Shown here: one piece after another, positions 1-64,000 of the stretch
How the letters are laid out: each line of letters opens with the position of its first letter
Numbering within the stretch: position 1 is the first letter of the stretch
Assembly (NCBI GenBank): GCA_020881835.1
Contig: CP052876.1
Span: forward strand, 2,790,001 to 2,854,000
From: Kineosporiaceae bacterium SCSIO 59966
GTDB lineage: Bacteria > Actinomycetota > Actinomycetes > Actinomycetales > SCSIO-59966
Length of the DNA stretch: 64,000 bases
Reading direction: 5' to 3'
Notes under the pieces: model-generated
Told to the model about the DNA's origin: nothing
Seen by the model: only the letters and a program-made list of their open reading frames with translations
The model's database searches: none
Position numbers and translations under genes: made by a program

Positions 1-647
1 ACGGCCTGTCGCCGGAGCGGCTCGCCGAGCAGCTGGACGTCGTCGACCGGCTCAACGAGCGCCTTGCGCCGTTCCGGATCCTCAGCGGGATCGAGGTCGA
101 CATCACCGAGGACGGTGGCCTGGACCAGACCGAGGAGCTGCTGGGCCGGCTCGACGTCGTCGTCGCGTCGGTGCACTCCCGGCTGCGCGCGGACGCCGCG
201 GAGATGACCCGGCGGATGCTCGGCGCGGTGGCGAACCCGCACACCGACGTCCTCGGGCACTGCACCGGCCGGCTGGTGGCCGGTCCCCGCTCCCCCCGCC
301 CGGAGTCGCAGTTCGACGCCGACGCGGTGTTCGCGGCCTGCGCCGCCCGCGGCGTCGCCGTCGAGATCAACTCCCGGCCGGAACGGCTCGACCCGCCGAT
401 GCGGCTGCTGCGCCGTGCGCTCGACGCCGGCTGCCTGTTCGCCGTGGACACCGACGCGCACGCCCCGGGCCAGCTGGACTGGCAGCAGATCGGCGCCGCC
501 CGGGCGCAGGAGGCCGGGGTGCCGACCGACCGGGTGGTCAACACCTGGGACGCCGAGCGGCTGCTGGCCTGGACCGGACGGCATGCCCAGTCCGGCCAGG
601 TTCAGCCCGGCCATGCTCGACCCGGCCAGGGTCAGTCGGGCGGGTAG
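1..647 (+). CDS. PHP-domain metal-dependent hydrolase, C-terminal part
   Basis: The reading frame is open from base 3, so the N-terminus lies outside the window. The visible part carries PHP-family signatures: GIEVDI followed by an acidic turn, then DVVVASVHSRL, then NPHTDVLGH, EINSRP, and a late FAVDTDAHAP. His and Asp residues in these blocks are the usual metal ligands of the fold. This resembles the PHP phosphoesterase domain found alone or at the end of X-family DNA polymerases; whether a polymerase domain lies upstream cannot be seen. The last ~20 residues are a Gln/Gly/Pro-rich tail. The gene converges on galE and the two stop-codon ends overlap by 16 bases. Confidence 0.85.
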   Translation, partial: GLSPERLAEQLDVVDRLNERLAPFRILSGIEVDITEDGGLDQTEELLGRLDVVVASVHSRLRADAAEMTRRMLGAVANPHTDVLGHCTGRLVAGPRSPRPESQFDADAVFAACAARGVAVEINSRPERLDPPMRLLRRALDAGCLFAVDTDAHAPGQLDWQQIGAARAQEAGVPTDRVVNTWDAERLLAWTGRHAQSGQVQPGHARPGQGQSGG

Positions 648-1648
648 CCCTGCGGGTTGGCGGCCTGCCAGGCCCAGGCGTCCTGGACCATCTCCTCGAT
701 CCCGAGCTTCGCCGTCCAGCCGAGGTCGGCCTCCGCCTGGAGCGGGTCCGCGTAGCAGACCGCGACGTCCCCGGGGCGGCGGTCGACGACGTCGTGGGGC
801 ACTACCCGCCGGGCGGCCCGCTCAAAGGCGGCGACCACCTCCAGCACGCTGTACCCGCGGCCGGTGCCGAGGTTCCAGACGTGGCAGCCGGTGCGGTGGC
901 CGAGAGCGTGCAGCGCGGCGAGGTGACCGGCGGCGAGGTCGACGACGTGGATGTAGTCGCGTACCCCGGTCCCGTCCGGGGTGGGGTAGTCGTCGCCGAA
1001 GACGTGCAGCCGGTCGCGTCGGCCGACCGCCACCTGGCAGACGTACGGCAGCAGGTTGCTGGGGACGCCGAGCGGGTCCTCGCCGATGCGGCCCGAGGGG
1101 TGGGCGCCGACCGGGTTGAAGTACCGCAGCAGCGCGACGCGCCAGGTGGGGTCGGCCGCGGCGACGTCGCGGAGCACCTGCTCGACCATGAGCTTCGAGC
1201 GGCCGTAGGGGTTCGTCGGCTGCAGGGGGAAGTCCTCGCGCACCGGCACCGCGGCGGGGTCGCCGTACACCGTCGCGCTGGAGCTGAACACGAGCACCCG
1301 GCAGCCGGTGCGCTGCATCGCGCGGACCAGGTTGAGCGTCCCGGCCACGTTGGTGCGGTAGTACCGCTCCGGGTCGCCGACGGACTCACCGACCGCCTTG
1401 AGCCCGGCGAAGTGGACGACGGCGTCCGGCCGGACGTCGTCCAGGACGGCCTGTACCTGGGCCTCGTCGCGCACGTCGACCTGGCGCAGCGGGACCGGGG
1501 CGCCGACGAGGCCGGCGACCCGGTCCAGGGCCGCGCGGCGTGAGGTGCACAGGTTGTCCAGGACGACGACCTCGTGGCCGGACTCGACGAGCTGGACGAC
1601 CGTGTGGCTGCCGATGTACCCGGCACCGCCCGTCACCAGCGTCCTCAT
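632..1648 (-). CDS. galE: UDP-glucose 4-epimerase
   Basis: Interconverts UDP-glucose and UDP-galactose in the cytoplasm (Leloir pathway, cell-wall sugar supply). The protein of 338 residues begins MRTLVTGGAGYIGSHT, the Rossmann GxxGxxG NAD site. It continues with VFSSSATVYG (the catalytic Ser region), NPYGRSK (the YxxxK pair), ALLRYFNPVGAHPSG and the C-terminal GTGRGYSVLEVV block, all diagnostic of GalE. The length matches the family. The frame is open far upstream, but the start at 1648 is chosen because the nucleotide-binding motif begins immediately after it. It converges on the PHP gene. Confidence 0.95.
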   Translation of the reverse strand: MRTLVTGGAGYIGSHTVVQLVESGHEVVVLDNLCTSRRAALDRVAGLVGAPVPLRQVDVRDEAQVQAVLDDVRPDAVVHFAGLKAVGESVGDPERYYRTNVAGTLNLVRAMQRTGCRVLVFSSSATVYGDPAAVPVREDFPLQPTNPYGRSKLMVEQVLRDVAAADPTWRVALLRYFNPVGAHPSGRIGEDPLGVPSNLLPYVCQVAVGRRDRLHVFGDDYPTPDGTGVRDYIHVVDLAAGHLAALHALGHRTGCHVWNLGTGRGYSVLEVVAAFERAARRVVPHDVVDRRPGDVAVCYADPLQAEADLGWTAKLGIEEMVQDAWAWQAANPQGYPPD

Positions 1649-1786
1649 ACCGCGACGGTAGGAACGCATTGCGCTGCGCCGAGGTGCGAACGCCGGAACC
1701 GGGAGCCGGAAACAGCACAGTGTGACCGGCCCGCTGCGGGGCGCTGCCGGATGGTCGCCGGACCGGCGCCGTGCCAGGGTGACCCG

Positions 1787-2434
1787 GTGACGGACACCGT
1801 GCTGCTCGACGTCGACGGGACACTGGTCGACTCCACCTACCACCACGTCGTCGCCTGGCGGGCGGCGTTCGCCGGCGTCGGCGTCGACGTCCCGGCGGCC
1901 CGCATCCACCGGGCCGTCGGGATGGGCGGTGACCGGCTGCCGGCGGCGGTCGCCGGGGACGACGTCGAACGCGACCACGGCGACGCCCTACGGCAGGCGT
2001 GGGAGGCCCGGTACGACGACCTCGTCGACCAGGTCCGCCCGCTGCCCGGTGCCAGCGACCTCGTCCGGGCGTGCGCGGCCGCCGGGCTGCGGGTCGTGCT
2101 CGCCTCCTCGGGCAAGGCCAAGCACCTGGACGCCGCCCGGCGGCTGCTGGCCGTCGACGAGCACCTGGCCGGCGTCACGACGTCCGAGGACGTGGACACC
2201 TCCAAGCCGGCCGGGGACGTCTTCGCCGCCGCGCTGGCGGCCGCCGGCGGGTCGAGCGGCGTCGTCGTCGGCGACACCCCGTGGGACGCCCGGGCCGCGG
2301 CGGCAGTCGGGATGCGGTGCGTGCTGCTGCGCAGCGGCGGGTTCTGCGACACCGACCTGCGGGCGGCGAACCCGCTCGAGCTCCTCGACACGCCCGCCGA
2401 CCTCGTGCCCCGGGTCGAGGAGCTGCTGCGGTAG
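1787..2434 (+). CDS. HAD-family phosphatase (phosphoglycolate phosphatase / beta-phosphoglucomutase-like)
   Basis: A 215-residue haloacid dehalogenase superfamily hydrolase starting at GTG (VTDTVLLDVDGTLVDS). Motif I is DVDGTLVDS with the nucleophilic and acid/base Asp pair. Motif II is VLASSGK, motif III the Lys of TSKPAGD, and motif IV VVVGDTPWDA. The helical cap between motifs I and II places it with the small C1-cap HADs. The substrate cannot be decided from sequence. It lies 10 bases upstream of ribD, in the same direction. A HAD phosphatase dephosphorylates the RibD product in riboflavin synthesis, so a role there is possible but only inferred from position. Confidence 0.85.
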   Translation: MTDTVLLDVDGTLVDSTYHHVVAWRAAFAGVGVDVPAARIHRAVGMGGDRLPAAVAGDDVERDHGDALRQAWEARYDDLVDQVRPLPGASDLVRACAAAGLRVVLASSGKAKHLDAARRLLAVDEHLAGVTTSEDVDTSKPAGDVFAAALAAAGGSSGVVVGDTPWDARAAAAVGMRCVLLRSGGFCDTDLRAANPLELLDTPADLVPRVEELLR

Positions 2435-2444
2435 ACCTGAGCGC

Positions 2445-3515
2445 GTGGCCGCCCCCGCCGAGGTCGCCGCGATGCTCCGAGCCGTCCGGCTCGCCGCCCG
2501 CGGCCGGACGACGACGCTGCCGAACCCGGTGGTGGGCTGCGTGCTGCTGTCCCCGGAGGGGTTCACCGTCGGCGAGGGCTGGCACGAGCAGGCCGGCGGC
2601 CCGCACGCCGAGGTGGTGGCGCTGCGGGCGGCCGGCGCGGCGGCCCGCGGCGCGACCGCGGTCGTCACCCTCGAGCCGTGCGACCACACCGGGCGCACCG
2701 GGCCGTGCACCCGGGCGCTCGTCGAGGCCGGCGTCACCCGCGTCGTCATCGGCACCCCGGACCCCTCGCCGGCCGCCGGTGGCGGCGCCGCCACCCTGCG
2801 AGCCGCCGGGCTCAGCGTCGAGGTCGGCGTCGAGGCCGACGCCTGCGAACGGGTCAACGAGCCCTGGCTGACCGCCGTCCGGCGGGGCCGGCCGTTCGTC
2901 ACGTGGAAGGTCGCGGCCTCCCTCGACGGCCGGGTCGCCGCGGCCGACGGCACGAGCCGGTGGATCACCTCGGCGCAGGCCCGGGCGGACGTGCACCGGC
3001 TGCGGGCCGAGGTCGACACGGTGCTCGCCGGCGTCGGCACGGTGCTCGCCGACGACCCGGCGCTGACCGTCCGGGACGCCGACGGGGTCCCCGCGGCGCG
3101 CCAGCCGCTGCGCGTCGTCGCGGACACCCACGGGCGGACCCCGGCTGCGGCCCGCGTCCGGGACGACACGGCGCCGACCTGGGTGGCGACCGCGGCCGAC
3201 GTCGGCACCGGCCCCGACGGCCACCTCGACCTCGAGGCGCTGCTGCGCGAGCTGTTCGCGCGGGAGCGGCGGCACGTGCTGCTCGAGGGCGGCCCGCACC
3301 TCGCCGGGGCGTTCTGGCGGGCCGGACTCGTCGACCGGGTGGTCGCCTACGTCGCGCCGGCCCTGCTCGGCGCCGGGCCCGCGGCGCTCGAGGACGCCGG
3401 GATCGGCACGATCGCGGACGCCGTCCGGCTGACCCTCGAGGACGTCGTCCGGGTCGGCCCCGACCTGCGCCTCACCCTCCGCCCCCTCGCCCCGCCACCC
3501 CCACCCCCCTCGTGA
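2445..3515 (+). CDS. ribD: Bifunctional pyrimidine deaminase/reductase of riboflavin synthesis
   Basis: Carries out the deamination and side-chain reduction steps of riboflavin synthesis. The N-terminal deaminase domain has PNPVVGCVL, the zinc-site HAEVVAL and the PCDHTGRTGPCT block. The C-terminal reductase domain has KVAASLDGRVAAADGTSRWITS, DTVLAGVGTVLADDP and HVLLEGGPHLAGAF. Length is 356 residues, normal for the fusion. Start GTG 2445 lacks a clear Shine-Dalgarno; ATG 2472 is an alternative. The TGA stop (3513-3515) lies inside the dispersed 22-bp repeat, and the C-terminus before it is a run of prolines. The usual ribE/ribBA/ribH partners are absent: the IS110 element follows. Confidence 0.93.
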   Translation: MAAPAEVAAMLRAVRLAARGRTTTLPNPVVGCVLLSPEGFTVGEGWHEQAGGPHAEVVALRAAGAAARGATAVVTLEPCDHTGRTGPCTRALVEAGVTRVVIGTPDPSPAAGGGAATLRAAGLSVEVGVEADACERVNEPWLTAVRRGRPFVTWKVAASLDGRVAAADGTSRWITSAQARADVHRLRAEVDTVLAGVGTVLADDPALTVRDADGVPAARQPLRVVADTHGRTPAAARVRDDTAPTWVATAADVGTGPDGHLDLEALLRELFARERRHVLLEGGPHLAGAFWRAGLVDRVVAYVAPALLGAGPAALEDAGIGTIADAVRLTLEDVVRVGPDLRLTLRPLAPPPPPPS

Positions 3516-3533
3516 TCATGCAATCCCGCCACC
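3512..3533 (+). repeat. Dispersed 22-bp repeat, copy 1 (overlaps ribD stop)
   Basis: Perfect copy of the repeat with core TGATCATGCAATCCCGCCAC. Bases 2-4 of the unit are the TGA stop of ribD. It is followed by CCCTCCCG, the same flank that follows copy 2 at 5273. Confidence 0.95.
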
Positions 3534-3599
3534 CTCCCGCGACCCGCCACCCCCTCCCCCCCTCGTAGTAATGGCGTTCTGGGAGGGGGTTCGCATAGA

Positions 3600-3658
3600 A
3601 CGTCCTCCTGTGTACACGTCTCGGGCTTGGTGTCCCAACGCGATGAACAGGAGGACGT
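3600..3658 (+). promoter_or_regulatory. Hairpin masking the transposase ribosome binding site
   Basis: ACGTCCTCCTGT (3600-3611) is a perfect 12-base inverted match of ACAGGAGGACGT (3647-3658). The 3' arm contains the AGGAGG Shine-Dalgarno (3649-3654), six bases before ATG 3661. If transcription starts upstream of 3600, the ribosome site would be locked in the stem, a common way for insertion sequences to suppress read-through expression. Confidence 0.7.
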
Positions 3659-3660
3659 CC

Positions 3661-5007
3661 ATGGGTAATGGTACGGGTTTGACTCGGGGTGATCGGCGGC
3701 GTAACGAGCGGCGGGCCCGGCTGCGTGCGGCGGTGCCGGCGTCGGCTGCGGTGGTGGGGGTTGATCTGGGGGAGGACACCCAGATGGTGGTGGTCACTGA
3801 CCGGGACTGCCGGGTACTGGCCCGGCGGGTGTTCAAGGGCAAGGCGTGGGAGCTGGGGCCGGTCCTGGACTGGGCGGTGGAGCAGGCTGCGCGGGCCGGG
3901 TTCACGGCGGTGACGTTGGCGTGTGAGCCGACCGGGTCACGGTGGATGGCGGTGCAGGACGCCGCCTTCGAGCGGGACCTGCTGGTGGTGTGTGTGCAGC
4001 CGCTGGCCGCGGCCCGGGCCCGGGAGGAGGAGGACTACACCCGGGACAAGTCCGACTACAAGGATGCGGTGCTGATCGCCCGGTTGGCCGGTGAGCTGCG
4101 CTGCTACGTCCCCGAACGTGTGGAGGAGCAGTGGGCGGTGCTGCGGCACCTCGGTCGCCGTCGTGGTGAGCTGATCACCCGGTCGACCCGGGCGGTGCTG
4201 CAGCTGCGTGACCTGCTCGCGGTGGGCTGGCCCACGGTCCTGACGGCGGCGAGCAAGCCGTTCGAGTCGATGACCTGGCAGGCGTCGGTGGCGGTGGTGC
4301 TGGACCGCTGCAACGGTGACCCGGCCCGGCTGCGGCGGATGGGCCTGGCCCGGTTCACCGACGCGGTGCGCCGTGAGCTGCCTCGCTGGGGTGGGCGCAA
4401 GATCCGCCGCCGGATCGTCGAGGGCGTGTTCGCCGCCCTCAACGACACCACCGGCGCGGTGGCCCGCCAACGCGCCGGGGCGCTCAAACGCGCCGCCTGG
4501 GCGGTGGATGACCTGCGCGCCGCCCGCGCCCAGCAGCAGACCGTCGAGCAGGAGATGCTCACCGCCGTGGACGCCCTGGGCCTGAGCGACCCGCTGGCCT
4601 CGATCCCCGGGCTGTCCCTGCCGGCTGCCGCGCAGATCCTCGCCGAGGCCGGTGACCCGACCCGCTTCGACAGCGCACGGTCCCTGGTCAAGCACGCCGG
4701 GCTGAACCCGGTGGAGAACACCTCGGCCACCTTCCGCGGCCGCACCCGCACCTCCAAACGCGGCCGCCCCGGGCTGCGGCTGGCCGCCTGGCGTGCCACC
4801 TGGACGGTGATCCGGCACAACCCGGTCCTGGCCGCCCGCCACGCCCACCTGACCAGCCGCCAGCACAACCGGCTCACCCGCGCACAGGCCCACGTGGCCT
4901 GCGCCACGACCCTGCTGCGCTGGATCTACGCCGTCACCACCACCGGGCAGCGCTGGGACCCCCGGATCGCCGCCGGCCCCACCACCGAGGCCCCCATGGC
5001 CGCCTGA
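3661..5007 (+). CDS. IS110-family DEDD transposase
   Basis: A 448-residue recombinase. The N-terminal RuvC-like domain carries the acidic tetrad: VVGVDLGED (about residue 36), LACEPTG, and DKSDYKDAVLIARL. A helical linker follows, then the Tnp_20 domain SIPGLSLPAAAQILAEAGDPTRF...KHAGLNP...KRGRPGLR, which supplies the catalytic serine region of the family. ATG 3661 is chosen because it follows a perfect AGGAGG; the frame is open further upstream but without any signal. Known IS110 proteins act with a bridge RNA encoded in the element's own non-coding end. The gene appears intact. C/G bias is like the host, suggesting an actinobacterial origin. Confidence 0.95.
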   Translation: MGNGTGLTRGDRRRNERRARLRAAVPASAAVVGVDLGEDTQMVVVTDRDCRVLARRVFKGKAWELGPVLDWAVEQAARAGFTAVTLACEPTGSRWMAVQDAAFERDLLVVCVQPLAAARAREEEDYTRDKSDYKDAVLIARLAGELRCYVPERVEEQWAVLRHLGRRRGELITRSTRAVLQLRDLLAVGWPTVLTAASKPFESMTWQASVAVVLDRCNGDPARLRRMGLARFTDAVRRELPRWGGRKIRRRIVEGVFAALNDTTGAVARQRAGALKRAAWAVDDLRAARAQQQTVEQEMLTAVDALGLSDPLASIPGLSLPAAAQILAEAGDPTRFDSARSLVKHAGLNPVENTSATFRGRTRTSKRGRPGLRLAAWRATWTVIRHNPVLAARHAHLTSRQHNRLTRAQAHVACATTLLRWIYAVTTTGQRWDPRIAAGPTTEAPMAA

Positions 5008-5272
5008 CCAGCACACCCGCCGACCCCGGCGGGGCGAGCTCGCACCTTCGTAGAGGGGAAACCCTTCCACCTCGATGATCACCATGAGCAGCCCCGCCAG
5101 GCCGCCAGGGAACCTCACAAGCTCGCTTGAACGCTGTTGGGACCCCAAGCCCACTTGCCAGCTACGTAGAGACGAGGAACCCGACCCCGGCCACCCCCCC
5201 CGGCGGGGAACCCCACACACCACCAACAAGATCAAAACGACCCAAGACCTTGACGTGAAACCTCTTACGCTG
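5008..5272 (+). ncRNA. Candidate bridge-RNA region of the IS110 element
   Basis: 265 bases between the transposase stop and the next 22-bp repeat, with no coding potential. It starts with a hairpin (CCCGCCG/CGGCGGG, about 5017-5035). It later contains CCTCGATGATCA (5070-5081), which matches the junction/repeat sequence CCTCGTGATCA apart from one extra base. In IS1111-type elements this end encodes the guide RNA. No promoter or full fold was established, so this is a candidate only. Confidence 0.35.
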
Positions 5273-5294
5273 GTGATCATGCAATCCCGCCACC
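5273..5294 (+). repeat. Dispersed 22-bp repeat, copy 2 (right edge of IS110)
   Basis: Perfect copy starting at the inferred right end of the IS110 element and 51 bases upstream of the TPM gene start. It is followed by CCCTCCCG, as in copy 1. Confidence 0.95.
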
Positions 5295-5344
5295 CTCCCG
5301 TCGCACTCTGCGGGCACGACGCAGGGGCGGGCACACTGACCACC

Positions 5345-7384
5345 GTGACCCGTCGCACCCGGCTGCTGCCCGCCCTCCTCGTCGCCGCCCTGCTCGCCCT
5401 GCTCGCCCTGCTCGCGCCGTCCACGGCGTCTGCCGAGCCCCCGGGCCGCCTCGACGAGCAGGTCACCGACGCCGCCGGCGTGCTGTCCGGCTCCGACGTC
5501 CAGACGGCCCTGGAGGAGCTGCGACGCGACACGGGCGTCCAGCTGTTCGTCGTCTTCGTCGACACCTTCGACGGACTGCCCGCCCAGCAGTGGGCAGACC
5601 AGACCGCGATCGAGTCCGACCTCGGCGTCGACGACTACCTGATGGCGGTGGCGGTCGAGGACCGCGCGTGGGCGTACTCGGTGGACGCCGCCGCCGAGAT
5701 CACCGACGAGCAGCTGCAGGACGTCGCCCGGGACGTCGAGTCCGCCCTCGCCGTGGACGACTGGGACGGCGCGGTGGTCGCGGCCGCCTCGGGGTACCGG
5801 GCCGCGCTCACCGGTAACGCGCCTGCCGACGAGGTACCGGCCGCAGACGACCCGGACGGCGGCTCGGCCGGGTCGTGGATCGCCTCGGCCCTGCCCTGGC
5901 TGCTCGCCGGCGCCGGGGTCCTCGCCCTGGGGGCCGTCCTGGTCAGCCGGCGCCGCCGCAGCGCCTCGGCCGCCGGCGGGTCCCCCGCCGGCCCGCCGCA
6001 GCGCAGCACCGAGGAGCTGGAGCGGGAGGCCAACCGCCTGCTGGTCGAGACCGACGACGCGGTGCGCTCCAGCGAGACCGAGCTGGGGTTCGCCGTCGCC
6101 GAGTTCGGCAGCGAGCGGACCGCCGGGTTCGAGCAGGCGCTGACACAGGCCCGGGCCGCCCTGGCCCGCGGGTTCGCCATCCGCCAGCAGCTGGACGACG
6201 ACCGGCCGGAGACCGATCAGGAGCGCCGGGCGCTGCTCACCGAGATCATCGAGGTGACGACCCGCGCCAACGACGTGCTGGACGCCGAGGCCGAGGCCTT
6301 CGACGCCCTGCGCGACCTGCTCGCGGACGCGCCGGCCCGGCTCAACGCCATCGAGCGCGACGCGGCCCAGGTGGAGTCCCGCGTCCCGACCGCGGAGGCA
6401 GAGCTGGTCGAGCTGCGCCTCCGGTACGCCGACTCGGCACTGCAGAGCGTCGCCCACAACGTCGAGGAGGCGCGGGCCCGGATCGAGTTCGCCCGCACGG
6501 CGGTCGCCGACGCCCGCACCGCGCTGCAGAGCACCGAGACCCGGGCCCGGGCGGCCGACGGGGTGCAGGCCGCCGAGCAGGCGGTGGCCCAGGCCGGCCG
6601 GCTGCTGGACGCCGTCCAGCGCGCGGGCGCGGATCTCGCCGAGGCCGTCTCCCGGCTGCCCGAGGCACTCGCCGAGCTGCGCGCGGACGTCCGCGAGGCC
6701 CGCGGCGAGCACGTGCCGGAGCAGGACGTCGCGGCCGCCGAGGCCGCGCTGCGGCAGGCCGAGCAGACGCAGGCCGCCGACCCGCTCGGGGCGCTGCACC
6801 GGGTCGTGGAGGCCGACGCAGCCCTGGAGCGGGCCCGCGGGGCGCACCGGGAGGAGACCGAGGCCCGCCGTCGCGCCGAGGCGCACCTGCAATCGGCTTT
6901 GGTGGCCGCCCGGGCGGAGATCCAGGCGGTGGAGGACTTCATCGCCACCCGGCGCGGCGCCGTCCAGAGCCCGGCCCGCACCCGCCTCGCCCAGGCGCAG
7001 CACCAGCTGTCCGAGGCCGAGCGAGTCGCCCCGCACGATCCCCAGGCGGCGCTCACCGCCGCCCAGCACGCCGACCGGCTCGCCGAGGAGGCGGGCCGGC
7101 TGGCCAGGGCGGACGTCGAGGACTGGTACCGCCGCCAGGGCGGCGGCTACGGCGGGGGTTTCGGCGGCGGGATCGCCGGCGGCCGCAGCAACAGCAGCGG
7201 GATGCTCGCCGGGATCCTGCTGGGCCAGATCCTCGGTGGCGGGGGGCTCGGAGGCGGGAGCCGCGCAGGCGGGGGCTTCGGTGGAGGGTTCGGCGGGGCC
7301 GGACGCCGTGGCGGCGGCGGCGGGTTCGGCGGCGGGTTCGGCGGTGGCATGGGCGGACGTCGTGGCGGCGGCGGCCGTTTCTAG
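5345..7384 (+). CDS. Secreted/membrane TPM-domain protein with coiled coil and Gly-rich tail
   Basis: 679 residues from GTG 5345. A signal peptide (TRRTRLLPALLVAALLALLA...ASA) is followed by a TPM domain (about 30-150; LDEQVTDAAGVLSG, GVQLFVVFVDTF, DYLMAVAVEDR). One transmembrane helix (about 182-200) ends in RRRR. A long Ala/Glu/Arg-rich coiled coil (about 220-585) and a Gly-rich tail with a hydrophobic GMLAGILLGQIL segment complete it. Other TPM proteins act at membranes (photosystem repair in plants, membrane stress in bacteria). The next gene is pspA, 13 bases on, supporting a joint role in envelope maintenance. The start is chosen because the signal peptide begins there. Confidence 0.85.
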   Translation: MTRRTRLLPALLVAALLALLALLAPSTASAEPPGRLDEQVTDAAGVLSGSDVQTALEELRRDTGVQLFVVFVDTFDGLPAQQWADQTAIESDLGVDDYLMAVAVEDRAWAYSVDAAAEITDEQLQDVARDVESALAVDDWDGAVVAAASGYRAALTGNAPADEVPAADDPDGGSAGSWIASALPWLLAGAGVLALGAVLVSRRRRSASAAGGSPAGPPQRSTEELEREANRLLVETDDAVRSSETELGFAVAEFGSERTAGFEQALTQARAALARGFAIRQQLDDDRPETDQERRALLTEIIEVTTRANDVLDAEAEAFDALRDLLADAPARLNAIERDAAQVESRVPTAEAELVELRLRYADSALQSVAHNVEEARARIEFARTAVADARTALQSTETRARAADGVQAAEQAVAQAGRLLDAVQRAGADLAEAVSRLPEALAELRADVREARGEHVPEQDVAAAEAALRQAEQTQAADPLGALHRVVEADAALERARGAHREETEARRRAEAHLQSALVAARAEIQAVEDFIATRRGAVQSPARTRLAQAQHQLSEAERVAPHDPQAALTAAQHADRLAEEAGRLARADVEDWYRRQGGGYGGGFGGGIAGGRSNSSGMLAGILLGQILGGGGLGGGSRAGGGFGGGFGGAGRRGGGGGFGGGFGGGMGGRRGGGGRF

Positions 7385-7397
7385 GCAGACTGCCACC

Positions 7398-8120
7398 ATG
7401 GCGCAGAAGCAGACAGTCCTCGGCCGCATCGCCCAGCTCGCCCGGGCGAACATCCACGCGATGCTGGACGCCGCCGAGGACCCCGAGAAGATGCTCGACC
7501 AGATGGTCCGCGACTACCGCTCCAGCATCAGCGAGGCCGAGGAGGCGATCGCGCAGACCATCGGCAACCTGCGCCTCGCCGAGCAGGACCGCGACGAGGA
7601 CCAGCGCGCCGCCAAGGAGTGGGAGGGCAAGGCGCTGGCCGCCTCCCGCAAGGCCGACGAGCTGCGCGCCCAGGGGCAGACCGCGGAGGCCGACCGGTTC
7701 GACGGGCTGGCGCGGATCGCGATCGAGCGGCAGCTCTCCGCCGAGGCGGAGGTCCGTGCCGCCGAGCCCACCATCACCGCCCAGACCGAGGTCGTGGACA
7801 AGCTCAAGACCGGGTTGCAGCAGATGAAGGCCAAGCTCGACGAGCTGCAGCGCACCCGCGACCAGCTCGTCGCCCGGCAGAAGTCCGCCGCTGCGCAGGC
7901 CCAGGTGCACGAGGCCGTGTCCTCCATCGACCTGCTCGACCCGACCTCGGAGATCTCCCGGTTCGAGGAGAAGGTCCGCCGGGAGGAGGCCATGGTCGCC
8001 GGTCGCGCCGAGCTCGCGTCGTCCTCGCTGGAGTCGCAGTTCGAGGAGCTCAAGGACCACTCGCGGGACGCCGAGGTGGAGGCCCGGCTGGCCGAGCTCA
8101 AGGCGCGCAGCGGGTCCTGA
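7398..8120 (+). CDS. pspA: PspA/IM30-family membrane-stress protein
   Basis: 240 residues, almost wholly helical: MAQKQTVLGRIAQLARANI, an amphipathic N-terminus for membrane binding, then MLDQMVRDYRSSISEAEEAIAQ and long coiled coils rich in Glu, Gln, Arg and Ala. This is the ESCRT-III-like PspA/Vipp1 architecture and the usual length. It is thought to bind the inner face of the membrane and stabilise it under stress. It follows the TPM gene by 13 bases and precedes the helicase gene by 4, so the three may be co-transcribed. Confidence 0.92.
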   Translation: MAQKQTVLGRIAQLARANIHAMLDAAEDPEKMLDQMVRDYRSSISEAEEAIAQTIGNLRLAEQDRDEDQRAAKEWEGKALAASRKADELRAQGQTAEADRFDGLARIAIERQLSAEAEVRAAEPTITAQTEVVDKLKTGLQQMKAKLDELQRTRDQLVARQKSAAAQAQVHEAVSSIDLLDPTSEISRFEEKVRREEAMVAGRAELASSSLESQFEELKDHSRDAEVEARLAELKARSGS

Positions 8121-8124
8121 CCTG

Positions 8125-10650
8125 GTGCCGTTGACCGACGTCCTCGCCGGTCGTGACCTGGGAGACGACCCGGACGCCGTCTTCGACGCGTTCTCCGGCT
8201 GGGTCGCCGACCAGGGCATGGACTTGTACCCCGCGCAGACCGAGGCCCTGATCGAGCTGCTCAGCGGCAGCAACGTCGTCCTGGCGACGCCGACCGGCAG
8301 CGGCAAGAGCCTCGTCGCCACCGGCGCGCACCTGGCCGCCCTGGCCACCGGCCGGCGAAGCGTGTACACCGCGCCGATCAAGGCGCTGGTGAGTGAGAAG
8401 TTCTTCGCTCTGTGCGAGGTGTTCGGCGCCCAGAACGTCGGCATGATGACCGGGGACGCCAGCGTCAACGCCGGGGCGCCGATCATCTGCTGCACCGCCG
8501 AGGTGCTCGCCAACGTGGCCCTGCGCGAGGGCCCGGACGCCGACATCGGGCTCGTCGTCATGGACGAGTTCCACTTCTACGCCGAGCCGGACCGCGGCTG
8601 GGCCTGGCAGGTCCCGCTGCTGGAGCTCAACCGCGCCCAGTTCCTGCTCATGTCCGCGACCCTCGGTGACACCACGGCACTGCGGGCGGACCTGGCCCGG
8701 CGCACCGGCCGCCAGACCGTGGAGGTGGCGTCCGCGCAACGCCCTGTCCCGCTGCACTTCTGGTACGCGACGACGCCGCTGCACGAGACGCTCACCGAGC
8801 TGCTGGAGACCCACCAGGCACCGATCTACGTCGTGCACTTCACCCAGGCAGCGGCGCTCGAGCGGGCCCAGGCCCTGACCAGCGCCCAGGTCGCCACCCG
8901 CCAGGAGCGGGACCGGATCGGGGAGTTCATCGCCGGCTTCCGGTTCTCCGCCGGGTTCGGCCCGACGCTGAACCGGTTGCTGCGGCACGGGATCGGCGTC
9001 CACCACGCGGGGATGCTGCCGCGCTACCGGCGGCTGGTGGAGCAGCTCACCCAGGCCGGTCTGCTCAAGGTCGTGTGCGGCACCGACACCCTCGGGGTCG
9101 GCATCAACGTGCCGATCCGGACCGTGGTGCTCACCTCGCTCAGCAAGTACGACGGCGTCCGGCAACGGCACCTCAAGGCCCGCGAGTTCCACCAGATCGC
9201 AGGCCGGGCCGGCCGGGCCGGGTACGACACCGCCGGCACCGTCGTCGTCCAGGCGCCTGAGCACGAGGTGGAGAACCTCAAGGCGCTTGCGAAGGCCGGT
9301 GACGACCCGAAGAAGCGCCGAAAGGTCGTGCGCCGCAAGCCACCCGAGGGCTTCGTGTCCTGGAGCGAGAAGACGTTCGAGCGGCTGGTGTCGTCTGACC
9401 CCGAGCCGCTCACCAGCAGCATGCGGGTCACGCACTCGATGCTGCTCAACGTCATCGCCCGCCCGGGCGACGCGTTCGTGGCCATGCGGCGGCTGCTGCG
9501 GGACAACCACGAGCCGCCGGCCGCGCAGGTGCGGCACGTCAAGGAGGCCATCGCGGCCTACCGGTCCCTGCTCGCCGCCGGGGTCGTCGAGCAGCTCGCC
9601 GAGCCGGACGCCGAGGGCCGCCGCGTCCGGCTCACCGTCGACCTGCCGGCGGACTTCGCCCTCAACCAGCCGCTGTCGACATTCGCCCTGGCGGCCATCG
9701 AGCTGCTGGACCCGGACGCCGAGACGTTCGCCCTCGACGTCGTGTCCGTGATCGAGGCGACCCTGGAGGACCCGCGGCAGGTCCTCACGGCGCAGCGGTT
9801 TCGCGCCCGCGGCGAGGCGGTGGCGCAGATGAAGGCGGAGGGCATCGAGTACGACGAGCGGATGGAGCTGCTCGAGGACGTCACGCACCCGCGGCCGCTG
9901 GCGGACCTGCTCGAGGCCGCGTACGAGACCTACCGGCAGGGTCACCCGTGGGTGGCCGACTACGAGCTCTCGCCGAAGTCCGTCGTCCGGGAGATGTACG
10001 AGCAGGCGATGACGTTCGGCGAGCTCGTCCGGTTCTACGGACTGGCCCGCTCCGAGGGACTGGTGCTGCGCTACCTCGCCGACGCCTACCGCGCGCTGCG
10101 CGGCGGGGTCCCCGAGTGGGCGCGCACCGACGAGCTCGTCGACATCGTCGAGTGGCTCGGGGAGACGGTGCGGCAGACCGACTCCAGCCTGCTCGAGGAG
10201 TGGGAGCAGCTGACCGACCCGGACCGGGTCGCGGCCGTCGCCGCGGAGCCCCCCGCCGCGGCGCGCCCGCCGAGGCCGCTCACCGCGAACGAGCGTGCGT
10301 TCCGGGTGCTGGTCCGCAACGCGATGTTCCGGCGGGTGGAGCTGGCGGCACGCCGGGACTGGAGCGCGCTGGAGGAGCTGGACGCCGCCGCCGGTTGGAC
10401 AGGGCAGGCCTGGCAGGAGGCGCTCGAGCCGTACTTCGCCGAGCACGGCGAGATCCTCACCGGCGCGGACGCCCGCGGCCCTCACCTGCTCATCGTCGAC
10501 ACCAGCGAGCCCCGCCGGTGGCGGGTGCGCCAGATCCTCGACGACCCGGCGGGGGACCACGACTGGGGGCTGAGCGCCGAGGTCGACCTCGACGCCAGCG
10601 ACGAGGAGGGCACCGCCGTGGTCACGGTGACCGCGGTCGACCAGCTCTGA
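8125..10650 (+). CDS. Ski2-like DEAD/DEAH-box helicase with DUF3516-type C-terminus
   Basis: 841 residues. Helicase core: LYPAQTEAL, Walker A ATPTGSGKS (about residue 54-61), TAPIKALVSEKF, the DEFH box (VVMDEFHFY), LLMSATLGD, VVHFTQ, GVHHAGMLPRYRR, CGTDTLGVGIN and motif VI HQIAGRAGRAGYD. This is the Ski2/Lhr-type superfamily 2 set. The C-terminal half is the long helical extension typical of actinobacterial DUF3516 helicases. It probably unwinds RNA or DNA with ATP, but the substrate is unknown. GTG 8125 is four bases after pspA; no strong Shine-Dalgarno is seen, consistent with translational coupling. Confidence 0.9.
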   Translation: MPLTDVLAGRDLGDDPDAVFDAFSGWVADQGMDLYPAQTEALIELLSGSNVVLATPTGSGKSLVATGAHLAALATGRRSVYTAPIKALVSEKFFALCEVFGAQNVGMMTGDASVNAGAPIICCTAEVLANVALREGPDADIGLVVMDEFHFYAEPDRGWAWQVPLLELNRAQFLLMSATLGDTTALRADLARRTGRQTVEVASAQRPVPLHFWYATTPLHETLTELLETHQAPIYVVHFTQAAALERAQALTSAQVATRQERDRIGEFIAGFRFSAGFGPTLNRLLRHGIGVHHAGMLPRYRRLVEQLTQAGLLKVVCGTDTLGVGINVPIRTVVLTSLSKYDGVRQRHLKAREFHQIAGRAGRAGYDTAGTVVVQAPEHEVENLKALAKAGDDPKKRRKVVRRKPPEGFVSWSEKTFERLVSSDPEPLTSSMRVTHSMLLNVIARPGDAFVAMRRLLRDNHEPPAAQVRHVKEAIAAYRSLLAAGVVEQLAEPDAEGRRVRLTVDLPADFALNQPLSTFALAAIELLDPDAETFALDVVSVIEATLEDPRQVLTAQRFRARGEAVAQMKAEGIEYDERMELLEDVTHPRPLADLLEAAYETYRQGHPWVADYELSPKSVVREMYEQAMTFGELVRFYGLARSEGLVLRYLADAYRALRGGVPEWARTDELVDIVEWLGETVRQTDSSLLEEWEQLTDPDRVAAVAAEPPAAARPPRPLTANERAFRVLVRNAMFRRVELAARRDWSALEELDAAAGWTGQAWQEALEPYFAEHGEILTGADARGPHLLIVDTSEPRRWRVRQILDDPAGDHDWGLSAEVDLDASDEEGTAVVTVTAVDQL

Positions 10651-10691
10651 GCCGGCCCCACACCGTCCGGCCCGCTCAGCCTCCGACCCGC

Positions 10692-11132
10692 TCAGCCTCC
10701 GACTCGGCCCTCCTCGGTGCCGATGCCCAGGGCCCTGGCGACGTCCTGGACGTTCTCGTACGTCCCGTCGGGCAGCGACGACAGGGCGCCGACGACGTCG
10801 TCCGGAGCGCCGTTGCCGCGGGCGGTGGAGACGAGGGTGTCCCGGTCGGCCGGCCACAGGTCCTTGCCGAGGAACCGGGCGATCTCACTGCGCCGCTCGA
10901 CGTCCTCGTTCGTCATCCCCGCCGGCGTCCCGGGCTGCTCCGGGGTCCCCGGCGTCCAGGACGCCCGCGGCTCACCCTCGGCGGAGGCCTGCGGGTCACG
11001 CCACTCCTCGGCCCGGGAGGAGTGGCCACCCTGGACCAGGCCCTGGGTCTCGTGGGCGGCGGCCTCGTCGGCAGCGGTGCCGGGGTCGTGCGACGGCTGG
11101 CTTCCGGTCGGGTGCTGGCTGTTACGTCCCAT
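10692..11132 (-). CDS. DUF2795 domain protein
   Basis: 146 residues. The first ~80 are low-complexity, rich in Gly, Pro, Ser, Glu and His (probably disordered). The C-terminal ~65 residues (ERRSEIARFLGKDLWPADRDTLVSTARGNGAPDDVV through NVQDVARALG) match the small helical DUF2795 domain found across actinobacteria. Function unknown. It is transcribed toward the helicase gene, which converges on it, and diverges from the EAL gene. Confidence 0.75.
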   Translation of the reverse strand: MGRNSQHPTGSQPSHDPGTAADEAAAHETQGLVQGGHSSRAEEWRDPQASAEGEPRASWTPGTPEQPGTPAGMTNEDVERRSEIARFLGKDLWPADRDTLVSTARGNGAPDDVVGALSSLPDGTYENVQDVARALGIGTEEGRVGG

Positions 11133-11324
11133 GCCCAGGCACTACCCACTCGTCGCGGTCTCACACCTCGGGGCGGACCTCGTGCGGCGAGCGGGGAACG
11201 GTCGCGTTGGGCAGCGCTCAAGTCCGCCCCCGCCGCGGCCGATGCGGCTGGGGTGACTGGGTGCGCGGGGACGTGTGCCTGCAGGTCGCCGCTCGACCCC
11301 GGGACGGCGCCGCAGGACGAGCAG

Positions 11325-12368
11325 ATGGTGCTGGCGAGCCGAACGGGGCACGCCCTGCGGATGGTCGGTGACGCGGCCCGTGAGCTGGGTCTCGACGTCC
11401 GTCGTGACGTCCCCGGGACGTTGTGGGTCTCCGGGCCGGGTCTGCCCCGCCTGCTCGAGTTGATGGCGGACCGGTTCACCGCCGTGGAGCTCCGCGAGAT
11501 GCGGTTGTACAGCGGCCCGCTGCCGGCCAGCCGCGACGAGCTGGTCTCCAGACTGCTCGGTGCCCCGTCGCTGGAGGCAGTGGTCACCCGGTCCAGCGCC
11601 GCCCCGGCGGTGCGGGCCCTGCACGCCGACCGGTTCTTCTCCTACTACCAGCCAGTGGTCCGGCTCGCCGACGAGGACGTCGTCGCGTACGAGGCGCTGC
11701 TGCGCGCCGAGCAGGACGGCCAGCTCGTCCCCGGCGGGGACCTGTTCACGGCCGCCGAGTCTGCCGGCTGGCTGCACGCCCTGGACCGGATCGGACGTGA
11801 GAGCGCCATCGACGGCGCCGCGGCCTGGCTCGGTGACCGCGAGCTCTTCGTCAACTTCAACCCGACGTCCATCTACCGGCCCGAGGTGTGTCTGCGCACC
11901 ACCGAGCGGGCTGCGCGACGGTCAGGCATCGACATGGACCGGCTGGTCTTCGAGGTCGTGGAGTCCCACGCCGTGGCGGACGCCGACCACCTGCTCGGGA
12001 TCCTGGAGTACTACCGGAGGATGGGGGCCAGGGTCGCACTGGACGACGTGGGAGCCGGGTACTCGAGCCTCACTCTGCTCGCCCAGGTCCGACCCGAGGT
12101 CGTCAAGCTCGACAAGGCGCTGGTCCAGGCGCTGCCGGACGCCGGGGCCACCGCCGTCGTCCGGGCCGTCACCGCCCTCGCCCACGAGCTGGGCGCTGTC
12201 GTCGTCGCCGAGGGCATCGAGACGGAGGTGACCAGGGACCTCGTTTGTGACCTCGGCGCCGATCTGGGCCAGGGCTGGCTGTTCGGTCGACCGGAGGCGG
12301 CACCGCGGCTGGCCACACCGCGAGTGAAGGATCGGTCCGGGGCGACTGGAACGCTCAGGCGGGGGTGA
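11325..12368 (+). CDS. EAL-domain protein (cyclic-di-GMP phosphodiesterase type)
   Basis: About 347 residues. After a ~100-residue N-terminal region with no recognised domain comes an EAL domain: YEALLR (the EAL signature), LFVNFNPTSIY, LVFEVVES, RVALDDVGAGYSSL, VVKLDK, VVVAEGIETE and QGWLFGRP. The metal- and substrate-binding residues (E of EAL, N, E, DD, K, E) are present, so hydrolysis of cyclic-di-GMP is likely. No GGDEF or membrane segment is seen. Start ATG 11325 is uncertain; GTG 11253 in frame would add 24 residues, including three Cys. It is followed by tRNA-Lys. Confidence 0.88.
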   Translation: MVLASRTGHALRMVGDAARELGLDVRRDVPGTLWVSGPGLPRLLELMADRFTAVELREMRLYSGPLPASRDELVSRLLGAPSLEAVVTRSSAAPAVRALHADRFFSYYQPVVRLADEDVVAYEALLRAEQDGQLVPGGDLFTAAESAGWLHALDRIGRESAIDGAAAWLGDRELFVNFNPTSIYRPEVCLRTTERAARRSGIDMDRLVFEVVESHAVADADHLLGILEYYRRMGARVALDDVGAGYSSLTLLAQVRPEVVKLDKALVQALPDAGATAVVRAVTALAHELGAVVVAEGIETEVTRDLVCDLGADLGQGWLFGRPEAAPRLATPRVKDRSGATGTLRRG

Positions 12369-12410
12369 TCGCCCGCGTCCGGTCGCTGCCCCCGTACGCT
12401 GGCCCCTCCG

Positions 12411-12483
12411 GGGCCTCTAGCTCAACTGGCAGAGCAGCGGACTTTTAATCCGCGGGTTGTGGGTTCGAGCCCCACGGGGCCCA
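12411..12483 (+). tRNA. tRNA-Lys(TTT)
   Basis: Cloverleaf of 73 bases: acceptor GGGCCTC/GGGGCCC (one G-T pair), D arm GCTC/GAGC, anticodon loop CTTTTAA (anticodon TTT) on a GCGGA/TCCGC stem, and T arm GTGGG-TTCGAGC-CCCAC. The discriminator is A and no CCA is encoded. Accessory DNA begins immediately downstream. Confidence 0.97.
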
Positions 12484-12489
12484 CCGATT

Positions 12490-12909
12490 TAGTCACTGTG
12501 CGAGCCACTCCGTTCGGGGCCGTTTCCGCTGGTAGGGCGGGTGCGGCCCCGTCGTTGCTGCGGGGTTGGGGGATGCGGAAGACCGGGATGAGCCGGTCGG
12601 GATAGGTGATGGTGACCTTGGCGACCAGGCTTCGACGCGGGCCTTGATCTGGTTGTGGATGCCGTTGGTGATGATCTCACCGATGTGATCGGCCACCGCC
12701 GCCAGGGTAGCGGGCTCGGGCATGGCGGGTTCGTCGTCCAGCGCGAGAGTCAGTTCGTCGCGGCGAACGCGGAGTTGCTTGCTCTTGGCTCGCAGCTCGG
12801 TGAGCCGGTCGGCGATCAGTTTCTCGTCCATCGTGCCGCGCTCGAACGCGGTCAGGTACCGGTCGATAGCCACCCGGTCTTGGTGGGCTGTCAGGCGGTC
12901 ACTGGGCAA
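12490..12909 (-). pseudogene. C-terminal remnant of a large serine recombinase
   Basis: Reads IDRYLTAFERGTMDEKLIADRLTELR, RRDELTLALDD and VADHIGEIITNGIHNQIKARVEA. This is the coiled-coil C-terminal region of actinobacterial resolvase/integrase-type serine recombinases. After KARVEA the frame shifts by one base: the expected continuation LVAKVTITYPDRLIPVFRIPQP is present in another frame. The N-terminal catalytic domain is missing; the IS256 element begins 41 bases beyond the break. It is a dead integrase, presumably left from the element that seeded this island. Confidence 0.8.
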
Positions 12910-12950
12910 CCGTCGATCAGCAGGACCCGCCGGCAGTGGAGTCCAGCAGA

Positions 12951-14351
12951 GTGGTGTAGGACCCGGGGTGATGGGCGCGCCTTACGTGACGTAGGCGCGG
13001 CCACCGGGTGATCCTTCGAGTGATCTCTCACAACCACCTCGAAGAAGGACACCACGATGACCGCTGGACCCAGTATCGACCCTGCCGAGTTCTTGCACGA
13101 GCACCTGGCGCAGGCCTCGCCGGACTTGATGCGCGAGCTGCTCACCACCTTTGTGAACGCGCTGCTCAGCGCGGACGCGGACGCCGTGTGCGGCGCCGCC
13201 TACGGCACCCGCTCGGCGGCGCGGACCACCTCCCGCAACGGCTACCGGCACCGGGGCCTGGACACCCGGGTCGGCACGCTGGACGTGGCGATCCCCAAGC
13301 TGCGCGCCGGGACGTACTACCCGGACTGGCTGCTCGAGCGTCGCCGCCGCGCCGAGGCGGCGCTCACCTCCGTGGTGGCGACCTGCTACCTGCTCGGCGT
13401 GTCCACCCGACGGATGGACACGCTGGTCCAGTCCCTGGGCATCACCGGGCTGTCCAGGTCCCAGGTCAGCGTGATGGCCCGCGACCTCGACGCGCACGTC
13501 GCGGACTTCCGCACCCGGCCGCTGGACGCCGGCCCGTACACGTTCGTGGCCGCCGACGCCCTGACGATGAAGGTCCGCGAGGGCGGCCGCGTCCGGAACG
13601 TCGCGGTGCTGGTGGCCACCGGGGTGAACGCCGACGGGCACCGCGAGGTGCTCGGCGTGCAGGTGGCCACCGGGGAGACCCACGCCGGCTGGCTGGGCAT
13701 CTTCGGCGACCTGGCCGCCCGCGGCCTGACCGGGGTCGCCCTGGTCACCTCCGACGCCCACGCCGGCCTGGTCGAGGCGATCGCCGCCACCCTGCCCGGC
13801 GCGTCCTGGCAGCGCTGCCGCACCCACTACGCCGCCAACCTGATGGCCGCCTGCCCCAAGGGCGCCTGGCCCGGGGTCAAGGCAATGCTGCACAGCGTCT
13901 ACGACCAGCCCGACGCGGCCGCCGTGCACGCCCAGTTCGACAAGCTGCTGGACACCGTCGCCAACCAGCTGCCGGCCGTACACGACCACCTCGACGCCGC
14001 CCGCGCCGACATCCTGGCCTTCACCGCCTTCCCCCGCGAGGTGTGGCGCCAGATCTGGTCGAACAACCCCACCGAGCGCCTCAACCGCGAGATCCGCCGC
14101 CGCACCGATGTCGTCGGGATCTTCCCCGACCGCGACGCCATCATCCGCCTGGTCGGCGCAGTCCTCGCCGAGCAGCACGACGAACGGACCGAAGGACGCC
14201 GCTACCTCGGCCTCGACGTCCTAGCCCGCAGCCGCATCACCCTCATCCCCGGCGACACCACCCACACCGGCGAAAGCGATCTCCACGACGCCCAGGAGGC
14301 CCTCACCGCCTAATCCCACACGCCCAGCGAGGGATCAACCTCGTACACCAC
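12951..14351 (+). mobile_element. IS256-family insertion sequence (ends approximate)
   Basis: One intact Mutator-type transposase flanked by short inverted ends: GTGGTGTA at 12951 and its complement TACACCAC at 14344-14351, with weaker similarity inward. No convincing 8-9-bp target duplication was found. The end positions rest on this 8-base match and may be off by several bases. Confidence 0.7.
13057..14313 (+). CDS. IS256-family (Mutator) transposase
   Basis: 418 residues with the full family pattern: TSRNGYRHRGLDTRVGTLDVAIPKLR, then YYPDWLLERRRRAEAAL, VSTRRMDTLVQSLGI and LSRSQVSVMARDLD. The catalytic DDE residues lie in FVAADALTMKVR, LVTSDAHAGL and WSNNPTERLNREIRRRTDVVGIFP. The length is normal and there are no internal breaks, so it is probably functional. 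ATG 13057 follows AAGAAGGA. The element interrupts or abuts the decayed serine recombinase. Confidence 0.96.
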   Translation: MTAGPSIDPAEFLHEHLAQASPDLMRELLTTFVNALLSADADAVCGAAYGTRSAARTTSRNGYRHRGLDTRVGTLDVAIPKLRAGTYYPDWLLERRRRAEAALTSVVATCYLLGVSTRRMDTLVQSLGITGLSRSQVSVMARDLDAHVADFRTRPLDAGPYTFVAADALTMKVREGGRVRNVAVLVATGVNADGHREVLGVQVATGETHAGWLGIFGDLAARGLTGVALVTSDAHAGLVEAIAATLPGASWQRCRTHYAANLMAACPKGAWPGVKAMLHSVYDQPDAAAVHAQFDKLLDTVANQLPAVHDHLDAARADILAFTAFPREVWRQIWSNNPTERLNREIRRRTDVVGIFPDRDAIIRLVGAVLAEQHDERTEGRRYLGLDVLARSRITLIPGDTTHTGESDLHDAQEALTA

Positions 14352-14885
14352 ACCACAGGACTTGACCCCGCCGGCTCTCTGGTCACCAGCACCCCGGAAG
14401 CCTCCACAGTAGAGGGTTCGTGGTGAGGGTGATGGCCGCGCCGCTACGCGCGATTCAAGAACCCTGGGGTCTGAACCGCTCCAACCATTGTGCCGCTTCG
14501 ACTCCCCGACTGTCGTAGCACCCGTCGGGGCCAGCGATCACCGGTCGACTGAACCCTTCCCACTGTCCACCCGAGACATTCGCCGAGACCAATGTCGAAA
14601 CCGCGAGACACGGCGCGAGACTGCGCGTCTCGCCGGTCTCGCTTGCGGTCTCGGTGTCTCGTCTCGACCCTGTCTCGGCGTCCCGGTGCGGTCTGGCCAG
14701 ATGCGGGACCACGGCGGACAGCTCGACGTACAACGGGTTCAGATTTCCGTGCTGTGCAAAGGGGACGGGCCAAGCCACGCGGACCGGTGCGGCCGTCGTC
14801 GCTGTCCTTCCTGCGGATCAGGTCATCGTCGGTGACCACCTTGGGGCAGTCGGCAGCGCGCGGGAACCCCTGCGACAAGAGGGAT
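14352..14885. other. Unassigned island DNA with GTCTCG/CGAGAC-rich stretch
   Basis: No confident gene. Two overlapping minus-strand frames are open (14444-14878 and 14455-14778) but neither resembles a family I recognise. They read into each other as if frameshifted. Bases 14603-14690 are dense in CGAGAC/GTCTCG hexamers, encoding a Glu/Thr/Arg-rich run (ETASETGETR). A similar run occurs in the DUF2637 remnant on the far side of the methyltransferase operon (20285-20402). Confidence 0.4.
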
Positions 14886-15347
14886 TCAGGCGGCCCAGCG
14901 TGTCCGCCGGGGCCGCAACGCCTCCAGCCGCGTCGGGGCTACCGGCGCGCGGTACACGTCGTCATCGTCCGCGTCGTCGTAGAGCGTCACGTCGTCGAGT
15001 TCGTCATCGTCGTCCACGTAGCCTGCCGGGTCGGCTGCTTCGGGCTGGGGTGTGTCGACGCGGCGCGACATCTCGCGGTCGTTCGGGTCGAGCGCCGCCT
15101 CGTTGAGCGGCTGGTCGGTGTTCGAGGCGCTGCGTTCGATGGAGAGGCCACGTTGGGGCAGTTCGGCCAGTCTGTACCGGCGCGGCACGGCATCGCCGCC
15201 CTGCGGCGTCCACAGGCACCAGACCGGCACTGCCGGGCCATCGGCGTGACCGAAGGTGTTGCCGTCGCGGATCGCGGTGGCGATCACGAACCCAGGATCT
15301 CCACCGGCGAGGGCGCGCCGCAGCGCCGCCCGCAGGGCGTCGGCCAC
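14886..15347 (-). CDS. Hypothetical protein with strongly acidic C-terminal half
   Basis: 153 residues from GTG 15347, not recognised. The N-terminal half (ALRRALAGGDPGFVIATAIRDGNTFGH, VWCLWTPQGG) looks globular. Residues ~105-135 are dominated by Asp (VDDDDELDD, YDDADDDD), and the end is Arg-rich. It is transcribed divergently from herA across a 65-base gap, so the two may share control. The acidic segment could mimic DNA or bind a basic partner, but this is speculation. Confidence 0.5.
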   Translation of the reverse strand: MADALRAALRRALAGGDPGFVIATAIRDGNTFGHADGPAVPVWCLWTPQGGDAVPRRYRLAELPQRGLSIERSASNTDQPLNEAALDPNDREMSRRVDTPQPEAADPAGYVDDDDELDDVTLYDDADDDDVYRAPVAPTRLEALRPRRTRWAA

Positions 15348-15412
15348 ATGGTACGAGAACTTTCAGTAGGCTATGCGAGGTTGCGTCCGCTGGTGTCTCT
15401 CGAGAGGCGAGA
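15348..15412. promoter_or_regulatory. Divergent intergenic region upstream of herA
   Basis: 65 bases separating the acidic-protein gene from herA. It contains a perfect 10-base palindrome CTCTCGAGAG (15397-15406) that ends just before the herA start and includes its weak GAGAGG ribosome site, so it could be an operator. TAGGCT near 15378 is a possible -10 element, but no matching -35 box is convincing. Confidence 0.4.
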
Positions 15413-17455
15413 ATGACTGAGTTTATCCCTGGCGTCGGCGCCGGATCGTTACTCCGTTCGGAGTTGCTTGCAGACGGTCGGTCGACGCGGATCGGTGCGA
15501 TTCACCAGATCGACTACAGTCAAGCCGTCGTGCTGACACATGACCGCTGGAAATTCGACGCCGGCGGAATTCCGCAATTCTCGTTCCTGCTTGCGACCGC
15601 GCAGGACGTCAACGATCCTCGCGTCGACGACGACGAGGTGCTGCTTCTGCGTGTCGAGGGCACGGCACCATTGTCGCTTGAACGCGACCTACACGCCGTG
15701 CGCGAGGAGTCCCTGCGCACAGCTCTCTCGAACAACCAGGACCCATCGCCGTCCGCTGTGCTCGATGCGGAACTCGACCCGTTCACCAAGAACCGAGTTT
15801 CGTTTACCGGCGTACGGTGCAAAATCCTCGGCACCTTCTATGAAGACGACATGGACGGGCAGAAGGTGCTTGAGTTCGGTGCCGACGTGGACAACTTCTA
15901 TGCCACGTCCACATACCGAGTCCTGAAACCGATCGGCGACGGCCTGGCAACGATCGCTTCCTACCTTAAGCCCACCGGGCGCCCCGTGGAACGCGTACGT
16001 ATCGGCGCGGTGCGGTACTCCGCGACGCGACGGCGAGCCAAGACCTCTAAGCAAGCCGACGCTGCCGTCGAAGTCAACATCCGAGACTTCATCGGCAACA
16101 AGACCGCTCTGCTCGGTATGACCCGGATGGGCAAGTCGAATACTGCAAAGATCATCATCGCGCGCACCTTCGTGGTCTCCGAGCGACAGCGTGCCACGGG
16201 TGGACACCCCATTGGTCAGCTGATCTTCGATCCGCAGGGAGAGTACGCTAACCCGAACACGCAGGATGGCACCGAGATCGCAGCGATTGGCGCGAACCAT
16301 GTCCGCATCTTCAAGTTTGGCGCGGACGGTACGCAGCCGCACGTGAAGCCTCTCAATATCAACTTCTTTTCTGAGAACCAGATCGACGCCGTTCAGGGGC
16401 TAATTTCCGACACGCTAAGCGGTGATGAGTCCGGCTACGTCAAGGACTTCGCGGGTACGTCCTACGCGGACGTGCCGGGGGACCGCTCCGCAACCACACA
16501 TGCCCAACGCGCCCGACTTGTTCTCTATGGTGCGCTGATGCGTGCAGGGTTCGCAGTGCCGACAAATTTTCGTGTGCCAATCAACATCGGCAGCACTTTT
16601 CAGCAGAAGATCGTCGCCAGACTGGGCCGCAATCCGTTTAAACGGGCCGGAGGTAGTGCCAATCTTGTGACAGTTGCTGCAGCAGACGTCGAGGATGTCG
16701 TCGACAAGATCGTGGAGCTTCGTGACGCCGGAGACGCCGACGCGACCGACTTTACGAAGGATGTCCGCTGGAAGAGCGTTGAGCCGATTTTCACGACTCG
16801 CAGCGGGAACCGCAGGGTCCGAGGCTGGCGAAACTTGAATCCGTTGCGCCCGTTTCATAGCCCTGCGACACGGAACGACCCTGCGATTGAGATCTACGGG
16901 GAGCTGGTCCGAGGTCGCATTGTGATCGTCGATTTGCATGTCGGGGCCGAGGCTGTGACCAAGGCGCTGAGCGAGTCGATTACGCGTCGGCTCCTTTTTA
17001 AGCAGACCGAGGTGTTTACGTCGGGACAGGAACCACCGCATATCCAGGTGATGCTTGAGGAGGCTCACAACCTGTTCTCGTCGGACCGGTACAAGGATGA
17101 CCTCGATGTGTGGGTCAAGCTCGCCAAGGAAGCCAGCAAACTCAACCTCGGCATGACCTACGCGACGCAGGAGGTCTCGGGGGTAGCGCACCAGGTCAAA
17201 GCGAATACTGCCAACTGGGTTGTCGCCCATTTGAACAACACAACAGAGGTGCGGGAACTGGCCAAGTTCTACGACTTCGGAGCGTTCTCAGATGCGATCA
17301 TCGCCTCCGAGGACCGCGGCTACGTGCGACTCAAGACACTGTCCTCACCGTACATCGTCCCCGTCCAGATCGATCGGTACGACATCGCGCTCGTCAACGA
17401 AGCACGAGCAGCGGCTGGTGACCCGCCGTTAACGCTGAACGGGACGGCGCCCTGA
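15413..17455 (+). CDS. herA: HerA-like DNA-translocating ATPase
   Basis: 680 residues. A ~220-residue N-terminal region (probable HAS-barrel) is followed by a FtsK/HerA ATPase core: Walker A GMTRMGKSN (235-243), a Walker-B-like LIFDPQGEY (270-278), a second acidic motif VMLEEAHNLF (547-555) and TYATQE. HerA proteins form hexameric DNA pumps that work with the nuclease NurA in end resection, and occur in defence islands. The stop overlaps the next start as TGATG, so translation is coupled to nurA. Codon use is less GC-biased than in the flanking genes, indicating horizontal acquisition. Confidence 0.9.
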   Translation: MTEFIPGVGAGSLLRSELLADGRSTRIGAIHQIDYSQAVVLTHDRWKFDAGGIPQFSFLLATAQDVNDPRVDDDEVLLLRVEGTAPLSLERDLHAVREESLRTALSNNQDPSPSAVLDAELDPFTKNRVSFTGVRCKILGTFYEDDMDGQKVLEFGADVDNFYATSTYRVLKPIGDGLATIASYLKPTGRPVERVRIGAVRYSATRRRAKTSKQADAAVEVNIRDFIGNKTALLGMTRMGKSNTAKIIIARTFVVSERQRATGGHPIGQLIFDPQGEYANPNTQDGTEIAAIGANHVRIFKFGADGTQPHVKPLNINFFSENQIDAVQGLISDTLSGDESGYVKDFAGTSYADVPGDRSATTHAQRARLVLYGALMRAGFAVPTNFRVPINIGSTFQQKIVARLGRNPFKRAGGSANLVTVAAADVEDVVDKIVELRDAGDADATDFTKDVRWKSVEPIFTTRSGNRRVRGWRNLNPLRPFHSPATRNDPAIEIYGELVRGRIVIVDLHVGAEAVTKALSESITRRLLFKQTEVFTSGQEPPHIQVMLEEAHNLFSSDRYKDDLDVWVKLAKEASKLNLGMTYATQEVSGVAHQVKANTANWVVAHLNNTTEVRELAKFYDFGAFSDAIIASEDRGYVRLKTLSSPYIVPVQIDRYDIALVNEARAAAGDPPLTLNGTAP

Positions 17456-18852
17456 TGCCGTACGAGACTGCCGGCGGGACTCACGAGATCGCGTCGCGGC
17501 TGGGGCATTCAGCGGCCGCCATACGGGCGATTGCGGACCAACGGACCTTTCATGTTCCGGCTGAGGCGATCCAGGACTCGGATTCGATCCGCGAGCGAAT
17601 TTGTCCGCGGGGCGATCTCGCCCCGCCTGCGTCGGAGCGGCTCACCGCCGCGCTGGCGATCGATGGTTCACACGTCGTTGAGCAGGTGCGTGATGGTCTT
17701 CCATCGGTCCTGTACGGGTTCGCGCAGGCCGCCGCAGCGTATGTGGATCTCGGCGTCATGGAGTCGCAACGGGCTGAGCGGTTCGTCGACCCGTACAAGA
17801 TCGAGCGTGCGGTCAACACCGCTCTTGTGACGCTGGACCTGCCCGTCGCCGGCGCCTACACGCGTGCCGGTGTCGACATTGTGACGTCGTGGCGCGAGGC
17901 TATCAACGAGCTGTTTCGGCAGAAGAAGATCGACGTCAATCGCCTCGACCAGCCGCTGCTTGATTTGCTTTTCCTTCTCCACGGCGTTCCCGGGTCGCCA
18001 GCGGCCACCGTGCCGGTTAACTGCCCGACGCAGGACTGCAAGAAGGACGTTCCCGTGCCGCCCGCTGGCGCCGATTGCGACGCGTGCGGCGTGCACCTTT
18101 TTCCCACCGACGTGCTTCGTATCCACGAGGAGGTTGGCGAAGAGGGCACAAACCAGTCCGCTCTCGGGCGGCTGATGTCGGTGGTCGAGCTGTTGGTGCT
18201 GGTCGGGCTGGCGACGCTGCTGTGGGAGCAGTCGCGCCATAAGGCTCTGCCAACTACGCTGTTCATCGTCGATGGCCCGCTGGCCGTGTTCGGCACACCA
18301 GCAAAGCTGCGCGGGCGAGCCCTTGAATACTTCCAAGCGATGGGCAGTACTGCTCCGGGCAAAGCGCCATACGTTTGTGGGATTGAGAAGTCCGGTGCTC
18401 TGGTCGACTACGCGCGCCAACTGGCGCGGCACGGCATTCTCGAACCTGGTGACCTGTTGGTATGCGATGAACAGATCATTGCTCGCGTCGTCAATGCTAA
18501 CAACGCCCGCGCCTACGGCAAGGAGACGTACTGGGGCCGCAAGTTCGTGTATCGCGCGCTTGATGGGCGAGTCGTCGTCCCGACCGTGCCACCACAGACC
18601 GGCGCACCGTACGATGCCAACGGGGGCCAAGCCGACCCGGCGGCCTACCCGACGCTGCCGGCAATCCTCGACGTGATCGACCGCACCGGTTCCTCAATGT
18701 ACGTCGATGGCATCATCCCGGTGGCGGCCGCGCACGGGAAGGCCGCGTTCCCGATTGGTGTGGGCACTGATGTGCTCCGCCTTGTGGCCACCAAACGTCT
18801 CGGCGTCGACTCGTCTGGTGGACAAGCCGCTCCGGTACGGTCTGCGCCGTGA
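17455..18852 (+). CDS. nurA: NurA-like 5'-3' nuclease with zinc-ribbon insert
   Basis: 465 residues. NurA signatures are present: LAIDGSH (catalytic Asp at 70), FIVDGPLAVFG (Asp 273), CGIEKSG (about 309-314) and LVCDEQ. Between the first two lies an inserted zinc-ribbon, C190-x4-C195...C208-x2-C211, not present in the classic archaeal enzyme. Classic NurA has an RNase H-like fold, uses Mn2+ and is threaded with DNA by HerA. It begins within the herA stop (TGATG) and ends within the methyltransferase start (TGATG again), so the three proteins should be made together. Assignment rests on motifs and on pairing with HerA. Confidence 0.8.
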   Translation: MPYETAGGTHEIASRLGHSAAAIRAIADQRTFHVPAEAIQDSDSIRERICPRGDLAPPASERLTAALAIDGSHVVEQVRDGLPSVLYGFAQAAAAYVDLGVMESQRAERFVDPYKIERAVNTALVTLDLPVAGAYTRAGVDIVTSWREAINELFRQKKIDVNRLDQPLLDLLFLLHGVPGSPAATVPVNCPTQDCKKDVPVPPAGADCDACGVHLFPTDVLRIHEEVGEEGTNQSALGRLMSVVELLVLVGLATLLWEQSRHKALPTTLFIVDGPLAVFGTPAKLRGRALEYFQAMGSTAPGKAPYVCGIEKSGALVDYARQLARHGILEPGDLLVCDEQIIARVVNANNARAYGKETYWGRKFVYRALDGRVVVPTVPPQTGAPYDANGGQADPAAYPTLPAILDVIDRTGSSMYVDGIIPVAAAHGKAAFPIGVGTDVLRLVATKRLGVDSSGGQAAPVRSAP

Positions 18853-20063
18853 TGGAGAATGTGGCTCTGCTGCCGGCCGCACCCCTCCGGGCTGCTCACG
18901 CAGCTGACGCTGTCGCCCCCGCAATCCCGACGCACATCCTCGACAACCCACGCCCGCTCCTCGCACCCCTTGGCGACGTTGATCACCCGCTTATGGCGAG
19001 CAGGTACCAGTCGCCACTGCGTTACCCAGGAGCAAAGTCGTCCCTTGCTCCGGTGATCGCCCGGATCTTGGATGCCGCCAAGGGTGCGCGGGCCGTTCCG
19101 GAGATCAACCTGCTCGTCGAGCCGTTCGCTGGCGGCGCGTCGGCGTCCTTGCGACTCGTCGGCCAAGGGATCGTCGACCGAGTGTTACTTGCTGACGTGG
19201 ATCCGTTGGTAACCGCTTTCTGGCAGGCCGCGGCCGCTGACACAGATGCGCTGATCGACCGCATGCATGACGAGTGGACCCGATACGTCAAGCCAGGCGG
19301 AGCAACCGCCGTCGAACGGTGGGACTACTGGCGTTCCTGGGCGCCCGCTTGGAAGGCGAAGCCTTCCACGGTCCGACTGGGGTTGGCGACACAGTGCTTA
19401 TTTCTAAACCGCACGACGTTTTCTGGAATCCTTCACGGTAAGGCAGGCCCGATCGGCGGACGCAAGCAGGAGAGCCCGTACGGAATCGGATGCCGGTGGA
19501 ATCCGGAGGCCATAGAGGAACGGCTTCGATACGTCGGTCACTTGTACGACACTGGCCGACTCGTCGATGTCTGGCACAAGGACTGGAAACAGACACTCGA
19601 TGACGTGCCCGAGTACTACCCGCAGCTGATCCCGTCTCGCGTCGTCGCCTACCTCGACCCACCCTACATCGAAAAAGCTTCGCACTTGTACCGCACCTCT
19701 TTCGACCCCAGAGGTGGATACGGCGGCGACGGAGCTGGCAAGGCGGGATCAGATGACCACATGCTCCACATGCAGCTCGCCGCATACCTACGCACCAAGG
19801 CGCAGTTCCGCTGGCTGCTCAGTTATGACAATAACCCACTGCTGACCGAAAGTACTTGGCTCTACGCGCACGCTCGCATGACACCTAGCCGCGTGGACCG
19901 GGACACGCTCGGCGCACATTTTTGGACCTTGACCAAACGGTTGGTAAAGATGCGGTACACCGCCAGCGGTAAGACCGGCAAGCGCGACGCTGATGAACTC
20001 CTCATCACAACCCTCCCGCCATCGACGGTCCCCGTAGATCAGCAGCTGCGCGAGCTGCCTTGA
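18852..20063 (+). CDS. D12-class (Dam-like) adenine-N6 DNA methyltransferase
   Basis: 403 residues from ATG 18852, which overlaps the nurA stop. The SAM-binding motif is split as in D12 enzymes: SPLRYPGAKSSLAPVI (54-69) and LVEPFAGGASASLRL (88-102). The catalytic DPPY is in VAYLDPPYIEKASHLY (265-280), and the FLNRTTFSGILHGKAGPIGG block is typical. The first ~47 residues are unusual for the family, so ATG 18993 (MASRYQSPLRYPG) may be the real start. The recognition sequence cannot be deduced; many relatives modify GATC. In this operon it most likely marks self DNA or loads with HerA-NurA. Confidence 0.9.
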   Translation: MENVALLPAAPLRAAHAADAVAPAIPTHILDNPRPLLAPLGDVDHPLMASRYQSPLRYPGAKSSLAPVIARILDAAKGARAVPEINLLVEPFAGGASASLRLVGQGIVDRVLLADVDPLVTAFWQAAAADTDALIDRMHDEWTRYVKPGGATAVERWDYWRSWAPAWKAKPSTVRLGLATQCLFLNRTTFSGILHGKAGPIGGRKQESPYGIGCRWNPEAIEERLRYVGHLYDTGRLVDVWHKDWKQTLDDVPEYYPQLIPSRVVAYLDPPYIEKASHLYRTSFDPRGGYGGDGAGKAGSDDHMLHMQLAAYLRTKAQFRWLLSYDNNPLLTESTWLYAHARMTPSRVDRDTLGAHFWTLTKRLVKMRYTASGKTGKRDADELLITTLPPSTVPVDQQLRELP

Positions 20064-20805
20064 TGCTGGGGAGGTCACTCGCCTGCCACCACCTGCGCAG
20101 GACCTTGCGGCCGTAGTTGTTCGTGCCCGCGATCCGGTCCAGCTCCGCGCCGGTCGGTGTGCGGCCCTGGGCCCGCTCGGTCACGTCGTAGGCCCACATC
20201 CGCTGCTCGGCGATCGGCTCGGCCGGGGGGCGAGACTCGTAGGCCCACATCCGCTGCTCGGCGATCGGCTCGGCCGGGGGGCGAGACTCGTCCGAGACCA
20301 CCGCGAGACGCACCACCGCCCCGGTCTCGTCGTCGGTCTCGCCCCTCTCGGCGGTCTCGGTACGGGTCTCGGTACGGGTCTCGCTCGCGGTCTCGGCGCT
20401 GGTTCCGGCACGGTGCCGCTCGAGCGCGCGGCTGAGCAACTCGACCGCCAGCAGCAGTGCCAGCGGTGGGCACGCCGCCACCGCCACGGCGAACACGCTC
20501 AGCTCCTGGGCCGCCGCCACGTTCGCGCACAGCGAAGGGCAGATCCCGAACACAAAGGACAACTAAGCCGCTCACCGGCCACCGCCACGACGGCCGTGGC
20601 CGGTGGTCATCCACAACTCGACTGTGGCCGTGGTCAGGATGCCGTCCACGATCAACGGCCAGATCGCCGCCGTGGCCTCGTCGGCACCAAACCGCAAAGC
20701 GAACTCGCGGCCGTGCCGGTAGGAGGCGTACGCCGCACCAAGCGCGACCAGTGCGGTACAGACGCACTGCACCCATAGCGCGCAGTCCCTCCGAGGGGTT
20801 GCCAT
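20005..20805 (-). pseudogene. DUF2637 membrane protein gene broken by two in-frame stops
   Basis: The upstream half (20805-20575) reads LVALGAAYASYRHGREFALRFG and IWPLIVDGILTTATVELW. The downstream half reads FVFGICPSLCANVAAAQEL and ACPPLALLLAVELLSRALERHR. Together they make one DUF2637 protein (SpdB-like, common on actinomycete plasmids and integrative elements). They lie in the same frame but are separated by TGA (20572-20574) and TAG (20563-20565). The C-terminal part has a Glu/Thr-rich linker, a duplicated 17-residue unit and NNYGRKVLRRWWQ. The last ~59 bases overlap the methyltransferase 3' end, suggesting that the natural terminus was replaced. Confidence 0.7.
20187..20288. repeat. Two tandem copies of a 51-bp unit
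   Basis: Two identical 51-bp copies (20187-20237 and 20238-20288), each beginning CGTAGGCCCACATCC. The minus-strand product repeats a 17-residue unit containing ESRPPAEPIAEQRMWAY. The perfect identity implies a recent slippage duplication. Confidence 0.95.
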
Positions 20806-20810
20806 GGCGC

Positions 20811-21011
20811 TCACCGCAGCCCGCCTCCCGTCGCGCACCGCACATCGTCCGGGCAGTAACCGACGCAGGCGAACACCTGCGAACCGGTCACCGGCCGGAC
20901 CACCTGCACATGCGGGACCCGGACGCGGAGGTAGTCAGCTCCGCACGCCATGCAGGCCAACCCGTCGGCCTGCAACGCCGCCAATCCGACGATGATCGTG
21001 TCGTGGTTCAT
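20811..21011 (-). CDS. Small Cys-containing mobile-element protein
   Basis: 66 residues: MNHDTIIVGLAALQADGLACMACGADYLRVRVPHVQVV and a C-terminal CVGYCPDDVRC. The CxxC and CxxxC pairs suggest a zinc knuckle. Small proteins of this kind accompany DUF2637 genes on actinomycete integrative elements. It lies 5 bases upstream of the DUF2637 remnant, in the same direction. No function can be assigned. Confidence 0.5.
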   Translation of the reverse strand: MNHDTIIVGLAALQADGLACMACGADYLRVRVPHVQVVRPVTGSQVFACVGYCPDDVRCATGGGLR

Positions 21012-21127
21012 CGGGTGCCGCCTGCCGACAGGCGACGGGTACCGATTGTGCGGATCGTGATTTCAGGGCCTTCGACCAAGATCATCTGGTTCGTATGCTG
21101 AAGCGTTAGGCCACTCAGCCTGCCACC

Positions 21128-21415
21128 TCAGCCTGCCACCTCAGCCTGTCGAGCAGTCGTCACGTCGCAGCCGCACTCGTTCGACAACGTGGCGGTCAGA
21201 ACGATTCGCTGGCCGTTCTCCGCGGCGGTGTCGAAGAGCAGCCGGACGGCCCCCCACACCACGTCGTCCGGGCCGGTCACGACCGTGCTCATGCTGCCCA
21301 CGTCTACCCGCGCACCGCGCTCCTTCAGCGGCTCCAGGCTCGCTACGGCGTCGCCGATCAGGGCACTGAAGTCGCCGGTGCCCAGCGGGTAGAGCGACAA
21401 CTGGCAGGCGATCAC
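21128..21415 (-). CDS. Thiamine-binding YkoF/MTH1187-family protein
   Basis: 95 residues: MIACQLSLYPLGTGDFSALIGDAVASL, GSMSTVVTGPDDVVWGAVRLLF and IVLTATLSNECGC. This is the ferredoxin-like fold that binds thiamine or its pyrimidine moiety in relatives. Start GTG 21415 overlaps the stop of the upstream methyltransferase gene by 4 bases, so the pair is co-translated. No thiamine riboswitch was seen. The stop lies in a 13-base sequence (CTCAGCCTGCCAC) repeated in tandem. Confidence 0.8.
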   Translation of the reverse strand: MIACQLSLYPLGTGDFSALIGDAVASLEPLKERGARVDVGSMSTVVTGPDDVVWGAVRLLFDTAAENGQRIVLTATLSNECGCDVTTARQAEVAG

Positions 21416-22119
21416 GTCTCCTCCTTCAGCCGGCGAACGTCCTTCACCCAGCGGACCGCGAGAAAGCCGGGCAGGTCTCCCTGGCGCGCCTGGCCCTCCC
21501 TCTCCAGCCGCTCCGCCACCCGGCGGTCCAGGGCCGGGTCGGGCGGGTGGTAGAGCCCCTTGCGCACGGTGTACGGCGCGTCGAGCAGACCTGGGAGCTC
21601 GTCCTCGGTGAAGAAGTGGGCCTTGGCGAAGACACTGCCCGGCCGGTCCCGGGCGTCCTGCAGGTACAGCTCGCCCCAGGGGCTGTCGCGCGTCAGCAGC
21701 CCCAGGACCAGCCGGCCACCGGGTTGGAGCACCCGCCAGGCCTCACGCATCACCGCTGCCCGGTCGTCGACGAACTCCACGGCCGCGACCGCGACGACCA
21801 GGTCGAAGCGGTCGTCCTCGAACGGCATCGCGCTGGCATCACCCAGCACCCAGTCGACGGCGAGGTCGGAGCCTGCGGTCTTCCCTGCGGCGACGTCGAG
21901 CATCGCCGGGGACTCGTCCAGGCCGGTGACGACGAGACCCTTCTCAGCGAGCCAGATGGAGTGGTTGCCGGTGCCGCAGCCGATGTCGAGCGCGGACTCC
22001 CCCGCCACTGGGTGCGCCAGATCCTCCACCAGACCCTTCTCCACACCGTCGACGTACCTGCCGAGCTCGGTGTCGTACCAGGCGTCGTAGTCGTGTGCGT
22101 GCGCATCGAACCAGGGCAT
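21412..22119 (-). CDS. SAM-dependent methyltransferase
   Basis: 235 residues, class I fold. Motif I is ALDIGCGTGNHSIWLAEKG, followed by VTGLDESPAML, a D-A pair in VLGDASAMPFEDDRFDLVV, and the post-motif VLQPGGRLVLGLL. The N-terminus MPWFDAHAHDYDAWYDTELG is typical of small-molecule methyltransferases, but the substrate is unknown. ATG 22119 follows AGGAGG at good spacing. It overlaps the thiamine-binding gene by 4 bases. Confidence 0.85.
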   Translation of the reverse strand: MPWFDAHAHDYDAWYDTELGRYVDGVEKGLVEDLAHPVAGESALDIGCGTGNHSIWLAEKGLVVTGLDESPAMLDVAAGKTAGSDLAVDWVLGDASAMPFEDDRFDLVVAVAAVEFVDDRAAVMREAWRVLQPGGRLVLGLLTRDSPWGELYLQDARDRPGSVFAKAHFFTEDELPGLLDAPYTVRKGLYHPPDPALDRRVAERLEREGQARQGDLPGFLAVRWVKDVRRLKEET

Positions 22120-22214
22120 CGTCGCTCCTCCTGTCCGGCGTGGTGCACTCAGGGGCCGAGTCAATCAGGAGCACGCGGGCCCTGATCGCCACCTGCCGTC
22201 ACTACGCTAGGTTC

Positions 22215-22535
22215 ATGAGACTCGAGACTGCCGAGAGTGCATCGCGGCGTGCGGCGATCCTGGCGCATCGCGACACCCTCGACGCGATCCTCAAGCGCTA
22301 CCACGCCGGTAACCCCCGACTCTTCGGATCAGTGGCGCGCGGTGACGCAACATCCGAGAGCGACATCGACCTCCTGGTCGATCTCATGCCAGGCGGAGGG
22401 AACGAGCTGCTTCGGCTTGCCGGCATCGCCGAGGAACTGAGCGAGGTCCTGGGAACTCGCGTGGACGTCGTGGCCGCGTCGCTGCTGCGCAGTGAGGTTT
22501 CTGCACGTGCTCTCGCCGACTCGGTGGCCGTGTGA
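22215..22535 (+). CDS. Minimal nucleotidyltransferase (MntA-type antitoxin)
   Basis: 106 residues. The nucleotidyltransferase signature is complete: LFGSVARGDATSESDIDLLVDL, with the GS motif and the DxD pair. Proteins of this size are the antitoxins of MNT/HEPN (HepT) toxin-antitoxin modules, where they AMPylate the HEPN RNase. The gene overlaps the start of a decayed HEPN frame, so the antitoxin survives alone here. Start ATG 22215 is the first codon giving the usual N-terminus. Confidence 0.85.
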   Translation: MRLETAESASRRAAILAHRDTLDAILKRYHAGNPRLFGSVARGDATSESDIDLLVDLMPGGGNELLRLAGIAEELSEVLGTRVDVVAASLLRSEVSARALADSVAV

Positions 22536-22616
22536 CCCGCTGGAGATGCAGAACGGTTCGCCGACATCCTCAACGCGATCGTGCTGCGCAACCTTGGCAT
22601 GCCAGGCCATCGCTGA
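22532..22616 (+). pseudogene. Remnant of the HEPN (HepT) toxin gene
   Basis: GTG 22532 overlaps the MntA stop, as in intact modules, and starts TRW. The following bases encode AERFADILNAI in a shifted frame, which is how HEPN toxins begin. The frame then reaches a stop at 22614-22616. The catalytic RxxxxH segment is absent. An early frameshift and a large deletion have removed the toxin. Confidence 0.55.
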
Positions 22617-22734
22617 TCGCCACCTGGGGAGGAGTCGCATCCCCCTCCGGACGTCGTCCGGCCCGGAACCGGTCGCGACTCCTCCTGGGGCGGCGATCAC
22701 CCGGGTGTGGGGCCGGACGGGTTGCGCCTCCCCG

Positions 22735-23328
22735 TCAGGTGAGCTGCAGCGTCGTCACGCAGGTGGGCGCCTCGGCGTCGGTCCGCAGGTCGGCCTCGGC
22801 GGAGAGCCCGTCGTAGTCGACCTCCAGCGTCCCGTCGAGGTCGCGCGGTAGCCAGAAGCCGACGAAGCCGTTGCCCTCCACGGTCCGGGTCTCCTCGACG
22901 AGCACCTCACCGGTCTCGTCGTCGGTGATCCGGACGTCGACGTCCTGACCGGCGAGCTCGCCCTGGCAGGTGGTGAGCGAGTGGTAGAAGCACTCGTGGG
23001 TCTGCTGCACGTACGGGGCGATCGACACGTAGAAGCGGTCGTCGGGCAGCTCGAGCCCGACCTCGGTGCCGCCCGAGCCGGTCAGCAGCAGCTCGTCCGG
23101 ACGCACCGACGCCATCAGCGTGGACGGCCGCTCCTCACCCTCGAGGGTCTCCAGGTGGTCGATGATCTCAACCGGGCTGCGGCCGTCCAGGTCGTACTCG
23201 GCGAGCAGCTCAGTCTCCGGCCCGGCCCCGGAGGTGCCGGACGCCTCCGGCTCCGCGGACGACGAGCAGCCGGCGACGAGCAGCGCGGACAGCGCGGCGA
23301 CGGTGGTCAGGTGGTGGCGGTGGCGCAC
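22735..23328 (-). CDS. cueP: CueP-family copper-binding lipoprotein
   Basis: 197 residues with a lipoprotein signal (LSALLVAGC lipobox, Cys about 21), so it is anchored outside the cytoplasmic membrane. The C-terminal half matches CueP closely: APYVQQTHECFYHSLTTCQGEL, NGFVGFWLPRDLDGTLEVDYDG and PTCVTTLQLT. The conserved Cys residues are the copper ligands. In Salmonella, CueP stores copper in the periplasm. No copper-responsive regulator gene is adjacent. Confidence 0.9.
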   Translation of the reverse strand: MRHRHHLTTVAALSALLVAGCSSSAEPEASGTSGAGPETELLAEYDLDGRSPVEIIDHLETLEGEERPSTLMASVRPDELLLTGSGGTEVGLELPDDRFYVSIAPYVQQTHECFYHSLTTCQGELAGQDVDVRITDDETGEVLVEETRTVEGNGFVGFWLPRDLDGTLEVDYDGLSAEADLRTDAEAPTCVTTLQLT

Positions 23329-23527
23329 GGGCGTCTTCCTCTCTGGTGGTTACGACTCGACGAGGGTAGGCACACCCGGTGCGGACCCGCCCCGGGCCCT
23401 AGGGCACCACCTGCATCCCGAGGACGCCGGCCCGCCGGCCCGCCGTCCCGGCTGCTCAGGTTGCGGGTCCGCACTGCCGCGCGACAGTGGAGGGAGCACG
23501 GACCGACCACACCTGGAGGTGAGCACC

Positions 23528-23947
23528 GTGCCGAAGACGACGAAGAGCGGCGACCCGAAGCACAGCGAGCTGCCCGACACCCTGAAGCGCTCCCCGGAGA
23601 AGGCCCAGCGCACCTTTGCCAAGGCGCACGACGCCGCGGCCGAGGAGTACGGCGAGGGCGAACGAGCCCACCGGACGGCGTACTCGGCGCTCAAGCACAG
23701 CTACGAGAAGGTCGGCGACCACTGGGAGCCCAAGGACTCCCCCGGCCCGTCGGACGCCCAGGCCGAGGGCGGCCGGGACACCGACCGGGAGACCGCGGGC
23801 GGCGTCGACGCGAACGCCACGAAGGGGCACCTCTACGAGATCGCCCAGCGCCTCGACGTCCGGGGCCGTTCGTCGATGTCGAAGGACGAGCTCGTCGAGG
23901 CGATCCGCAAGGCCAACGACAAGGCCACCCGGGACGCCCGGGACTGA
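23528..23947 (+). CDS. ChaB-family protein with Rho-N-like C-terminal domain
   Basis: 139 residues from GTG 23528, preceded by GGAGGTGAG. The ChaB domain (about 15-70) reads LPDTLKRSPEKAQRTFAKAHDAAAEEYG and ALKHSYEKVGDHWEP. An acidic, Gly-rich linker leads to TKGHLYEIAQRLDVRGRSSMSKDELVEAIRKAN, a helix-extended-loop-helix of the Rho-N/SAP type that often binds nucleic acid. E. coli ChaB was linked to cation transport regulation, but the function here is not known. Confidence 0.85.
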   Translation: MPKTTKSGDPKHSELPDTLKRSPEKAQRTFAKAHDAAAEEYGEGERAHRTAYSALKHSYEKVGDHWEPKDSPGPSDAQAEGGRDTDRETAGGVDANATKGHLYEIAQRLDVRGRSSMSKDELVEAIRKANDKATRDARD

Positions 23948-23967
23948 CCCCCGACGCCCCCCGACGC

Positions 23968-24117
23968 TCAGCCCTGGCGCGGGTTGAGGTTCTCGGGATC
24001 GGCGTCAGGGTCCGGGTAGGAGTCGTCGTGCGGACCGCGGTCGTCGCGAGGCGACAGGTTCTCCGGGTCGGCGTCCGGGTCGGGGGGGATGGTGCCCTCG
24101 TCAGGGTTCTCGCTCAT
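23968..24117 (-). CDS. Small acidic repeat protein
   Basis: 49 residues starting MSENPDEGTIPP. It contains two copies of PDPDADPENL(S/N)PR separated by DDRGPHDDSY. It is very acidic and probably disordered. No known family is recognised. It lies between chaB and the YihY gene and converges on chaB. The exact repetition and natural N-terminus favour a real gene, but the evidence is thin. Confidence 0.45.
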   Translation of the reverse strand: MSENPDEGTIPPDPDADPENLSPRDDRGPHDDSYPDPDADPENLNPRQG

Positions 24118-24162
24118 GCGCCGCTGGTACCCACCGCCTCGCCCGACCATGCGCCCACGCCG

Positions 24163-25185
24163 TCACGATCCCGGAGCGGCGCCGGTGTCCCCTTCGCCCC
24201 CGGGCGGGGTGTCGGCCTTGACGGCCCCACGCTGCCCCATGGGCCGCTCCTGGCCGACCGTGGTGTCCCGGGCGGTCTGCTGCTCGGCCTCGGCGTTCGC
24301 CTCCGCGCCGAGGAGGATCGCGTAGGACGTGATCCACAGCCACAGCAGCAGGACGACGACCCCGGCCAGAGCGCCGTAGGTCTCCCCGTAGGAGCCGAAG
24401 TTGTCCACGTAGAGCGAGAAACCGATCGACGCGAGCACCCAGAGGACCGTCGCGATCGCGGCGCCGACGCTGACCCACGCCATCCTCGGGGAGTCCCGGT
24501 CGGGCGCGTACCGGTAGAGGACGGCGAGGGCCACGGTGACGACGCCGACGAGAAGCAGCCAGCGGACCACCTGGACCAGGATCTCCATCCCCGTCGACAG
24601 GCCGATCGCACCGAGTGCCGCCGGTAGCGCCGCGACGAGCCCGAGGGTGACGACGAAGAACAGGATCGCCCCCAGGGTCAGCACCAGGGCAAGGGCCTTG
24701 CGCCGGACGAAACCACGGGTCTCGTCCTCGTCGTAGGCGGCGTTGATGGCGGTCATCATGTGCCCGACCCCGCTGGATGCGCTCCACAGCGCTGCACCCA
24801 GGGCGATGACCAGGCCGATCCCGAGGGACTGCTCCGACTGGCTGGCCAGCGTCTCCAGCTGACCGGTCAGCAGCTCCTGCGCCGACGACGGCAGCGCTGA
24901 CGCCAGCGACTCGATCTGCTCACTGACCTCCTCAGGCTCGGCGACAAGGCCGTAGAGCATGACCAGGGCGATCAGCGCCGGGAACAGTGCCAGGAAGGCG
25001 TAGAAGGCGACGCCGGCAGCCAGCAGTGGTACCTGGTCGGCCTTCGCCTCCTTCCATGCTCGTTTGGCGATCTGCAGCCACCCTGTGGCCGGCACGTCCC
25101 TCGGGCCGCGGGCATCCTCCCCCGGGACCCGCCCGCTGGACCGGTTCGCCGTGGGCTGGTCGTCCGTGCTCGTGACTCGGTTCAC
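24163..25185 (-). CDS. YihY/UPF0761-family inner membrane protein
   Basis: 340 residues. After a ~40-residue polar N-terminus come about six hydrophobic segments, with the family motifs VPLLAAGVAFYAFLALFPALIAL, WSASSGVGHMMTAINAAYDEDETR, LYRYAPDRD and NFGSYGETYGALAGVVVLLLWLW. The family was once called ribonuclease BN but is a membrane protein of uncertain, probably transport-related, function. A polar C-terminal tail of ~40 residues is extra. Confidence 0.92.
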   Translation of the reverse strand: MNRVTSTDDQPTANRSSGRVPGEDARGPRDVPATGWLQIAKRAWKEAKADQVPLLAAGVAFYAFLALFPALIALVMLYGLVAEPEEVSEQIESLASALPSSAQELLTGQLETLASQSEQSLGIGLVIALGAALWSASSGVGHMMTAINAAYDEDETRGFVRRKALALVLTLGAILFFVVTLGLVAALPAALGAIGLSTGMEILVQVVRWLLLVGVVTVALAVLYRYAPDRDSPRMAWVSVGAAIATVLWVLASIGFSLYVDNFGSYGETYGALAGVVVLLLWLWITSYAILLGAEANAEAEQQTARDTTVGQERPMGQRGAVKADTPPGGEGDTGAAPGS

Positions 25186-25280
25186 GGCTCCGGGGTTACC
25201 CCGGGACGGGTCCGGCCAACCCGCCGGCAGCTGCTGTCACGACACCGCGGTCGACGGCGGGCTGACACCGACCGGCACGT

Positions 25281-25634
25281 TCAGGCGGGTGGCAGCGCCC
25301 CGAGCGGCGCCACCCGCCCGCACCCGTGCTCGCAGACCCACCACGGGTCGGCGGCCACCGGTGGGTCCAGCTCGAGCGGCTCGTCGGTGTGCACAGCGCA
25401 GGTGGGCCACCGGCCCTCGGTCTCCAGCAGCCGGTCCTGGACGTCCTGAGCGACCATCCCGGCCACGTACCCGGCGCCGTCCGGCCACTGCTGGACCCAC
25501 CACCGCCGCGCGGCGACCGCGTCCTCGACCACGTCGACGAGGCCGGTCACGTCCTCGTCACCATCCGTACGGGCCTGGACGTCGTGCAGCACCATCGCGC
25601 GGGCCCGCAGCAGGGCGACGTCGAGGTCGTCCAC
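25281..25634 (-). CDS. Hypothetical actinobacterial protein
   Basis: 117 residues: a helical, acidic N-terminal part (MDDLDVALLRARAMVLHDVQARTD), a Trp-rich middle (RRWWVQQWPDGAGYVAGMVAQDVQDRLLE), and a C-terminal CAVH...WWVCEHGCG that looks like a small metal-binding ending. I do not recognise the family. It diverges from the topoisomerase gene by 47 bases. Confidence 0.6.
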   Translation of the reverse strand: MDDLDVALLRARAMVLHDVQARTDGDEDVTGLVDVVEDAVAARRWWVQQWPDGAGYVAGMVAQDVQDRLLETEGRWPTCAVHTDEPLELDPPVAADPWWVCEHGCGRVAPLGALPPA

Positions 25635-25681
25635 GGCGCTCCTCCTCGGCCGGGGTGCGGTCCTGGCCAGTGTGCCGCAGC

Positions 25682-26704
25682 ATGCGGTCCGTGCCGAGAC
25701 TTCGCCGGGTGTCTCCGAGCTCGCCGGGATGGACCCGTCGCCGAGCCGGCCGGGGGTTCGTCTACCTCGACGAGAACGGCGACCGGCTGCCCCCGGAGCA
25801 GGCGGCCCGGTGCCGCGAGCTCGTCATCCCCCCGGCGTGGCGGCAGGTGTGGATCTGTCCGCACCCGAACGGACACATCCAGGCGGTCGGCACCGACGAC
25901 GCAGGCCGGCGCCAGTACCTCTACCACCCGGTGTGGCGCCAGCAGCGGGACGAGGCCAAGCACGACCGGGTGCTCGAGGTCGCGGCCCGGCTGCCCCGGG
26001 CCCGGCGCCGCGTGGCCGAGCACCTGGCCCTCGACGGGATGCCGGCCGAACGCGTCCTGGCAGCCGCCTTCCGGCTGCTCGACCTCGGGTTCTTCCGGAT
26101 CGGCGGCGAGGCCTACGCGGAGGCCAACGGCAGCTACGGCCTCGCCACGATCGGCAAGCAGCACTGCCGGGTCGAGGGCGAGCAGGTCGTCTTCGAGTAC
26201 GTCGCCAAGTCCGGCCGGCAGCGGCTCGTCGCCCTCGCCGACGAGCCGGTCCGGGAGGTCGTGCAGGCCCTGCGCCGGCGCCGCGGCGGTGGGGAGGAGC
26301 TGCTGGCCTACCGCAGCGGACGGCGCTGGGTCGACGTGACGAGCGCGGACATCAACGCGTACGTCAAGGACGTCGTCGGCGGCGAGGTGTCGGCCAAGGA
26401 CTTCCGCACCTGGCACGGCACCGTGCTGGCGGCCGTGGCCCTGGCCGTCTCCAGCCGCGCCGCGTCGTCCCCCACGGCCCGCAAGCGGGCGGTGGCCCGG
26501 GCGATGCGGGAGGTGAGCGAGTACCTCGGCAACACCCCCGCGGTGGCCCGGGCGTCCTACGTGGACCCGCGTCTGGTCGACCTGTACGAGGACGGCCGCA
26601 CGATCGAGCCGGCCCTCAGCCGGCTCGGCGAGGGGGCGGCGTTCGGCGAGCCGGCCACCCACGGGGCGATCGAGCGGGCCGTGCTGCGGCTGCTGCGCTC
26701 CTGA
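25682..26704 (+). CDS. DNA topoisomerase IB
   Basis: 340 residues. It relaxes supercoils through a 3'-phosphotyrosine. Family markers: GFVYLDENGDRL, LVIPPAWRQVWICPHPNGHIQAVGTDDAGRRQYLYH, FRIGGEAYAEANGSYGLATI, VSAKDFRTWHGTV (catalytic Arg/His region) and ARASYVDPRLVDLY with the nucleophile Tyr. The size matches bacterial poxvirus-type enzymes. Start ATG 25682 lies just upstream of the conserved domain; no strong Shine-Dalgarno. Confidence 0.93.
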   Translation: MRSVPRLRRVSPSSPGWTRRRAGRGFVYLDENGDRLPPEQAARCRELVIPPAWRQVWICPHPNGHIQAVGTDDAGRRQYLYHPVWRQQRDEAKHDRVLEVAARLPRARRRVAEHLALDGMPAERVLAAAFRLLDLGFFRIGGEAYAEANGSYGLATIGKQHCRVEGEQVVFEYVAKSGRQRLVALADEPVREVVQALRRRRGGGEELLAYRSGRRWVDVTSADINAYVKDVVGGEVSAKDFRTWHGTVLAAVALAVSSRAASSPTARKRAVARAMREVSEYLGNTPAVARASYVDPRLVDLYEDGRTIEPALSRLGEGAAFGEPATHGAIERAVLRLLRS

Positions 26705-26709
26705 GCCGG

Positions 26710-27063
26710 TCAGTCCCAGCCGAGCTCGTGCAGCCGGTCGTCGTCGATGCCGAAGTGGTGCGCGATCTCGTGGACGACGGTCACGGCGACCTCCTCGACG
26801 ACCTCCTCGCGGGTCCGGCAGAACCGCAGCGTGGGGTTGCGGAAGATGAGGATCCGGTCCGGCAGCGCACCGGCGGCCCACCACTCGCCGCGCTCGGTGA
26901 GCGGCGTGCCCTCGTACAGGCCAAGGACGTCCGGTTCCTCCACCGGCGGCTCGTCCTCCACGAGGACGACGACGTTCGACATCAGCCGGGTGAGCTCCTC
27001 GGGCACCTGGTCGAGGGCGTCGGCGACGGCGTCCTCGAACTCCTCGTCGCTCATCTGGACCAC
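26710..27063 (-). CDS. Zincin-like metallopeptidase family protein
   Basis: 117 residues with the zinc-binding HEIAHHFGIDDDRLHELGW at the C-terminus and LMSNVVVLVEDEP near the N-terminus. This is the pattern of the small metallopeptidase family widespread in actinobacteria. GTG 27063 is preferred because GGAAGGA precedes it by 7 bases; ATG 27054 and the longer frame to 27120 are alternatives. It converges on topoisomerase IB with a 5-base gap. The substrate is unknown. Confidence 0.85.
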   Translation of the reverse strand: MVQMSDEEFEDAVADALDQVPEELTRLMSNVVVLVEDEPPVEEPDVLGLYEGTPLTERGEWWAAGALPDRILIFRNPTLRFCRTREEVVEEVAVTVVHEIAHHFGIDDDRLHELGWD

Positions 27064-27199
27064 GACGGCATCCTTCCCGGCGACCGGGCCGGGACACGCA
27101 CCGGGCCTGCCTTTTGGCATCCGGCCCGCCTGCCCGTATGCTGGCGCCCGTCCTCGACGGTCCGACGTCCTGGTCCACTGGCGAGGGGCTGTCAGCTAG

Positions 27200-27272
27200 G
27201 CCCCCATCGTCTAGCGGCCTAGGACGCCGCCCTTTCAAGGCGGTAGCGCGGGTTCGAATCCCGTTGGGGGTA
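27200..27272 (+). tRNA. tRNA-Glu(TTC)
   Basis: 73 bases; acceptor GCCCCCA/TGGGGGT, anticodon loop CTTTCAA on a CCGCC/GGCGG stem, and T loop TTCGAAT. Discriminator A, no encoded CCA. First of three tRNA genes in a row. Confidence 0.97.
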
Positions 27273-27317
27273 CGACACAGCAGCACCAGGCAGTAGCCTT
27301 GCACGGCACCATCGCAA

Positions 27318-27391
27318 GGCCCCGTAGCGCAGCTGGTTAGCGCGCCGCCCTGTCACGGCGGAGGTCGCGGGTTCAAGTCCCGTCGGGGTCG
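27318..27391 (+). tRNA. tRNA-Asp(GTC)
   Basis: 74 bases; acceptor GGCCCCG/CGGGGTC, anticodon loop CTGTCAC on a CCGCC/GGCGG stem, T arm GCGGG-TTCAAGT-CCCGT, discriminator G. Confidence 0.97.
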
Positions 27392-27422
27392 CTCAGCGGT
27401 CCGGGTCTCCCGGAGCGCGACT

Positions 27423-27496
27423 GGCCAGGTAGCTCAGTTGGTACGAGCGTCCGACTGAAAATCGGAAGGTCGGCGGTTCGACCCCGCCCCTGGCCA
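27423..27496 (+). tRNA. tRNA-Phe(GAA)
   Basis: 74 bases; acceptor GGCCAGG/CCTGGCC, anticodon loop CTGAAAA on TCCGA/TCGGA, T loop TTCGACC. CCA follows directly at 27497-27499, so it may be encoded, unlike in the other tRNAs here. Confidence 0.97.
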
Positions 27497-27522
27497 CCAC
27501 ACAGCCTTCACGAACGTCATGA

Positions 27523-27556
27523 ACGGGCCCGTCAGCCACTCCGGCTGCGGGCCCGT
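27523..27556. terminator. Strong hairpin between tRNA-Phe and bldC
   Basis: ACGGGCCCG (27523-27531) pairs perfectly with CGGGCCCGT (27548-27556). The loop contains a further AGCC/GGCT pairing. It sits between converging transcription units (tRNA operon and bldC) and can serve both strands. There is no T-tract, which is usual in high-GC terminators. Confidence 0.7.
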
Positions 27557-27569
27557 CGTGCGTGAGGAC

Positions 27570-27794
27570 TCACTCGCTGTGCTGGCGCTGCTGCGGGATG
27601 CCCTCCAGCAGGGACCGCACCTCGGACTCGCGGTAGCGGCGGTGGCCGCCGAGGGTGCGGATGGACGACAACTTGCCGGCCTTCGCCCACCGGGTGACCG
27701 TCTTGGGGTCGACCCGGAACAGAGCAGCGACCTCGGCCGGGGTGAGCAGGGCCTCCGCGTCGCGCAGGCGGTTGTCGGTAGCGCGGGTGGTCAT
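27570..27794 (-). CDS. bldC: BldC-type MerR-like DNA-binding regulator
   Basis: 74 residues: [49 protein letters not shown]. This is the complete winged helix-turn-helix of BldC, a small developmental regulator in Streptomyces that binds direct repeats cooperatively. It is nearly invariant across actinobacteria. The 268 bases upstream, toward vdh, hold no gene. Confidence 0.95.
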
Positions 27795-28062
27795 GGCATC
27801 TCCTTATCGTCGCTCTCCGTGGTCGGCCGAACGCACTGACGGGACAGACCGCTTACAACCGGTGCGGAGAACATGTCGGACTCCACCATTGTCGCCGGAC
27901 TTCCACCACCTCGCTATAGCACGAACGGACTATCCCTCACGCACGGCGACTACAACCTGTGCTGACCGCCTCACTACGGGCAGTCACCACCTAGGCTGTC
28001 AGCGGCCCCTCAAGGGCGAGGGGCTCCCCGCGACCCGGGGGATCCGAGGAGGAGTCACCACC

Positions 28063-29196
28063 GTGACCGCTGCGCCCAGCCCGACCGCCACCACCGACCC
28101 CAGGCCGAGCCGAGAAGCCGGGGGCGCCGTCGTCCTCGACCGCGGCACCGGGCACGAGCAGGTGGTGTTCTGCTCCGACGAGCGCACCGGCCTGCGGGCG
28201 ATCATCGGCATCTACTCCACGGCGCTGGGACCGGCCCTGGGCGGGACCCGCTTCTACCCGTACGAGTCCGAGGCCGAGGCCCTCACCGACGTCCTCGCCC
28301 TGAGCAAGGGGATGGCGTACAAGAACGCCCTCGCCGGCCTGGACCACGGCGGCGGCAAGGCGGTCATCATCGGCGACCCGGCCACCGAGAAGACCGAGGC
28401 GCTGCTGCGTGCCTACGGCCGCTTCGTGCAGTCCCTCGGCGGGCGCTACTACACCGCCTGCGACGTCGGCACCTACGTGGCGGACATGGACGTCGTGGCC
28501 CGGGAGACCGACTTCGCCACCGGTCGCAGCGAGGCCGACGGCGGCGCCGGGGACTCCAGCGTGCTGACCGCCTACGGCGTCTACCAGGGGATGCGCGCGG
28601 CCGCGGAGTTCCGCTGGGGCGCGGCGAGCCTCGCCGGACGCCGGGTCGGGGTCGCCGGCGTCGGCAAGGTCGGCCGGCACCTGGTGGAGCACCTCGCCGC
28701 CGAGGGCGCCGAGATCGTCGTGACGGACGTCGACGAGCGCGCGGTGCAGGACGTCCAGCGGCGGTTCCCCCAGGTGGACGTCGTCCAGGACACCGCCGAG
28801 CTCGTCCGCACCGACCTCGACGTGTACGCCCCGTGCGCGCTGGGCGGTGCCCTGGACGACGAGGTCGCCGGCGTGCTGCGAGCCGCCGTCGTGTGCGGCG
28901 CGGCGAACAACCAGCTGGCCCACGACGGGATCGCCGACGCCCTGGCGGCCGCCGGGGTGCTGTACTGCCCGGACTACCTGGTGAACTCCGGCGGCGTGAT
29001 CCAGGTCGCCGACGAGCTGCGCGGGTTCTCCTTCGAACGGGCCCGGCAGCGGGCGGGCCAGGTCTTCGACGCGACCCTGCGGGTGCTGCGCACCGCGCAG
29101 GAGCACGGGACCACCCCGGCCGCCGCGGCCGACCACCTGGCCGAGCAGCGGATGGCGCAGGTCGGCTCACTCGGCCGGATCTGGACCCGCCGCTGA
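28063..29196 (+). CDS. vdh: Valine (branched-chain amino acid) dehydrogenase
   Basis: 377 residues of the Glu/Leu/Phe/Val dehydrogenase family: oxidative deamination of branched-chain amino acids with NAD. Catalytic Lys in [18 protein letters not shown] (both conserved Lys visible), the Rossmann motif [18 protein letters not shown], and VCGAANNQL...[10 protein letters not shown]. It is closest in pattern to Streptomyces valine dehydrogenase. GTG 28063 follows GAGGAGGAG. BldC is encoded divergently upstream. Confidence 0.9.
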
Positions 29197-29341
29197 CCCT
29201 CACCGGCCCACGTCGGCGGGCCGCCACCCCCTGATGTGCCGGAACACCCGGGGACGCTGTACCGTTCCACCCGGAGAACAGATGAGCCTCCGGGGCCGCC
29301 ACCGAGCCCGCTCCGGGACGACGCATGAGGGGGTCGACGCC

Positions 29342-29569
29342 ATGGGGCGCGGCCGTCAGAAGGCCAAGCAGACCAAGGTCGCCCGGGCGCTGAAGTACTA
29401 CAGCCCGGAGACGGACTACGAGGCGTTGCAGCGCGAGCTGGCCAGCCGGGGTGAGGGCTCTGCCCCGGAGCAGGACGACGTGGCCACGGGCGACGACGTG
29501 ACCACGGGCACCGAGGAGGACGACGACTCCTACGACCCGTACGACCGCTGGGCGGCCGGCAACAGCTGA
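29342..29569 (+). CDS. DUF3073 domain protein
   Basis: 75 residues. The N-terminus MGRGRQKAKQTKVARALKYYSPETDYEALQREL is the strongly conserved basic DUF3073 segment of actinobacteria, followed by an acidic, probably disordered tail ending DPYDRWA. Function unknown. It sits next to purM, a frequent actinobacterial neighbour. Confidence 0.9.
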   Translation: MGRGRQKAKQTKVARALKYYSPETDYEALQRELASRGEGSAPEQDDVATGDDVTTGTEEDDDSYDPYDRWAAGNS

Positions 29570-29591
29570 CGCTGTCGTCTTACCGGACGGG

Positions 29592-30791
29592 TCACCAGCC
29601 GGGGTGCGCGCTCTCGAGCCGCACCCCGCCTCCGTGTACCCCCTTGGCCCCCCGGACGACGTGTCCGTCGTCCCCGGAGTCCCCGACCTGTGAGCCCTGC
29701 CCGCCGTCCCGGGCCGCCCCCACCTGACCCAGCACCCAGGCCGGGACGCCGGCCGCCTGCAGCCGCTCGACCGTCCGGGTCGCGCCGTCCGGGGCGACGA
29801 CGGCGACCATGCCCACGCCGAGGTTGAGCGTCCGCTCCAGGTCCGGCTGCGGCACCGACCCCAGGTCCCGGACCACCGCGAACACCGGCGGCGGGGTCCA
29901 GGTGGACCGGTCGACGGTCGCATCGAGGTGCGCCGGCAGCACCCGCGCGAGGTTGGCGGCCAGCCCGCCGCCGGTGACGTGGGCGAGGGCGTGGACCGCG
30001 CACTCCGGGTCCCGGACGACGTCCAGGCAGGGTCGGGTGTACAGCCGGGTCGGCTCGAGCAGCTCCTCCCCGACCGCGCGGCCGAGCTCGGCGACGTACC
30101 GGTCGTAGCCCCAGCCGGCGACCTCGAGCACCCGGCGCACCAGGGAGTAGCCGTTGGAGTGCAGCCCGGAGGAGGCCATCGCGACGAGCACGTCGCCGTC
30201 CCGGACCCGGTCGGGGCCTAGCAGCTCGTCGGCCTCGACGACGCCGGTCGCGGCGCCGGCCAGGTCGTACTCGTGCGCAGCGAGCAGGCCGGGGTGCTCG
30301 GCGGTCTCCCCGCCGACCAGCGCGCAGCCCACCTGCGCGCAGGCGCGGGCGATGCCGTCGACGATCGCGGCGACCCGCTCCGGCACGACCCGCCCGGTCG
30401 CCACGTAGTCGGTCATGAACAACGGCTCGGCGCCGCACACGACGATGTCGTCGACGACCATCCCGACGAGGTCGAACCCGATCGTGTCGTGCCGATCCAG
30501 GGCCTGGGCGACCGCGACCTTCGTGCCGACGCCGTCGGTGCTGGTGGCCAGCAGGGGGCGGCGCATCCCCAGCAGCCGGCTCGCGTCGAACAGCCCCGCG
30601 AAACCGCCGACCCCGCCGAGCACCTCCGGCCCGTGGGTGCGGGCCACGGAGGCCTTCATCAGCTCGACCGCCCGGTCGCCGGCCTCGACGTCGACGCCGG
30701 CGCCGGCGTAGGTGACGGGCGCGGCAGCGTCGTGCTGGTGGTCGTCGTGCTGGTGGTCGTCCTGCTGGTGGTCGTCCTGCTGGTGGCCCAC
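29592..30791 (-). CDS. purM: Phosphoribosylformylglycinamidine cyclo-ligase
   Basis: 399 residues; closes the imidazole ring (AIR synthesis) in purine biosynthesis. Family motifs: TYAGAGVDVEAGDRAVELMK, LLATSTDGVGTKV, GFDLVGMVVDDIVVCGAEPLFMTDY, LVGGETAEHPG, MASSGLHSNGYSLVRR and HVTGGGLAANLARVLP. The start (GTG 30791) is followed by an unusual His/Asp/Gln-rich leader of ~20 residues made by 15-base repeats. The C-terminal ~25 residues (GSQVGDSGDDGHVVRG) also look added. It follows purF by 10 bases and is probably co-transcribed. Confidence 0.95.
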   Translation of the reverse strand: MGHQQDDHQQDDHQHDDHQHDAAAPVTYAGAGVDVEAGDRAVELMKASVARTHGPEVLGGVGGFAGLFDASRLLGMRRPLLATSTDGVGTKVAVAQALDRHDTIGFDLVGMVVDDIVVCGAEPLFMTDYVATGRVVPERVAAIVDGIARACAQVGCALVGGETAEHPGLLAAHEYDLAGAATGVVEADELLGPDRVRDGDVLVAMASSGLHSNGYSLVRRVLEVAGWGYDRYVAELGRAVGEELLEPTRLYTRPCLDVVRDPECAVHALAHVTGGGLAANLARVLPAHLDATVDRSTWTPPPVFAVVRDLGSVPQPDLERTLNLGVGMVAVVAPDGATRTVERLQAAGVPAWVLGQVGAARDGGQGSQVGDSGDDGHVVRGAKGVHGGGVRLESAHPGW

Positions 30792-30801
30792 CCGGGCGAG
30801 C

Positions 30802-32286
30802 CTACCCAGCCACCAGGGGCAGCTCCTCCTGCCCGGGCAGCTGACGCGCCAACGGCTCGTCGACCGGGATCTGCACCGGGTAGCTGCCGGTGAAGCAGGC
30901 GGTGCACAGCCGGTCCGCGGACTGGCCGGACGCCGCGATCATGCCGGCGAGGGAGACGTAGCCGAGGGAGTCCGCACCGATGCTGGCGCGCACCTCCTCG
31001 ACGCCGAGGCCGGAGGCGATCAGCTCCGCACGGCTGGCGAAGTCGATGCCGTAGAAACAGGGCCAGCGCACCGGTGGCGAGGAGATCCGCACGTGCACCT
31101 CCGCCGCCCCGGCCTCCCGCAGCATCCGCACGAGCGCCCGCTGGGTGTTGCCGCGCACGATGGAGTCGTCGACGACGACGAGCCGCTTGCCCCGGATGAC
31201 GTCCCGCAGCGGGTTGAGCTTGAGCCGGATGCCGAGCTGGCGGATCGTCTGGCTCGGCTGGATGAAGGTGCGCCCGACGTAGGCGTTCTTCACCAGGCCC
31301 TGCCCGTACGGGATGCCGGAGGCCTCCGCGTAGCCGATCGCGGCCGGCGTCCCGGACTCCGGGGTGGGGATGACGAGGTCCGCCTCCACCGGGTACTCGG
31401 CGGCCAGCCGTCGGCCCATCTCCACCCTCGCCTCGTGGACGGCGCGCCCGGCGATGGTCGTGTCGGGCCGGGCCAGGTAGACGTACTCGAAGACGCACCC
31501 GGTCGGCGTCGCGTCGGCGAAGCGGGTGGCGCGGAGCCCTTCGGCGTCCACCGCGATCAGCTCACCCGGCTCGACCTCACGGACGACGCTCGCGCCGACG
31601 ATGTCGAGGGCGGCGGTCTCGCTGGCCACCACCCAGCCCCGCTCCAGGCGGCCGAGGACCAGCGGCCGGATGCCGTGCGGGTCGCGAGCGGCGTAGAGCG
31701 TCTGCTCGTCCATGAACACGAGGCTGAAGGCACCGCGCAGCCGGGGCAGGACCTCCAGCGCCGTCGCCTCGAGGGTGTGGTCGGGGTCCCCGGCGAGCAG
31801 GGCGGTGACGAGCGCGGTGTCGGTCGTGTTGCCGCGGGCCAGCTCGCCGCGGGCCCCCCGGCCGTAGAGCTCCTCGACCAGGTCTCGCAGCTCGTGGGTG
31901 TTCGTCAGGTTGCCGTTGTGCGCGAGGGCCACCGTTCCACCGGCGGTGGCGCCGAGCGTCGGCTGGGCGTTCTCCCACCGGCTCGCCCCGGTCGTGGAGT
32001 ACCGGGTGTGCCCGATCCCGACGTGCCCCTGCAGCGACCCGAGAGCGGCCTCGTCGAACACCTGCGACACCAGGCCCATGTCCTTGTAGACGAGGATCTG
32101 CCGGCCGTTGCTCGTCGCGATGCCCGCGGACTCCTGCCCGCGGTGCTGCAGTGCGTACAGACCGAAGTAGGTGAGCTTGGCGACCTCCTCGCCGGGCGCC
32201 CACACACCGAAGACGCCGCACGCGTCCTGCGGCCCCTTCTCGCCGGGGAACAGGTCGTGGGTCAGCATGCCGTCACCGCGGGCCAC
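30802..32286 (-). CDS. purF: Amidophosphoribosyltransferase
   Basis: First committed step of purine synthesis. 494 residues: a short propeptide ending before the catalytic Cys (DACGVFGVWAPGEEVAKLTYFGLYALQHRGQESAG), glutaminase residues in HTRYST and HNGNLTN, then the phosphoribosyltransferase site VVVDDSIVRGNT. Cys residues near the C-terminus (CTACFTG and CFYG) fit a Bacillus-type 4Fe-4S enzyme. Start GTG 32286 is preferred; ATG 32268 is possible. Confidence 0.95.
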   Translation of the reverse strand: MARGDGMLTHDLFPGEKGPQDACGVFGVWAPGEEVAKLTYFGLYALQHRGQESAGIATSNGRQILVYKDMGLVSQVFDEAALGSLQGHVGIGHTRYSTTGASRWENAQPTLGATAGGTVALAHNGNLTNTHELRDLVEELYGRGARGELARGNTTDTALVTALLAGDPDHTLEATALEVLPRLRGAFSLVFMDEQTLYAARDPHGIRPLVLGRLERGWVVASETAALDIVGASVVREVEPGELIAVDAEGLRATRFADATPTGCVFEYVYLARPDTTIAGRAVHEARVEMGRRLAAEYPVEADLVIPTPESGTPAAIGYAEASGIPYGQGLVKNAYVGRTFIQPSQTIRQLGIRLKLNPLRDVIRGKRLVVVDDSIVRGNTQRALVRMLREAGAAEVHVRISSPPVRWPCFYGIDFASRAELIASGLGVEEVRASIGADSLGYVSLAGMIAASGQSADRLCTACFTGSYPVQIPVDEPLARQLPGQEELPLVAG

Positions 32287-32348
32287 GGCCCCATCGTCGC
32301 ACAGGCCGGGCAGGTCACCGAGCGGGACGGCGCCTACGATCGCGGCCC

Positions 32349-32972
32349 ATGGCATGGCTCGAGATCGTCGGCTGGGCTGGCTCCGCACTGCTCGTCTGGT
32401 CGCTGTGGCAGACCCGCGTGCTGCGGTTCCGCACCTTCAACCTCGTCGCGTCGCTCGTGCTCGTGGTCTACAACGCCATGATCGGCGTGTGGCCGATGGC
32501 AGCGGTCAACGTCGCGATCGCGGTGATCAACGTCTACCACCTGTCCCGGCTGCTGGGGACCCGCGACGACGAGACCACCTACGAGGTCGTCGAGGTGGGG
32601 CCGAGCGAGGACTACCTGCGGTACGTGCTGCGCCGGCACGCCGACGACATCGAGCAGCACAACCCGGGGTTCGTCTGGGACGGCGCGGCCCCCGGCCGCT
32701 GGGCGTTCCTCGTCCTGCGGGAGACCGAGACCGTCGGCGTCGTCCTGCTGTCCGACGCCGGGGACGGCACCGCCCGGGTCGAGCTCGACTACGTGCTCCC
32801 CCGGTTCCGGGACTTCTCCGTCGGCAAGTTCGTGTACCGCCGCGGCGGTCGGCTCTCCGAGCTCGGCTTCCGGCGGCTCGTGGCGAACGACCGGATGACC
32901 GACGCCGACGACTACTTCACCCGGGTGGGGTTCGAGCGGTCCGGCGACGAGCTCGTCCTGAGCGTCCGCTGA
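32349..32972 (+). CDS. YgjV-like membrane protein with acyltransferase-like C-terminal domain
   Basis: 207 residues. Three predicted membrane helices in the first ~70 residues (WLEIVGWAGSALLVWSLW, FNLVASLVLVVYNAMIG, AVNVAIAVINVYHLSRL) match the YgjV-type inner membrane module. The soluble rest (WAFLVLRETETVGVVLLSDAG, DYVLPRFRDFSVGKFVYRRGG, ADDYFTRVGFERSGDELVL) resembles a GNAT acetyltransferase half. Function unknown. It diverges from purF. Confidence 0.8.
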   Translation: MAWLEIVGWAGSALLVWSLWQTRVLRFRTFNLVASLVLVVYNAMIGVWPMAAVNVAIAVINVYHLSRLLGTRDDETTYEVVEVGPSEDYLRYVLRRHADDIEQHNPGFVWDGAAPGRWAFLVLRETETVGVVLLSDAGDGTARVELDYVLPRFRDFSVGKFVYRRGGRLSELGFRRLVANDRMTDADDYFTRVGFERSGDELVLSVR

Positions 32973-32983
32973 CCCCGAGTGGT

Positions 32984-33241
32984 TCAGCCGCGCCGGGCGA
33001 GCAGGACGGCGACGGCTCCCGCCGCCAGTCCGCCGAGCACGCCGAGGATCGTCGCGAGGTAGCCGAACAGCGAGGCGCGGGTGTACTGCTGCCCCGGTTC
33101 CCCCAGGAACGTCAGCAGCGCGGCCGCGACCACCCCGACCACCGCGCCGGTGACGAGGAACGCCACGTACCGGGGCTCGCGCCGGCGACGTCCGCGGACG
33201 GCGTCCCGCAGCTCCTCGGGTGTCGGCTCACGCTGGCTCAC
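32984..33241 (-). CDS. Small two-helix membrane protein
   Basis: 85 residues: a basic cytoplasmic N-terminus (SQREPTPEELRDAVRGRRRREPRY) and two hydrophobic helices (VAFLVTGAVVGVVAAALLTFLG and SLFGYLATILGVLGGLAAGAVAVLLA). It is a conserved actinobacterial hypothetical. Its start overlaps the stop of the sterol-carrier gene upstream by 4 bases, so they are co-translated. Confidence 0.75.
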   Translation of the reverse strand: MSQREPTPEELRDAVRGRRRREPRYVAFLVTGAVVGVVAAALLTFLGEPGQQYTRASLFGYLATILGVLGGLAAGAVAVLLARRG

Positions 33242-33630
33242 GGCTCGACGGTACCCAGCGCCGCGGCGGCTGCGACGGGCAGGGCGCCGGTCAGGTCGGC
33301 GCGCTGCCCGGACGCGCTGACCCGGCCCTCGGCGACCGCCTGCGCCCAGGTGAGCCGGCCGGTGGCCAGCGCGAGCCACGTCGTCGGGTCGGTCTCCACG
33401 ACGTTGGGCGGCGTCCCGCGGGTGTGCCGGGGTCCCTCGACGCACTGGACGACGCCGAACGGCGGCACCCGCACCTCGACGCTGCGGCCGGGGACGGCGT
33501 CCGCGAGCTGCTCCAGGGTCCAGCGGACGGCGACGCCCACGGTGGACCGGTCGACGAGCCCCGGGTCGGTGAGCCAGGCCCGGACGGCGGTCCGTCCGGC
33601 GTCCGGGTCGGTGCGGCGGCGAGGTGGCAC
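33238..33630 (-). CDS. Sterol carrier (SCP-2-like) family protein
   Basis: 130 residues from GTG 33630: RAWLTDPGLVDRSTVGVAVRWTLEQLADAVPGRSVEVRVPPFGVVQCVEGPRHTRGTPPNVVETDPTTWLALATGRLTW is the actinobacterial bacterial-SCP pattern (cited here in part: LADAVPGRSVEVRVPPFG and VVETDPTTWLALATGRL are the key segments). The fold binds lipids in relatives. It is co-translated with a small membrane protein. Confidence 0.8.
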   Translation of the reverse strand: MPPRRRTDPDAGRTAVRAWLTDPGLVDRSTVGVAVRWTLEQLADAVPGRSVEVRVPPFGVVQCVEGPRHTRGTPPNVVETDPTTWLALATGRLTWAQAVAEGRVSASGQRADLTGALPVAAAAALGTVEP

Positions 33631-33667
33631 GCCCCCGGATCGTGCCAGTTCCACCTGTCCGGGCAGG

Positions 33668-34705
33668 ATGAGGGCCGTGCGCGCCACCGAGATCCACGCC
33701 CCGTTCGACGTCCGGCTGGTCGAGGTGCCGGACCCCGTGGTCGAGCAGCCCACCGACGCCGTCGTCCGAATCACCGCGACCTGCGTGTGCGGCTCGGACC
33801 TGTGGTCCTACCGCGGGGAGAACCGGGTCACCGCACCGCGCCGGATCGGCCACGAGATGGTCGGCGTCGTCGAGGAGGTCGGCGACGCCGTCCGCACCGT
33901 CCGCCCCGGCGACTTCGTCATCGCGCCGTTCGCGATCAGCTGTGGCGTGTGCGACCACTGCCGCAACGGCGTCCAGACCTCGTGCCGCGAGGACCTGGCG
34001 TGGGGCAGGGACACCGACGCCTGCCAGGGCGAGCGGGCCCGGGTGCCGCTCGCCGACGGCACCCTGGTGGCCACCCCCGAGGTCCCGGACGACGCGCTCG
34101 TGCCCTCGCTGCTGACCCTCTCCGACGTCATGGGCACCGGGTGGCACGCGGCCCTGGCGGCGGGGGTCCGGGAGGGCGGCACGGTCGCCGTCGTCGGGGA
34201 CGGGGCGGTCGGCCTGTGCGGCGTGCTCGCGGCCTCCCGGATGGGTGCCGAGCGGATCATCGCGATGAGCCGGCACGCGCCCCGCCAGGAGCTGGCCCGC
34301 GCGTTCGGCGCGACCGACGTCGTCGAGTCCCGCGGCGCCGAGGGGGCTGCGGAGGTGCTCGACCTCACCGGTGGCACCGGCGCCGACTCGGTGCTGGAGT
34401 GCGTCGGCACCGGCCCGGCGATGGAGCAGGCGTTCGCGGCGGTGCGCCCCGGTGGCACGGTGGGGTTCGTCGGCGTCCCGCACGGCGTCGAGGTGCCGGT
34501 CCGGGACATGTTCAGTCGCAACGTCGCGCTGCGTGGCGGGGTGGCCCCGGTCCGGGCCTACCTGCCCCGGCTGCTGGACGACGTGTGGTCCGGCGCGATC
34601 GACCCGGGGCGCGTGTTCGACCTCGAGCTGCCGCTCGACGACGTCGCCGAGGCCTACCGAGCCATGCACGAGCGTCGTGCCGTCAAGGTCCTCCTCCACC
34701 CGTGA
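33668..34705 (+). CDS. Zinc-dependent medium-chain alcohol dehydrogenase
   Basis: 345 residues. Catalytic zinc site: CVCGSDLWSYRG and RIGHEMVGVVEEVG. Structural zinc: CGVCDHCRNGVQTSC. NAD(P) site: VAVVGDGAVGLCGVLAASRMGAERII. The substrate is not evident. ATG 33668 follows a GGCAGG-like site. The TGA stop (34703-34705) is supplied by the first of three tandem 22-bp repeats, so the C-terminus ...VKVLLHP ends inside the repeat. Confidence 0.9.
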   Translation: MRAVRATEIHAPFDVRLVEVPDPVVEQPTDAVVRITATCVCGSDLWSYRGENRVTAPRRIGHEMVGVVEEVGDAVRTVRPGDFVIAPFAISCGVCDHCRNGVQTSCREDLAWGRDTDACQGERARVPLADGTLVATPEVPDDALVPSLLTLSDVMGTGWHAALAAGVREGGTVAVVGDGAVGLCGVLAASRMGAERIIAMSRHAPRQELARAFGATDVVESRGAEGAAEVLDLTGGTGADSVLECVGTGPAMEQAFAAVRPGGTVGFVGVPHGVEVPVRDMFSRNVALRGGVAPVRAYLPRLLDDVWSGAIDPGRVFDLELPLDDVAEAYRAMHERRAVKVLLHP

Positions 34706-34789
34706 TCATGCAATCCCGCCACCCCCGCCCCCCCGTGATCATGCAATCCCGCCACCCCCGCCCCCCCGTGATCATGCAGTCCCGCCACC
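34702..34789 (+). repeat. Three tandem copies of the 22-bp repeat, 33-bp period
   Basis: Copies at 34702-34723, 34735-34756 and 34768-34789, separated by 11 bases of C-rich sequence (CCCGCCCCCCC). The third has one A-to-G change. The first contains the alcohol dehydrogenase stop codon. The array fills the gap to the converging gdhA. Confidence 0.95.
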
Positions 34790-34814
34790 TCTGGCGGGCG
34801 GTGTCAAAGGTGGG

Positions 34815-36197
<1,383 letters not shown>

Positions 36198-38477
36198 TCA
36201 GTCCCCGAAGGCGACCCGCAGCGTCGACTGCCACGCCGCGCGCAGCTCCTCCAGCGGCACCTCGAACTGCCCCTGCACCTCGAGGACCCCGGAGTCGTCG
36301 GTGACCCCGATCCGCGCGTGCGGGAAGCGGCGGGCGCTGCACATGTCGGTGAACCGCACCTCTTCGCTGCGCGGCACCGCGACCAGCACGCGGGCCGCGG
36401 ACTCCGCGAACAGCGCGACGAACGGGTCGACGCCGTCGCGCTCGCACACCTCGTCCAGCCAGACCCGGGCGCCGACGCCGAACCGCAGCGACGCCTCCAC
36501 GAGCGCCTGCCCCAGCCCGCCGTCGGACAGGTCGTGCGCGGCGTCCAGCAGGCCGTCCCGCGAGGCGTTGACGAGGATCTCCCCGAGCCGCCGCTCGGCG
36601 TCCAGGTCGACCACTGGTGGCCGGCCCCCGAGGTGCCCGTGCTCCACCCACGCCCACTCCGAGCCGGACAGCTCCTCCCGGGTGGTCCCCAGCAGGTACA
36701 GGGCCAGCCCCTCGGCGCCCCAGCCGGACGGCGTCCGCCGGGTGACGTCGTCCATCACGCCGAGGACGCCGACCACCGGGGTGGGGTGGATCGGGGTGTC
36801 GCCGGTCTGGTTGTAGAAGGAGACGTTGCCGCCGGTGACCGGGACGCCGAGGACGCGGCAGCCGTCGGCCAGGCCACGCACGGCCTCGTCGAACTGCCAC
36901 ATCACGCCCGGGTCCTCCGGTGAACCGAAGTTCAGGCAGTCGGTGACGGCGATCGGGGTGGCACCGGCGGTGGCGACGTTGCGGTAGGCCTCGGCGAGCG
37001 CCGCCTGCGCGCCCGCGTACGGGTCGAGCCGGACGTAGCGGCCGTTGCAGTCGGTGGCCAGGGCGACCCCGCGGCCGGTCTCCTCGTCCACCCGGACGAC
37101 GCCGGCGTCGTCCGGCATGGCCAGGGCGGTGTTGCCGAGCACGTACCGGTCGTACTGGTCGGTGACCCAGGACCGGTCGGCCAGGTTGGCGGAGCCGGCG
37201 AGGCGCAGCAGCGTCGCGCGCAGCTCCTCGCCGGTGGTGGGGCGGGGCAGGGACTCGGCCCGGTCGGCCTGCAGGACGTCGAGCTCGGCGGGGCGGGCGA
37301 ACGGCCGGTTGTAGACCGGGCCCTCGTGGGCGACGCTGCGCGGCGGGGCGTCGACGACGACGTCCCCGTGCCAGGTGACGACGAGCCGGTCGTCGTCGGT
37401 GACCTCGCCGATGACGGTCGCCTCGACGTCCCACTTGCGGGTGATCTCCAGGAAGCGCTCGGCGTCCTGCGGCCGGACGACGGCCATCATCCGCTCCTGG
37501 GACTCGGACATGAGGATCTCCTCGGGCGCCAGCGAGGGGTCCCGCAGCGGCACAGCATCGAGGCGGACCCGCATGCCGGTCCCGCCGTTGCTGGCCATCT
37601 CGCTCGTCGCGCAGGAGAGCCCGGCGCCGCCGAGGTCCTGGATGCCGACGACGACGCCGGCCTGGTACAGCTCGAGGCAGCACTCGATGAGCACCTTCTC
37701 GGCGAAGGGGTCCCCGACCTGGACGCTCGGCCGCTTGCTCGGTCCGCTCTGCTCGAAGGTCTCCGAGGCGAGCACCGAGACGCCGCCGATGCCGTCGCCG
37801 CCGGTGCGGGCGCCGAACAGGACGACGAGGTTGCCGGCGCCGGTGGCGGCCGAGACGTGCAGGTCCTCGTGGCGCAGGGCGCCGACGCACAGTGCGTTGA
37901 CGAGCGGGTTGCCCTGGTAGACGGGGTCGAAGACCACCTCCCCGCCGATGTTCGGCAGGCCGAGGCAGTTGCCGTAGCCGCCGACGCCGGCGACGACGCC
38001 GTGGACGACGCGGGCCGTGTCCGGGTGGTCGATCGCGCCGAACCGCAGCTGGTCCATCACGGCGACCGGGCGGGCTCCCATCGCCAGGATGTCGCGGACG
38101 ATCCCGCCGACCCCGGTGGCCGCGCCCTGGTACGGCTCGACGAACGAGGGGTGGTTGTGGCTCTCGACCTTGAACGTGACCGCCCAGCCGTCCCCGATGT
38201 CGACGACGCCTGCGTTCTCCCCGATGCCGACGAGCAGCCTGGCGCGCATCTCGTCGGTGGTCTTCTCGCCGAACTGGCGCAGGTGCACCTTGGAGGACTT
38301 GTAGGAGCAGTGCTCGCTCCACATCACCGAGTACATCGCCAGCTCGGCGGACGTCGGTCGGCGGCCGAGAATCTCCCGGATCCGGCCGTACTCGTCCTCG
38401 GTGAGGCCCAGCTCGGTGAACGGCTGCTCGACGTCCGGGGTGGTGGCGGCGACGGCCACCGTGTCGACCCTGCTCAC
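36198..38477 (-). CDS. purL: Phosphoribosylformylglycinamidine synthase, large subunit
   Basis: 759 residues, the small (Bacillus-type) PurL that needs PurQ and PurS. Motifs: [80 protein letters not shown] and [19 protein letters not shown]. It overlaps purQ by 4 bases (GTG start within the purQ stop), completing a purS-purQ-purL operon. Confidence 0.97.
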
Positions 38478-39157
38478 GCGGACACCGCCTGCTCGAGCGC
38501 GGCGCCGACGAGGGAGGTGAAGAACCGCAGGCCGGCGGCGCCCGGGCCGAAGACGTCGTCGATGGCGTGCTCGGGGTGCGGCATGAGGCCGACGACGTTG
38601 CCGCGGGCGTTGCTGACGCCGGCGATGTCACGGTAGGAGCCGTTGGGGTTGCTGCCGACGTAGCGGACGACGACCCGCCCCTCGTCCTCGAGCTGGTCGA
38701 GGGTCCGTTCGTCGGCGACGTAGCCGCCCTCACCGTTCTTCAGCGGGACGACGATCTCCTCCCCGGCGGTGAACCCGGTGGTCCACGGGGTGTCCACCCG
38801 CTCCACGCGCAGCCGCTGGTCGGTGCAGACGAACAACCGGGAGTCGTTGCGGATCAACGCCCCTGGCAGCAGGTGCGCCTCGCACAGCACCTGGAACCCG
38901 TTGCAGATGCCCAGCACCGGCAGCCCGCCCTCGGCGGCGCGCACCAGCGGCTCCATCACCGGAGCGAACCGCGCAATGGCCCCGCAGCGCAGGTAGTCGC
39001 CGTAGGAGAACCCGCCCGGTAGGACGACGGCGTCGACGCCTCGCAGGTCGTCGTCCCCGTGCCACAGCGGCACCGGGTCGGCGCCGGCCGCGCGGACGGC
39101 GCGGGCGGCGTCCCGGTCGTCCAGGGATCCGGGGAAGGTGACGACGCCGACCCGCAT
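38474..39157 (-). CDS. purQ: Phosphoribosylformylglycinamidine synthase, glutaminase subunit
   Basis: 227 residues, class I glutamine amidotransferase: [39 protein letters not shown], the nucleophile Cys in [13 protein letters not shown], and the His/Glu pair in [10 protein letters not shown]. It supplies ammonia to PurL. Its ATG overlaps the purS stop (TGATG) and its stop overlaps the purL start. Confidence 0.97.
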
Positions 39158-39420
39158 CAGCGGCCGGCCCGGACCTGCTCGGCCGCCACCCGGACGACGT
39201 CCTCGATGACGGGGTTGCTCAGCAGGGTGGCCGCGGCGTCCCGCGCCGCGGCCAGGTGCTCGTCGGTGACCTCGCCGTCCACCTCGAGCTCGAACCGCTT
39301 GCCCTGGCGGACGCCGGTGAACTGGCCGTACCCCAACCGGGCCAGCGCGGCGGCCACCGCCTTGCCCTGCGGGTCGAGGATCTCTGGCTTCGGCATGACG
39401 TCGACGACGACACGTCCCAT
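39157..39420 (-). CDS. purS: Phosphoribosylformylglycinamidine synthase, PurS subunit
   Basis: 87 residues: [38 protein letters not shown] and [10 protein letters not shown]. This is the small bridging subunit of the PurLQS complex. First gene of the purS-purQ-purL operon. Confidence 0.96.
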
Positions 39421-39491
39421 GGTGAGGCGCTCCGGGGAGGAGGAGGGGCGGGGCGTTGCTCAGGCTACCGGGCGGGGGGCAGGGTGGTCCC

Positions 39492-40154
39492 ATGCGCGTC
39501 ACGCACATCGGCCACGCCTGCCTGCTCGTCGAGTCCGCCGGGGCCCGGGTGCTCATCGACCCGGGCACCTTCGCCACCGGCTGGGAGACGCTCACCGCAC
39601 TGGACGCCGTCCTGATCACCCACGCCCACCCGGACCACGTCGACGAGGAGAAGCTCCCGCAGCTGCTCGAGGCGAACGGGGAGGCGCGACTGCTCACCGA
39701 GCCGGCCCTGGCGGCCGAGATGGCCAAGGTCGGCATCGCCGCCGAGCCGCTGCACCCCGGTGACGAGGTACGGGTCGGCGAGCTGACGGTCGCCGGCCGC
39801 GGCGGCCGGCACGCCGAGATCCACCCGGAGATCCCGCGGATCGGCAACGTCGGGCTGCTGCTGTCCGCCGACGGGGAGCCGACGCTGTTCCACCCCGGCG
39901 ACGCCTACGAGGACGTCCCGGACGGCGTCGACGTGCTCGCCGTCCCGCTCAACGCCCCGTGGTGCGCGTTCAAGGAGACCGCGGCATTCGCCCGCGCAGT
40001 GGGAGCGCCGACGCTCGTGCCGGTCCACGACGGGCTGCTCAACGAGACCGGCCGCGGCCTGTACCTGCGCCAGCTCGCCGCCTACGGCGGGGGTGAGGTC
40101 CGCGACCTGCGCGGTCAGGGCGCCGTCCGGCTCAGCGCCAGCGGTGACCGGTGA
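39492..40154 (+). CDS. Metallo-beta-lactamase-fold hydrolase
   Basis: 220 residues of the UlaG/YtnP-like group: [25 protein letters not shown], the zinc site [15 protein letters not shown], and [25 protein letters not shown]. The substrate is unknown. It is divergent from purS. Its end overlaps the converging purC end by 23 bases. Confidence 0.88.
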
Positions 40155-41013
40155 TCCGCTCGTAGGCCTCGACGTAGCGGGCGCGGGTCCGCTCGACGAC
40201 GTCATTCGGCAGGGGCGGGGGCGGGACGTCGGACGCCCGGTCCCAGCCGGAGGCTGGGCTGGTCAGCCAGTCCCGCACGTACTGCTTGTCGAAGCTGGGC
40301 TGGGCGCGACCCGGCTGCCACTGGTCGGCCGGCCAGAACCGGCTGGAGTCCGGGGTCAGCACCTCGTCGCCGAGGGTGAGGACGCCGTCGGGGTCGAAAC
40401 CGAACTCCAGCTTGGTGTCCGCGACGATGACGCCCCGGTCGCGAGCGAGCGCCTCGGCGGTGGCGTAGACGTCCAGCGTGAGGCGGCGGAGCTGCTCGGC
40501 CAGCTCAGCGCCGACCTGGGAGGCCACGACGGCGAAGGTGACGTTCTCGTCGTGCTCGCCGAGCGCGGCCTTCGTCGCCGGGGTGAAGATCGGCGCCTCC
40601 AGCCGGCTGCCGTCGTCCAGACCTGGCGGCAGCTCGACGCCGCAGACGGCCCCGGTGGCCCGGTAGTCCGCGAGCCCGGAGCCGGTGAGGTACCCGCGGG
40701 CGACGCACTCGACCGGCACCATCTCGAGCCGCCTGCAGACCATGGCGCGGCCGGCGACCGCGGCCGGGACGTCGGTGCTGAGCAGGTGGTTTGGCACGTC
40801 GAGGCGCTCGAGCCACCACAGCGTCAGCGCGGTGAGGACGGCGCCCTTGTCCGGGATGGGAGTGGCGAGCACGTGGTCGTAGGCGCTGATCCGGTCGCTG
40901 GCGACGACGAGGACGCGGGAGTCGTCGCTCTCGTCGACGTAGAGCTCACGGACCTTGCCGGAGTAGACGTGCCGCCAGCCGGGGAGGGCGGGTGCTGCGG
41001 TGGCGGGCGTCAC
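40132..41013 (-). CDS. purC: SAICAR synthetase
   Basis: 293 residues: [85 protein letters not shown] and [14 protein letters not shown]. All PurC blocks are present. It makes the succinocarboxamide intermediate of purine synthesis. Start GTG 41013 is chosen ([19 protein letters not shown]); the frame runs open to 41049. A repeat cluster lies upstream. Confidence 0.95.
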
Positions 41014-41060
41014 GCGGCCGATCGTCGCACGCCGTTCACGACCAGCCACACCCCCTCTTG

Positions 41061-41119
41061 GTGATCATGCAATCCCGCCACCCTGCACGCCCAATCCGTG
41101 ATCATGCAATCCCGCCACC
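41061..41119 (+). repeat. Two 22-bp repeat copies upstream of purC
   Basis: Perfect copies at 41061-41082 and 41098-41119 (37-bp period) in the region between the divergent purC and HNH genes. The second is followed after 10 bases by the 59-bp hairpin element. Confidence 0.95.
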
Positions 41120-41129
41120 CATCGCCTCG

Positions 41130-41188
41130 CAGAATGCTGGGTTGGTGGCGCGACACGCCGGTCGAGCCGTGCTGAGCGCAGCATTCTG
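41130..41188 (+). repeat. 59-bp hairpin element, copy A
   Basis: Bounded by perfect 10-base inverted repeats, CAGAATGCTG and CAGCATTCTG. The interior GGTTGGTGGCGCGACACGCC... matches copies B and C with several substitutions. It lies directly downstream of a 22-bp repeat in the same orientation. Confidence 0.92.
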
Positions 41189-41323
41189 TGGTGGAGGCGC
41201 CTAACACGCCGTAGGAGCTGCGTCGGCTCCGGCTCCCAGTGGCGGACGCCTCAGCGCTGTTGGCTGCCACCGCAAGTGACTGCCACCGCAAGCCTGTGGA
41301 CGACGAGAGCGGACTGTCGGCGG

Positions 41324-41339
41324 TCGAATGTATGTTCGA
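41324..41339 (+). promoter_or_regulatory. Probable LexA (SOS) box
   Basis: TCGAATGTATGTTCGA matches the actinobacterial LexA consensus TCGAAC-N4-GTTCGA at 11 of 12 defined positions. It ends three bases before ATG 41343 of the HNH gene, so LexA would block its transcription until DNA damage. SOS boxes before 13E12 genes are known in mycobacteria. Confidence 0.75.
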
Positions 41340-41342
41340 GTC

Positions 41343-42676
41343 ATGGTCGAGGGAACGGCCCCGCATCCCGGCGAGGTGGTCGCCGAGGTGCAGCGCGCCG
41401 TGACCGAGGCGGCCGCGGCGCAGTGGTGGCGCTGCTCGGACGCGCAGGTGCGTGACGCGGTGGTGACGCTGGAGGCGGTCGCCTCCACGTTGGAAGCAGC
41501 GCGGCTGCGGTTACTGGCAGAGGCCGACCGGCGGGACGTGGGAGCGCCGTCCGGGGCGGCCAGCACGGCGGAGTGGTTCGCCCACGCGACCAACACCCGA
41601 CCGGAGAAGGCCGGTGCCCGGGTAGCGCTGGCCGCCGCGCTGGACGGGCCGCTGACCGTCACCGCAGGCCGGCTGGCGGCCGGAGCGATCACCCTGGACC
41701 ACGCCCAGGTGGTGCACCGCACGTCGACCGGCTGGCGCCGGGGGTGGACGACGTCACCCGGGCCGAGGCCGAGCAGTTCCTCCTGGAGCACGCCGAGACC
41801 CTGGACCCGCGGCGCCTGGCCCGCGTCGGGCACCGGCTGCGCGCCCGGCTGGACCCGGACGCCGACGACCAGATGGCCCGCGACGAGGACGCCCAGACCC
41901 GCACGAACGCGTTCGCGATGAGCCAGGACGACGACGGCACCTGGTGGCTCTCCGGCACGCTGGACCCAGTCGCCGGGCAGACCGTGCACGACGCGCTGAC
42001 CGCGCACGCCGCACCGCACCCGGCGGTCGAGGGCGTCCCGGACCAGCGCCCGGCCCGCCAGCGCCTGGCCGATGCACTGGTGCACATCTGCGAACGGGCT
42101 CTTGCCGGCCGGGACGGCGAGCCGGCCGCCCGGCCCCGCCCCCGGCTCGTGGTGTCCACCACGCTGCCGGCGCTGCTGCTCGGACCAGGCGTGCCCGGGG
42201 TGGACGGCGGAACGCTGTCCTGCGGGCACCCCGTCAGCCTGGAGACGGTGCGGATGCTGGCCTGCGACGGCGAGATCGTCCCAGTCCTGGTCGACGGCGC
42301 CGGCCAGCCACTGGACGTCGGCCAGACGGTGTACGCGTTCCCGCCCCGGATCCGCGCCGCGATCATCGAACGCGACCGCGGATGCACCTTCGGCGGCTGC
42401 ACCCGGCCTGCCTCCTGGTGCGACCTGCACCACCTGACCTCCTACCGCGGTGGCGGACCCACCAGCGAACGCAACGGCTGCTGCCTGTGCGGCTTCCACC
42501 ACCGCCTGGTGCACCGGCAGGGCTGGCGCGGCGAGCTCGTGGGAAACAGAGTCGTCTGGCACCCGCCCGACGGGCGATCACCCCACGTCCCACCACCTCC
42601 CTGGCAACCAGCCCTCGACCGCCTCGTCACTCGGTGGCTGGAACGCAACCCTCACCTGCGACCGTCGCTGACATGA
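41343..42676 (+). pseudogene. 13E12-repeat-family HNH endonuclease, frameshifted
   Basis: About 444 residues once repaired. The N-terminal DUF222 region (VTLEAVASTLEAARLRLLAEADRRD, TRPEKAGARVALAAAL) runs to ITLDHAQVVHRT (~41718). The frame then shifts and the expected VDRLAPGVDDVTRAEAEQFL is found in another frame, as if one base were lost near 41719-41721. The rest reads normally to the HNH domain: RDRGCTFGGC, WCDLHHLTSYRGGG, and NGCCLCGFHHRLVHRQGW. It may be a real mutation or a sequencing error. Relatives occur as repeated, mobile-like genes in mycobacteria. It has its own SOS box and a repeat cluster upstream. Confidence 0.85.
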
Positions 42677-42701
42677 GGAGAGCGGCCGTAGCCTCGGTTC
42701 C

Positions 42702-42977
42702 ATGTGCCGCAACATCACCGCCCTCCGAGGGCTGGACCCCCCTGCCACCCAGGAGGAGATCAGCGCTGCCGCGCTGCAGTACGTGCGCAAGGTCGGTGGC
42801 CTGTCGTCGGCCTCACCGCGAACACAGGACGCCGTCGACCGCGCCGTCCAGCGGATCGCCCAGGCGACCAGCGAGCTGCTCGCTGAGCTCCCGGAACGGC
42901 GCCAGCCTCCCGCGACCGAGCCGCCGCTCCGCCGCCTTGGCGCATCCGGCCCAACCGGTGGCCGCTCCCGCGGCTGA
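42702..42977 (+). CDS. DUF2277 domain protein
   Basis: 91 residues: MCRNITALRGLDPPATQEEISAAALQYVRKVGGLSS, then VDRAVQRIAQATSELLAELP. The MCRNIxxLxxxxPPAT opening is diagnostic of DUF2277, whose function is unknown. The tail after ~70 is Pro/Arg/Gly-rich. Confidence 0.9.
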   Translation: MCRNITALRGLDPPATQEEISAAALQYVRKVGGLSSASPRTQDAVDRAVQRIAQATSELLAELPERRQPPATEPPLRRLGASGPTGGRSRG

Positions 42978-43019
42978 CGTGCTGTGATCGACTCCTCGGG
43001 GAACCTCGAAGGAGCCGAC

Positions 43020-43190
43020 ATGGGCAACCGTCGCCACGCCGTCCTCGCTGTACTCGCCGCCGTGCTGGCGGCGGCCGCTCTCACGACGGGCCCGGCGGCG
43101 GCCCGTCCCGACGACGGGTCCAGGTTCGGCCGTGACATCAGCCGCCCGGCAAGCGGTAGACCGAGACGTGGGACGCCGAGTCCGCGGTGA
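43020..43190 (+). CDS. Short putative secreted peptide, possibly truncated
   Basis: 56 residues from ATG 43020, with AAGGAG at proper distance. A signal peptide (RRHAVLAVLAAVLAAAALTTGPAAA) is followed by only ~30 polar residues (RPDDGSRFGRDISRP...). The last ~50 bases overlap the end of the converging methyltransferase gene, so the mature part was probably cut short. No family recognised. Confidence 0.5.
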   Translation: MGNRRHAVLAVLAAVLAAAALTTGPAAARPDDGSRFGRDISRPASGRPRRGTPSPR

Positions 43191-43896
43191 ACTCGGTGGC
43201 CTGCCAGTCGGCGTGGCGTGACTCCAGCTCGAGGCCGGCCAGTTGCGCCATGAGGTCCATCTCGGCGGGCCAGACGTAGCGGTGAGGTCCTCGCGCGATC
43301 CGTGCCTGTCGACCCTCGCCGAAACGGATGTGGTGCGACACCAGCCGCTGGGCGACGACGTCGTAGGTGTCCAGGCCGAGGTAGCCGGGCTCGTGGTGCC
43401 AAACCACCGCCTCGCGCCCAGGGGGCAAGACCCGTAGGCCGGGCACCTCGAGCTCGACGACGAAGCGACCGCCCGGCACCAGATGCCGCCCCGCGTTGCG
43501 GAAGCACGCGACCTGCTGGGCCTGGGTCACGAGGTTGGAGATCGTGTTGTACACGAGGTAGACGAGGGTGAATGCCCCTGGTGCACGCGCGCTGGCCATG
43601 TCGCCGAGCACCACCGGAAGAGCCGCGTCGTCCACCTTCTCGCGCAAGCGGTCCACCATCGCCTGGGAGAGCTCGATGCCCGTCACCGGCACGCCGCGCT
43701 CGGCCAACGGGATTGCGACCCTTCCGGTGCCGATCGCCAGTTCCAGCGCGCGGCCCCCACCTGCGAGGCCGCTAAGGCGGTCGACAGTCGGTCCCAGGAC
43801 CTCGGGCGCGAACATCCCGCTGCCCGGGGTGTCGTAAGCCCGAGCAGCCTCGGCGTCCCAGATGTCCTCCTGGCGCTGGTAGTCCGTGATGTCCAT
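43138..43896 (-). CDS. SAM-dependent methyltransferase
   Basis: 252 residues, class I fold: ALELAIGTGRVAIPLAERGVPVTGIELS, VLGDMASARAPGAFTLVYLVYNTISNL, and HLVPGGRFVVELEVPGL. The C-terminal beta-rich half (VVWHHEPGYLGLDTYDVV) fits a small-molecule methyltransferase. Substrate unknown. ATG 43896 follows GGTGGAG; the frame is open to 43953. Confidence 0.87.
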   Translation of the reverse strand: MDITDYQRQEDIWDAEAARAYDTPGSGMFAPEVLGPTVDRLSGLAGGGRALELAIGTGRVAIPLAERGVPVTGIELSQAMVDRLREKVDDAALPVVLGDMASARAPGAFTLVYLVYNTISNLVTQAQQVACFRNAGRHLVPGGRFVVELEVPGLRVLPPGREAVVWHHEPGYLGLDTYDVVAQRLVSHHIRFGEGRQARIARGPHRYVWPAEMDLMAQLAGLELESRHADWQATEFTADSASHVSVYRLPGG

Positions 43897-43982
43897 GACT
43901 CCACCCTGACCGCCGGACGGAGTGGCCGTCCACCGGTTATCCGGGCTAAGCACCTACTGCGGGGGCTGGTTAGGGTCGGCGC

Positions 43983-45455
43983 GTGGCTGACGAGACGAAT
44001 GAGAGCCCCACCACCGACGCCCACCCAACGCCGTCCGACGACCTGGTGACGACGGCGCACACCGTCGACACGCCGTCCGGCACCCTCGCCTACACGGCGA
44101 CCGCCGGACGCATCGTCCTGCGCAAGGAGGTGCTCGAGGACGGAACCTTCAAGGGGCACCGCCCGACCGCGGAGGTGTTCCTCACCGCCTACACCCTGGA
44201 CGGCGCGGACCCGGCCGGGCGGCCGGTGGTGTTCGCCTTCAACGGCGGCCCGGGGTCGTCGTCCGTGTGGCTGCACCTCGGGCTCCTCGGACCCCGCCGC
44301 GTCCTCATGGGTGACGCCGGCGAGCTGCTGCCCCCGCCGTACCGGCTGACCCAGAACGCCGAGACCCTGCTCGCGGTTGCGGACCTCGTCTTCATCGACC
44401 CGGTGTCCACGGGCTACTCCCGGCCCGTGCAGGACGGCAGCCCGAAGGACTTCCACGGCTACACCGGCGACCTGGAGTCCGTCGGTGAGGTGATCCGGCT
44501 GTGGACGACGCGCAACGACCGGTGGCTGAGCCCGAAACTGCTTGCCGGGGAGTCCTACGGCACGCTGCGCGCTGCGGCGCTCGCCGAGCACCTGCAGAGC
44601 CGCTACGGCATGTACCTCAACGGGATCGCGCTCATCTCGGCCGTGCTCGACATGGGGACCATCCGGTTCACCGAGGGCAACGAGACGCCGTACCCGCTGT
44701 TCCTGCCGACGTACGCGGCGATCGCGCACTACCACGGCCTGCACGGCGACCGGCCGCTGCGCGACGTCCTGGAGGAGGCCGAGCACTACGCCGCCGGACG
44801 CTACCCGTGGGCGCTCGCGCAGGGCAGCCGGCTGGACGACAGGACCCGGGCCGAGCACGTCGCCCGGATCGCCCGCCTCAGCGGGTTGAGCGAGGAGTAC
44901 GTGGACCGCGCCGACCTGCGGATCGAGCACCTGCGCTTCTTCACGGAGCTGCTGCGCTCACGTCGGCTGACCGTCGGCCGGCTCGACGGCCGCTTCACCG
45001 GCTGGGACCCCGACAACGCCGGCGAGCGGATGGAGCACGACCCGTCCTACCTGGCCATCCACGGCCCGTACGCGGCGGCGTTCAACCACTACGTGCGCTC
45101 GACGCTGGAGTACCGCAACGACCTGCCCTACGAGATCCTCACCGACCGGGTGCAGCCGTGGTCCTACGAGGAGTTCCAGGGCCGGGGGGTGTCGGTCACC
45201 GGGAAGCTGGCCCAGGCGATGCGGGCCAACCGGCACCTCAAGGTGCACATCGCCTGCGGGTACCACGACGGCGCGACGCCCTACCACGCCGCCGAGTACG
45301 CGGTGGCGCACCTGCGGATCCCGGCCGAGCTGCGGGACAACGTCTCCTTCGCCTACTACGAGGCCGGGCACATGATGTACGTGCACGAGCCGAGCCGGGT
45401 GCAGCAGTCCGCCGACCTCGCCGCGTGGGTCCAGGAGGCCTGCGGCACCGCCTGA
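43983..45455 (+). CDS. Serine carboxypeptidase (peptidase S10 family)
   Basis: 490 residues. FNGGPGSSSVWLHLGLLGPRR is the oxyanion-hole block, the nucleophile Ser lies in KLLAGESYGTLRAAALAEHL, and the Asp and His of the triad are in IACGYHDGATPY and YEAGHMMYVHEPS. No signal peptide is visible, so it is probably cytoplasmic despite the family's secreted members. GTG 43983 start. Two 22-bp repeats follow the stop by one base and lie between it and the converging purD. Confidence 0.9.
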   Translation: MADETNESPTTDAHPTPSDDLVTTAHTVDTPSGTLAYTATAGRIVLRKEVLEDGTFKGHRPTAEVFLTAYTLDGADPAGRPVVFAFNGGPGSSSVWLHLGLLGPRRVLMGDAGELLPPPYRLTQNAETLLAVADLVFIDPVSTGYSRPVQDGSPKDFHGYTGDLESVGEVIRLWTTRNDRWLSPKLLAGESYGTLRAAALAEHLQSRYGMYLNGIALISAVLDMGTIRFTEGNETPYPLFLPTYAAIAHYHGLHGDRPLRDVLEEAEHYAAGRYPWALAQGSRLDDRTRAEHVARIARLSGLSEEYVDRADLRIEHLRFFTELLRSRRLTVGRLDGRFTGWDPDNAGERMEHDPSYLAIHGPYAAAFNHYVRSTLEYRNDLPYEILTDRVQPWSYEEFQGRGVSVTGKLAQAMRANRHLKVHIACGYHDGATPYHAAEYAVAHLRIPAELRDNVSFAYYEAGHMMYVHEPSRVQQSADLAAWVQEACGTA

Positions 45456-45456
45456 G

Positions 45457-45522
45457 GGTGGCGGGATTGCATGATCACGGCAGGGGGGAGGACTGTGCGG
45501 GGTGGCGGGATTGCATGATCAC
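45457..45522 (-). repeat. Two 22-bp repeat copies downstream of purD
   Basis: Perfect copies on the minus strand at 45457-45478 and 45501-45522 (44-bp period), filling the gap between the S10 peptidase stop (45455) and the purD stop (45538). Confidence 0.95.
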
Positions 45523-45537
45523 GAAGGGGTTGGGGAG

Positions 45538-46791
45538 TCAGCGGGGGAGGGCGATGTCGCGGCGGAGCTGGACGCCGTCCCAGGTGATGAGGTCGGCCCC
45601 GGCGTAGGCACGGCGTCGGGCCTCCTCGAGGTCCGCGCCCACCCCGACGACGGACAGCACCCGACCGCCGGCGGTCACCAGCCGGCCCTGTGCGTCGGTG
45701 GCGGTGCCGGCGTGCAGGACGTGCACGCCGTCCAGTGCGGCCGCGTCGTCCACGCCGTCGACGACGTCGCCGGTCCGCACGGCGCCGGGGTAGCCCGCCG
45801 CGGCCAGGACGACGGTGACGGCCGCCTCGTCGTGCCAGCGCAGCGGGCCGAGGTCGGCGAGCCCGCCGGTCGCCGCGGCGTGCAGGACGACGCCGAGCGG
45901 GCTGGCCAGCCGCGCCAGCACGACCTGGGTCTCCGGGTCACCGAACCGGACGTTGAACTCCACCACCCGCAGCCCGCGGGAGGTCAGCGCGAGGCCGCAG
46001 TAGAGCAGTCCGGTGAACGGGGTCCCGCGCCGGCGCATCTCGTCGACGACGGGCTGCGCGACCCGCTCGACGACGTCGTCGACGAGCGACTCGGGCGCCC
46101 ACGGCAGCGGCGAGTACGCCCCCATGCCCCCGGTGTTCGGCCCGGTGTCGCCGTCGCCGAGCCGCTTGTAGTCCTGTGCCGGGTCGAGCGGGACGACGGT
46201 GTCGCCGTCGCTGACGCAGAACAGCGACACCTCCGGTCCGTCGAGGTACTCCTCGACGACCACCGCGCCGTCCGGGCGGTCCAGGTACGACAGCCCGTGG
46301 TCGCGCGCCGCCGCGAGGTCGTCGGTGACGAGGACCCCCTTGCCGGCGGCGAGCCCGTCGGCCTTGACGACGTAGGGCGCTCCGAACGCGTCGAGGGCGT
46401 CGTCGAGCTGGGCGCCGGTGGTGCACACGTGCGCCATGGCGGTCGGCACGCCGGACGCGGCCATCACCTCCTTGGCGAAGGCCTTCGACCCCTCCAGGCG
46501 AGCGGCCGGGGCGCTGGGCCCGAAGCAGGCAATCCCACGCTCCCGGACGACGTCCGCGACCCCGGCGACGAGCGGCGCCTCGGGACCGACGACGACGAGG
46601 TCGGCCGCTTCCTCCTGTGCCAGCGCGGCCACGGCCGCACCGTCGGCCGGGTGCACGTCGCGGCACCGCGCGACCTGGGCGATACCGGGGTTGCCGGGGG
46701 CCGCGACGACGGCGTCCACCTGCGGGTCGAGGCCGAGAGCTCGGACGAGGGCGTGCTCGCGGGCACCTGACCCGACGACGAGGACCTTCAC
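45538..46791 (-). CDS. purD: Phosphoribosylamine-glycine ligase
   Basis: 417 residues, ATP-grasp enzyme: MKVLVVGSGAREHALVRAL, VGPEAPLVAGVADVV, YVVKADGLAAGKGVLV, VVVEEYLDGPEVSLFCVSDG, GDTGPNTGGMGAYSPLP and VVEFNVRFGDPETQVVL. Second step of purine synthesis. It is followed after 15 bases by 22-bp repeats in the same orientation. Confidence 0.97.
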   Translation of the reverse strand: MKVLVVGSGAREHALVRALGLDPQVDAVVAAPGNPGIAQVARCRDVHPADGAAVAALAQEEAADLVVVGPEAPLVAGVADVVRERGIACFGPSAPAARLEGSKAFAKEVMAASGVPTAMAHVCTTGAQLDDALDAFGAPYVVKADGLAAGKGVLVTDDLAAARDHGLSYLDRPDGAVVVEEYLDGPEVSLFCVSDGDTVVPLDPAQDYKRLGDGDTGPNTGGMGAYSPLPWAPESLVDDVVERVAQPVVDEMRRRGTPFTGLLYCGLALTSRGLRVVEFNVRFGDPETQVVLARLASPLGVVLHAAATGGLADLGPLRWHDEAAVTVVLAAAGYPGAVRTGDVVDGVDDAAALDGVHVLHAGTATDAQGRLVTAGGRVLSVVGVGADLEEARRRAYAGADLITWDGVQLRRDIALPR

Positions 46792-46815
46792 GCCGGCGAA
46801 CCTACCGCCGACGGG

Positions 46816-47256
46816 TCAGACGGCCTCGCCGTCCCGGCGCAGCGCGCCGCGGGCCGCCACGACGTCCCGGAGCCGTTGCAGGTCCCGCTCCGCCATCCAG
46901 TCGTCCCGGCCGCCGAGGTCGACGACCCCGTCGAGCAGGTCGAGCGGCTTGACGTCGACGACGAGGTCGACCTGGGTCCGGTCCTCGGTCACCGGCGTCA
47001 GCCGGATCGTCCCGTCGAACGGGGTGCCGGCCAGGTGCCGCCAGGAGAAGCGGTGCTCCTGGGGATCGACCGAGACGACGACGTCGCAGGTGCCGGGACG
47101 CCGTCCGAACGTCACCTGCCAGCGGTAACGGTGGTAGCCGAGCGGCTCCACGGCCTCCAGTCCCTCGAGGAACTGCGGCCAGTTGCCGACGTCGTGGAGC
47201 CAGGAGTAGAGGTCGTCCACCCCGATCGGGACGACGAGTCGTGCGCGACTGCTCAC
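46816..47256 (-). CDS. SRPBCC (polyketide cyclase-like) family protein
   Basis: 146 residues: LVVPIGVDDLYSWLHDVGNWPQFLEGLEAVEPLG, TFGRRPGTCDVVVSVDPQEHRFSWRHL and GTIRLTPVTEDRTQVDLVVDVKP. This is the START/SRPBCC hydrophobic-pocket fold; ligand unknown. GTG 47256 follows GGAGGT. It lies upstream of purD in the same direction. Confidence 0.8.
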   Translation of the reverse strand: MSSRARLVVPIGVDDLYSWLHDVGNWPQFLEGLEAVEPLGYHRYRWQVTFGRRPGTCDVVVSVDPQEHRFSWRHLAGTPFDGTIRLTPVTEDRTQVDLVVDVKPLDLLDGVVDLGGRDDWMAERDLQRLRDVVAARGALRRDGEAV

Positions 47257-47380
47257 GGTGACCACCTCCAGCGGGAGGGGCGCGGCGCCCTCTGCATCCA
47301 CGCTACGCCGCAGGCGCGCAGCGGCAAGGGGCTTTGGTCAGCGCGCTAGCCGTCAGCGTGCTGTGGTCAGCCGCCTACCG

Positions 47381-48667
47381 TCAGCCCAGCAGGTCGTGCC
47401 GGACGACGGTCTGCTCACGCTCCGGCCCGACCCCGATCGCGGAGATCCGCGCCCCGCTGAGCTCCTCCACCGCCAGCACGTAGCGCTGCGCGGCCGGCGG
47501 CAGGTCCTCGAAGACGCGGGCACCGCTGACGTCCTCGGTCCACCCCTCGAGGTACTCGTACTGCGGCACGGCGTGGTGGACGTCGCTCTGCGAGAACGGC
47601 ATCTCCTCGACGAGCCGACCGTCGACCCGGTAGCCGACGCACACCGGGATCCGCTCGATGCCCGTCAGCACGTCGAGCTTGGTCAGCACGAGGTCGGTGA
47701 TCCCGTTGATCCGCGCGGAGTACCGGGCGACGACCGCGTCGTACCAGCCGCACCGCCGTGGCCGGCCCGTCGTCGTGCCGTACTCGCCGCCGGCCTCCCG
47801 CAGCCGCTGGCCCCACTCGTCGTGCAGCTCGGTCGGGAACGGCCCTTCCCCGACCCGGGTGACGTACGCCTTGGCGACCCCGATCACCCGGTCGATCGAG
47901 TTCGGCGGCACGCCCGTGCCGGTGCAGGCACCGCCGGCGGTGGCGTTGGACGACGTGACGAACGGGTACGTGCCGTGGTCGACGTCCAGCAGCGTGGCCT
48001 GCCCGCCCTCGAACAGCACGGTGTCGCCCCGGCCCAGGGCCCGGTGCAGCTCCAGGGCGGTGTCCCGGACCATGGGCGCCAGCCGGTCGGTGTAGGAGAG
48101 CAGCTCCTCGACGACCTCGTCGACCGTGATGGCCCGCCGGTTGTACACCTTGACCAGCAGGTGGTTCTTCTGGTCGAGCGCCCCCTCGACCTTCTGCCGC
48201 AGGATGTGCTCGTCGAACAGGTCCTGCACCCGGACGCCGACCCGGTTCATCTTGTCCGCGTAGGCCGGGCCGATCCCCCGGCCGGTGGTCCCGATCCGGC
48301 GCTTGCCGAGGAACCGCTCACCGACCTTGTCGATCACCCGGTGGTAGGGGGCGATGATGTGCGCGTTGGCCGAGACCTGCAGCGCGGAGCAGTCGACGCC
48401 CCGGGCGGTCAGCGCGTCGATCTCCTCGAACAGGACGGCGAGGTCGACGACGACGCCGTTGCCGATGACGGGCGTGACCCCCGGGGTGAGGATCCCCGCC
48501 GGCAGCAGGTGCAGCGCGTACTGCTCGCCACCGACCACGACGGTGTGGCCGGCGTTGTTGCCGCCGTTGAACTTCACGACGTAGTCGACCCGGGCGCCCA
48601 GGGCGTCCGTCGCCTTGCCCTTGCCCTCGTCACCCCACTGGGCGCCGACGAGCACGATGCCGGGCAT
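47381..48667 (-). CDS. purA: Adenylosuccinate synthetase
   Basis: 428 residues: [19 protein letters not shown] (P-loop and catalytic Asp), [80 protein letters not shown] and LTKLDVLTG. It commits IMP to AMP synthesis. Every motif is intact. Confidence 0.97.
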
Positions 48668-48732
48668 CGGGATACCTGCTTTCCTGGACGACGAGAACGG
48701 ACCAACCGCCCAGCGAGGCTACCGGAGGACAC

Positions 48733-49695
48733 GTGAGCCACACCCCCGCGGACCGGACGCGACCACTGGACCCGGCGACCCGCGGCACCGGGTCACCGCC
48801 GCGGCCCGAGGTCCTCGCCCTGGCGAACCCGGCTGCCGGGTCGGCGCAGGAGGAGACGCTCGCCGAGGCCGCCGTCGCCCTGCGGGCCCTCGCCGACGTC
48901 GAGCTCGTCGTCCCGGCGGACACCGGCGAGCTGCGCGCCGCGCTCGAGGTGCTCGGCGAGCGACAGCTCGTCCTGCTCGGTGGGGACGGGACGCTGTCGG
49001 CCTGCGTGGCCGGGCTGGACGCCCTCGGCCGGCTCGGCCCGGACCGTCCGATCGGCCTGGTGCCGCTGGGCACCGGCAACGACGTCGCCCGCGCGCTCGG
49101 GCTGCCGCTGGAGGACCCGGCCGCGGCGGCGCGCCGGGCGCTCACCGGCTCGCCGACCCCGTTGGAGCTGCTTCGCGCGGACGACGGCACGATCGCCGTC
49201 AACGCCGTCCACGTCGGCGTCGGGGCCGAGGCGGCCGCCCGCGCCGAGGACGCCAAGGGACTGCTCGGCCGGGCCGGCTACGCCGTCGGCGCGCTGCGGG
49301 CGGGGGTCGCCGCCGACGGCTGGCACCTGCGGGTGGCCGCGGACGACGTCGTGCTTCACGACGGGACCGAGCCGGTGCTCATGGTGGCCGTCGGGCTGGG
49401 CTCGTCGATCGGCGGCGGCACTCCGCTGGCCCCGGACGCCGACCCCCACGACGGGCTGGCGGACGTCGTCGTCGCCACGGCCACCGGACCGCTGGCCCGG
49501 GTCGGCTACGCCCTGGCGCTGCGCCGCGGCGAGCACGTCGAGCGGGACGACGTCCGCCGGGCCCGCGCCCGCCGGGTCACCGTCGAGGTGACCGACGGCG
49601 AGCCGTTCCCCGTCGACACCGACGGCGAGGTCTCCGGACCGTTCGACCAGCGGACGTGGACGGTCGAGCCCGGCGCCTGGGCGCTGCGGGTGTGA
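48733..49695 (+). CDS. Diacylglycerol/lipid kinase-like protein
   Basis: 320 residues of the DAGK catalytic family: ALANPAAGSAQEETLAEA, the nucleotide loop LVLLGGDGTLSACVAGLDAL, GLVPLGTGNDVARALGL, GVGAEAA and the C-terminal FPVDTDGE. It phosphorylates a lipid or related alcohol; the substrate is not determined. GTG 48733 start. It diverges from purA. Confidence 0.85.
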   Translation: MSHTPADRTRPLDPATRGTGSPPRPEVLALANPAAGSAQEETLAEAAVALRALADVELVVPADTGELRAALEVLGERQLVLLGGDGTLSACVAGLDALGRLGPDRPIGLVPLGTGNDVARALGLPLEDPAAAARRALTGSPTPLELLRADDGTIAVNAVHVGVGAEAAARAEDAKGLLGRAGYAVGALRAGVAADGWHLRVAADDVVLHDGTEPVLMVAVGLGSSIGGGTPLAPDADPHDGLADVVVATATGPLARVGYALALRRGEHVERDDVRRARARRVTVEVTDGEPFPVDTDGEVSGPFDQRTWTVEPGAWALRV

Positions 49696-49704
49696 GGCCG
49701 GCGG

Positions 49705-50121
49705 TCAGCCGGTGAACGTCGGGTCGCAGTCCAGCAGGAACGCCGCGACCCGCTGCGCCTCGTCGTCCTCCCCGATCGCGGCGGCTGCCCGGCCCAGCGC
49801 GGCCAGGGCCCGCAGGAAGCCGCGGTTCGGCTCGTGCGAGGCCGGGACCGGTCCGTGGCCGCGCCAGCCGGCGCGCCGCAACGCGTCGAGCCCGCGGTGG
49901 TACCCGGTCCGGGCGTACGCGTAGGCCTCGACCTCCCGCCCGTCGGCCAGGGCCTGCTCGGCGAGCACGGCCCACGCCAGGCTGGACGCCGGGTGCGAGG
50001 CGGCCAGCTCGAGCGGGGACGCGTCACCGGCCAGGGCACGGGCGACCTCGGTGTCGGGGTGGTCCTCGGGCAGCAGGGTGGGCGGCGGGCCGCCCAGCAG
50101 GTTCTCGCCAGCGGTGGACAT
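49705..50121 (-). CDS. DUF3151 domain protein
   Basis: 138 residues: MSTAGENLLGGPPPTLLPEDHPDTEVARAL, SSLAWAVLAEQALADGREVEAYAYARTGYHRGLDALRRAGWRGHGPVP and PNRGFLRALAALGRAAAAIGEDDEAQRV. The TPR-like helical pattern is typical of the actinobacterial DUF3151 family, often found near fba and purA. Function unknown. (Only the segments LAWAVLAEQALADG and GYHRGLDALRRAGWRG are needed to recognise it.). Confidence 0.88.
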   Translation of the reverse strand: MSTAGENLLGGPPPTLLPEDHPDTEVARALAGDASPLELAASHPASSLAWAVLAEQALADGREVEAYAYARTGYHRGLDALRRAGWRGHGPVPASHEPNRGFLRALAALGRAAAAIGEDDEAQRVAAFLLDCDPTFTG

Positions 50122-50215
50122 GCACCCATCGTGCACCGAGGGTTACCGTGACACTCCGCCGAGGTGGCTCCGAGGCCCGCGGCGGGAGCGCTGCCGCACC
50201 GTGGAGGGCCGGGTC

Positions 50216-50578
50216 GTGATCCAGCTGGAGTCGTCGTCGACGTCGACGGTGCTCACCGTGGTCGGGGACCTCGACCTGGCCGAGCGAGACCAGTTCCCCG
50301 AGATCGCCGCCAGGGTGAGCGGGCTGCGCCGCCAGCTGCTCGTCGTGGACATGTGCCGGACGACGTTCCTCGACTCCACCGGCGCCGCCTTTCTCATCTC
50401 GCTCGCCGACGCACTGGGACGACGCGGTGGGGTGACGGTGCTGCGGGGGGTGTCCGAGCGGGATCGGTTCGTGCTCGAGGTGTGCGGGGTGCTGGACCTG
50501 TTCAGGATCGACGACGAGCACCACTGCGGCAGCACCGACACGGCCGCGGCCGGACCCTGGCGGGTCGAGCGCGGCTGA
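50216..50578 (+). CDS. STAS-domain protein (anti-sigma-factor-antagonist type)
   Basis: 120 residues from GTG 50216, with GGAGG before it. LTVVGDLDLAERDQFPEI, LVVDMCRTTFLDSTGAAFLISL carries the DSTG with the phosphorylatable Ser, and VLRGVSERDRFVLEVCGVLDLF completes the fold. It is probably controlled by phosphorylation by a HATPase and dephosphorylation by a PP2C, as in SpoIIAA. The adjacent gene encodes exactly those domains. Confidence 0.85.
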   Translation: MIQLESSSTSTVLTVVGDLDLAERDQFPEIAARVSGLRRQLLVVDMCRTTFLDSTGAAFLISLADALGRRGGVTVLRGVSERDRFVLEVCGVLDLFRIDDEHHCGSTDTAAAGPWRVERG

Positions 50579-50599
50579 GGGATGCGCCGGCCGAAGGAC

Positions 50600-52675
50600 T
50601 CAGACCCGGTCCGGCACCCTGGCCCAGACGGTCTTCCCCGCGCCCGACCGGTGCCAGCCCCACTCGGCGAGCCGCTGCACGACGTGCAGGCCGTACCCAC
50701 CGACCCCACGGTCCGCTGCCTCGACGGCGGACGGCGGCGCCGGGTTCGCGTCGTCGACCTCGATGACGAGACCGCGGGCGCCGTGGCGCAGCCGCAGACC
50801 CACCGGACCCCAGCCGTGCAGCACGGCGTTGCCGACCAGCTCGGAGACGACGAGCTCGGCCTCGGACGCGCAGCCCAGGGACCACGCCCGGCAGGCCTGC
50901 ACGGTGAGGTGCCGCGCCCGGCCGATGGACGAGGGGTCGCCCGGCAGCTGCCAGCGTCGCTGCCGGGGCCCGTCGCCGGGGACGACCGCGGTCGTGTCGT
51001 CCTCGGGAACCCTCAGCACCACCACGGCCATGTCGTCCTCCGGCTCGTCGCCGAGCGCGGCGAGCAGCTCCTCGCCGATGCCCGCGGCGTCGGTCGCCGT
51101 GAGGTCGGCGCACACCTCGCGGAGCATCTGCAGCCCGTCCATCAGCGGGCGGGACCGACGCTCGATGAGCCCGTCGGTGTACAGCACGAGGACGTCCCCG
51201 GGCCCGAGGGTGCGCGAGCCGGTGTGCCGGGGTCGGTCGCCGACACCGACGAGCGTCCCACCGCCCTCGGAGAGCACCGCCACCTCACCGCCGCTGACGA
51301 GCAGCGGCGGCAGGTGGCCGGCCCGCGACCACTGCAGCTCCCACACTCCCTCGTCCACCCGTGCCAGCGTCACCAGGACGAGGCTGGCCGAGCGGGGGAT
51401 CCGCATCCCGGTGACGAGCTGGTCCACCCGCATGAGCACCTGACCGGGGTCGTCGGCCTCGTAGGCGTACGCGCGCACGACGGAGCGCAGCTGGCCCATG
51501 GCCGCGGCCGCCTCGACGTCGTGGCCGACGACGTCGCCGACGACGAGACCGACGGCGTCCGGGCCCATCTGCAGGACGTCGTACCAGTCACCACCCACCT
51601 GGGCGTGGTCGAGGTTGGGGGCGTAGAACGACCAGACGTCGAGGCCGGGCACCCCGGACTGCTCGGGCAGCATCGTGCGCTGCAAGGTCTCGGCGAGCTG
51701 GTGCTCCCGGGCGTAGAGCCGGGCGTTCTCCAGCGACAGCCCCACCCGCCGGGCGGACTCCTGGAGCAGGGCGAGGTCGTCGTCCGCGAGCCCGCCGTCC
51801 GGGATGCCGACGACGAGCAGGCCGAGGACGCCGCGCCGTCCCGGGACCGGCAGGCTCAGGCACTCCCCCGGCGGGACGACGTCCGGCTCCACGTGCAGGC
51901 ACAGCTGGGTCTCCAGCCAGCGGGTCAGGGTCCCGTCCGGGTACCGGGCGTGCCCGACGACCCGCAGCGGACCGGTGGTGAGGCCGACCAGCTGGCCGGC
52001 CACCGGGTCGGCGGCCGGGTCGGTCTCCGCGGGGCGCGGCAGCCCGGCCGCGTCCCGCCCGGGCGGGGGGACGTCCCCGGCGGTGGCCACGACCCGCACG
52101 TGCCCGTCGGCGACCAGGACGGCGCACCACGGCACCACGCGCGGGGTGAGGACGTCCGCGACCCGCTGGAGGGCCAGCGGGGAGTCGAGCTCGACGGCCG
52201 CCTCGGCGACGTCGACGAGCACCGCGAGCCGCTGCCGGGCCCGGCGCTCGTCGGCGAGCTGGGCACCCGCTGCGCCGTCGGCGTCCGGGGTGGACGCCGG
52301 GACGTCCACGGCCGGCAGATCCGAGGCGGAGGCCGGGACCAGGACGACGAGCACCGACCCGGCCGCGCCGCCCCCGGCCCGGTCCAGAGGCGCGGCGTCC
52401 AGCCGCCAGCCGTCCAGCGCTGCGCTGACCGCCTCCCCGCGGACGGCGCGGTCCCAGGCGGCGGCGTCGCCGGTGGTGAGCCCGGCGCGACGGCGCCACT
52501 CCTCGACGGCGAGCGGGACGGCGACGTCCCCGGCCATCGCGGCGGCGCGACGGTTGACGTGCACGACCAGCCCGGAGGCGGCGTCCAGGACGAGCACCGC
52601 GGCGTCCTGCTCCTGGACGAGGCTGGTCAGCCGGCTGACGACGTCCTCGAGACCGTCCCGGACTCGCTTGGCCAC
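50600..52675 (-). CDS. SpoIIE-type PP2C phosphatase with PAS/GAF-like sensor and HATPase domain
   Basis: 691 residues. PAS-like N-terminus (about 20-110), GAF-like domain (about 145-320), PP2C/SpoIIE phosphatase (about 335-555; VGGDWYDVL, VVGDVVGHDVEAAAAMGQLR, GHLPPLLV, LVLYTDGLIERRS, DDMAVVVLRV) and a C-terminal anti-sigma-type HATPase (about 570-690; SELVGNAVLHGWGPV, VDDANP, GGYGLHVVQRLAEWG). It thus combines kinase- and phosphatase-type modules for partner switching. No membrane segment. It is flanked by two STAS genes that are likely substrates. Confidence 0.88.
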   Translation of the reverse strand: MAKRVRDGLEDVVSRLTSLVQEQDAAVLVLDAASGLVVHVNRRAAAMAGDVAVPLAVEEWRRRAGLTTGDAAAWDRAVRGEAVSAALDGWRLDAAPLDRAGGGAAGSVLVVLVPASASDLPAVDVPASTPDADGAAGAQLADERRARQRLAVLVDVAEAAVELDSPLALQRVADVLTPRVVPWCAVLVADGHVRVVATAGDVPPPGRDAAGLPRPAETDPAADPVAGQLVGLTTGPLRVVGHARYPDGTLTRWLETQLCLHVEPDVVPPGECLSLPVPGRRGVLGLLVVGIPDGGLADDDLALLQESARRVGLSLENARLYAREHQLAETLQRTMLPEQSGVPGLDVWSFYAPNLDHAQVGGDWYDVLQMGPDAVGLVVGDVVGHDVEAAAAMGQLRSVVRAYAYEADDPGQVLMRVDQLVTGMRIPRSASLVLVTLARVDEGVWELQWSRAGHLPPLLVSGGEVAVLSEGGGTLVGVGDRPRHTGSRTLGPGDVLVLYTDGLIERRSRPLMDGLQMLREVCADLTATDAAGIGEELLAALGDEPEDDMAVVVLRVPEDDTTAVVPGDGPRQRRWQLPGDPSSIGRARHLTVQACRAWSLGCASEAELVVSELVGNAVLHGWGPVGLRLRHGARGLVIEVDDANPAPPSAVEAADRGVGGYGLHVVQRLAEWGWHRSGAGKTVWARVPDRV

Positions 52676-52758
52676 GCGCGGCTCCGATCGTCTAGCGTTC
52701 CGACTGGTCCGTGGTGACGGCTCCGCAGTGGGGCCGTCGAGGGGGTCCGGGAGGCACG

Positions 52759-53172
52759 GTGCGGGACGGTAACACCAGCGGGACGCCCCTCGGCGGCGAC
52801 GCCACCGGGTCCTCCGGTCGTCCGGCGGACCCGGGGTCGGTGCACGTCATCCTCGGCGGCCGCAAGACCAGGGTGGTGCTCACCGGCGAGATCGACGCCG
52901 AGCTCGGACCGGACCTCATCGAGGCAGCCGCGGAGGCGGAGGACGCCGGCCGGCCGGTGGAGGTGGACGCCCGGTACGTGTCGTTCATGGACTCCACCGG
53001 CGTGGCGTTCCTCGCTCGGCTGGCGTCGCGCTGCGAGGGGCGGCTGGTGCTGATCCGCCCGCCGGACCTGGTCCGGTTCCTCATCGACGTCACCGCGATC
53101 CGCGAGGTGCTCGACGTCACCGACACCGACCCAGGTGTCGACCCGACGACGCCGTCCGACGACCCGGCCTGA
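52759..53172 (+). CDS. STAS-domain protein with disordered N-terminus
   Basis: 137 residues from GTG 52759, preceded by GGGAGG. A polar N-terminal ~25 residues is followed by the STAS fold: RVVLTGEIDAELGPDLIEAA, VEVDARYVSFMDSTGVAFLARLA (DSTG phosphosite), and LVLIRPPDLVRFLIDVTAI. It is transcribed divergently from the SpoIIE/HATPase gene and is a likely partner in the same switch. Confidence 0.83.
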   Translation: MRDGNTSGTPLGGDATGSSGRPADPGSVHVILGGRKTRVVLTGEIDAELGPDLIEAAAEAEDAGRPVEVDARYVSFMDSTGVAFLARLASRCEGRLVLIRPPDLVRFLIDVTAIREVLDVTDTDPGVDPTTPSDDPA

Positions 53173-53184
53173 CCGGCACGGCGC

Positions 53185-54207
53185 TCAGCGCATCCGCCGG
53201 CCCGCCGAGCGCAGGTGCTGGCAGGCCTCGACGACCCGGGCCGCCATACCGGCCTCGGCGGCCTTGCCCCACGCCCTCGGGTCGTACTGCTTCTTGTTGC
53301 CGACCTCGCCGTCGACCTTCAGCACGCCGTCGTAGTTGCGGAACATGTGGTCGGCGACCGGCCGCGTGAAGGCGTACTGGGTGTCGGTGTCGACGTTCAT
53401 CTTGACGACGCCGTAGTCGCAGGCGGTGGCGATCTCCTCGGCGGTCGAGCCGGACCCGCCGTGGAAGACGAGGTCGAACGGCCGCTCGACACCGGTCCGC
53501 TCACCGGCCGCCTCCTGCGCGGCCTTGAGGATCTCCGGGCGCAGCTTGACGTTGCCCGGCTTGTACACGCCGTGCACGTTGCCGAAGGTCAGCGCGGTGA
53601 GGTAGCGGCCGTTCTCGCCGGTGCCGAGCGCCTCGACGGTGGCGATGGCGTCCTCCGGCGTGGTGTAGAGCTTCTCGTTGATCTCGCCCACCACGCCGTC
53701 CTCCTCGCCGCCGACGACCCCCACCTCGATCTCGAGGACGACGTTGGCCTGGCGGCACTGCTCGAGCAGCTCACGGGCGATCTGCAGGTTCTCCTCCAGG
53801 GGCACCGCGGAGCCGTCCCACATGTGGGACTGGAACAGCGGCTCGCGGCCCTCGGCGACCCGCTGCCGGCTGATCTCCAGCAGCGGCCGGACGAAGCCGT
53901 CGAGCTTGTCCTTGGGGCAGTGGTCGGTGTGCAGGGCGATCTGGACGTCGTAGGCCTTGGCGACGTGGTGGGCGTACTCGGCCAGCGCCTGCGCCCCGAG
54001 CACCATGTCCTTGACCGTGGGGCCCGACAGGTACTCCGCCCCGCCGGTGGACACCTGGATGATCCCGTCGCTCTCGGCCTCCGCGAAGCCGCGGATGGCC
54101 GCGTTGAGGGTCTGCGAGCTCGTCACGTTGATCGCCGGGTAGGCGAACGAGCCGGCCTTCGCGCGGTCGAGCATCTCCGCGTAGACCTCGTGGGTGGCGA
54201 TGGGCAT
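53185..54207 (-). CDS. fba: Fructose-bisphosphate aldolase, class II
   Basis: 340 residues; glycolysis and gluconeogenesis, zinc-dependent. FAYPAINVTSSQTLNAAIRG, LHTDHCPKDKLD (metal ligands), QSHMWDGSAVPLEENL, VLEIEVGVVGGEEDGV, TFGNVHGVYKPGNV and LVFHGGSGSTAEEI are all present. Length and motifs fit actinobacterial class IIA enzymes. Confidence 0.97.
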   Translation of the reverse strand: MPIATHEVYAEMLDRAKAGSFAYPAINVTSSQTLNAAIRGFAEAESDGIIQVSTGGAEYLSGPTVKDMVLGAQALAEYAHHVAKAYDVQIALHTDHCPKDKLDGFVRPLLEISRQRVAEGREPLFQSHMWDGSAVPLEENLQIARELLEQCRQANVVLEIEVGVVGGEEDGVVGEINEKLYTTPEDAIATVEALGTGENGRYLTALTFGNVHGVYKPGNVKLRPEILKAAQEAAGERTGVERPFDLVFHGGSGSTAEEIATACDYGVVKMNVDTDTQYAFTRPVADHMFRNYDGVLKVDGEVGNKKQYDPRAWGKAAEAGMAARVVEACQHLRSAGRRMR

Positions 54208-54240
54208 GGTCGCTGCTCCTGGTACTCGTCGCGGACACGT

Positions 54241-54942
54241 TCACCGCGATCCTTCCACACGGGGATCGGCGGCAAGGCGGCCGTCAGTGAGCTCGAGGAC
54301 GTCGTCGGCGAGGTCGACGAGCGCGGGGTCGTGGGTGGCGACGACGACGCTGACGCCGCGCTGGTCGACGAGCTCGCGCAGCAGGCCCAGCACCTGACGG
54401 GCGGTGCCGGAGTCGAGCTGGCCGGTCGGCTCGTCGGCGATCAGCAGCCGGGGCTCACCGGCCAGTGCCCGCGCCACGGCCACCCGTTGCTGCTGCCCGC
54501 CGGAGAGCTCGGCCGGGCGCTGCGCCGCGTGAGCGGCCAGGCCGACCAGGTCGAGCAGCTCGGCGACGCGGCGGTCCCGTTCGGCCGGGTCGGTGCGCAG
54601 CAGCCGCAGCGGCACGGAGACGTTCTCGGCCGCGGACAGCACCGGCAGCAGCCCGAACGACTGGAACACGTACCCGACCTCGCGCCGCCGCACCTCGACG
54701 AGCTCGGCGTCGTCCATCGCCGTGAGGTCGCGGTCACCGAGCAGCACCCGTCCGGCGTCCGGGCGGTCCAGGCCGCCGAGCAGGTTGAGCAGCGTGGTCT
54801 TGCCCGACCCGGACCGACCCCGGACGACGACCAGCCGACCGGGCGGGACCTCGAGCGTGACGCCGTCGACGGCGTGCACGTCGCCGGCCGCGGTCCGGTA
54901 GGTCCGGCGCAGGTCGCAGGCGGCCAGGACCGGCCCGCTCAC
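54241..54942 (-). CDS. ABC transporter ATPase (MacB/LolD-like), second in operon
   Basis: 233 residues: Walker A VVRGRSGSGKTTLLNLLGGL, VGYVFQSFGLLPVLSAAENV, signature LSGGQQQRVAVARAL, Walker B LLIADEPTGQLD and switch His VVATHDPALVD. It is the last gene of a four-gene operon with two permeases and another ATPase, overlapping the previous gene by 4 bases. Confidence 0.92.
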   Translation of the reverse strand: MSGPVLAACDLRRTYRTAAGDVHAVDGVTLEVPPGRLVVVRGRSGSGKTTLLNLLGGLDRPDAGRVLLGDRDLTAMDDAELVEVRRREVGYVFQSFGLLPVLSAAENVSVPLRLLRTDPAERDRRVAELLDLVGLAAHAAQRPAELSGGQQQRVAVARALAGEPRLLIADEPTGQLDSGTARQVLGLLRELVDQRGVSVVVATHDPALVDLADDVLELTDGRLAADPRVEGSR

Positions 54943-55946
54943 CGGTCGGCTCCGCCCGCGGGCCCGTCGTCCTGCTGGCCGGCGCGGGGACCGTCGGGGT
55001 CGACAGCGGGACCGTCGGGGTCGACGGCGGCACCTGACGTGTCGGGACGGACCTGGACGTGGTCCGGCTCCAGCGCCAGCCGGACCCGGTCGCGCAGGTC
55101 CAGCGCGCCGATGAAGTCTCGCGGCAGCTGCAGCCGCCCGGCGCGGTCGAGAACGGCGAACTCCTCGGCGACGTGCCGCTCTCGACCGTGCTCGTCGACC
55201 TCGACCCGCCGCAGCACCTCCGAGGAGGTGCGCCCGTCCCGGATGGCGACGGTACGTCCGACGTGCTCGGACACCAGCGGGTCGTGGGTGACGAGCAGGA
55301 CGGTGACCCCGAGCTCGCGGTTGGCGTCCCGGAACGCCTCGAGCACCTCCGCGGAGGTCACGGAGTCCAGCTCGCCGGTCGGCTCGTCGGCGAGCAGCAC
55401 CTCCGGGGAGTTGGCCAGGGCGACCGCGATCGCGACCCGCTGCTGCTGACCGCCGGACATCTGCCCGGGGCGCCGGTCGCCCTGGGCGCCGACGCCGAGC
55501 AGGTCGAGCAGGTCGAGAGCGCGCCGCTGCCGCCGGCGGGCCGGCACACGGGCGAACGCCATCGGCATCGCGACGTTCTCCACCGCGGTGAGGTGGGGCA
55601 GCAGGTTCCGCGCCGTCTGCTGCCAGACGAACCCGACGGTGTGCCGCTGGTACCGGACCCGCTCGCGGCGTCCCATCCCCAGCAGGTCGTGCCCGCCGAC
55701 CCGGGCAGTCCCCGCGGTCGGCTCGTCGAGGCCGGAGAGGATCCCGAGCAGGGTCGACTTGCCGGACCCGGAGGCCCCGACGAGGGCGACGACCTCCCCG
55801 GTCTCGACGACCAGGTCCAGCCCCTGCAGGGCGACAACCTCCACCCGCTGCTCGCCGCGGGTGGCCGGGACCGTGTAGATCCGCACGAGGTTGTCGCAGA
55901 CGATGGCGGCCCCGGCGCCCCAGCCACCGGCCCGTGCCTGTGTCAT
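54939..55946 (-). CDS. ABC transporter ATPase with C-terminal extension
   Basis: 335 residues. Walker A LVGASGSGKSTLLGILSGL, VGFVWQQTARNLLPHLTAVENV, signature MSGGQQQRVAIAVALANSPEVL, Walker B LLADEPTGELD. After the ATPase (to about 230) comes an extra ~100 residues: a regulatory-looking segment (RLQLPRDFIGALDLRDRVRLAL) and a PDGPAVDPDGP-like acidic tail. Start ATG 55946 overlaps the permease stop by 4 bases. Confidence 0.9.
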   Translation of the reverse strand: MTQARAGGWGAGAAIVCDNLVRIYTVPATRGEQRVEVVALQGLDLVVETGEVVALVGASGSGKSTLLGILSGLDEPTAGTARVGGHDLLGMGRRERVRYQRHTVGFVWQQTARNLLPHLTAVENVAMPMAFARVPARRRQRRALDLLDLLGVGAQGDRRPGQMSGGQQQRVAIAVALANSPEVLLADEPTGELDSVTSAEVLEAFRDANRELGVTVLLVTHDPLVSEHVGRTVAIRDGRTSSEVLRRVEVDEHGRERHVAEEFAVLDRAGRLQLPRDFIGALDLRDRVRLALEPDHVQVRPDTSGAAVDPDGPAVDPDGPRAGQQDDGPAGGADR

Positions 55947-58807
55947 TCGTCGTCTCCCACCCGCAGGACGCCGCCGAGCCGCAACCGGCGGTTGGCCGCG
56001 ACGGTACCGGCCACCGCGACCGCGACGCCCGCGACGACGCCGCCGGCGATGGCCACCACCGCCAGGACGTCCACGGAGAACGGGGGCGGACCGGTCCCGC
56101 CGGTGAAGGCCTGCAGGTCCACCGCCGGGAGCACCGCCCACGGGACGACGACTCCCAGCAGCACCCCGGCGGTCACCGCGGCCACGGCGAGCGGAGCCAC
56201 CTCCCACACCGCCAGCGCCTGCGCCTGCCGCGCGGAGAGCCCGAGGGTGCGCAGGCGCGACAGCAGCCGACCACGTGCCGGAGCGGTGATCAGCAGGGTG
56301 AGGACGACGGCCAGCGCGGCGAGGGCGCCGGCCAGTACGGCCGACACGGCGAACGCGTCGAGGGTGCCCGCCACGAGCGGCTGGCCGCGGGCGCGCTGCA
56401 GGGCGCCGGCCTGGGTCAGCACCGGGGCCTCGGTGCCGACGGCGGCCCGCACGGCCTCGGTGACGGCCGCGAGCGGCTCTGCGCCTGTGGACCCGCCGGT
56501 AGCGGCGCCGCCCTGGGGGTCGAGCGGGTCGAGGGAGTCGACGAGGTCGACGAGGAGCACAGAGTCCGCCGGCACGTCGCCGCCGGCGGCGACGAGCAGC
56601 CCGCGGTCGGCGACGACCCACGGCTGCGGGCTCCGCAGCGCGGGCAGGTCGCGGGGGCCGGTCCCGACGACGACGGCGTCCACCGTGCTGCTACCGACGG
56701 CCAGCCGCAGCCGTGTCCCGGGGGTGGCGACACCGTCGCGGACGAGGATCGGGACGGCGTCCCCGGCGTCCTGGGGGTCCGGCGTCCACAACCGGTCGGG
56801 GTAGGCCGGGGCCCCGGGGACGCCGGCCTGCACGGCTGCCAGGCCGGCGGCGTCCGCGGCCACGAGGGTGACGTCGGTCGTGCTGCGGTCGGTGCGCAGC
56901 TGGGCCGGGGCGGTGGCCAGGGGGGCGACGGCGGCGACACCTTCGACGTCCGCCGCCGCGGCCGCCTCCTCGGCGTCGACGCCGAGCGCACTGACCCGGG
57001 CGTCGGCACCGACCTCCTGAGCGGCCGCGACCCGGGCGCCACGGTCCGTCGTCGCGGTCACCACGGAGCCGGTGACCGCGGTGGCGAGGGCGAGCACGAG
57101 GACGACGAGCGGCAGGATGCCGCCGGCCGGGTCCCGGCTGGCCCGGGCGGCGCCGATGAACGCGACCGCGCCCCGGCGGCGTCCGAGGGCGACCGTCAGC
57201 GCCCGCAGCGGCACCGGATAGACCCGGGCGAGCAGGAGCGCACCGGCCAGGGCGGCCAGCAGCGGGGCGGCGGCCAGCAGCGGGTCGAGGCCGGCCGTCC
57301 CGGCGGTGAGCCCGCGGGTGCGCAGGATGGCAACCGTGGTCACCGCGGCGAGGACCGCGACCGCCTCCCCCGCCAGCCGCAGCCGCCGGTTCAGCACGGT
57401 CCGCGGCCCCCGACGGGCCGACCGCTGCCCCCCGAGCCGGGCCGGCGCACCGAGCAGGGCCGGCGCACCGAGCAGCGGCAGCAGCACCGCGGGCGCCAGC
57501 CCGATCAGAGCCGGCAGGACGACACCCCAGGTCCCGCCCCAGCCAGGGACGGCTGCCGCGGCGAGCAACCAGCCCCCGACGGCGGCCGGGACGCCCAGGA
57601 CGAGACCCTCCACGGCGAGCAGCCCGCGCAGCTGGCCGGGCGACCCGCCCCGCGCCAGGGCGAGGGCCAGGGAGTGCCGGCGGCGCTCCACGACGAGCCG
57701 CCCGGCGAGGGCGAGGACGGCGATCACGACCCCGAGCAGCCCGGCCACGACGAGGGAGACGACCGCGGTCGAGGCCTGCTGCACCCGAAGGTGGCCGGTG
57801 AGCACCTCCTCGAGGTCGGTGGCGAGCTGGACGCTGCCGGGAGACGGCACTCCAGGCACGGGCGGCGGGAGCTCGACGGGCGTCTGCTCGACCTGCCGCA
57901 GGGCGGCGACGAGCGCGGGCACGTCCCGGGACTCCAGGCCGGCCGCGGTCGTGGGGAGCCGCAGCAGGGTGACCGGCTGGCGTGCGGCGCTGAGCAGCGC
58001 CTCCAGCCCGGGGTAGGCGGGCTCGCCGACGACGGCGACACCGGTGTAGGTGACGCCGAGGATGCTGGAGTAGTTCTGCTGCGGGCGCAGCACCCGGGTG
58101 TCGAACCCCCAGTAGGCGTCACTGGGGTCCAGCGGCTCGAAGACGCCGACGACGTCAAGGGTGAGACTCGCCTCCGCGAGCCGGACCCGGGAGCCGAGCT
58201 GCAGGCCGAGGGCGTCGGCGGTCCGGTCGGAGACCGCCACCTCGACCAGGCCGTCGTGGGTGAAGGCCAGCGGCAGCCGCCGGCCCGGGTCGGCCGGCAA
58301 CGAGTCGGCCCGCTCGGTCAGCGAGATCCGCTCCGGAGGTCGGCCGGCGACGTACTCGACGTGCTCGCCGAAAGCGTCCTGGACCGTCAGCTCGAGGAAC
58401 GCGTTGTCGGCCGGTGACGGCAGCTCCGGCTCGGTACCGGCCACCGCCATGTCGCGGAAGTCCACGCTGAACACCGGGTCCCCGACCTGCTCGGCGACGA
58501 CCGGCGGCAGTCCGCCCACGACGTCCGCCAGGAAGTCGCGCAGCGGCTGGAGGGGTGCGTCCGAGGTCCCGGAGCGGTCGGCCGCCGGTGGGGAGAACAG
58601 GACGACGGCGAGGTCGCGCTGCAGCGGGCCGGTGTCCGCGACGGTGCTGCGCACCCCGTCGGTACGCATCGTGTCGAGCGCCCGGGGCAGGGCGGCGGCG
58701 AGGCCGGCGGTGACCAGGACGACGACGGCCACCACGGCCACCGTGGCCCGGTCGGTGAGGACCTGGCGGCGGACGAGGTGAACGCTGCTCACCGACGCTC
58801 GGCTCAT
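55943..58807 (-). CDS. FtsX/MacB-like ABC permease, large
   Basis: 954 residues. An N-terminal membrane anchor (LTDRATVAVVAVVVLVTAGLAAALP) is followed by a large extracytoplasmic domain and two FtsX-type core regions, the first around VVSLVVAGLLGVVIAVLALAGRLVVERRRHSLALALARGGSPGQL and the second near the C-terminus (FAVSAVLAGALAALAVVLTLLI...RLRTLGLSARQAQALAVWEV). This duplicated layout is seen in actinobacterial lipid/peptide exporters. It overlaps both neighbours by 4 bases. Cargo is unknown. (Key short motifs: RRRHSLALALARGGS and RTLGLSARQAQALAV.). Confidence 0.88.
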   Translation of the reverse strand: MSRASVSSVHLVRRQVLTDRATVAVVAVVVLVTAGLAAALPRALDTMRTDGVRSTVADTGPLQRDLAVVLFSPPAADRSGTSDAPLQPLRDFLADVVGGLPPVVAEQVGDPVFSVDFRDMAVAGTEPELPSPADNAFLELTVQDAFGEHVEYVAGRPPERISLTERADSLPADPGRRLPLAFTHDGLVEVAVSDRTADALGLQLGSRVRLAEASLTLDVVGVFEPLDPSDAYWGFDTRVLRPQQNYSSILGVTYTGVAVVGEPAYPGLEALLSAARQPVTLLRLPTTAAGLESRDVPALVAALRQVEQTPVELPPPVPGVPSPGSVQLATDLEEVLTGHLRVQQASTAVVSLVVAGLLGVVIAVLALAGRLVVERRRHSLALALARGGSPGQLRGLLAVEGLVLGVPAAVGGWLLAAAAVPGWGGTWGVVLPALIGLAPAVLLPLLGAPALLGAPARLGGQRSARRGPRTVLNRRLRLAGEAVAVLAAVTTVAILRTRGLTAGTAGLDPLLAAAPLLAALAGALLLARVYPVPLRALTVALGRRRGAVAFIGAARASRDPAGGILPLVVLVLALATAVTGSVVTATTDRGARVAAAQEVGADARVSALGVDAEEAAAAADVEGVAAVAPLATAPAQLRTDRSTTDVTLVAADAAGLAAVQAGVPGAPAYPDRLWTPDPQDAGDAVPILVRDGVATPGTRLRLAVGSSTVDAVVVGTGPRDLPALRSPQPWVVADRGLLVAAGGDVPADSVLLVDLVDSLDPLDPQGGAATGGSTGAEPLAAVTEAVRAAVGTEAPVLTQAGALQRARGQPLVAGTLDAFAVSAVLAGALAALAVVLTLLITAPARGRLLSRLRTLGLSARQAQALAVWEVAPLAVAAVTAGVLLGVVVPWAVLPAVDLQAFTGGTGPPPFSVDVLAVVAIAGGVVAGVAVAVAGTVAANRRLRLGGVLRVGDDE

Positions 58808-60678
58808 CCGAGCACCCCGGCCCCGGCGACGAGGGCCTGCAGCGGCGGCACCGTGAGTCGCGCGACGACGGTCCCGGTCACCCACCCGGCGAGCAGGCCG
58901 GTCAGCAGGACGGCGGCGATCCGTCCGGCGGCCACGGCTCGCAGCTGCCCGCGGGTGGTGCCCAGCGCGGCGAGCACGGCACGCTCCCGACGCTGCCGCC
59001 GGGCGTCGGCGAGGGCGACCACCGCACTGCCGCCGACGGCGAGCAGACCGCCGGCCGTGAGCGCCAGCACGGCGACGGGTCCGGCGACAGCCGCGACGAG
59101 TGCGTCGCCCGTGACCGCCCGGGACGTCGCCAGGACGAGGGTGGCAGCGCCGGCCGCCAGGGCCAGGAGCAGCACCGGCAGGCCGTAGCGGGACGGGCGG
59201 CGGGTGAGGTCCCAGGCGGCGAGCGGTCCCACGAGCCCGCTGCCGCGGGCCAGCGGTGCGAGCGCTGCGGCGGCCACCGGCGGCAGCACCCGGACCGCGA
59301 GCACCGCCCCGGCCAGCAGGCACAGCACGGGGGCGGCGACGGCCACGGCGTCCACGGCGCCGTCCGCCGCCAGTGGTCCGTCCCGGCGCAGTCGCCAGGT
59401 CGCCAGCAGGGACAACGAGACGAGGACGACGTCCGTCCCGGCCCGCAGCACGGCGGTCCGCCGGCCACCAGGCTGCGGAGGGCCCGCCGGGTCACCGGCG
59501 CGCCGGCCCGCGGGCCGGCCGGCCGTCCAGGCGGCGACGAGCGCCGGGCCGGCCAGCAACGCGGCACCGCCCGCGGTCAGCGCCGTCCCGGTGCCGGCCG
59601 CGAACCGGTCGGGGGTCCCGGCACCCAGCCCGGCAGCGGCCACGGTGACCAGCGCGGTCACCGGCACCGCCAGCGCCACCACCTCGAGGAGCGCGAGGCC
59701 GCCGAGCGTGCCGGCGGTCGCGCCGCGGGCGGCCAGCAGTCGGGTCTGGGCCGCGCGCCACGCCGCGAGCCGGGCCCCGACGGCGAGCAGCGTGACCGAC
59801 GCCAGGACCACGAGCAGGACCGTCGGGACGAGGGCCGCCGCCCGGGCCGCTGCCGCCCGGGCGGCCAGGTCCCGCAGTGGCGCACCGCCGGGCCCGCCGA
59901 CCTGCACCTGCCGGCCGGTCCGTGGGTCCCCGGTGACGACGTCCCGCAACCGGTCCACGCCGTCGGCCAGGACCGTGAGCCGGTCGGCACCCACGGCGGC
60001 GGGGTCGACGGCGATCCGCCAGCGGACGGTCGGGGTGGGGTCGAGGCCGGCGGCCGCGACGTCCGGGACGACGAGGGGCCCCAGCGTCCGCGCGTCCCGG
60101 GCCCCGGTCACCTCGAGCGGGTCCCCGCCGAACCGGGGGTCACCCGGCTCGTGGGGACGCCACGTACCGGTGACCTCGATCCGCACGCGCCCGTCGGGAC
60201 CGTCGAGCACGAGCACGTCGCCGACGCCGACGCCGAGCGCCTCCGCAGCAGCCGCGTGCAGTGCGCCCTGTCCGTCGGCAGCGGGCCACTGCCCGGCAGT
60301 GAGGTCGGCCAGCGCGGCGGGTTCGTCGTAGGCGACCGGGACGACCCGCCGGCCGGCCGCGCCGTCCGGCTCCAGGACCCCGGTGAGGGCGCCGCGGACA
60401 CTGCGGGACACCGCGAACCCACCGGCGCCCACCCGTCGGACGTCCTCGAGGACGGCGTCGTGCTGGGCGACCGGGTCATCGGCTACCTCCGCGCGGACCG
60501 TGGTGACCCCACGGTCGGGGGGCAGGCCCGCGACTGCCCGGCGGACCTCCGCGTCGAGCCGCTCGACGGGGTCGGTGAGCGCGACCGTGGACGCCCCTGC
60601 GGCGAGCAGCAGCAGCGCCGCGGCCGCCGCGAGCGGGGCGGCCGCGGCTCGCGCTCGGGCGAGGAGCAGGCGCAGCAC
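58804..60678 (-). CDS. FtsX-like ABC permease, small
   Basis: 624 residues, first gene of the operon. N-terminal hydrophobic segment (APLAAAAALLLLAAGASTVALT), an extracytoplasmic domain (about 35-290), then several membrane helices and a C-terminal FtsX core with RRQRRERAVLAALGTTRGQLRAV. It is shorter than the next permease; the two probably pair in one transporter with the two ATPases. Confidence 0.85.
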   Translation of the reverse strand: MLRLLLARARAAAAPLAAAAALLLLAAGASTVALTDPVERLDAEVRRAVAGLPPDRGVTTVRAEVADDPVAQHDAVLEDVRRVGAGGFAVSRSVRGALTGVLEPDGAAGRRVVPVAYDEPAALADLTAGQWPAADGQGALHAAAAEALGVGVGDVLVLDGPDGRVRIEVTGTWRPHEPGDPRFGGDPLEVTGARDARTLGPLVVPDVAAAGLDPTPTVRWRIAVDPAAVGADRLTVLADGVDRLRDVVTGDPRTGRQVQVGGPGGAPLRDLAARAAAARAAALVPTVLLVVLASVTLLAVGARLAAWRAAQTRLLAARGATAGTLGGLALLEVVALAVPVTALVTVAAAGLGAGTPDRFAAGTGTALTAGGAALLAGPALVAAWTAGRPAGRRAGDPAGPPQPGGRRTAVLRAGTDVVLVSLSLLATWRLRRDGPLAADGAVDAVAVAAPVLCLLAGAVLAVRVLPPVAAAALAPLARGSGLVGPLAAWDLTRRPSRYGLPVLLLALAAGAATLVLATSRAVTGDALVAAVAGPVAVLALTAGGLLAVGGSAVVALADARRQRRERAVLAALGTTRGQLRAVAAGRIAAVLLTGLLAGWVTGTVVARLTVPPLQALVAGAGVLG

Positions 60679-60681
60679 CGG

Positions 60682-62040
60682 TTACAGGCGCTCGGCCAGC
60701 CTGCGGCAGGCGATCTGCACGGGGTCCCAGACCGGCGAGAACGGCGGTGCGTAGGCGAGGTCGGCCATCGCGACGTCCTCGGCGGTGAGCCCGGCCCACA
60801 TCGCGGTGGCGGCCGTGTCGATGCGCTTGCCCGCTCCGCGGCCGCCGACGATCTGACAGCCGAGCAGCCGGCCGGTGCCGCGCTCGCCGAGCGCCCAGAC
60901 CGTGACCGGGTCGGACTCGGGCATGTAGCCCGACGCGGTGGTGGAGTCCATCCGCACCTCCTCGACGTCGAAGCCGGCCTCGCGGGCCCACCGGCTGGTG
61001 AGCCCGGTGCGGGCCACCTCGGCGTCCCCGGCCCGAGTGATCGCCGTCCCGACGATGCCGGGGAACCGGTCGTCGCCGCCACCGAGGTTCGTCCCCGCCA
61101 CCCGGCCGGCCTTGTTGGCGTGCGTGCCGAGCGGGACGTAGAGGTGCTGGCCGAGGGTGCGGTCGAGCACCTCGCAGCAGTCGCCGGCGGCCCACACCCC
61201 GTCGGTGAGCCGTTGCCGGTCGTCGGGGACGAGGCCGCCGCGCTCACCGACGGGCAGGCCGGCGCCGGTGGCCAGGTCGGTGCGGGCCCGCACTCCCAGC
61301 CCGAGGGCGACGACGTCCCCGCGCACCGGGTCGCCGTTCACGCAGGCGGCGCGGACCCGGCCGTCCGGCCCGGTCTCCAGGTCGGTGACCTCGGTGCCGG
61401 TGACGACCTCGACCCCGGCCCGCTCCAGCGCGGCGCGCACGAGGGCCCCCATCGCCGGCTCGAAGGACCCCGACATCGGCTCCTCGCCGCGGGTGACGAG
61501 CGTCGTCCGCAGTCCGCGGCGGGCGAGGGTCTCGGCCATCTCGACCCCGATGTAGCCGCCGCCGACGACGAGGGCGTCCCTCGGGTCGGAGGCGAGCAGC
61601 TCCCGCCAGGCCGCGCCGTCCGCGAGGGTCTTGACCGCCAGGACGCCGGGGACGTCGCGGGCCCAGTCCGGCAGGATCGGCGCGGCACCGGTGGCGAGCA
61701 GGACGTCGTCGAACCCCAGCCGGGACGTCGTCCCGGTCGCGTGGTCACGGACCTCGACCTCGCCGGCGTCGAGGTCCAGGGCGGTGGCCTCGGTGTGCAG
61801 CCGGACGTCGATCCCGGCGTCCCGGTGCTGCGCGGCGGTGCGGGCGACGAGGTCGTCGGCGGCGTCGACGTCACCGGCCACCCAGTACGGGATGCCGCAC
61901 GCGGAGTACGACACGACGTCGCTGGCCTCCACGGCGACGACCTCGAGGTCTGCTCCGGTGCGGCGGGCGGTGCGCAGGGCCTGGTTCGCCGCGCTCATCC
62001 CGGCGGCGTCCGCGCCGATCACCACGAGTCGTCGGGACAT
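60682..62040 (-). CDS. FAD-dependent pyridine nucleotide-disulfide oxidoreductase (CoA-disulfide reductase-like)
   Basis: 452 residues. FAD motif LVVIGADAAGMSAANQAL, the single active-site Cys in VVSYSACGIPYWVAGDV, NAD(P) motif ALVVGGGYIGVEMAETL, and the second FAD block GVWAAGDCCEV. The dimerisation domain follows (THANKAGRVAGTNLGG). The SxxCGIPYW motif marks the NADH oxidase/CoA-disulfide reductase group. It ends 4 bases from the exporter operon and may head it. Confidence 0.88.
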   Translation of the reverse strand: MSRRLVVIGADAAGMSAANQALRTARRTGADLEVVAVEASDVVSYSACGIPYWVAGDVDAADDLVARTAAQHRDAGIDVRLHTEATALDLDAGEVEVRDHATGTTSRLGFDDVLLATGAAPILPDWARDVPGVLAVKTLADGAAWRELLASDPRDALVVGGGYIGVEMAETLARRGLRTTLVTRGEEPMSGSFEPAMGALVRAALERAGVEVVTGTEVTDLETGPDGRVRAACVNGDPVRGDVVALGLGVRARTDLATGAGLPVGERGGLVPDDRQRLTDGVWAAGDCCEVLDRTLGQHLYVPLGTHANKAGRVAGTNLGGGDDRFPGIVGTAITRAGDAEVARTGLTSRWAREAGFDVEEVRMDSTTASGYMPESDPVTVWALGERGTGRLLGCQIVGGRGAGKRIDTAATAMWAGLTAEDVAMADLAYAPPFSPVWDPVQIACRRLAERL

Positions 62041-62088
62041 GGGGTCACTGTGTCACCCGGGCGGGCCGTCTGCGGGTACCGTCACGCC

Positions 62089-63024
62089 GTGACGAGCACT
62101 CGTGCCGCGGTCCGCACCGGCTGGGCGGCACCGTTGAACGCCGTCCGGGGGGCGCTCATCGGCGCCGCGGAGGTGGTCCCGGGGGTCAGCGGTGGCACCG
62201 TCGCCCTCGTCGTCGGGGTGTACACCGCGCTGATCACCTCGGCGGGCCACCTCGTGTCCGCCGTCCGGCTACTGCTCCTCGGACGACGGGAGGAAGCCCG
62301 CCGGGAGCACGCCGACGTGCAGTGGTCGGTGCTGCTGCCGCTGCTCGCCGGGATGGCGGTCGCGGTCGTCGTCGGCGCCGCGGTGCTCGAGCCGGTGCTG
62401 GAGGAGCACCCGGTCGGCTCGCGCGCGGTCTTCGCCGGGATGATCCTCGCCTCGCTGTCGGTGCCGATCCAGATGGTGCGCCGCTGGGGTGCCCGGGAGG
62501 TCGGCGTCGCTGTCGTGGCCGCGGTCGCGGCGGCGCTGCTGACCGGGCTGCCGCCGGGGACGGTGAGCAACCCGCCGCTGCCGGTGGTGTCCGTGGCGGC
62601 CGCTCTTGCCGTGTGCGCGCTCGTGCTGCCCGGGGTGTCGGGCTCCTTCCTGCTGCTCACCCTCGGTCTGTACGCCCCGACGCTGGCGGCGGTGAACGAC
62701 CGGAACCTCGCCTACCTGGGCGCGTTCGTCGCCGGCGCCGTGGTCGGCCTCTCCGCCTTCGTGAAGGTCCTGCAGTACCTGCTCGGCCACCACCCCTCGG
62801 TGACGCTCGCGGTGATGACCGGGCTGATGGCCGGCTCCCTGCGAGCGCTGTGGCCGTGGCAGGGGCCCGACCGGGAGCTGTACGCGCCGGGGCCGGACCT
62901 GTGGCCGGTCGTCGGCCTCGCGCTGCTCGGAGCGGTCGGCGTGCTCTCGCTCATCGCCGCCGAGCGCCGCCTCGCCCCGGCCAAGGCCCCGACCCAGCAC
63001 CCCACCGCACCCCCCACTCGGTGA
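62089..63024 (+). CDS. DUF368 family membrane protein (undecaprenyl-phosphate transporter type)
   Basis: 311 residues with about eight hydrophobic segments. The signature GALIGAAEVVPGVSGGTVALVVGVY and its internal repeat LVLPGVSGSFLLLTLGLY identify DUF368, whose members include flippases that recycle undecaprenyl phosphate for cell-wall synthesis. GTG 62089 start. The TGA stop (63022-63024) lies inside the 22-bp repeat at 63021. (Key motifs: PGVSGGT and PGVSGSF.). Confidence 0.9.
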   Translation: MTSTRAAVRTGWAAPLNAVRGALIGAAEVVPGVSGGTVALVVGVYTALITSAGHLVSAVRLLLLGRREEARREHADVQWSVLLPLLAGMAVAVVVGAAVLEPVLEEHPVGSRAVFAGMILASLSVPIQMVRRWGAREVGVAVVAAVAAALLTGLPPGTVSNPPLPVVSVAAALAVCALVLPGVSGSFLLLTLGLYAPTLAAVNDRNLAYLGAFVAGAVVGLSAFVKVLQYLLGHHPSVTLAVMTGLMAGSLRALWPWQGPDRELYAPGPDLWPVVGLALLGAVGVLSLIAAERRLAPAKAPTQHPTAPPTR

Positions 63025-63042
63025 TCATGCAATCCCGCCACC
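63021..63042 (+). repeat. 22-bp repeat (overlaps DUF368 stop)
   Basis: Perfect copy; bases 2-4 form the TGA stop of the DUF368 gene. It begins the left arm of a 104-bp inverted repeat. Confidence 0.95.
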
Positions 63043-63065
63043 CTGGCGCGCCCCTCGCCCACTCG

Positions 63066-63124
63066 CAGAATGCTGGGTTGGTGGCACGACACGCCGGCAA
63101 AGCTGTGCGGAGCGCAGCATTCTG
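63066..63124 (+). repeat. 59-bp hairpin element, copy B
   Basis: CAGAATGCTG ... CAGCATTCTG, identical to copy C (63369-63427) in inverted orientation. Together with the preceding 22-bp repeat and spacer, 63021-63124 matches the complement of 63369-63472 with one mismatch. Confidence 0.95.
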
Positions 63125-63211
63125 TGGTCACAGGCGCCTGACCCGACATGGGTGCCATGGCCGTCGAGGCCCGTTCTCGTCTGGCCGGGTGGCCCCCCAG
63201 CGGTCATGAGG

Positions 63212-63305
63212 CCTTCATTGCAATCCAGCCACCCTCGATCCAGCCGCCCCTTCTACCAGCGTGCCGTGCCAGGAACCAGCATTCCGCCGGGGGCGAGGTT
63301 GTGCA
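63212..63305 (-). repeat. Degenerate 59-bp element and 22-bp repeat
   Basis: Read on the minus strand, the sequence after the 22-bp copy at 63306 continues CGGAATGCTGG..CTGGCACGGCACGC, a decayed left half of the 59-bp element. It ends near a damaged, inverted 22-bp unit (GCAATCCAGCCACC, about 63220-63233). Confidence 0.65.
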
Positions 63306-63327
63306 GGTGGCGGGATTGCATGATCAC
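63306..63327 (-). repeat. 22-bp repeat, minus strand
   Basis: Perfect copy on the minus strand, attached to a degenerate 59-bp element. Confidence 0.95.
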
Positions 63328-63368
63328 GAAAGGTGTGGGGCCGACGGGTCGGGTGCTTTCCCGCCTCG

Positions 63369-63427
63369 CAGAATGCTGCGCTCCGCACAGCTTTGCCGGC
63401 GTGTCGTGCCACCAACCCAGCATTCTG
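63369..63427 (-). repeat. 59-bp hairpin element, copy C
   Basis: Identical to copy B but inverted. Left and right ends are the same perfect 10-base inverted repeats; the 22-bp unit lies at its plus-strand right side (63451-63472). Confidence 0.95.
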
Positions 63428-63450
63428 CGAGTGGGCGAGGGGCGTGCCAG

Positions 63451-63472
63451 GGTGGCGGGATTGCATGATCAC
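63451..63472 (-). repeat. 22-bp repeat, minus strand
   Basis: Perfect copy on the minus strand, forming the right arm of the 104-bp inverted repeat. Confidence 0.95.
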
Positions 63473-63499
63473 GGAGGGATTGAGGCCGGGGGCGCGGAG

Positions 63500-63521
63500 G
63501 GTGGCGGGATTGCATGATCAC
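63500..63521 (-). repeat. 22-bp repeat downstream of the TrmH gene
   Basis: Perfect copy on the minus strand, 20 bases after the stop of the TrmH-type gene and in its direction; 49 bases from the next copy. Confidence 0.95.
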
Positions 63522-63541
63522 GGAGAGGGGGTGGCGGCTGG

Positions 63542-64000
63542 TCAGGGAGAGGGGCGCTGGTGGAACACGTGCCGGCGCACCCAGGCGTGCAGCCCGACCG
63601 CGGCGGCCGCCCCGGCGTTGATCGAACGGGTGGAGCCGAACTGGGTGATGGCGAGGACGGCGTCACAGGCCGACCGCAGGTCCTCGGACAGCCCGGGACC
63701 CTCCTGGCCGACCACCAGGACGCACGCCCGGGGCAGGTCGTACGTCTCCAGCGGGACGGCGTCCGGGCCGGTGTCCAGCCCGATCAGCGGCAGGTGCCGC
63801 TCGGCGGCCCACCCGGCGAGGTGCGCGGCGTCCGGGTGGTGGTGGACGTGCAGGTACCGGTCGGTGACCATCGCACCGCGCCGGTTCCAGCGACGGCGGC
63901 CGACGACGTGGACGCCGGCGACGTTGACCGCGTTGGCGGTCCGCACGACCGAGCCGATGTTGAGGTCGTGCCGAAGGTTCTCGATCGCGACGTGCACGGG
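63542..64000 (-). CDS. TrmH/SpoU-family RNA 2'-O-methyltransferase, truncated by window end
   Basis: About 152 residues visible: AIENLRHDLNIGSVVRTANAVNVAGVHVVG (motif 1 with the conserved Asn and Arg), ACVLVVGQEGPGLSED (motif 2) and AITQFGSTRSINAGAAAAVGLHAW (motif 3, trefoil-knot SAM site). It methylates a ribose in tRNA or rRNA; the target is not clear. The N-terminus probably lies beyond base 64000, although a GTG at 63997 exists. (Key motifs: NIGSVVRTANA, GQEGPGLS, SRSIN-like STRSINAGAA.). Confidence 0.9.
   Translation of the reverse strand, partial: PVHVAIENLRHDLNIGSVVRTANAVNVAGVHVVGRRRWNRRGAMVTDRYLHVHHHPDAAHLAGWAAERHLPLIGLDTGPDAVPLETYDLPRACVLVVGQEGPGLSEDLRSACDAVLAITQFGSTRSINAGAAAAVGLHAWVRRHVFHQRPSP

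Follow-up and report, generated by a model that had tools for sequence, protein, structure and literature searches.

Whether a DNA-pumping motor and a nuclease encoded beside a DNA methyltransferase can serve a bacterium to tell its own DNA from that of an invader is the question raised by a three-gene locus in Kineosporiaceae bacterium SCSIO 59966. A sequence-only reading of the locus had proposed that the trio acts on unmodified or foreign DNA while the methyltransferase protects the host, that is, a restriction-like system with a translocating nuclease at its core. We examined this proposal computationally, starting from a stretch of 64,000 nt of contig CP052876.1 (hereafter the window).

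A HerA-NurA-methyltransferase operon inside a low-GC island

Three ORFs of the window, encoding a HerA-family ATPase, a NurA-superfamily nuclease with a zinc ribbon and a D12 adenine methyltransferase, form one operon (Table 1). The coupled, co-directional arrangement with TGATG overlaps that had been read from the sequence was confirmed at both junctions. At the first, the TGA at 17453-17455 overlaps the ATG at 17455; at the second, the TGA occupies 18850-18852 and the methyltransferase starts at either the ATG at 18852 or the GTG at 18849. The lower GC content was also borne out, with 59-65% across the operon versus ∼68-81% in the surroundings. The low-GC insert that contains the trio adjoins a tRNA-Lys (TTT), which is likely the integration site of the island, and a second copy of the 3′ end of this tRNA was not found within the 64-kb window. 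Judging from the sequence shared with three other loci carrying the trio (L008, L011 and L012), the far edge of the island would lie near 21.1 kb; in L011, a related junction sequence is present alongside a tRNA-Leu. The mobile-element debris described on both sides of the operon corresponds to an IS256-family transposase upstream, identified by Pfam, and to a DUF2637 gene downstream. The latter and the HTH-like ORF come after the trio in the same three loci as well, and are likely the remnant of an actinobacterial integrative element.

Other features of the island were observed. The transposase (IS256/Mutator family, 13057-14313, + strand, Pfam 3.8e-135) looks intact and is placed between the tRNA-Lys and the trio. 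A short ORF on the opposite strand (12493-12909) follows the tRNA-Lys immediately, and related DNA is found by the tRNA in L011. Read by eye, we take its product to resemble the C terminus of a serine recombinase, an identity that is unproven since the ORF has no Pfam match. Finally, a perfect 51-bp tandem duplication (20186-20287) is present within the HTH-like ORF that follows the trio.

Table 1. Position of the trio, its motifs and neighbouring features in the window
Feature	Position	Strand	Basis or remark
tRNA-Lys (TTT)	12411..12485	+	ARAGORN; context
HerA/TdpA-like hexameric-type DNA translocase, 680 aa	15413..17455	+	Pfam DUF87, TdpA match, AF2 model
Walker A motif GMTRMGKSN, residues 235-243	16115..16141	+	Alignment of 35 relatives
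TGATG overlap, herA stop / nurA start	17453..17457	+	Sequence
NurA-superfamily (TdpB-like) nuclease, 465 aa	17455..18852	+	AF2 model, invariant residues
Catalytic-type Asp70 codon (DGS)	17662..17664	+	82/82 homologues
Zinc ribbon C190-C195...C208-C211, inserted in the nuclease	18022..18087	+	Kept in 71-82 of 82
Catalytic-type Asp273 codon (DGPLA)	18271..18273	+	82/82 homologues
D12-class adenine-N6 DNA methyltransferase, 404 aa	18849..20063	+	Pfam D12, PADLOC, structure profile matches
DPPY catalytic motif, residues 270-273	19656..19667	+	Alignment of D12 relatives
HTH-like ORF and DUF2637 gene	20005..20838	-	Pfam DUF2637; downstream of the trio, context

The motor and the nuclease resemble TdpA and TdpB

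The HerA protein matched the Pfam DUF87/HerA family (8e-10). Its Walker motifs, already noted from the sequence, withstood comparison with 35 aligned relatives: G235, M236, R238, G240, K241, S242 and N243 are invariant, and both the Walker A motif and a Walker-B-like EEAH are kept in 35/35 except at two Thr/Met-type positions. The best PDB match of the single sequence was TdpA (1e-13), and TdpA also came first against the HerA family profile (3.5e-32; next best entry, 7.5e-18). In agreement, TdpA was the top fold match of an AlphaFold2 model (pLDDT 85; Z 30.6, 515/560 residues aligned), with a close runner-up (Z 28.5).

The nuclease alone was without a match in Pfam, PADLOC, NCBIfam and PHROGs, and no model of PADLOC-DB 2023 matched its family (0/39 members), which would be an addition to the content of that database. 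Cyanobacterial homologues, with ∼27% identity over the full length, gave a Pfam NurA match about at the cut-off. An AlphaFold2 model built from 39 homologues from genome loci (pLDDT 85.7) matched best the TdpB subunit of the TdpAB complex (Foldseek 7e-9, Z 21.0, 327/358 residues aligned), whereas archaeal and Deinococcus NurA structures ranked below it (Z 10-15; archaeal NurA, 15.3). By sequence, the nuclease hardly resembles TdpB (E about 1), and the proposed link between both nucleases rests on the predicted fold. Capsid and zinc-finger proteins gave weak PDB matches with the nuclease profile, which were taken as chance. An alignment of 82 homologues, from which truncated or decayed copies were omitted, showed that D70 and D273 are invariant, as are K312, E225 and E245, and that the cysteines of the zinc ribbon are widely kept (C190 and C195 in 80/82, C208 in 82/82 and C211 in 71/82). 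Hence, the aspartates whose loss had been named beforehand as an argument against the proposal are present in every homologue aligned. Because of the modelled fold, the invariant residues and the kept cysteines, the middle protein can be assigned to the NurA superfamily as a nuclease of TdpB type that carries a zinc ribbon as an insertion, which agrees with the NurA-like nuclease first described.

The third protein matched Pfam MethyltransfD12 (7e-12) and contains the DPPY motif, as had been claimed; D270, P271 and P272 are invariant among 20 D12 relatives. In PADLOC it matched PD-Lambda-5_B (3e-49), and its profile matched the structures 7m6b, DpnM and Dam. No other D12 methyltransferase was detected in this genome.

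The domain content of the trio bears on the possibility that loss of the mark, as in a phage takeover, prompts the pair to kill the cell instead of removing phage DNA specifically. Any nuclease of unmarked DNA would attack a demethylated host genome, and some HerA partners act by cell suicide. Nevertheless, apart from the nuclease itself, Pfam, PADLOC, NCBIfam and PHROGs revealed neither a sensor nor a toxin domain in the three proteins, and we regard such abortive infection as improbable.

A methyltransferase gene accompanies the HerA-NurA pair across phyla

Homologues of the nuclease were found by tblastn on a haloarchaeal plasmid, three cyanobacterial plasmids and two temperate Vibrio phages. 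A nuclease profile scan of one genome per species (84,980 species) yielded 135 loci, of which 80 were analysed. These belong to phyla that include Actinomycetota, Pseudomonadota, Bacillota, Chloroflexota, Verrucomicrobiota, Planctomycetota and Cyanobacteriota, and also to haloarchaea and a Lokiarchaeote. HerA is encoded immediately upstream of the nuclease in 86 of the 88 loci examined.

After removal of duplicates and of loci cut by contig ends, which gave no verdict on the methyltransferase (L025, L036, L046, L061, L073 and L078), 79 loci were assessable. A methyltransferase gene lies directly beside the pair in 72 of them, either of the D12 class (28 downstream, 5 downstream on the opposite strand and 4 upstream) or of the PF01555 type (14 downstream and 21 upstream). 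When nucleases were clustered at 60% identity, it was present in 24/24 assessable clusters. By chance, about two adjacent methyltransferases would be expected over all loci (7 methyltransferase hits in 686 kb of flank). The conserved co-occurrence that the sequence-only reading had suggested looking for is therefore found, and linkage of this kind is a feature of restriction-modification systems in the broad sense.

The seven loci without an adjacent methyltransferase comprise five from Nostocales, one from Methyloversatilis, in which the methyltransferase is present but further off, and one decayed locus. Since five Nostocales pairs lack it, an adjacent methyltransferase is not strictly required. 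A further candidate for this group, L085, was dropped as mislabelled.

In Nostocales (L003, L004, L005, L069 and L071) we observed a stable unit consisting of an XRE regulator, HerA and NurA, located on plasmids as well as in genomes and in some cases beside AbiTii, CD-NTase or type ISP restriction genes. L051 (7950-9173) holds a decayed actinobacterial copy of the nuclease, whose ORF starts close to the active site and has INGG in place of the IDG of homologues; HerA was not detected at this locus.

A second sample, consisting of 396 genomes of the phylum that were not picked by sequence pattern, contained eight nuclease carriers, the genome of the window included. Four others have an adjacent D12 methyltransferase, two of them belonging to a distant subfamily, and in the remaining three the flank was too short to judge the neighbour.

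The methyltransferase has been exchanged while the pair stayed

Three methyltransferase architectures are found beside HerA-NurA. In addition to D12 enzymes, Pfam assigned all others to PF01555, in two groups: one with a full-length match and TSPPF near the N terminus, and another that matches in permuted order alone, with motif I before TSPPY. TSPPY/F is the usual motif of m4C enzymes, and for this reason both m6A and m4C may serve as marks across systems. The gene may follow or precede the pair or lie on the opposite strand, and its type or position changed at least nine times on the NurA tree.

Sequence identities of HerA and NurA are tightly correlated (0.945), while those of HerA and the methyltransferase are less so (0.687). 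Within the actinobacterial D12 group, L015-L020 show 74-84% identity for HerA and 75-79% for NurA versus 51-54% for the methyltransferase; for L023 the values are 62%, 67% and 60%, respectively. The trees of Actinobacteria point the same way. The methyltransferase tree rejects a clade of the groups W and B (AU p 0.0015) that the NurA tree supports (100/99), and the grouping favoured by the methyltransferase is in turn rejected by NurA (p 0.0005) and by HerA (p 5e-60), these p values being somewhat optimistic because W and B were picked after the identities were known. The HerA tree places L016 outside W+B. Given the conflict between its tree and those of HerA and NurA, the methyltransferase appears to have been swapped in Actinobacteria while the pair stayed. 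Faster evolution could account in part for its divergence, although the topology tests argue otherwise. Overall, the methyltransferase is an exchangeable module, of the D12 class in the lineage of the window and of the PF01555 type in others.

These results also bear on whether DNA ends or replication intermediates alone mark the invader, in the manner of RecBCD, with the methyltransferase serving another purpose such as anti-restriction by the mobile element. Orphan methyltransferases are common on mobile elements, the Nostocales pairs do without an adjacent one, and archaeal HerA-NurA, according to PMC12977600, degrades both strands from ends of any structure. However, an optional hitch-hiker would often be lost, whereas here the methyltransferase is found in every assessable cluster, often abutting or overlapping the pair, and has repeatedly switched class and position. 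We consider recognition of ends alone unlikely, if slightly less so than abortive infection.

The trio is mobile and sporadic

Within the order, the nuclease was found in 1/396 genomes, that of the window itself, and nucleases that are 85-94% identical occur in different actinobacterial families. The two temperate Vibrio phages carry the trio between the integrase and excisionase genes, and the trio is also present on the haloarchaeal plasmid. Two nuclease scans of viral contigs returned no relatives, even though these phages carry the nuclease. In one of the two near-identical phages (L007, 1309-3502) HerA is split into two annotated ORFs, and that phage may therefore have lost the system. 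Many flanks of relatives hold defence genes, namely AbiE, GajB, type IV restriction, DRT, PD-Lambda-1, type ISP and CD-NTase genes, listed here as present and not as enriched over background.

This distribution was compared with what a housekeeping operon for end resection or repair, formed by a bacterial HerA-NurA, would show, namely a place in the core genome and vertical inheritance. The proteins belong to the same superfamilies, and the HerA-NurA of D. radiodurans and archaea are relatives by fold. Against this, the locus is accessory: none of the other 395 sampled genomes of the order has it, and it is present in 8/396 of the phylum. It occurs on phages, plasmids and islands, and the 85-94% identical nucleases belong to distinct families. 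The homologous loci are thus not housekeeping ones; confinement to such loci had been put forward as contrary to the defence proposal. A repair function is very improbable.

A model for discrimination between own and invading DNA

The operon, the folds, the intact active-site residues, the mobility and the near-universal, interchangeable methyltransferase are what the analysis shows directly. We think it likely, with good though not full confidence, that the three genes form a restriction-modification-like defence system in which unmarked DNA is degraded. The best explanation is a TdpAB-like restriction system in which base methylation replaces phosphorothioation as the self mark, and the reading of a translocating nuclease with a protective methyltransferase remains the one that fits best. 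As the pair recurs almost always beside interchangeable marking enzymes, the trio most likely represents a widespread and apparently undescribed way of telling own from invading DNA.

In this model, the methyltransferase would methylate the adenine of a specific motif in the DNA of the host, and the HerA ring motor would pump duplex DNA into the NurA/TdpB-like nuclease, which would degrade DNA devoid of the methyl mark. Methylated sites would halt loading, translocation or cleavage, and destruction would therefore be confined to phage or plasmid DNA without the mark, above all where it has free ends. Restriction of phages by the trio is presumed from this scheme. That methylation blocks HerA-NurA, and at which step, is suggested by analogy with TdpAB, whose complex is reported to be inhibited by phosphorothioate.

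The opposite polarity, a type IV-like attack on modified DNA, was also weighed. HerA-family motors occur in diverse defence systems (PMC10853773), and some systems read modifications; but with a cognate methyltransferase in the same operon the host chromosome itself would be exposed to attack, unless the enzyme writes a mark other than the one targeted. We give this reading very little credence.

Returning to methylation as the self mark, the exchange of the methyltransferase while HerA and NurA stay implies that the pair itself is probably blind to the recognition sequence. Either it would sense methylated bases generally or it would rely on the methyltransferase for recognition. Opinion is evenly balanced on the broader proposal of a distinct and widespread restriction-modification class, in which a conserved HerA-NurA works with m6A or m4C methyltransferases of unrelated architecture and follows methylation in general, or the specificity of the methyltransferase, rather than the cognate sequence. 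In classical type II systems, nuclease and methyltransferase must share a recognition sequence, while here the methyltransferase is exchanged and motor and nuclease stay. If the model is right, one has to ask how a machine that moves along DNA detects a mark placed at specific sites, which it may not read itself.

Comparison with known systems

A published description of the HerA-NurA-methyltransferase trio was not found in the open-access literature, in line with the earlier remark that no system of exactly this make-up was known, nor is the trio described in the accessible parts of papers on HerA defence, BREX-related systems, CoCoNuTs and Deinococcus m4C restriction. HerA/FtsK motors have been recruited to defence, sometimes with DNA modification, and neither of the two articles concerned mentions NurA (PMC10853773, PMC12839542). 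The HerA/FtsK capture, DndFGH and BREX-related capture systems share such motors with the trio but use other nucleases and many more components. The anti-phage systems HerA-Sir2 (Nezha) and HerA-DUF4297 likewise join a HerA motor to a nuclease or NADase effector. They differ in the effector fold and lack a methyltransferase; the HerA neighbour described here has a NurA/TdpB fold and no Sir2 or DUF4297 match in Pfam or PADLOC. PD-Lambda-5, to whose B component the methyltransferase of the operon is related, was described by its authors as an RM+Abi system in compact prophage form (PMC9519451), and we saw no HerA or NurA reported there.

Archaeal and Deinococcus HerA-NurA combine the same superfamilies, a HerA motor with a NurA nuclease, but their role is in repair or uncertain and their structural similarity is lower. 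We know of no methyltransferase partner for them. If our interpretation holds, one branch of this superfamily, whose function is debated, would acquire a likely defence role. The sequence-only reading had drawn on archaeal HerA-NurA; its restriction-like core stands, but the nearest characterised relative is TdpAB of TdpABC, and the methyltransferase is swappable. The motor-nuclease of TdpABC, which An et al. are said to have described in 2025 (Nat Chem Biol 21:1160, as cited in PMC13251355), reportedly degrades unmarked phage DNA and is inhibited by the phosphorothioate mark. TdpABC and the trio share a motor, a nuclease and a DNA-modifying partner; HerA is matched best by TdpA, both in sequence and in fold, and the nuclease is matched best by TdpB in fold. 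They differ in the third gene, a D12 base methyltransferase instead of TdpC, and in the length of the nuclease (465 aa versus 375), and identity is 14-19%. The nuclease of the trio also has a zinc ribbon. If our interpretation holds, base methylation and phosphorothioation would be alternative self marks for one kind of ring-motor nuclease. Restriction by TdpAB-like machines is already a known kind of defence.
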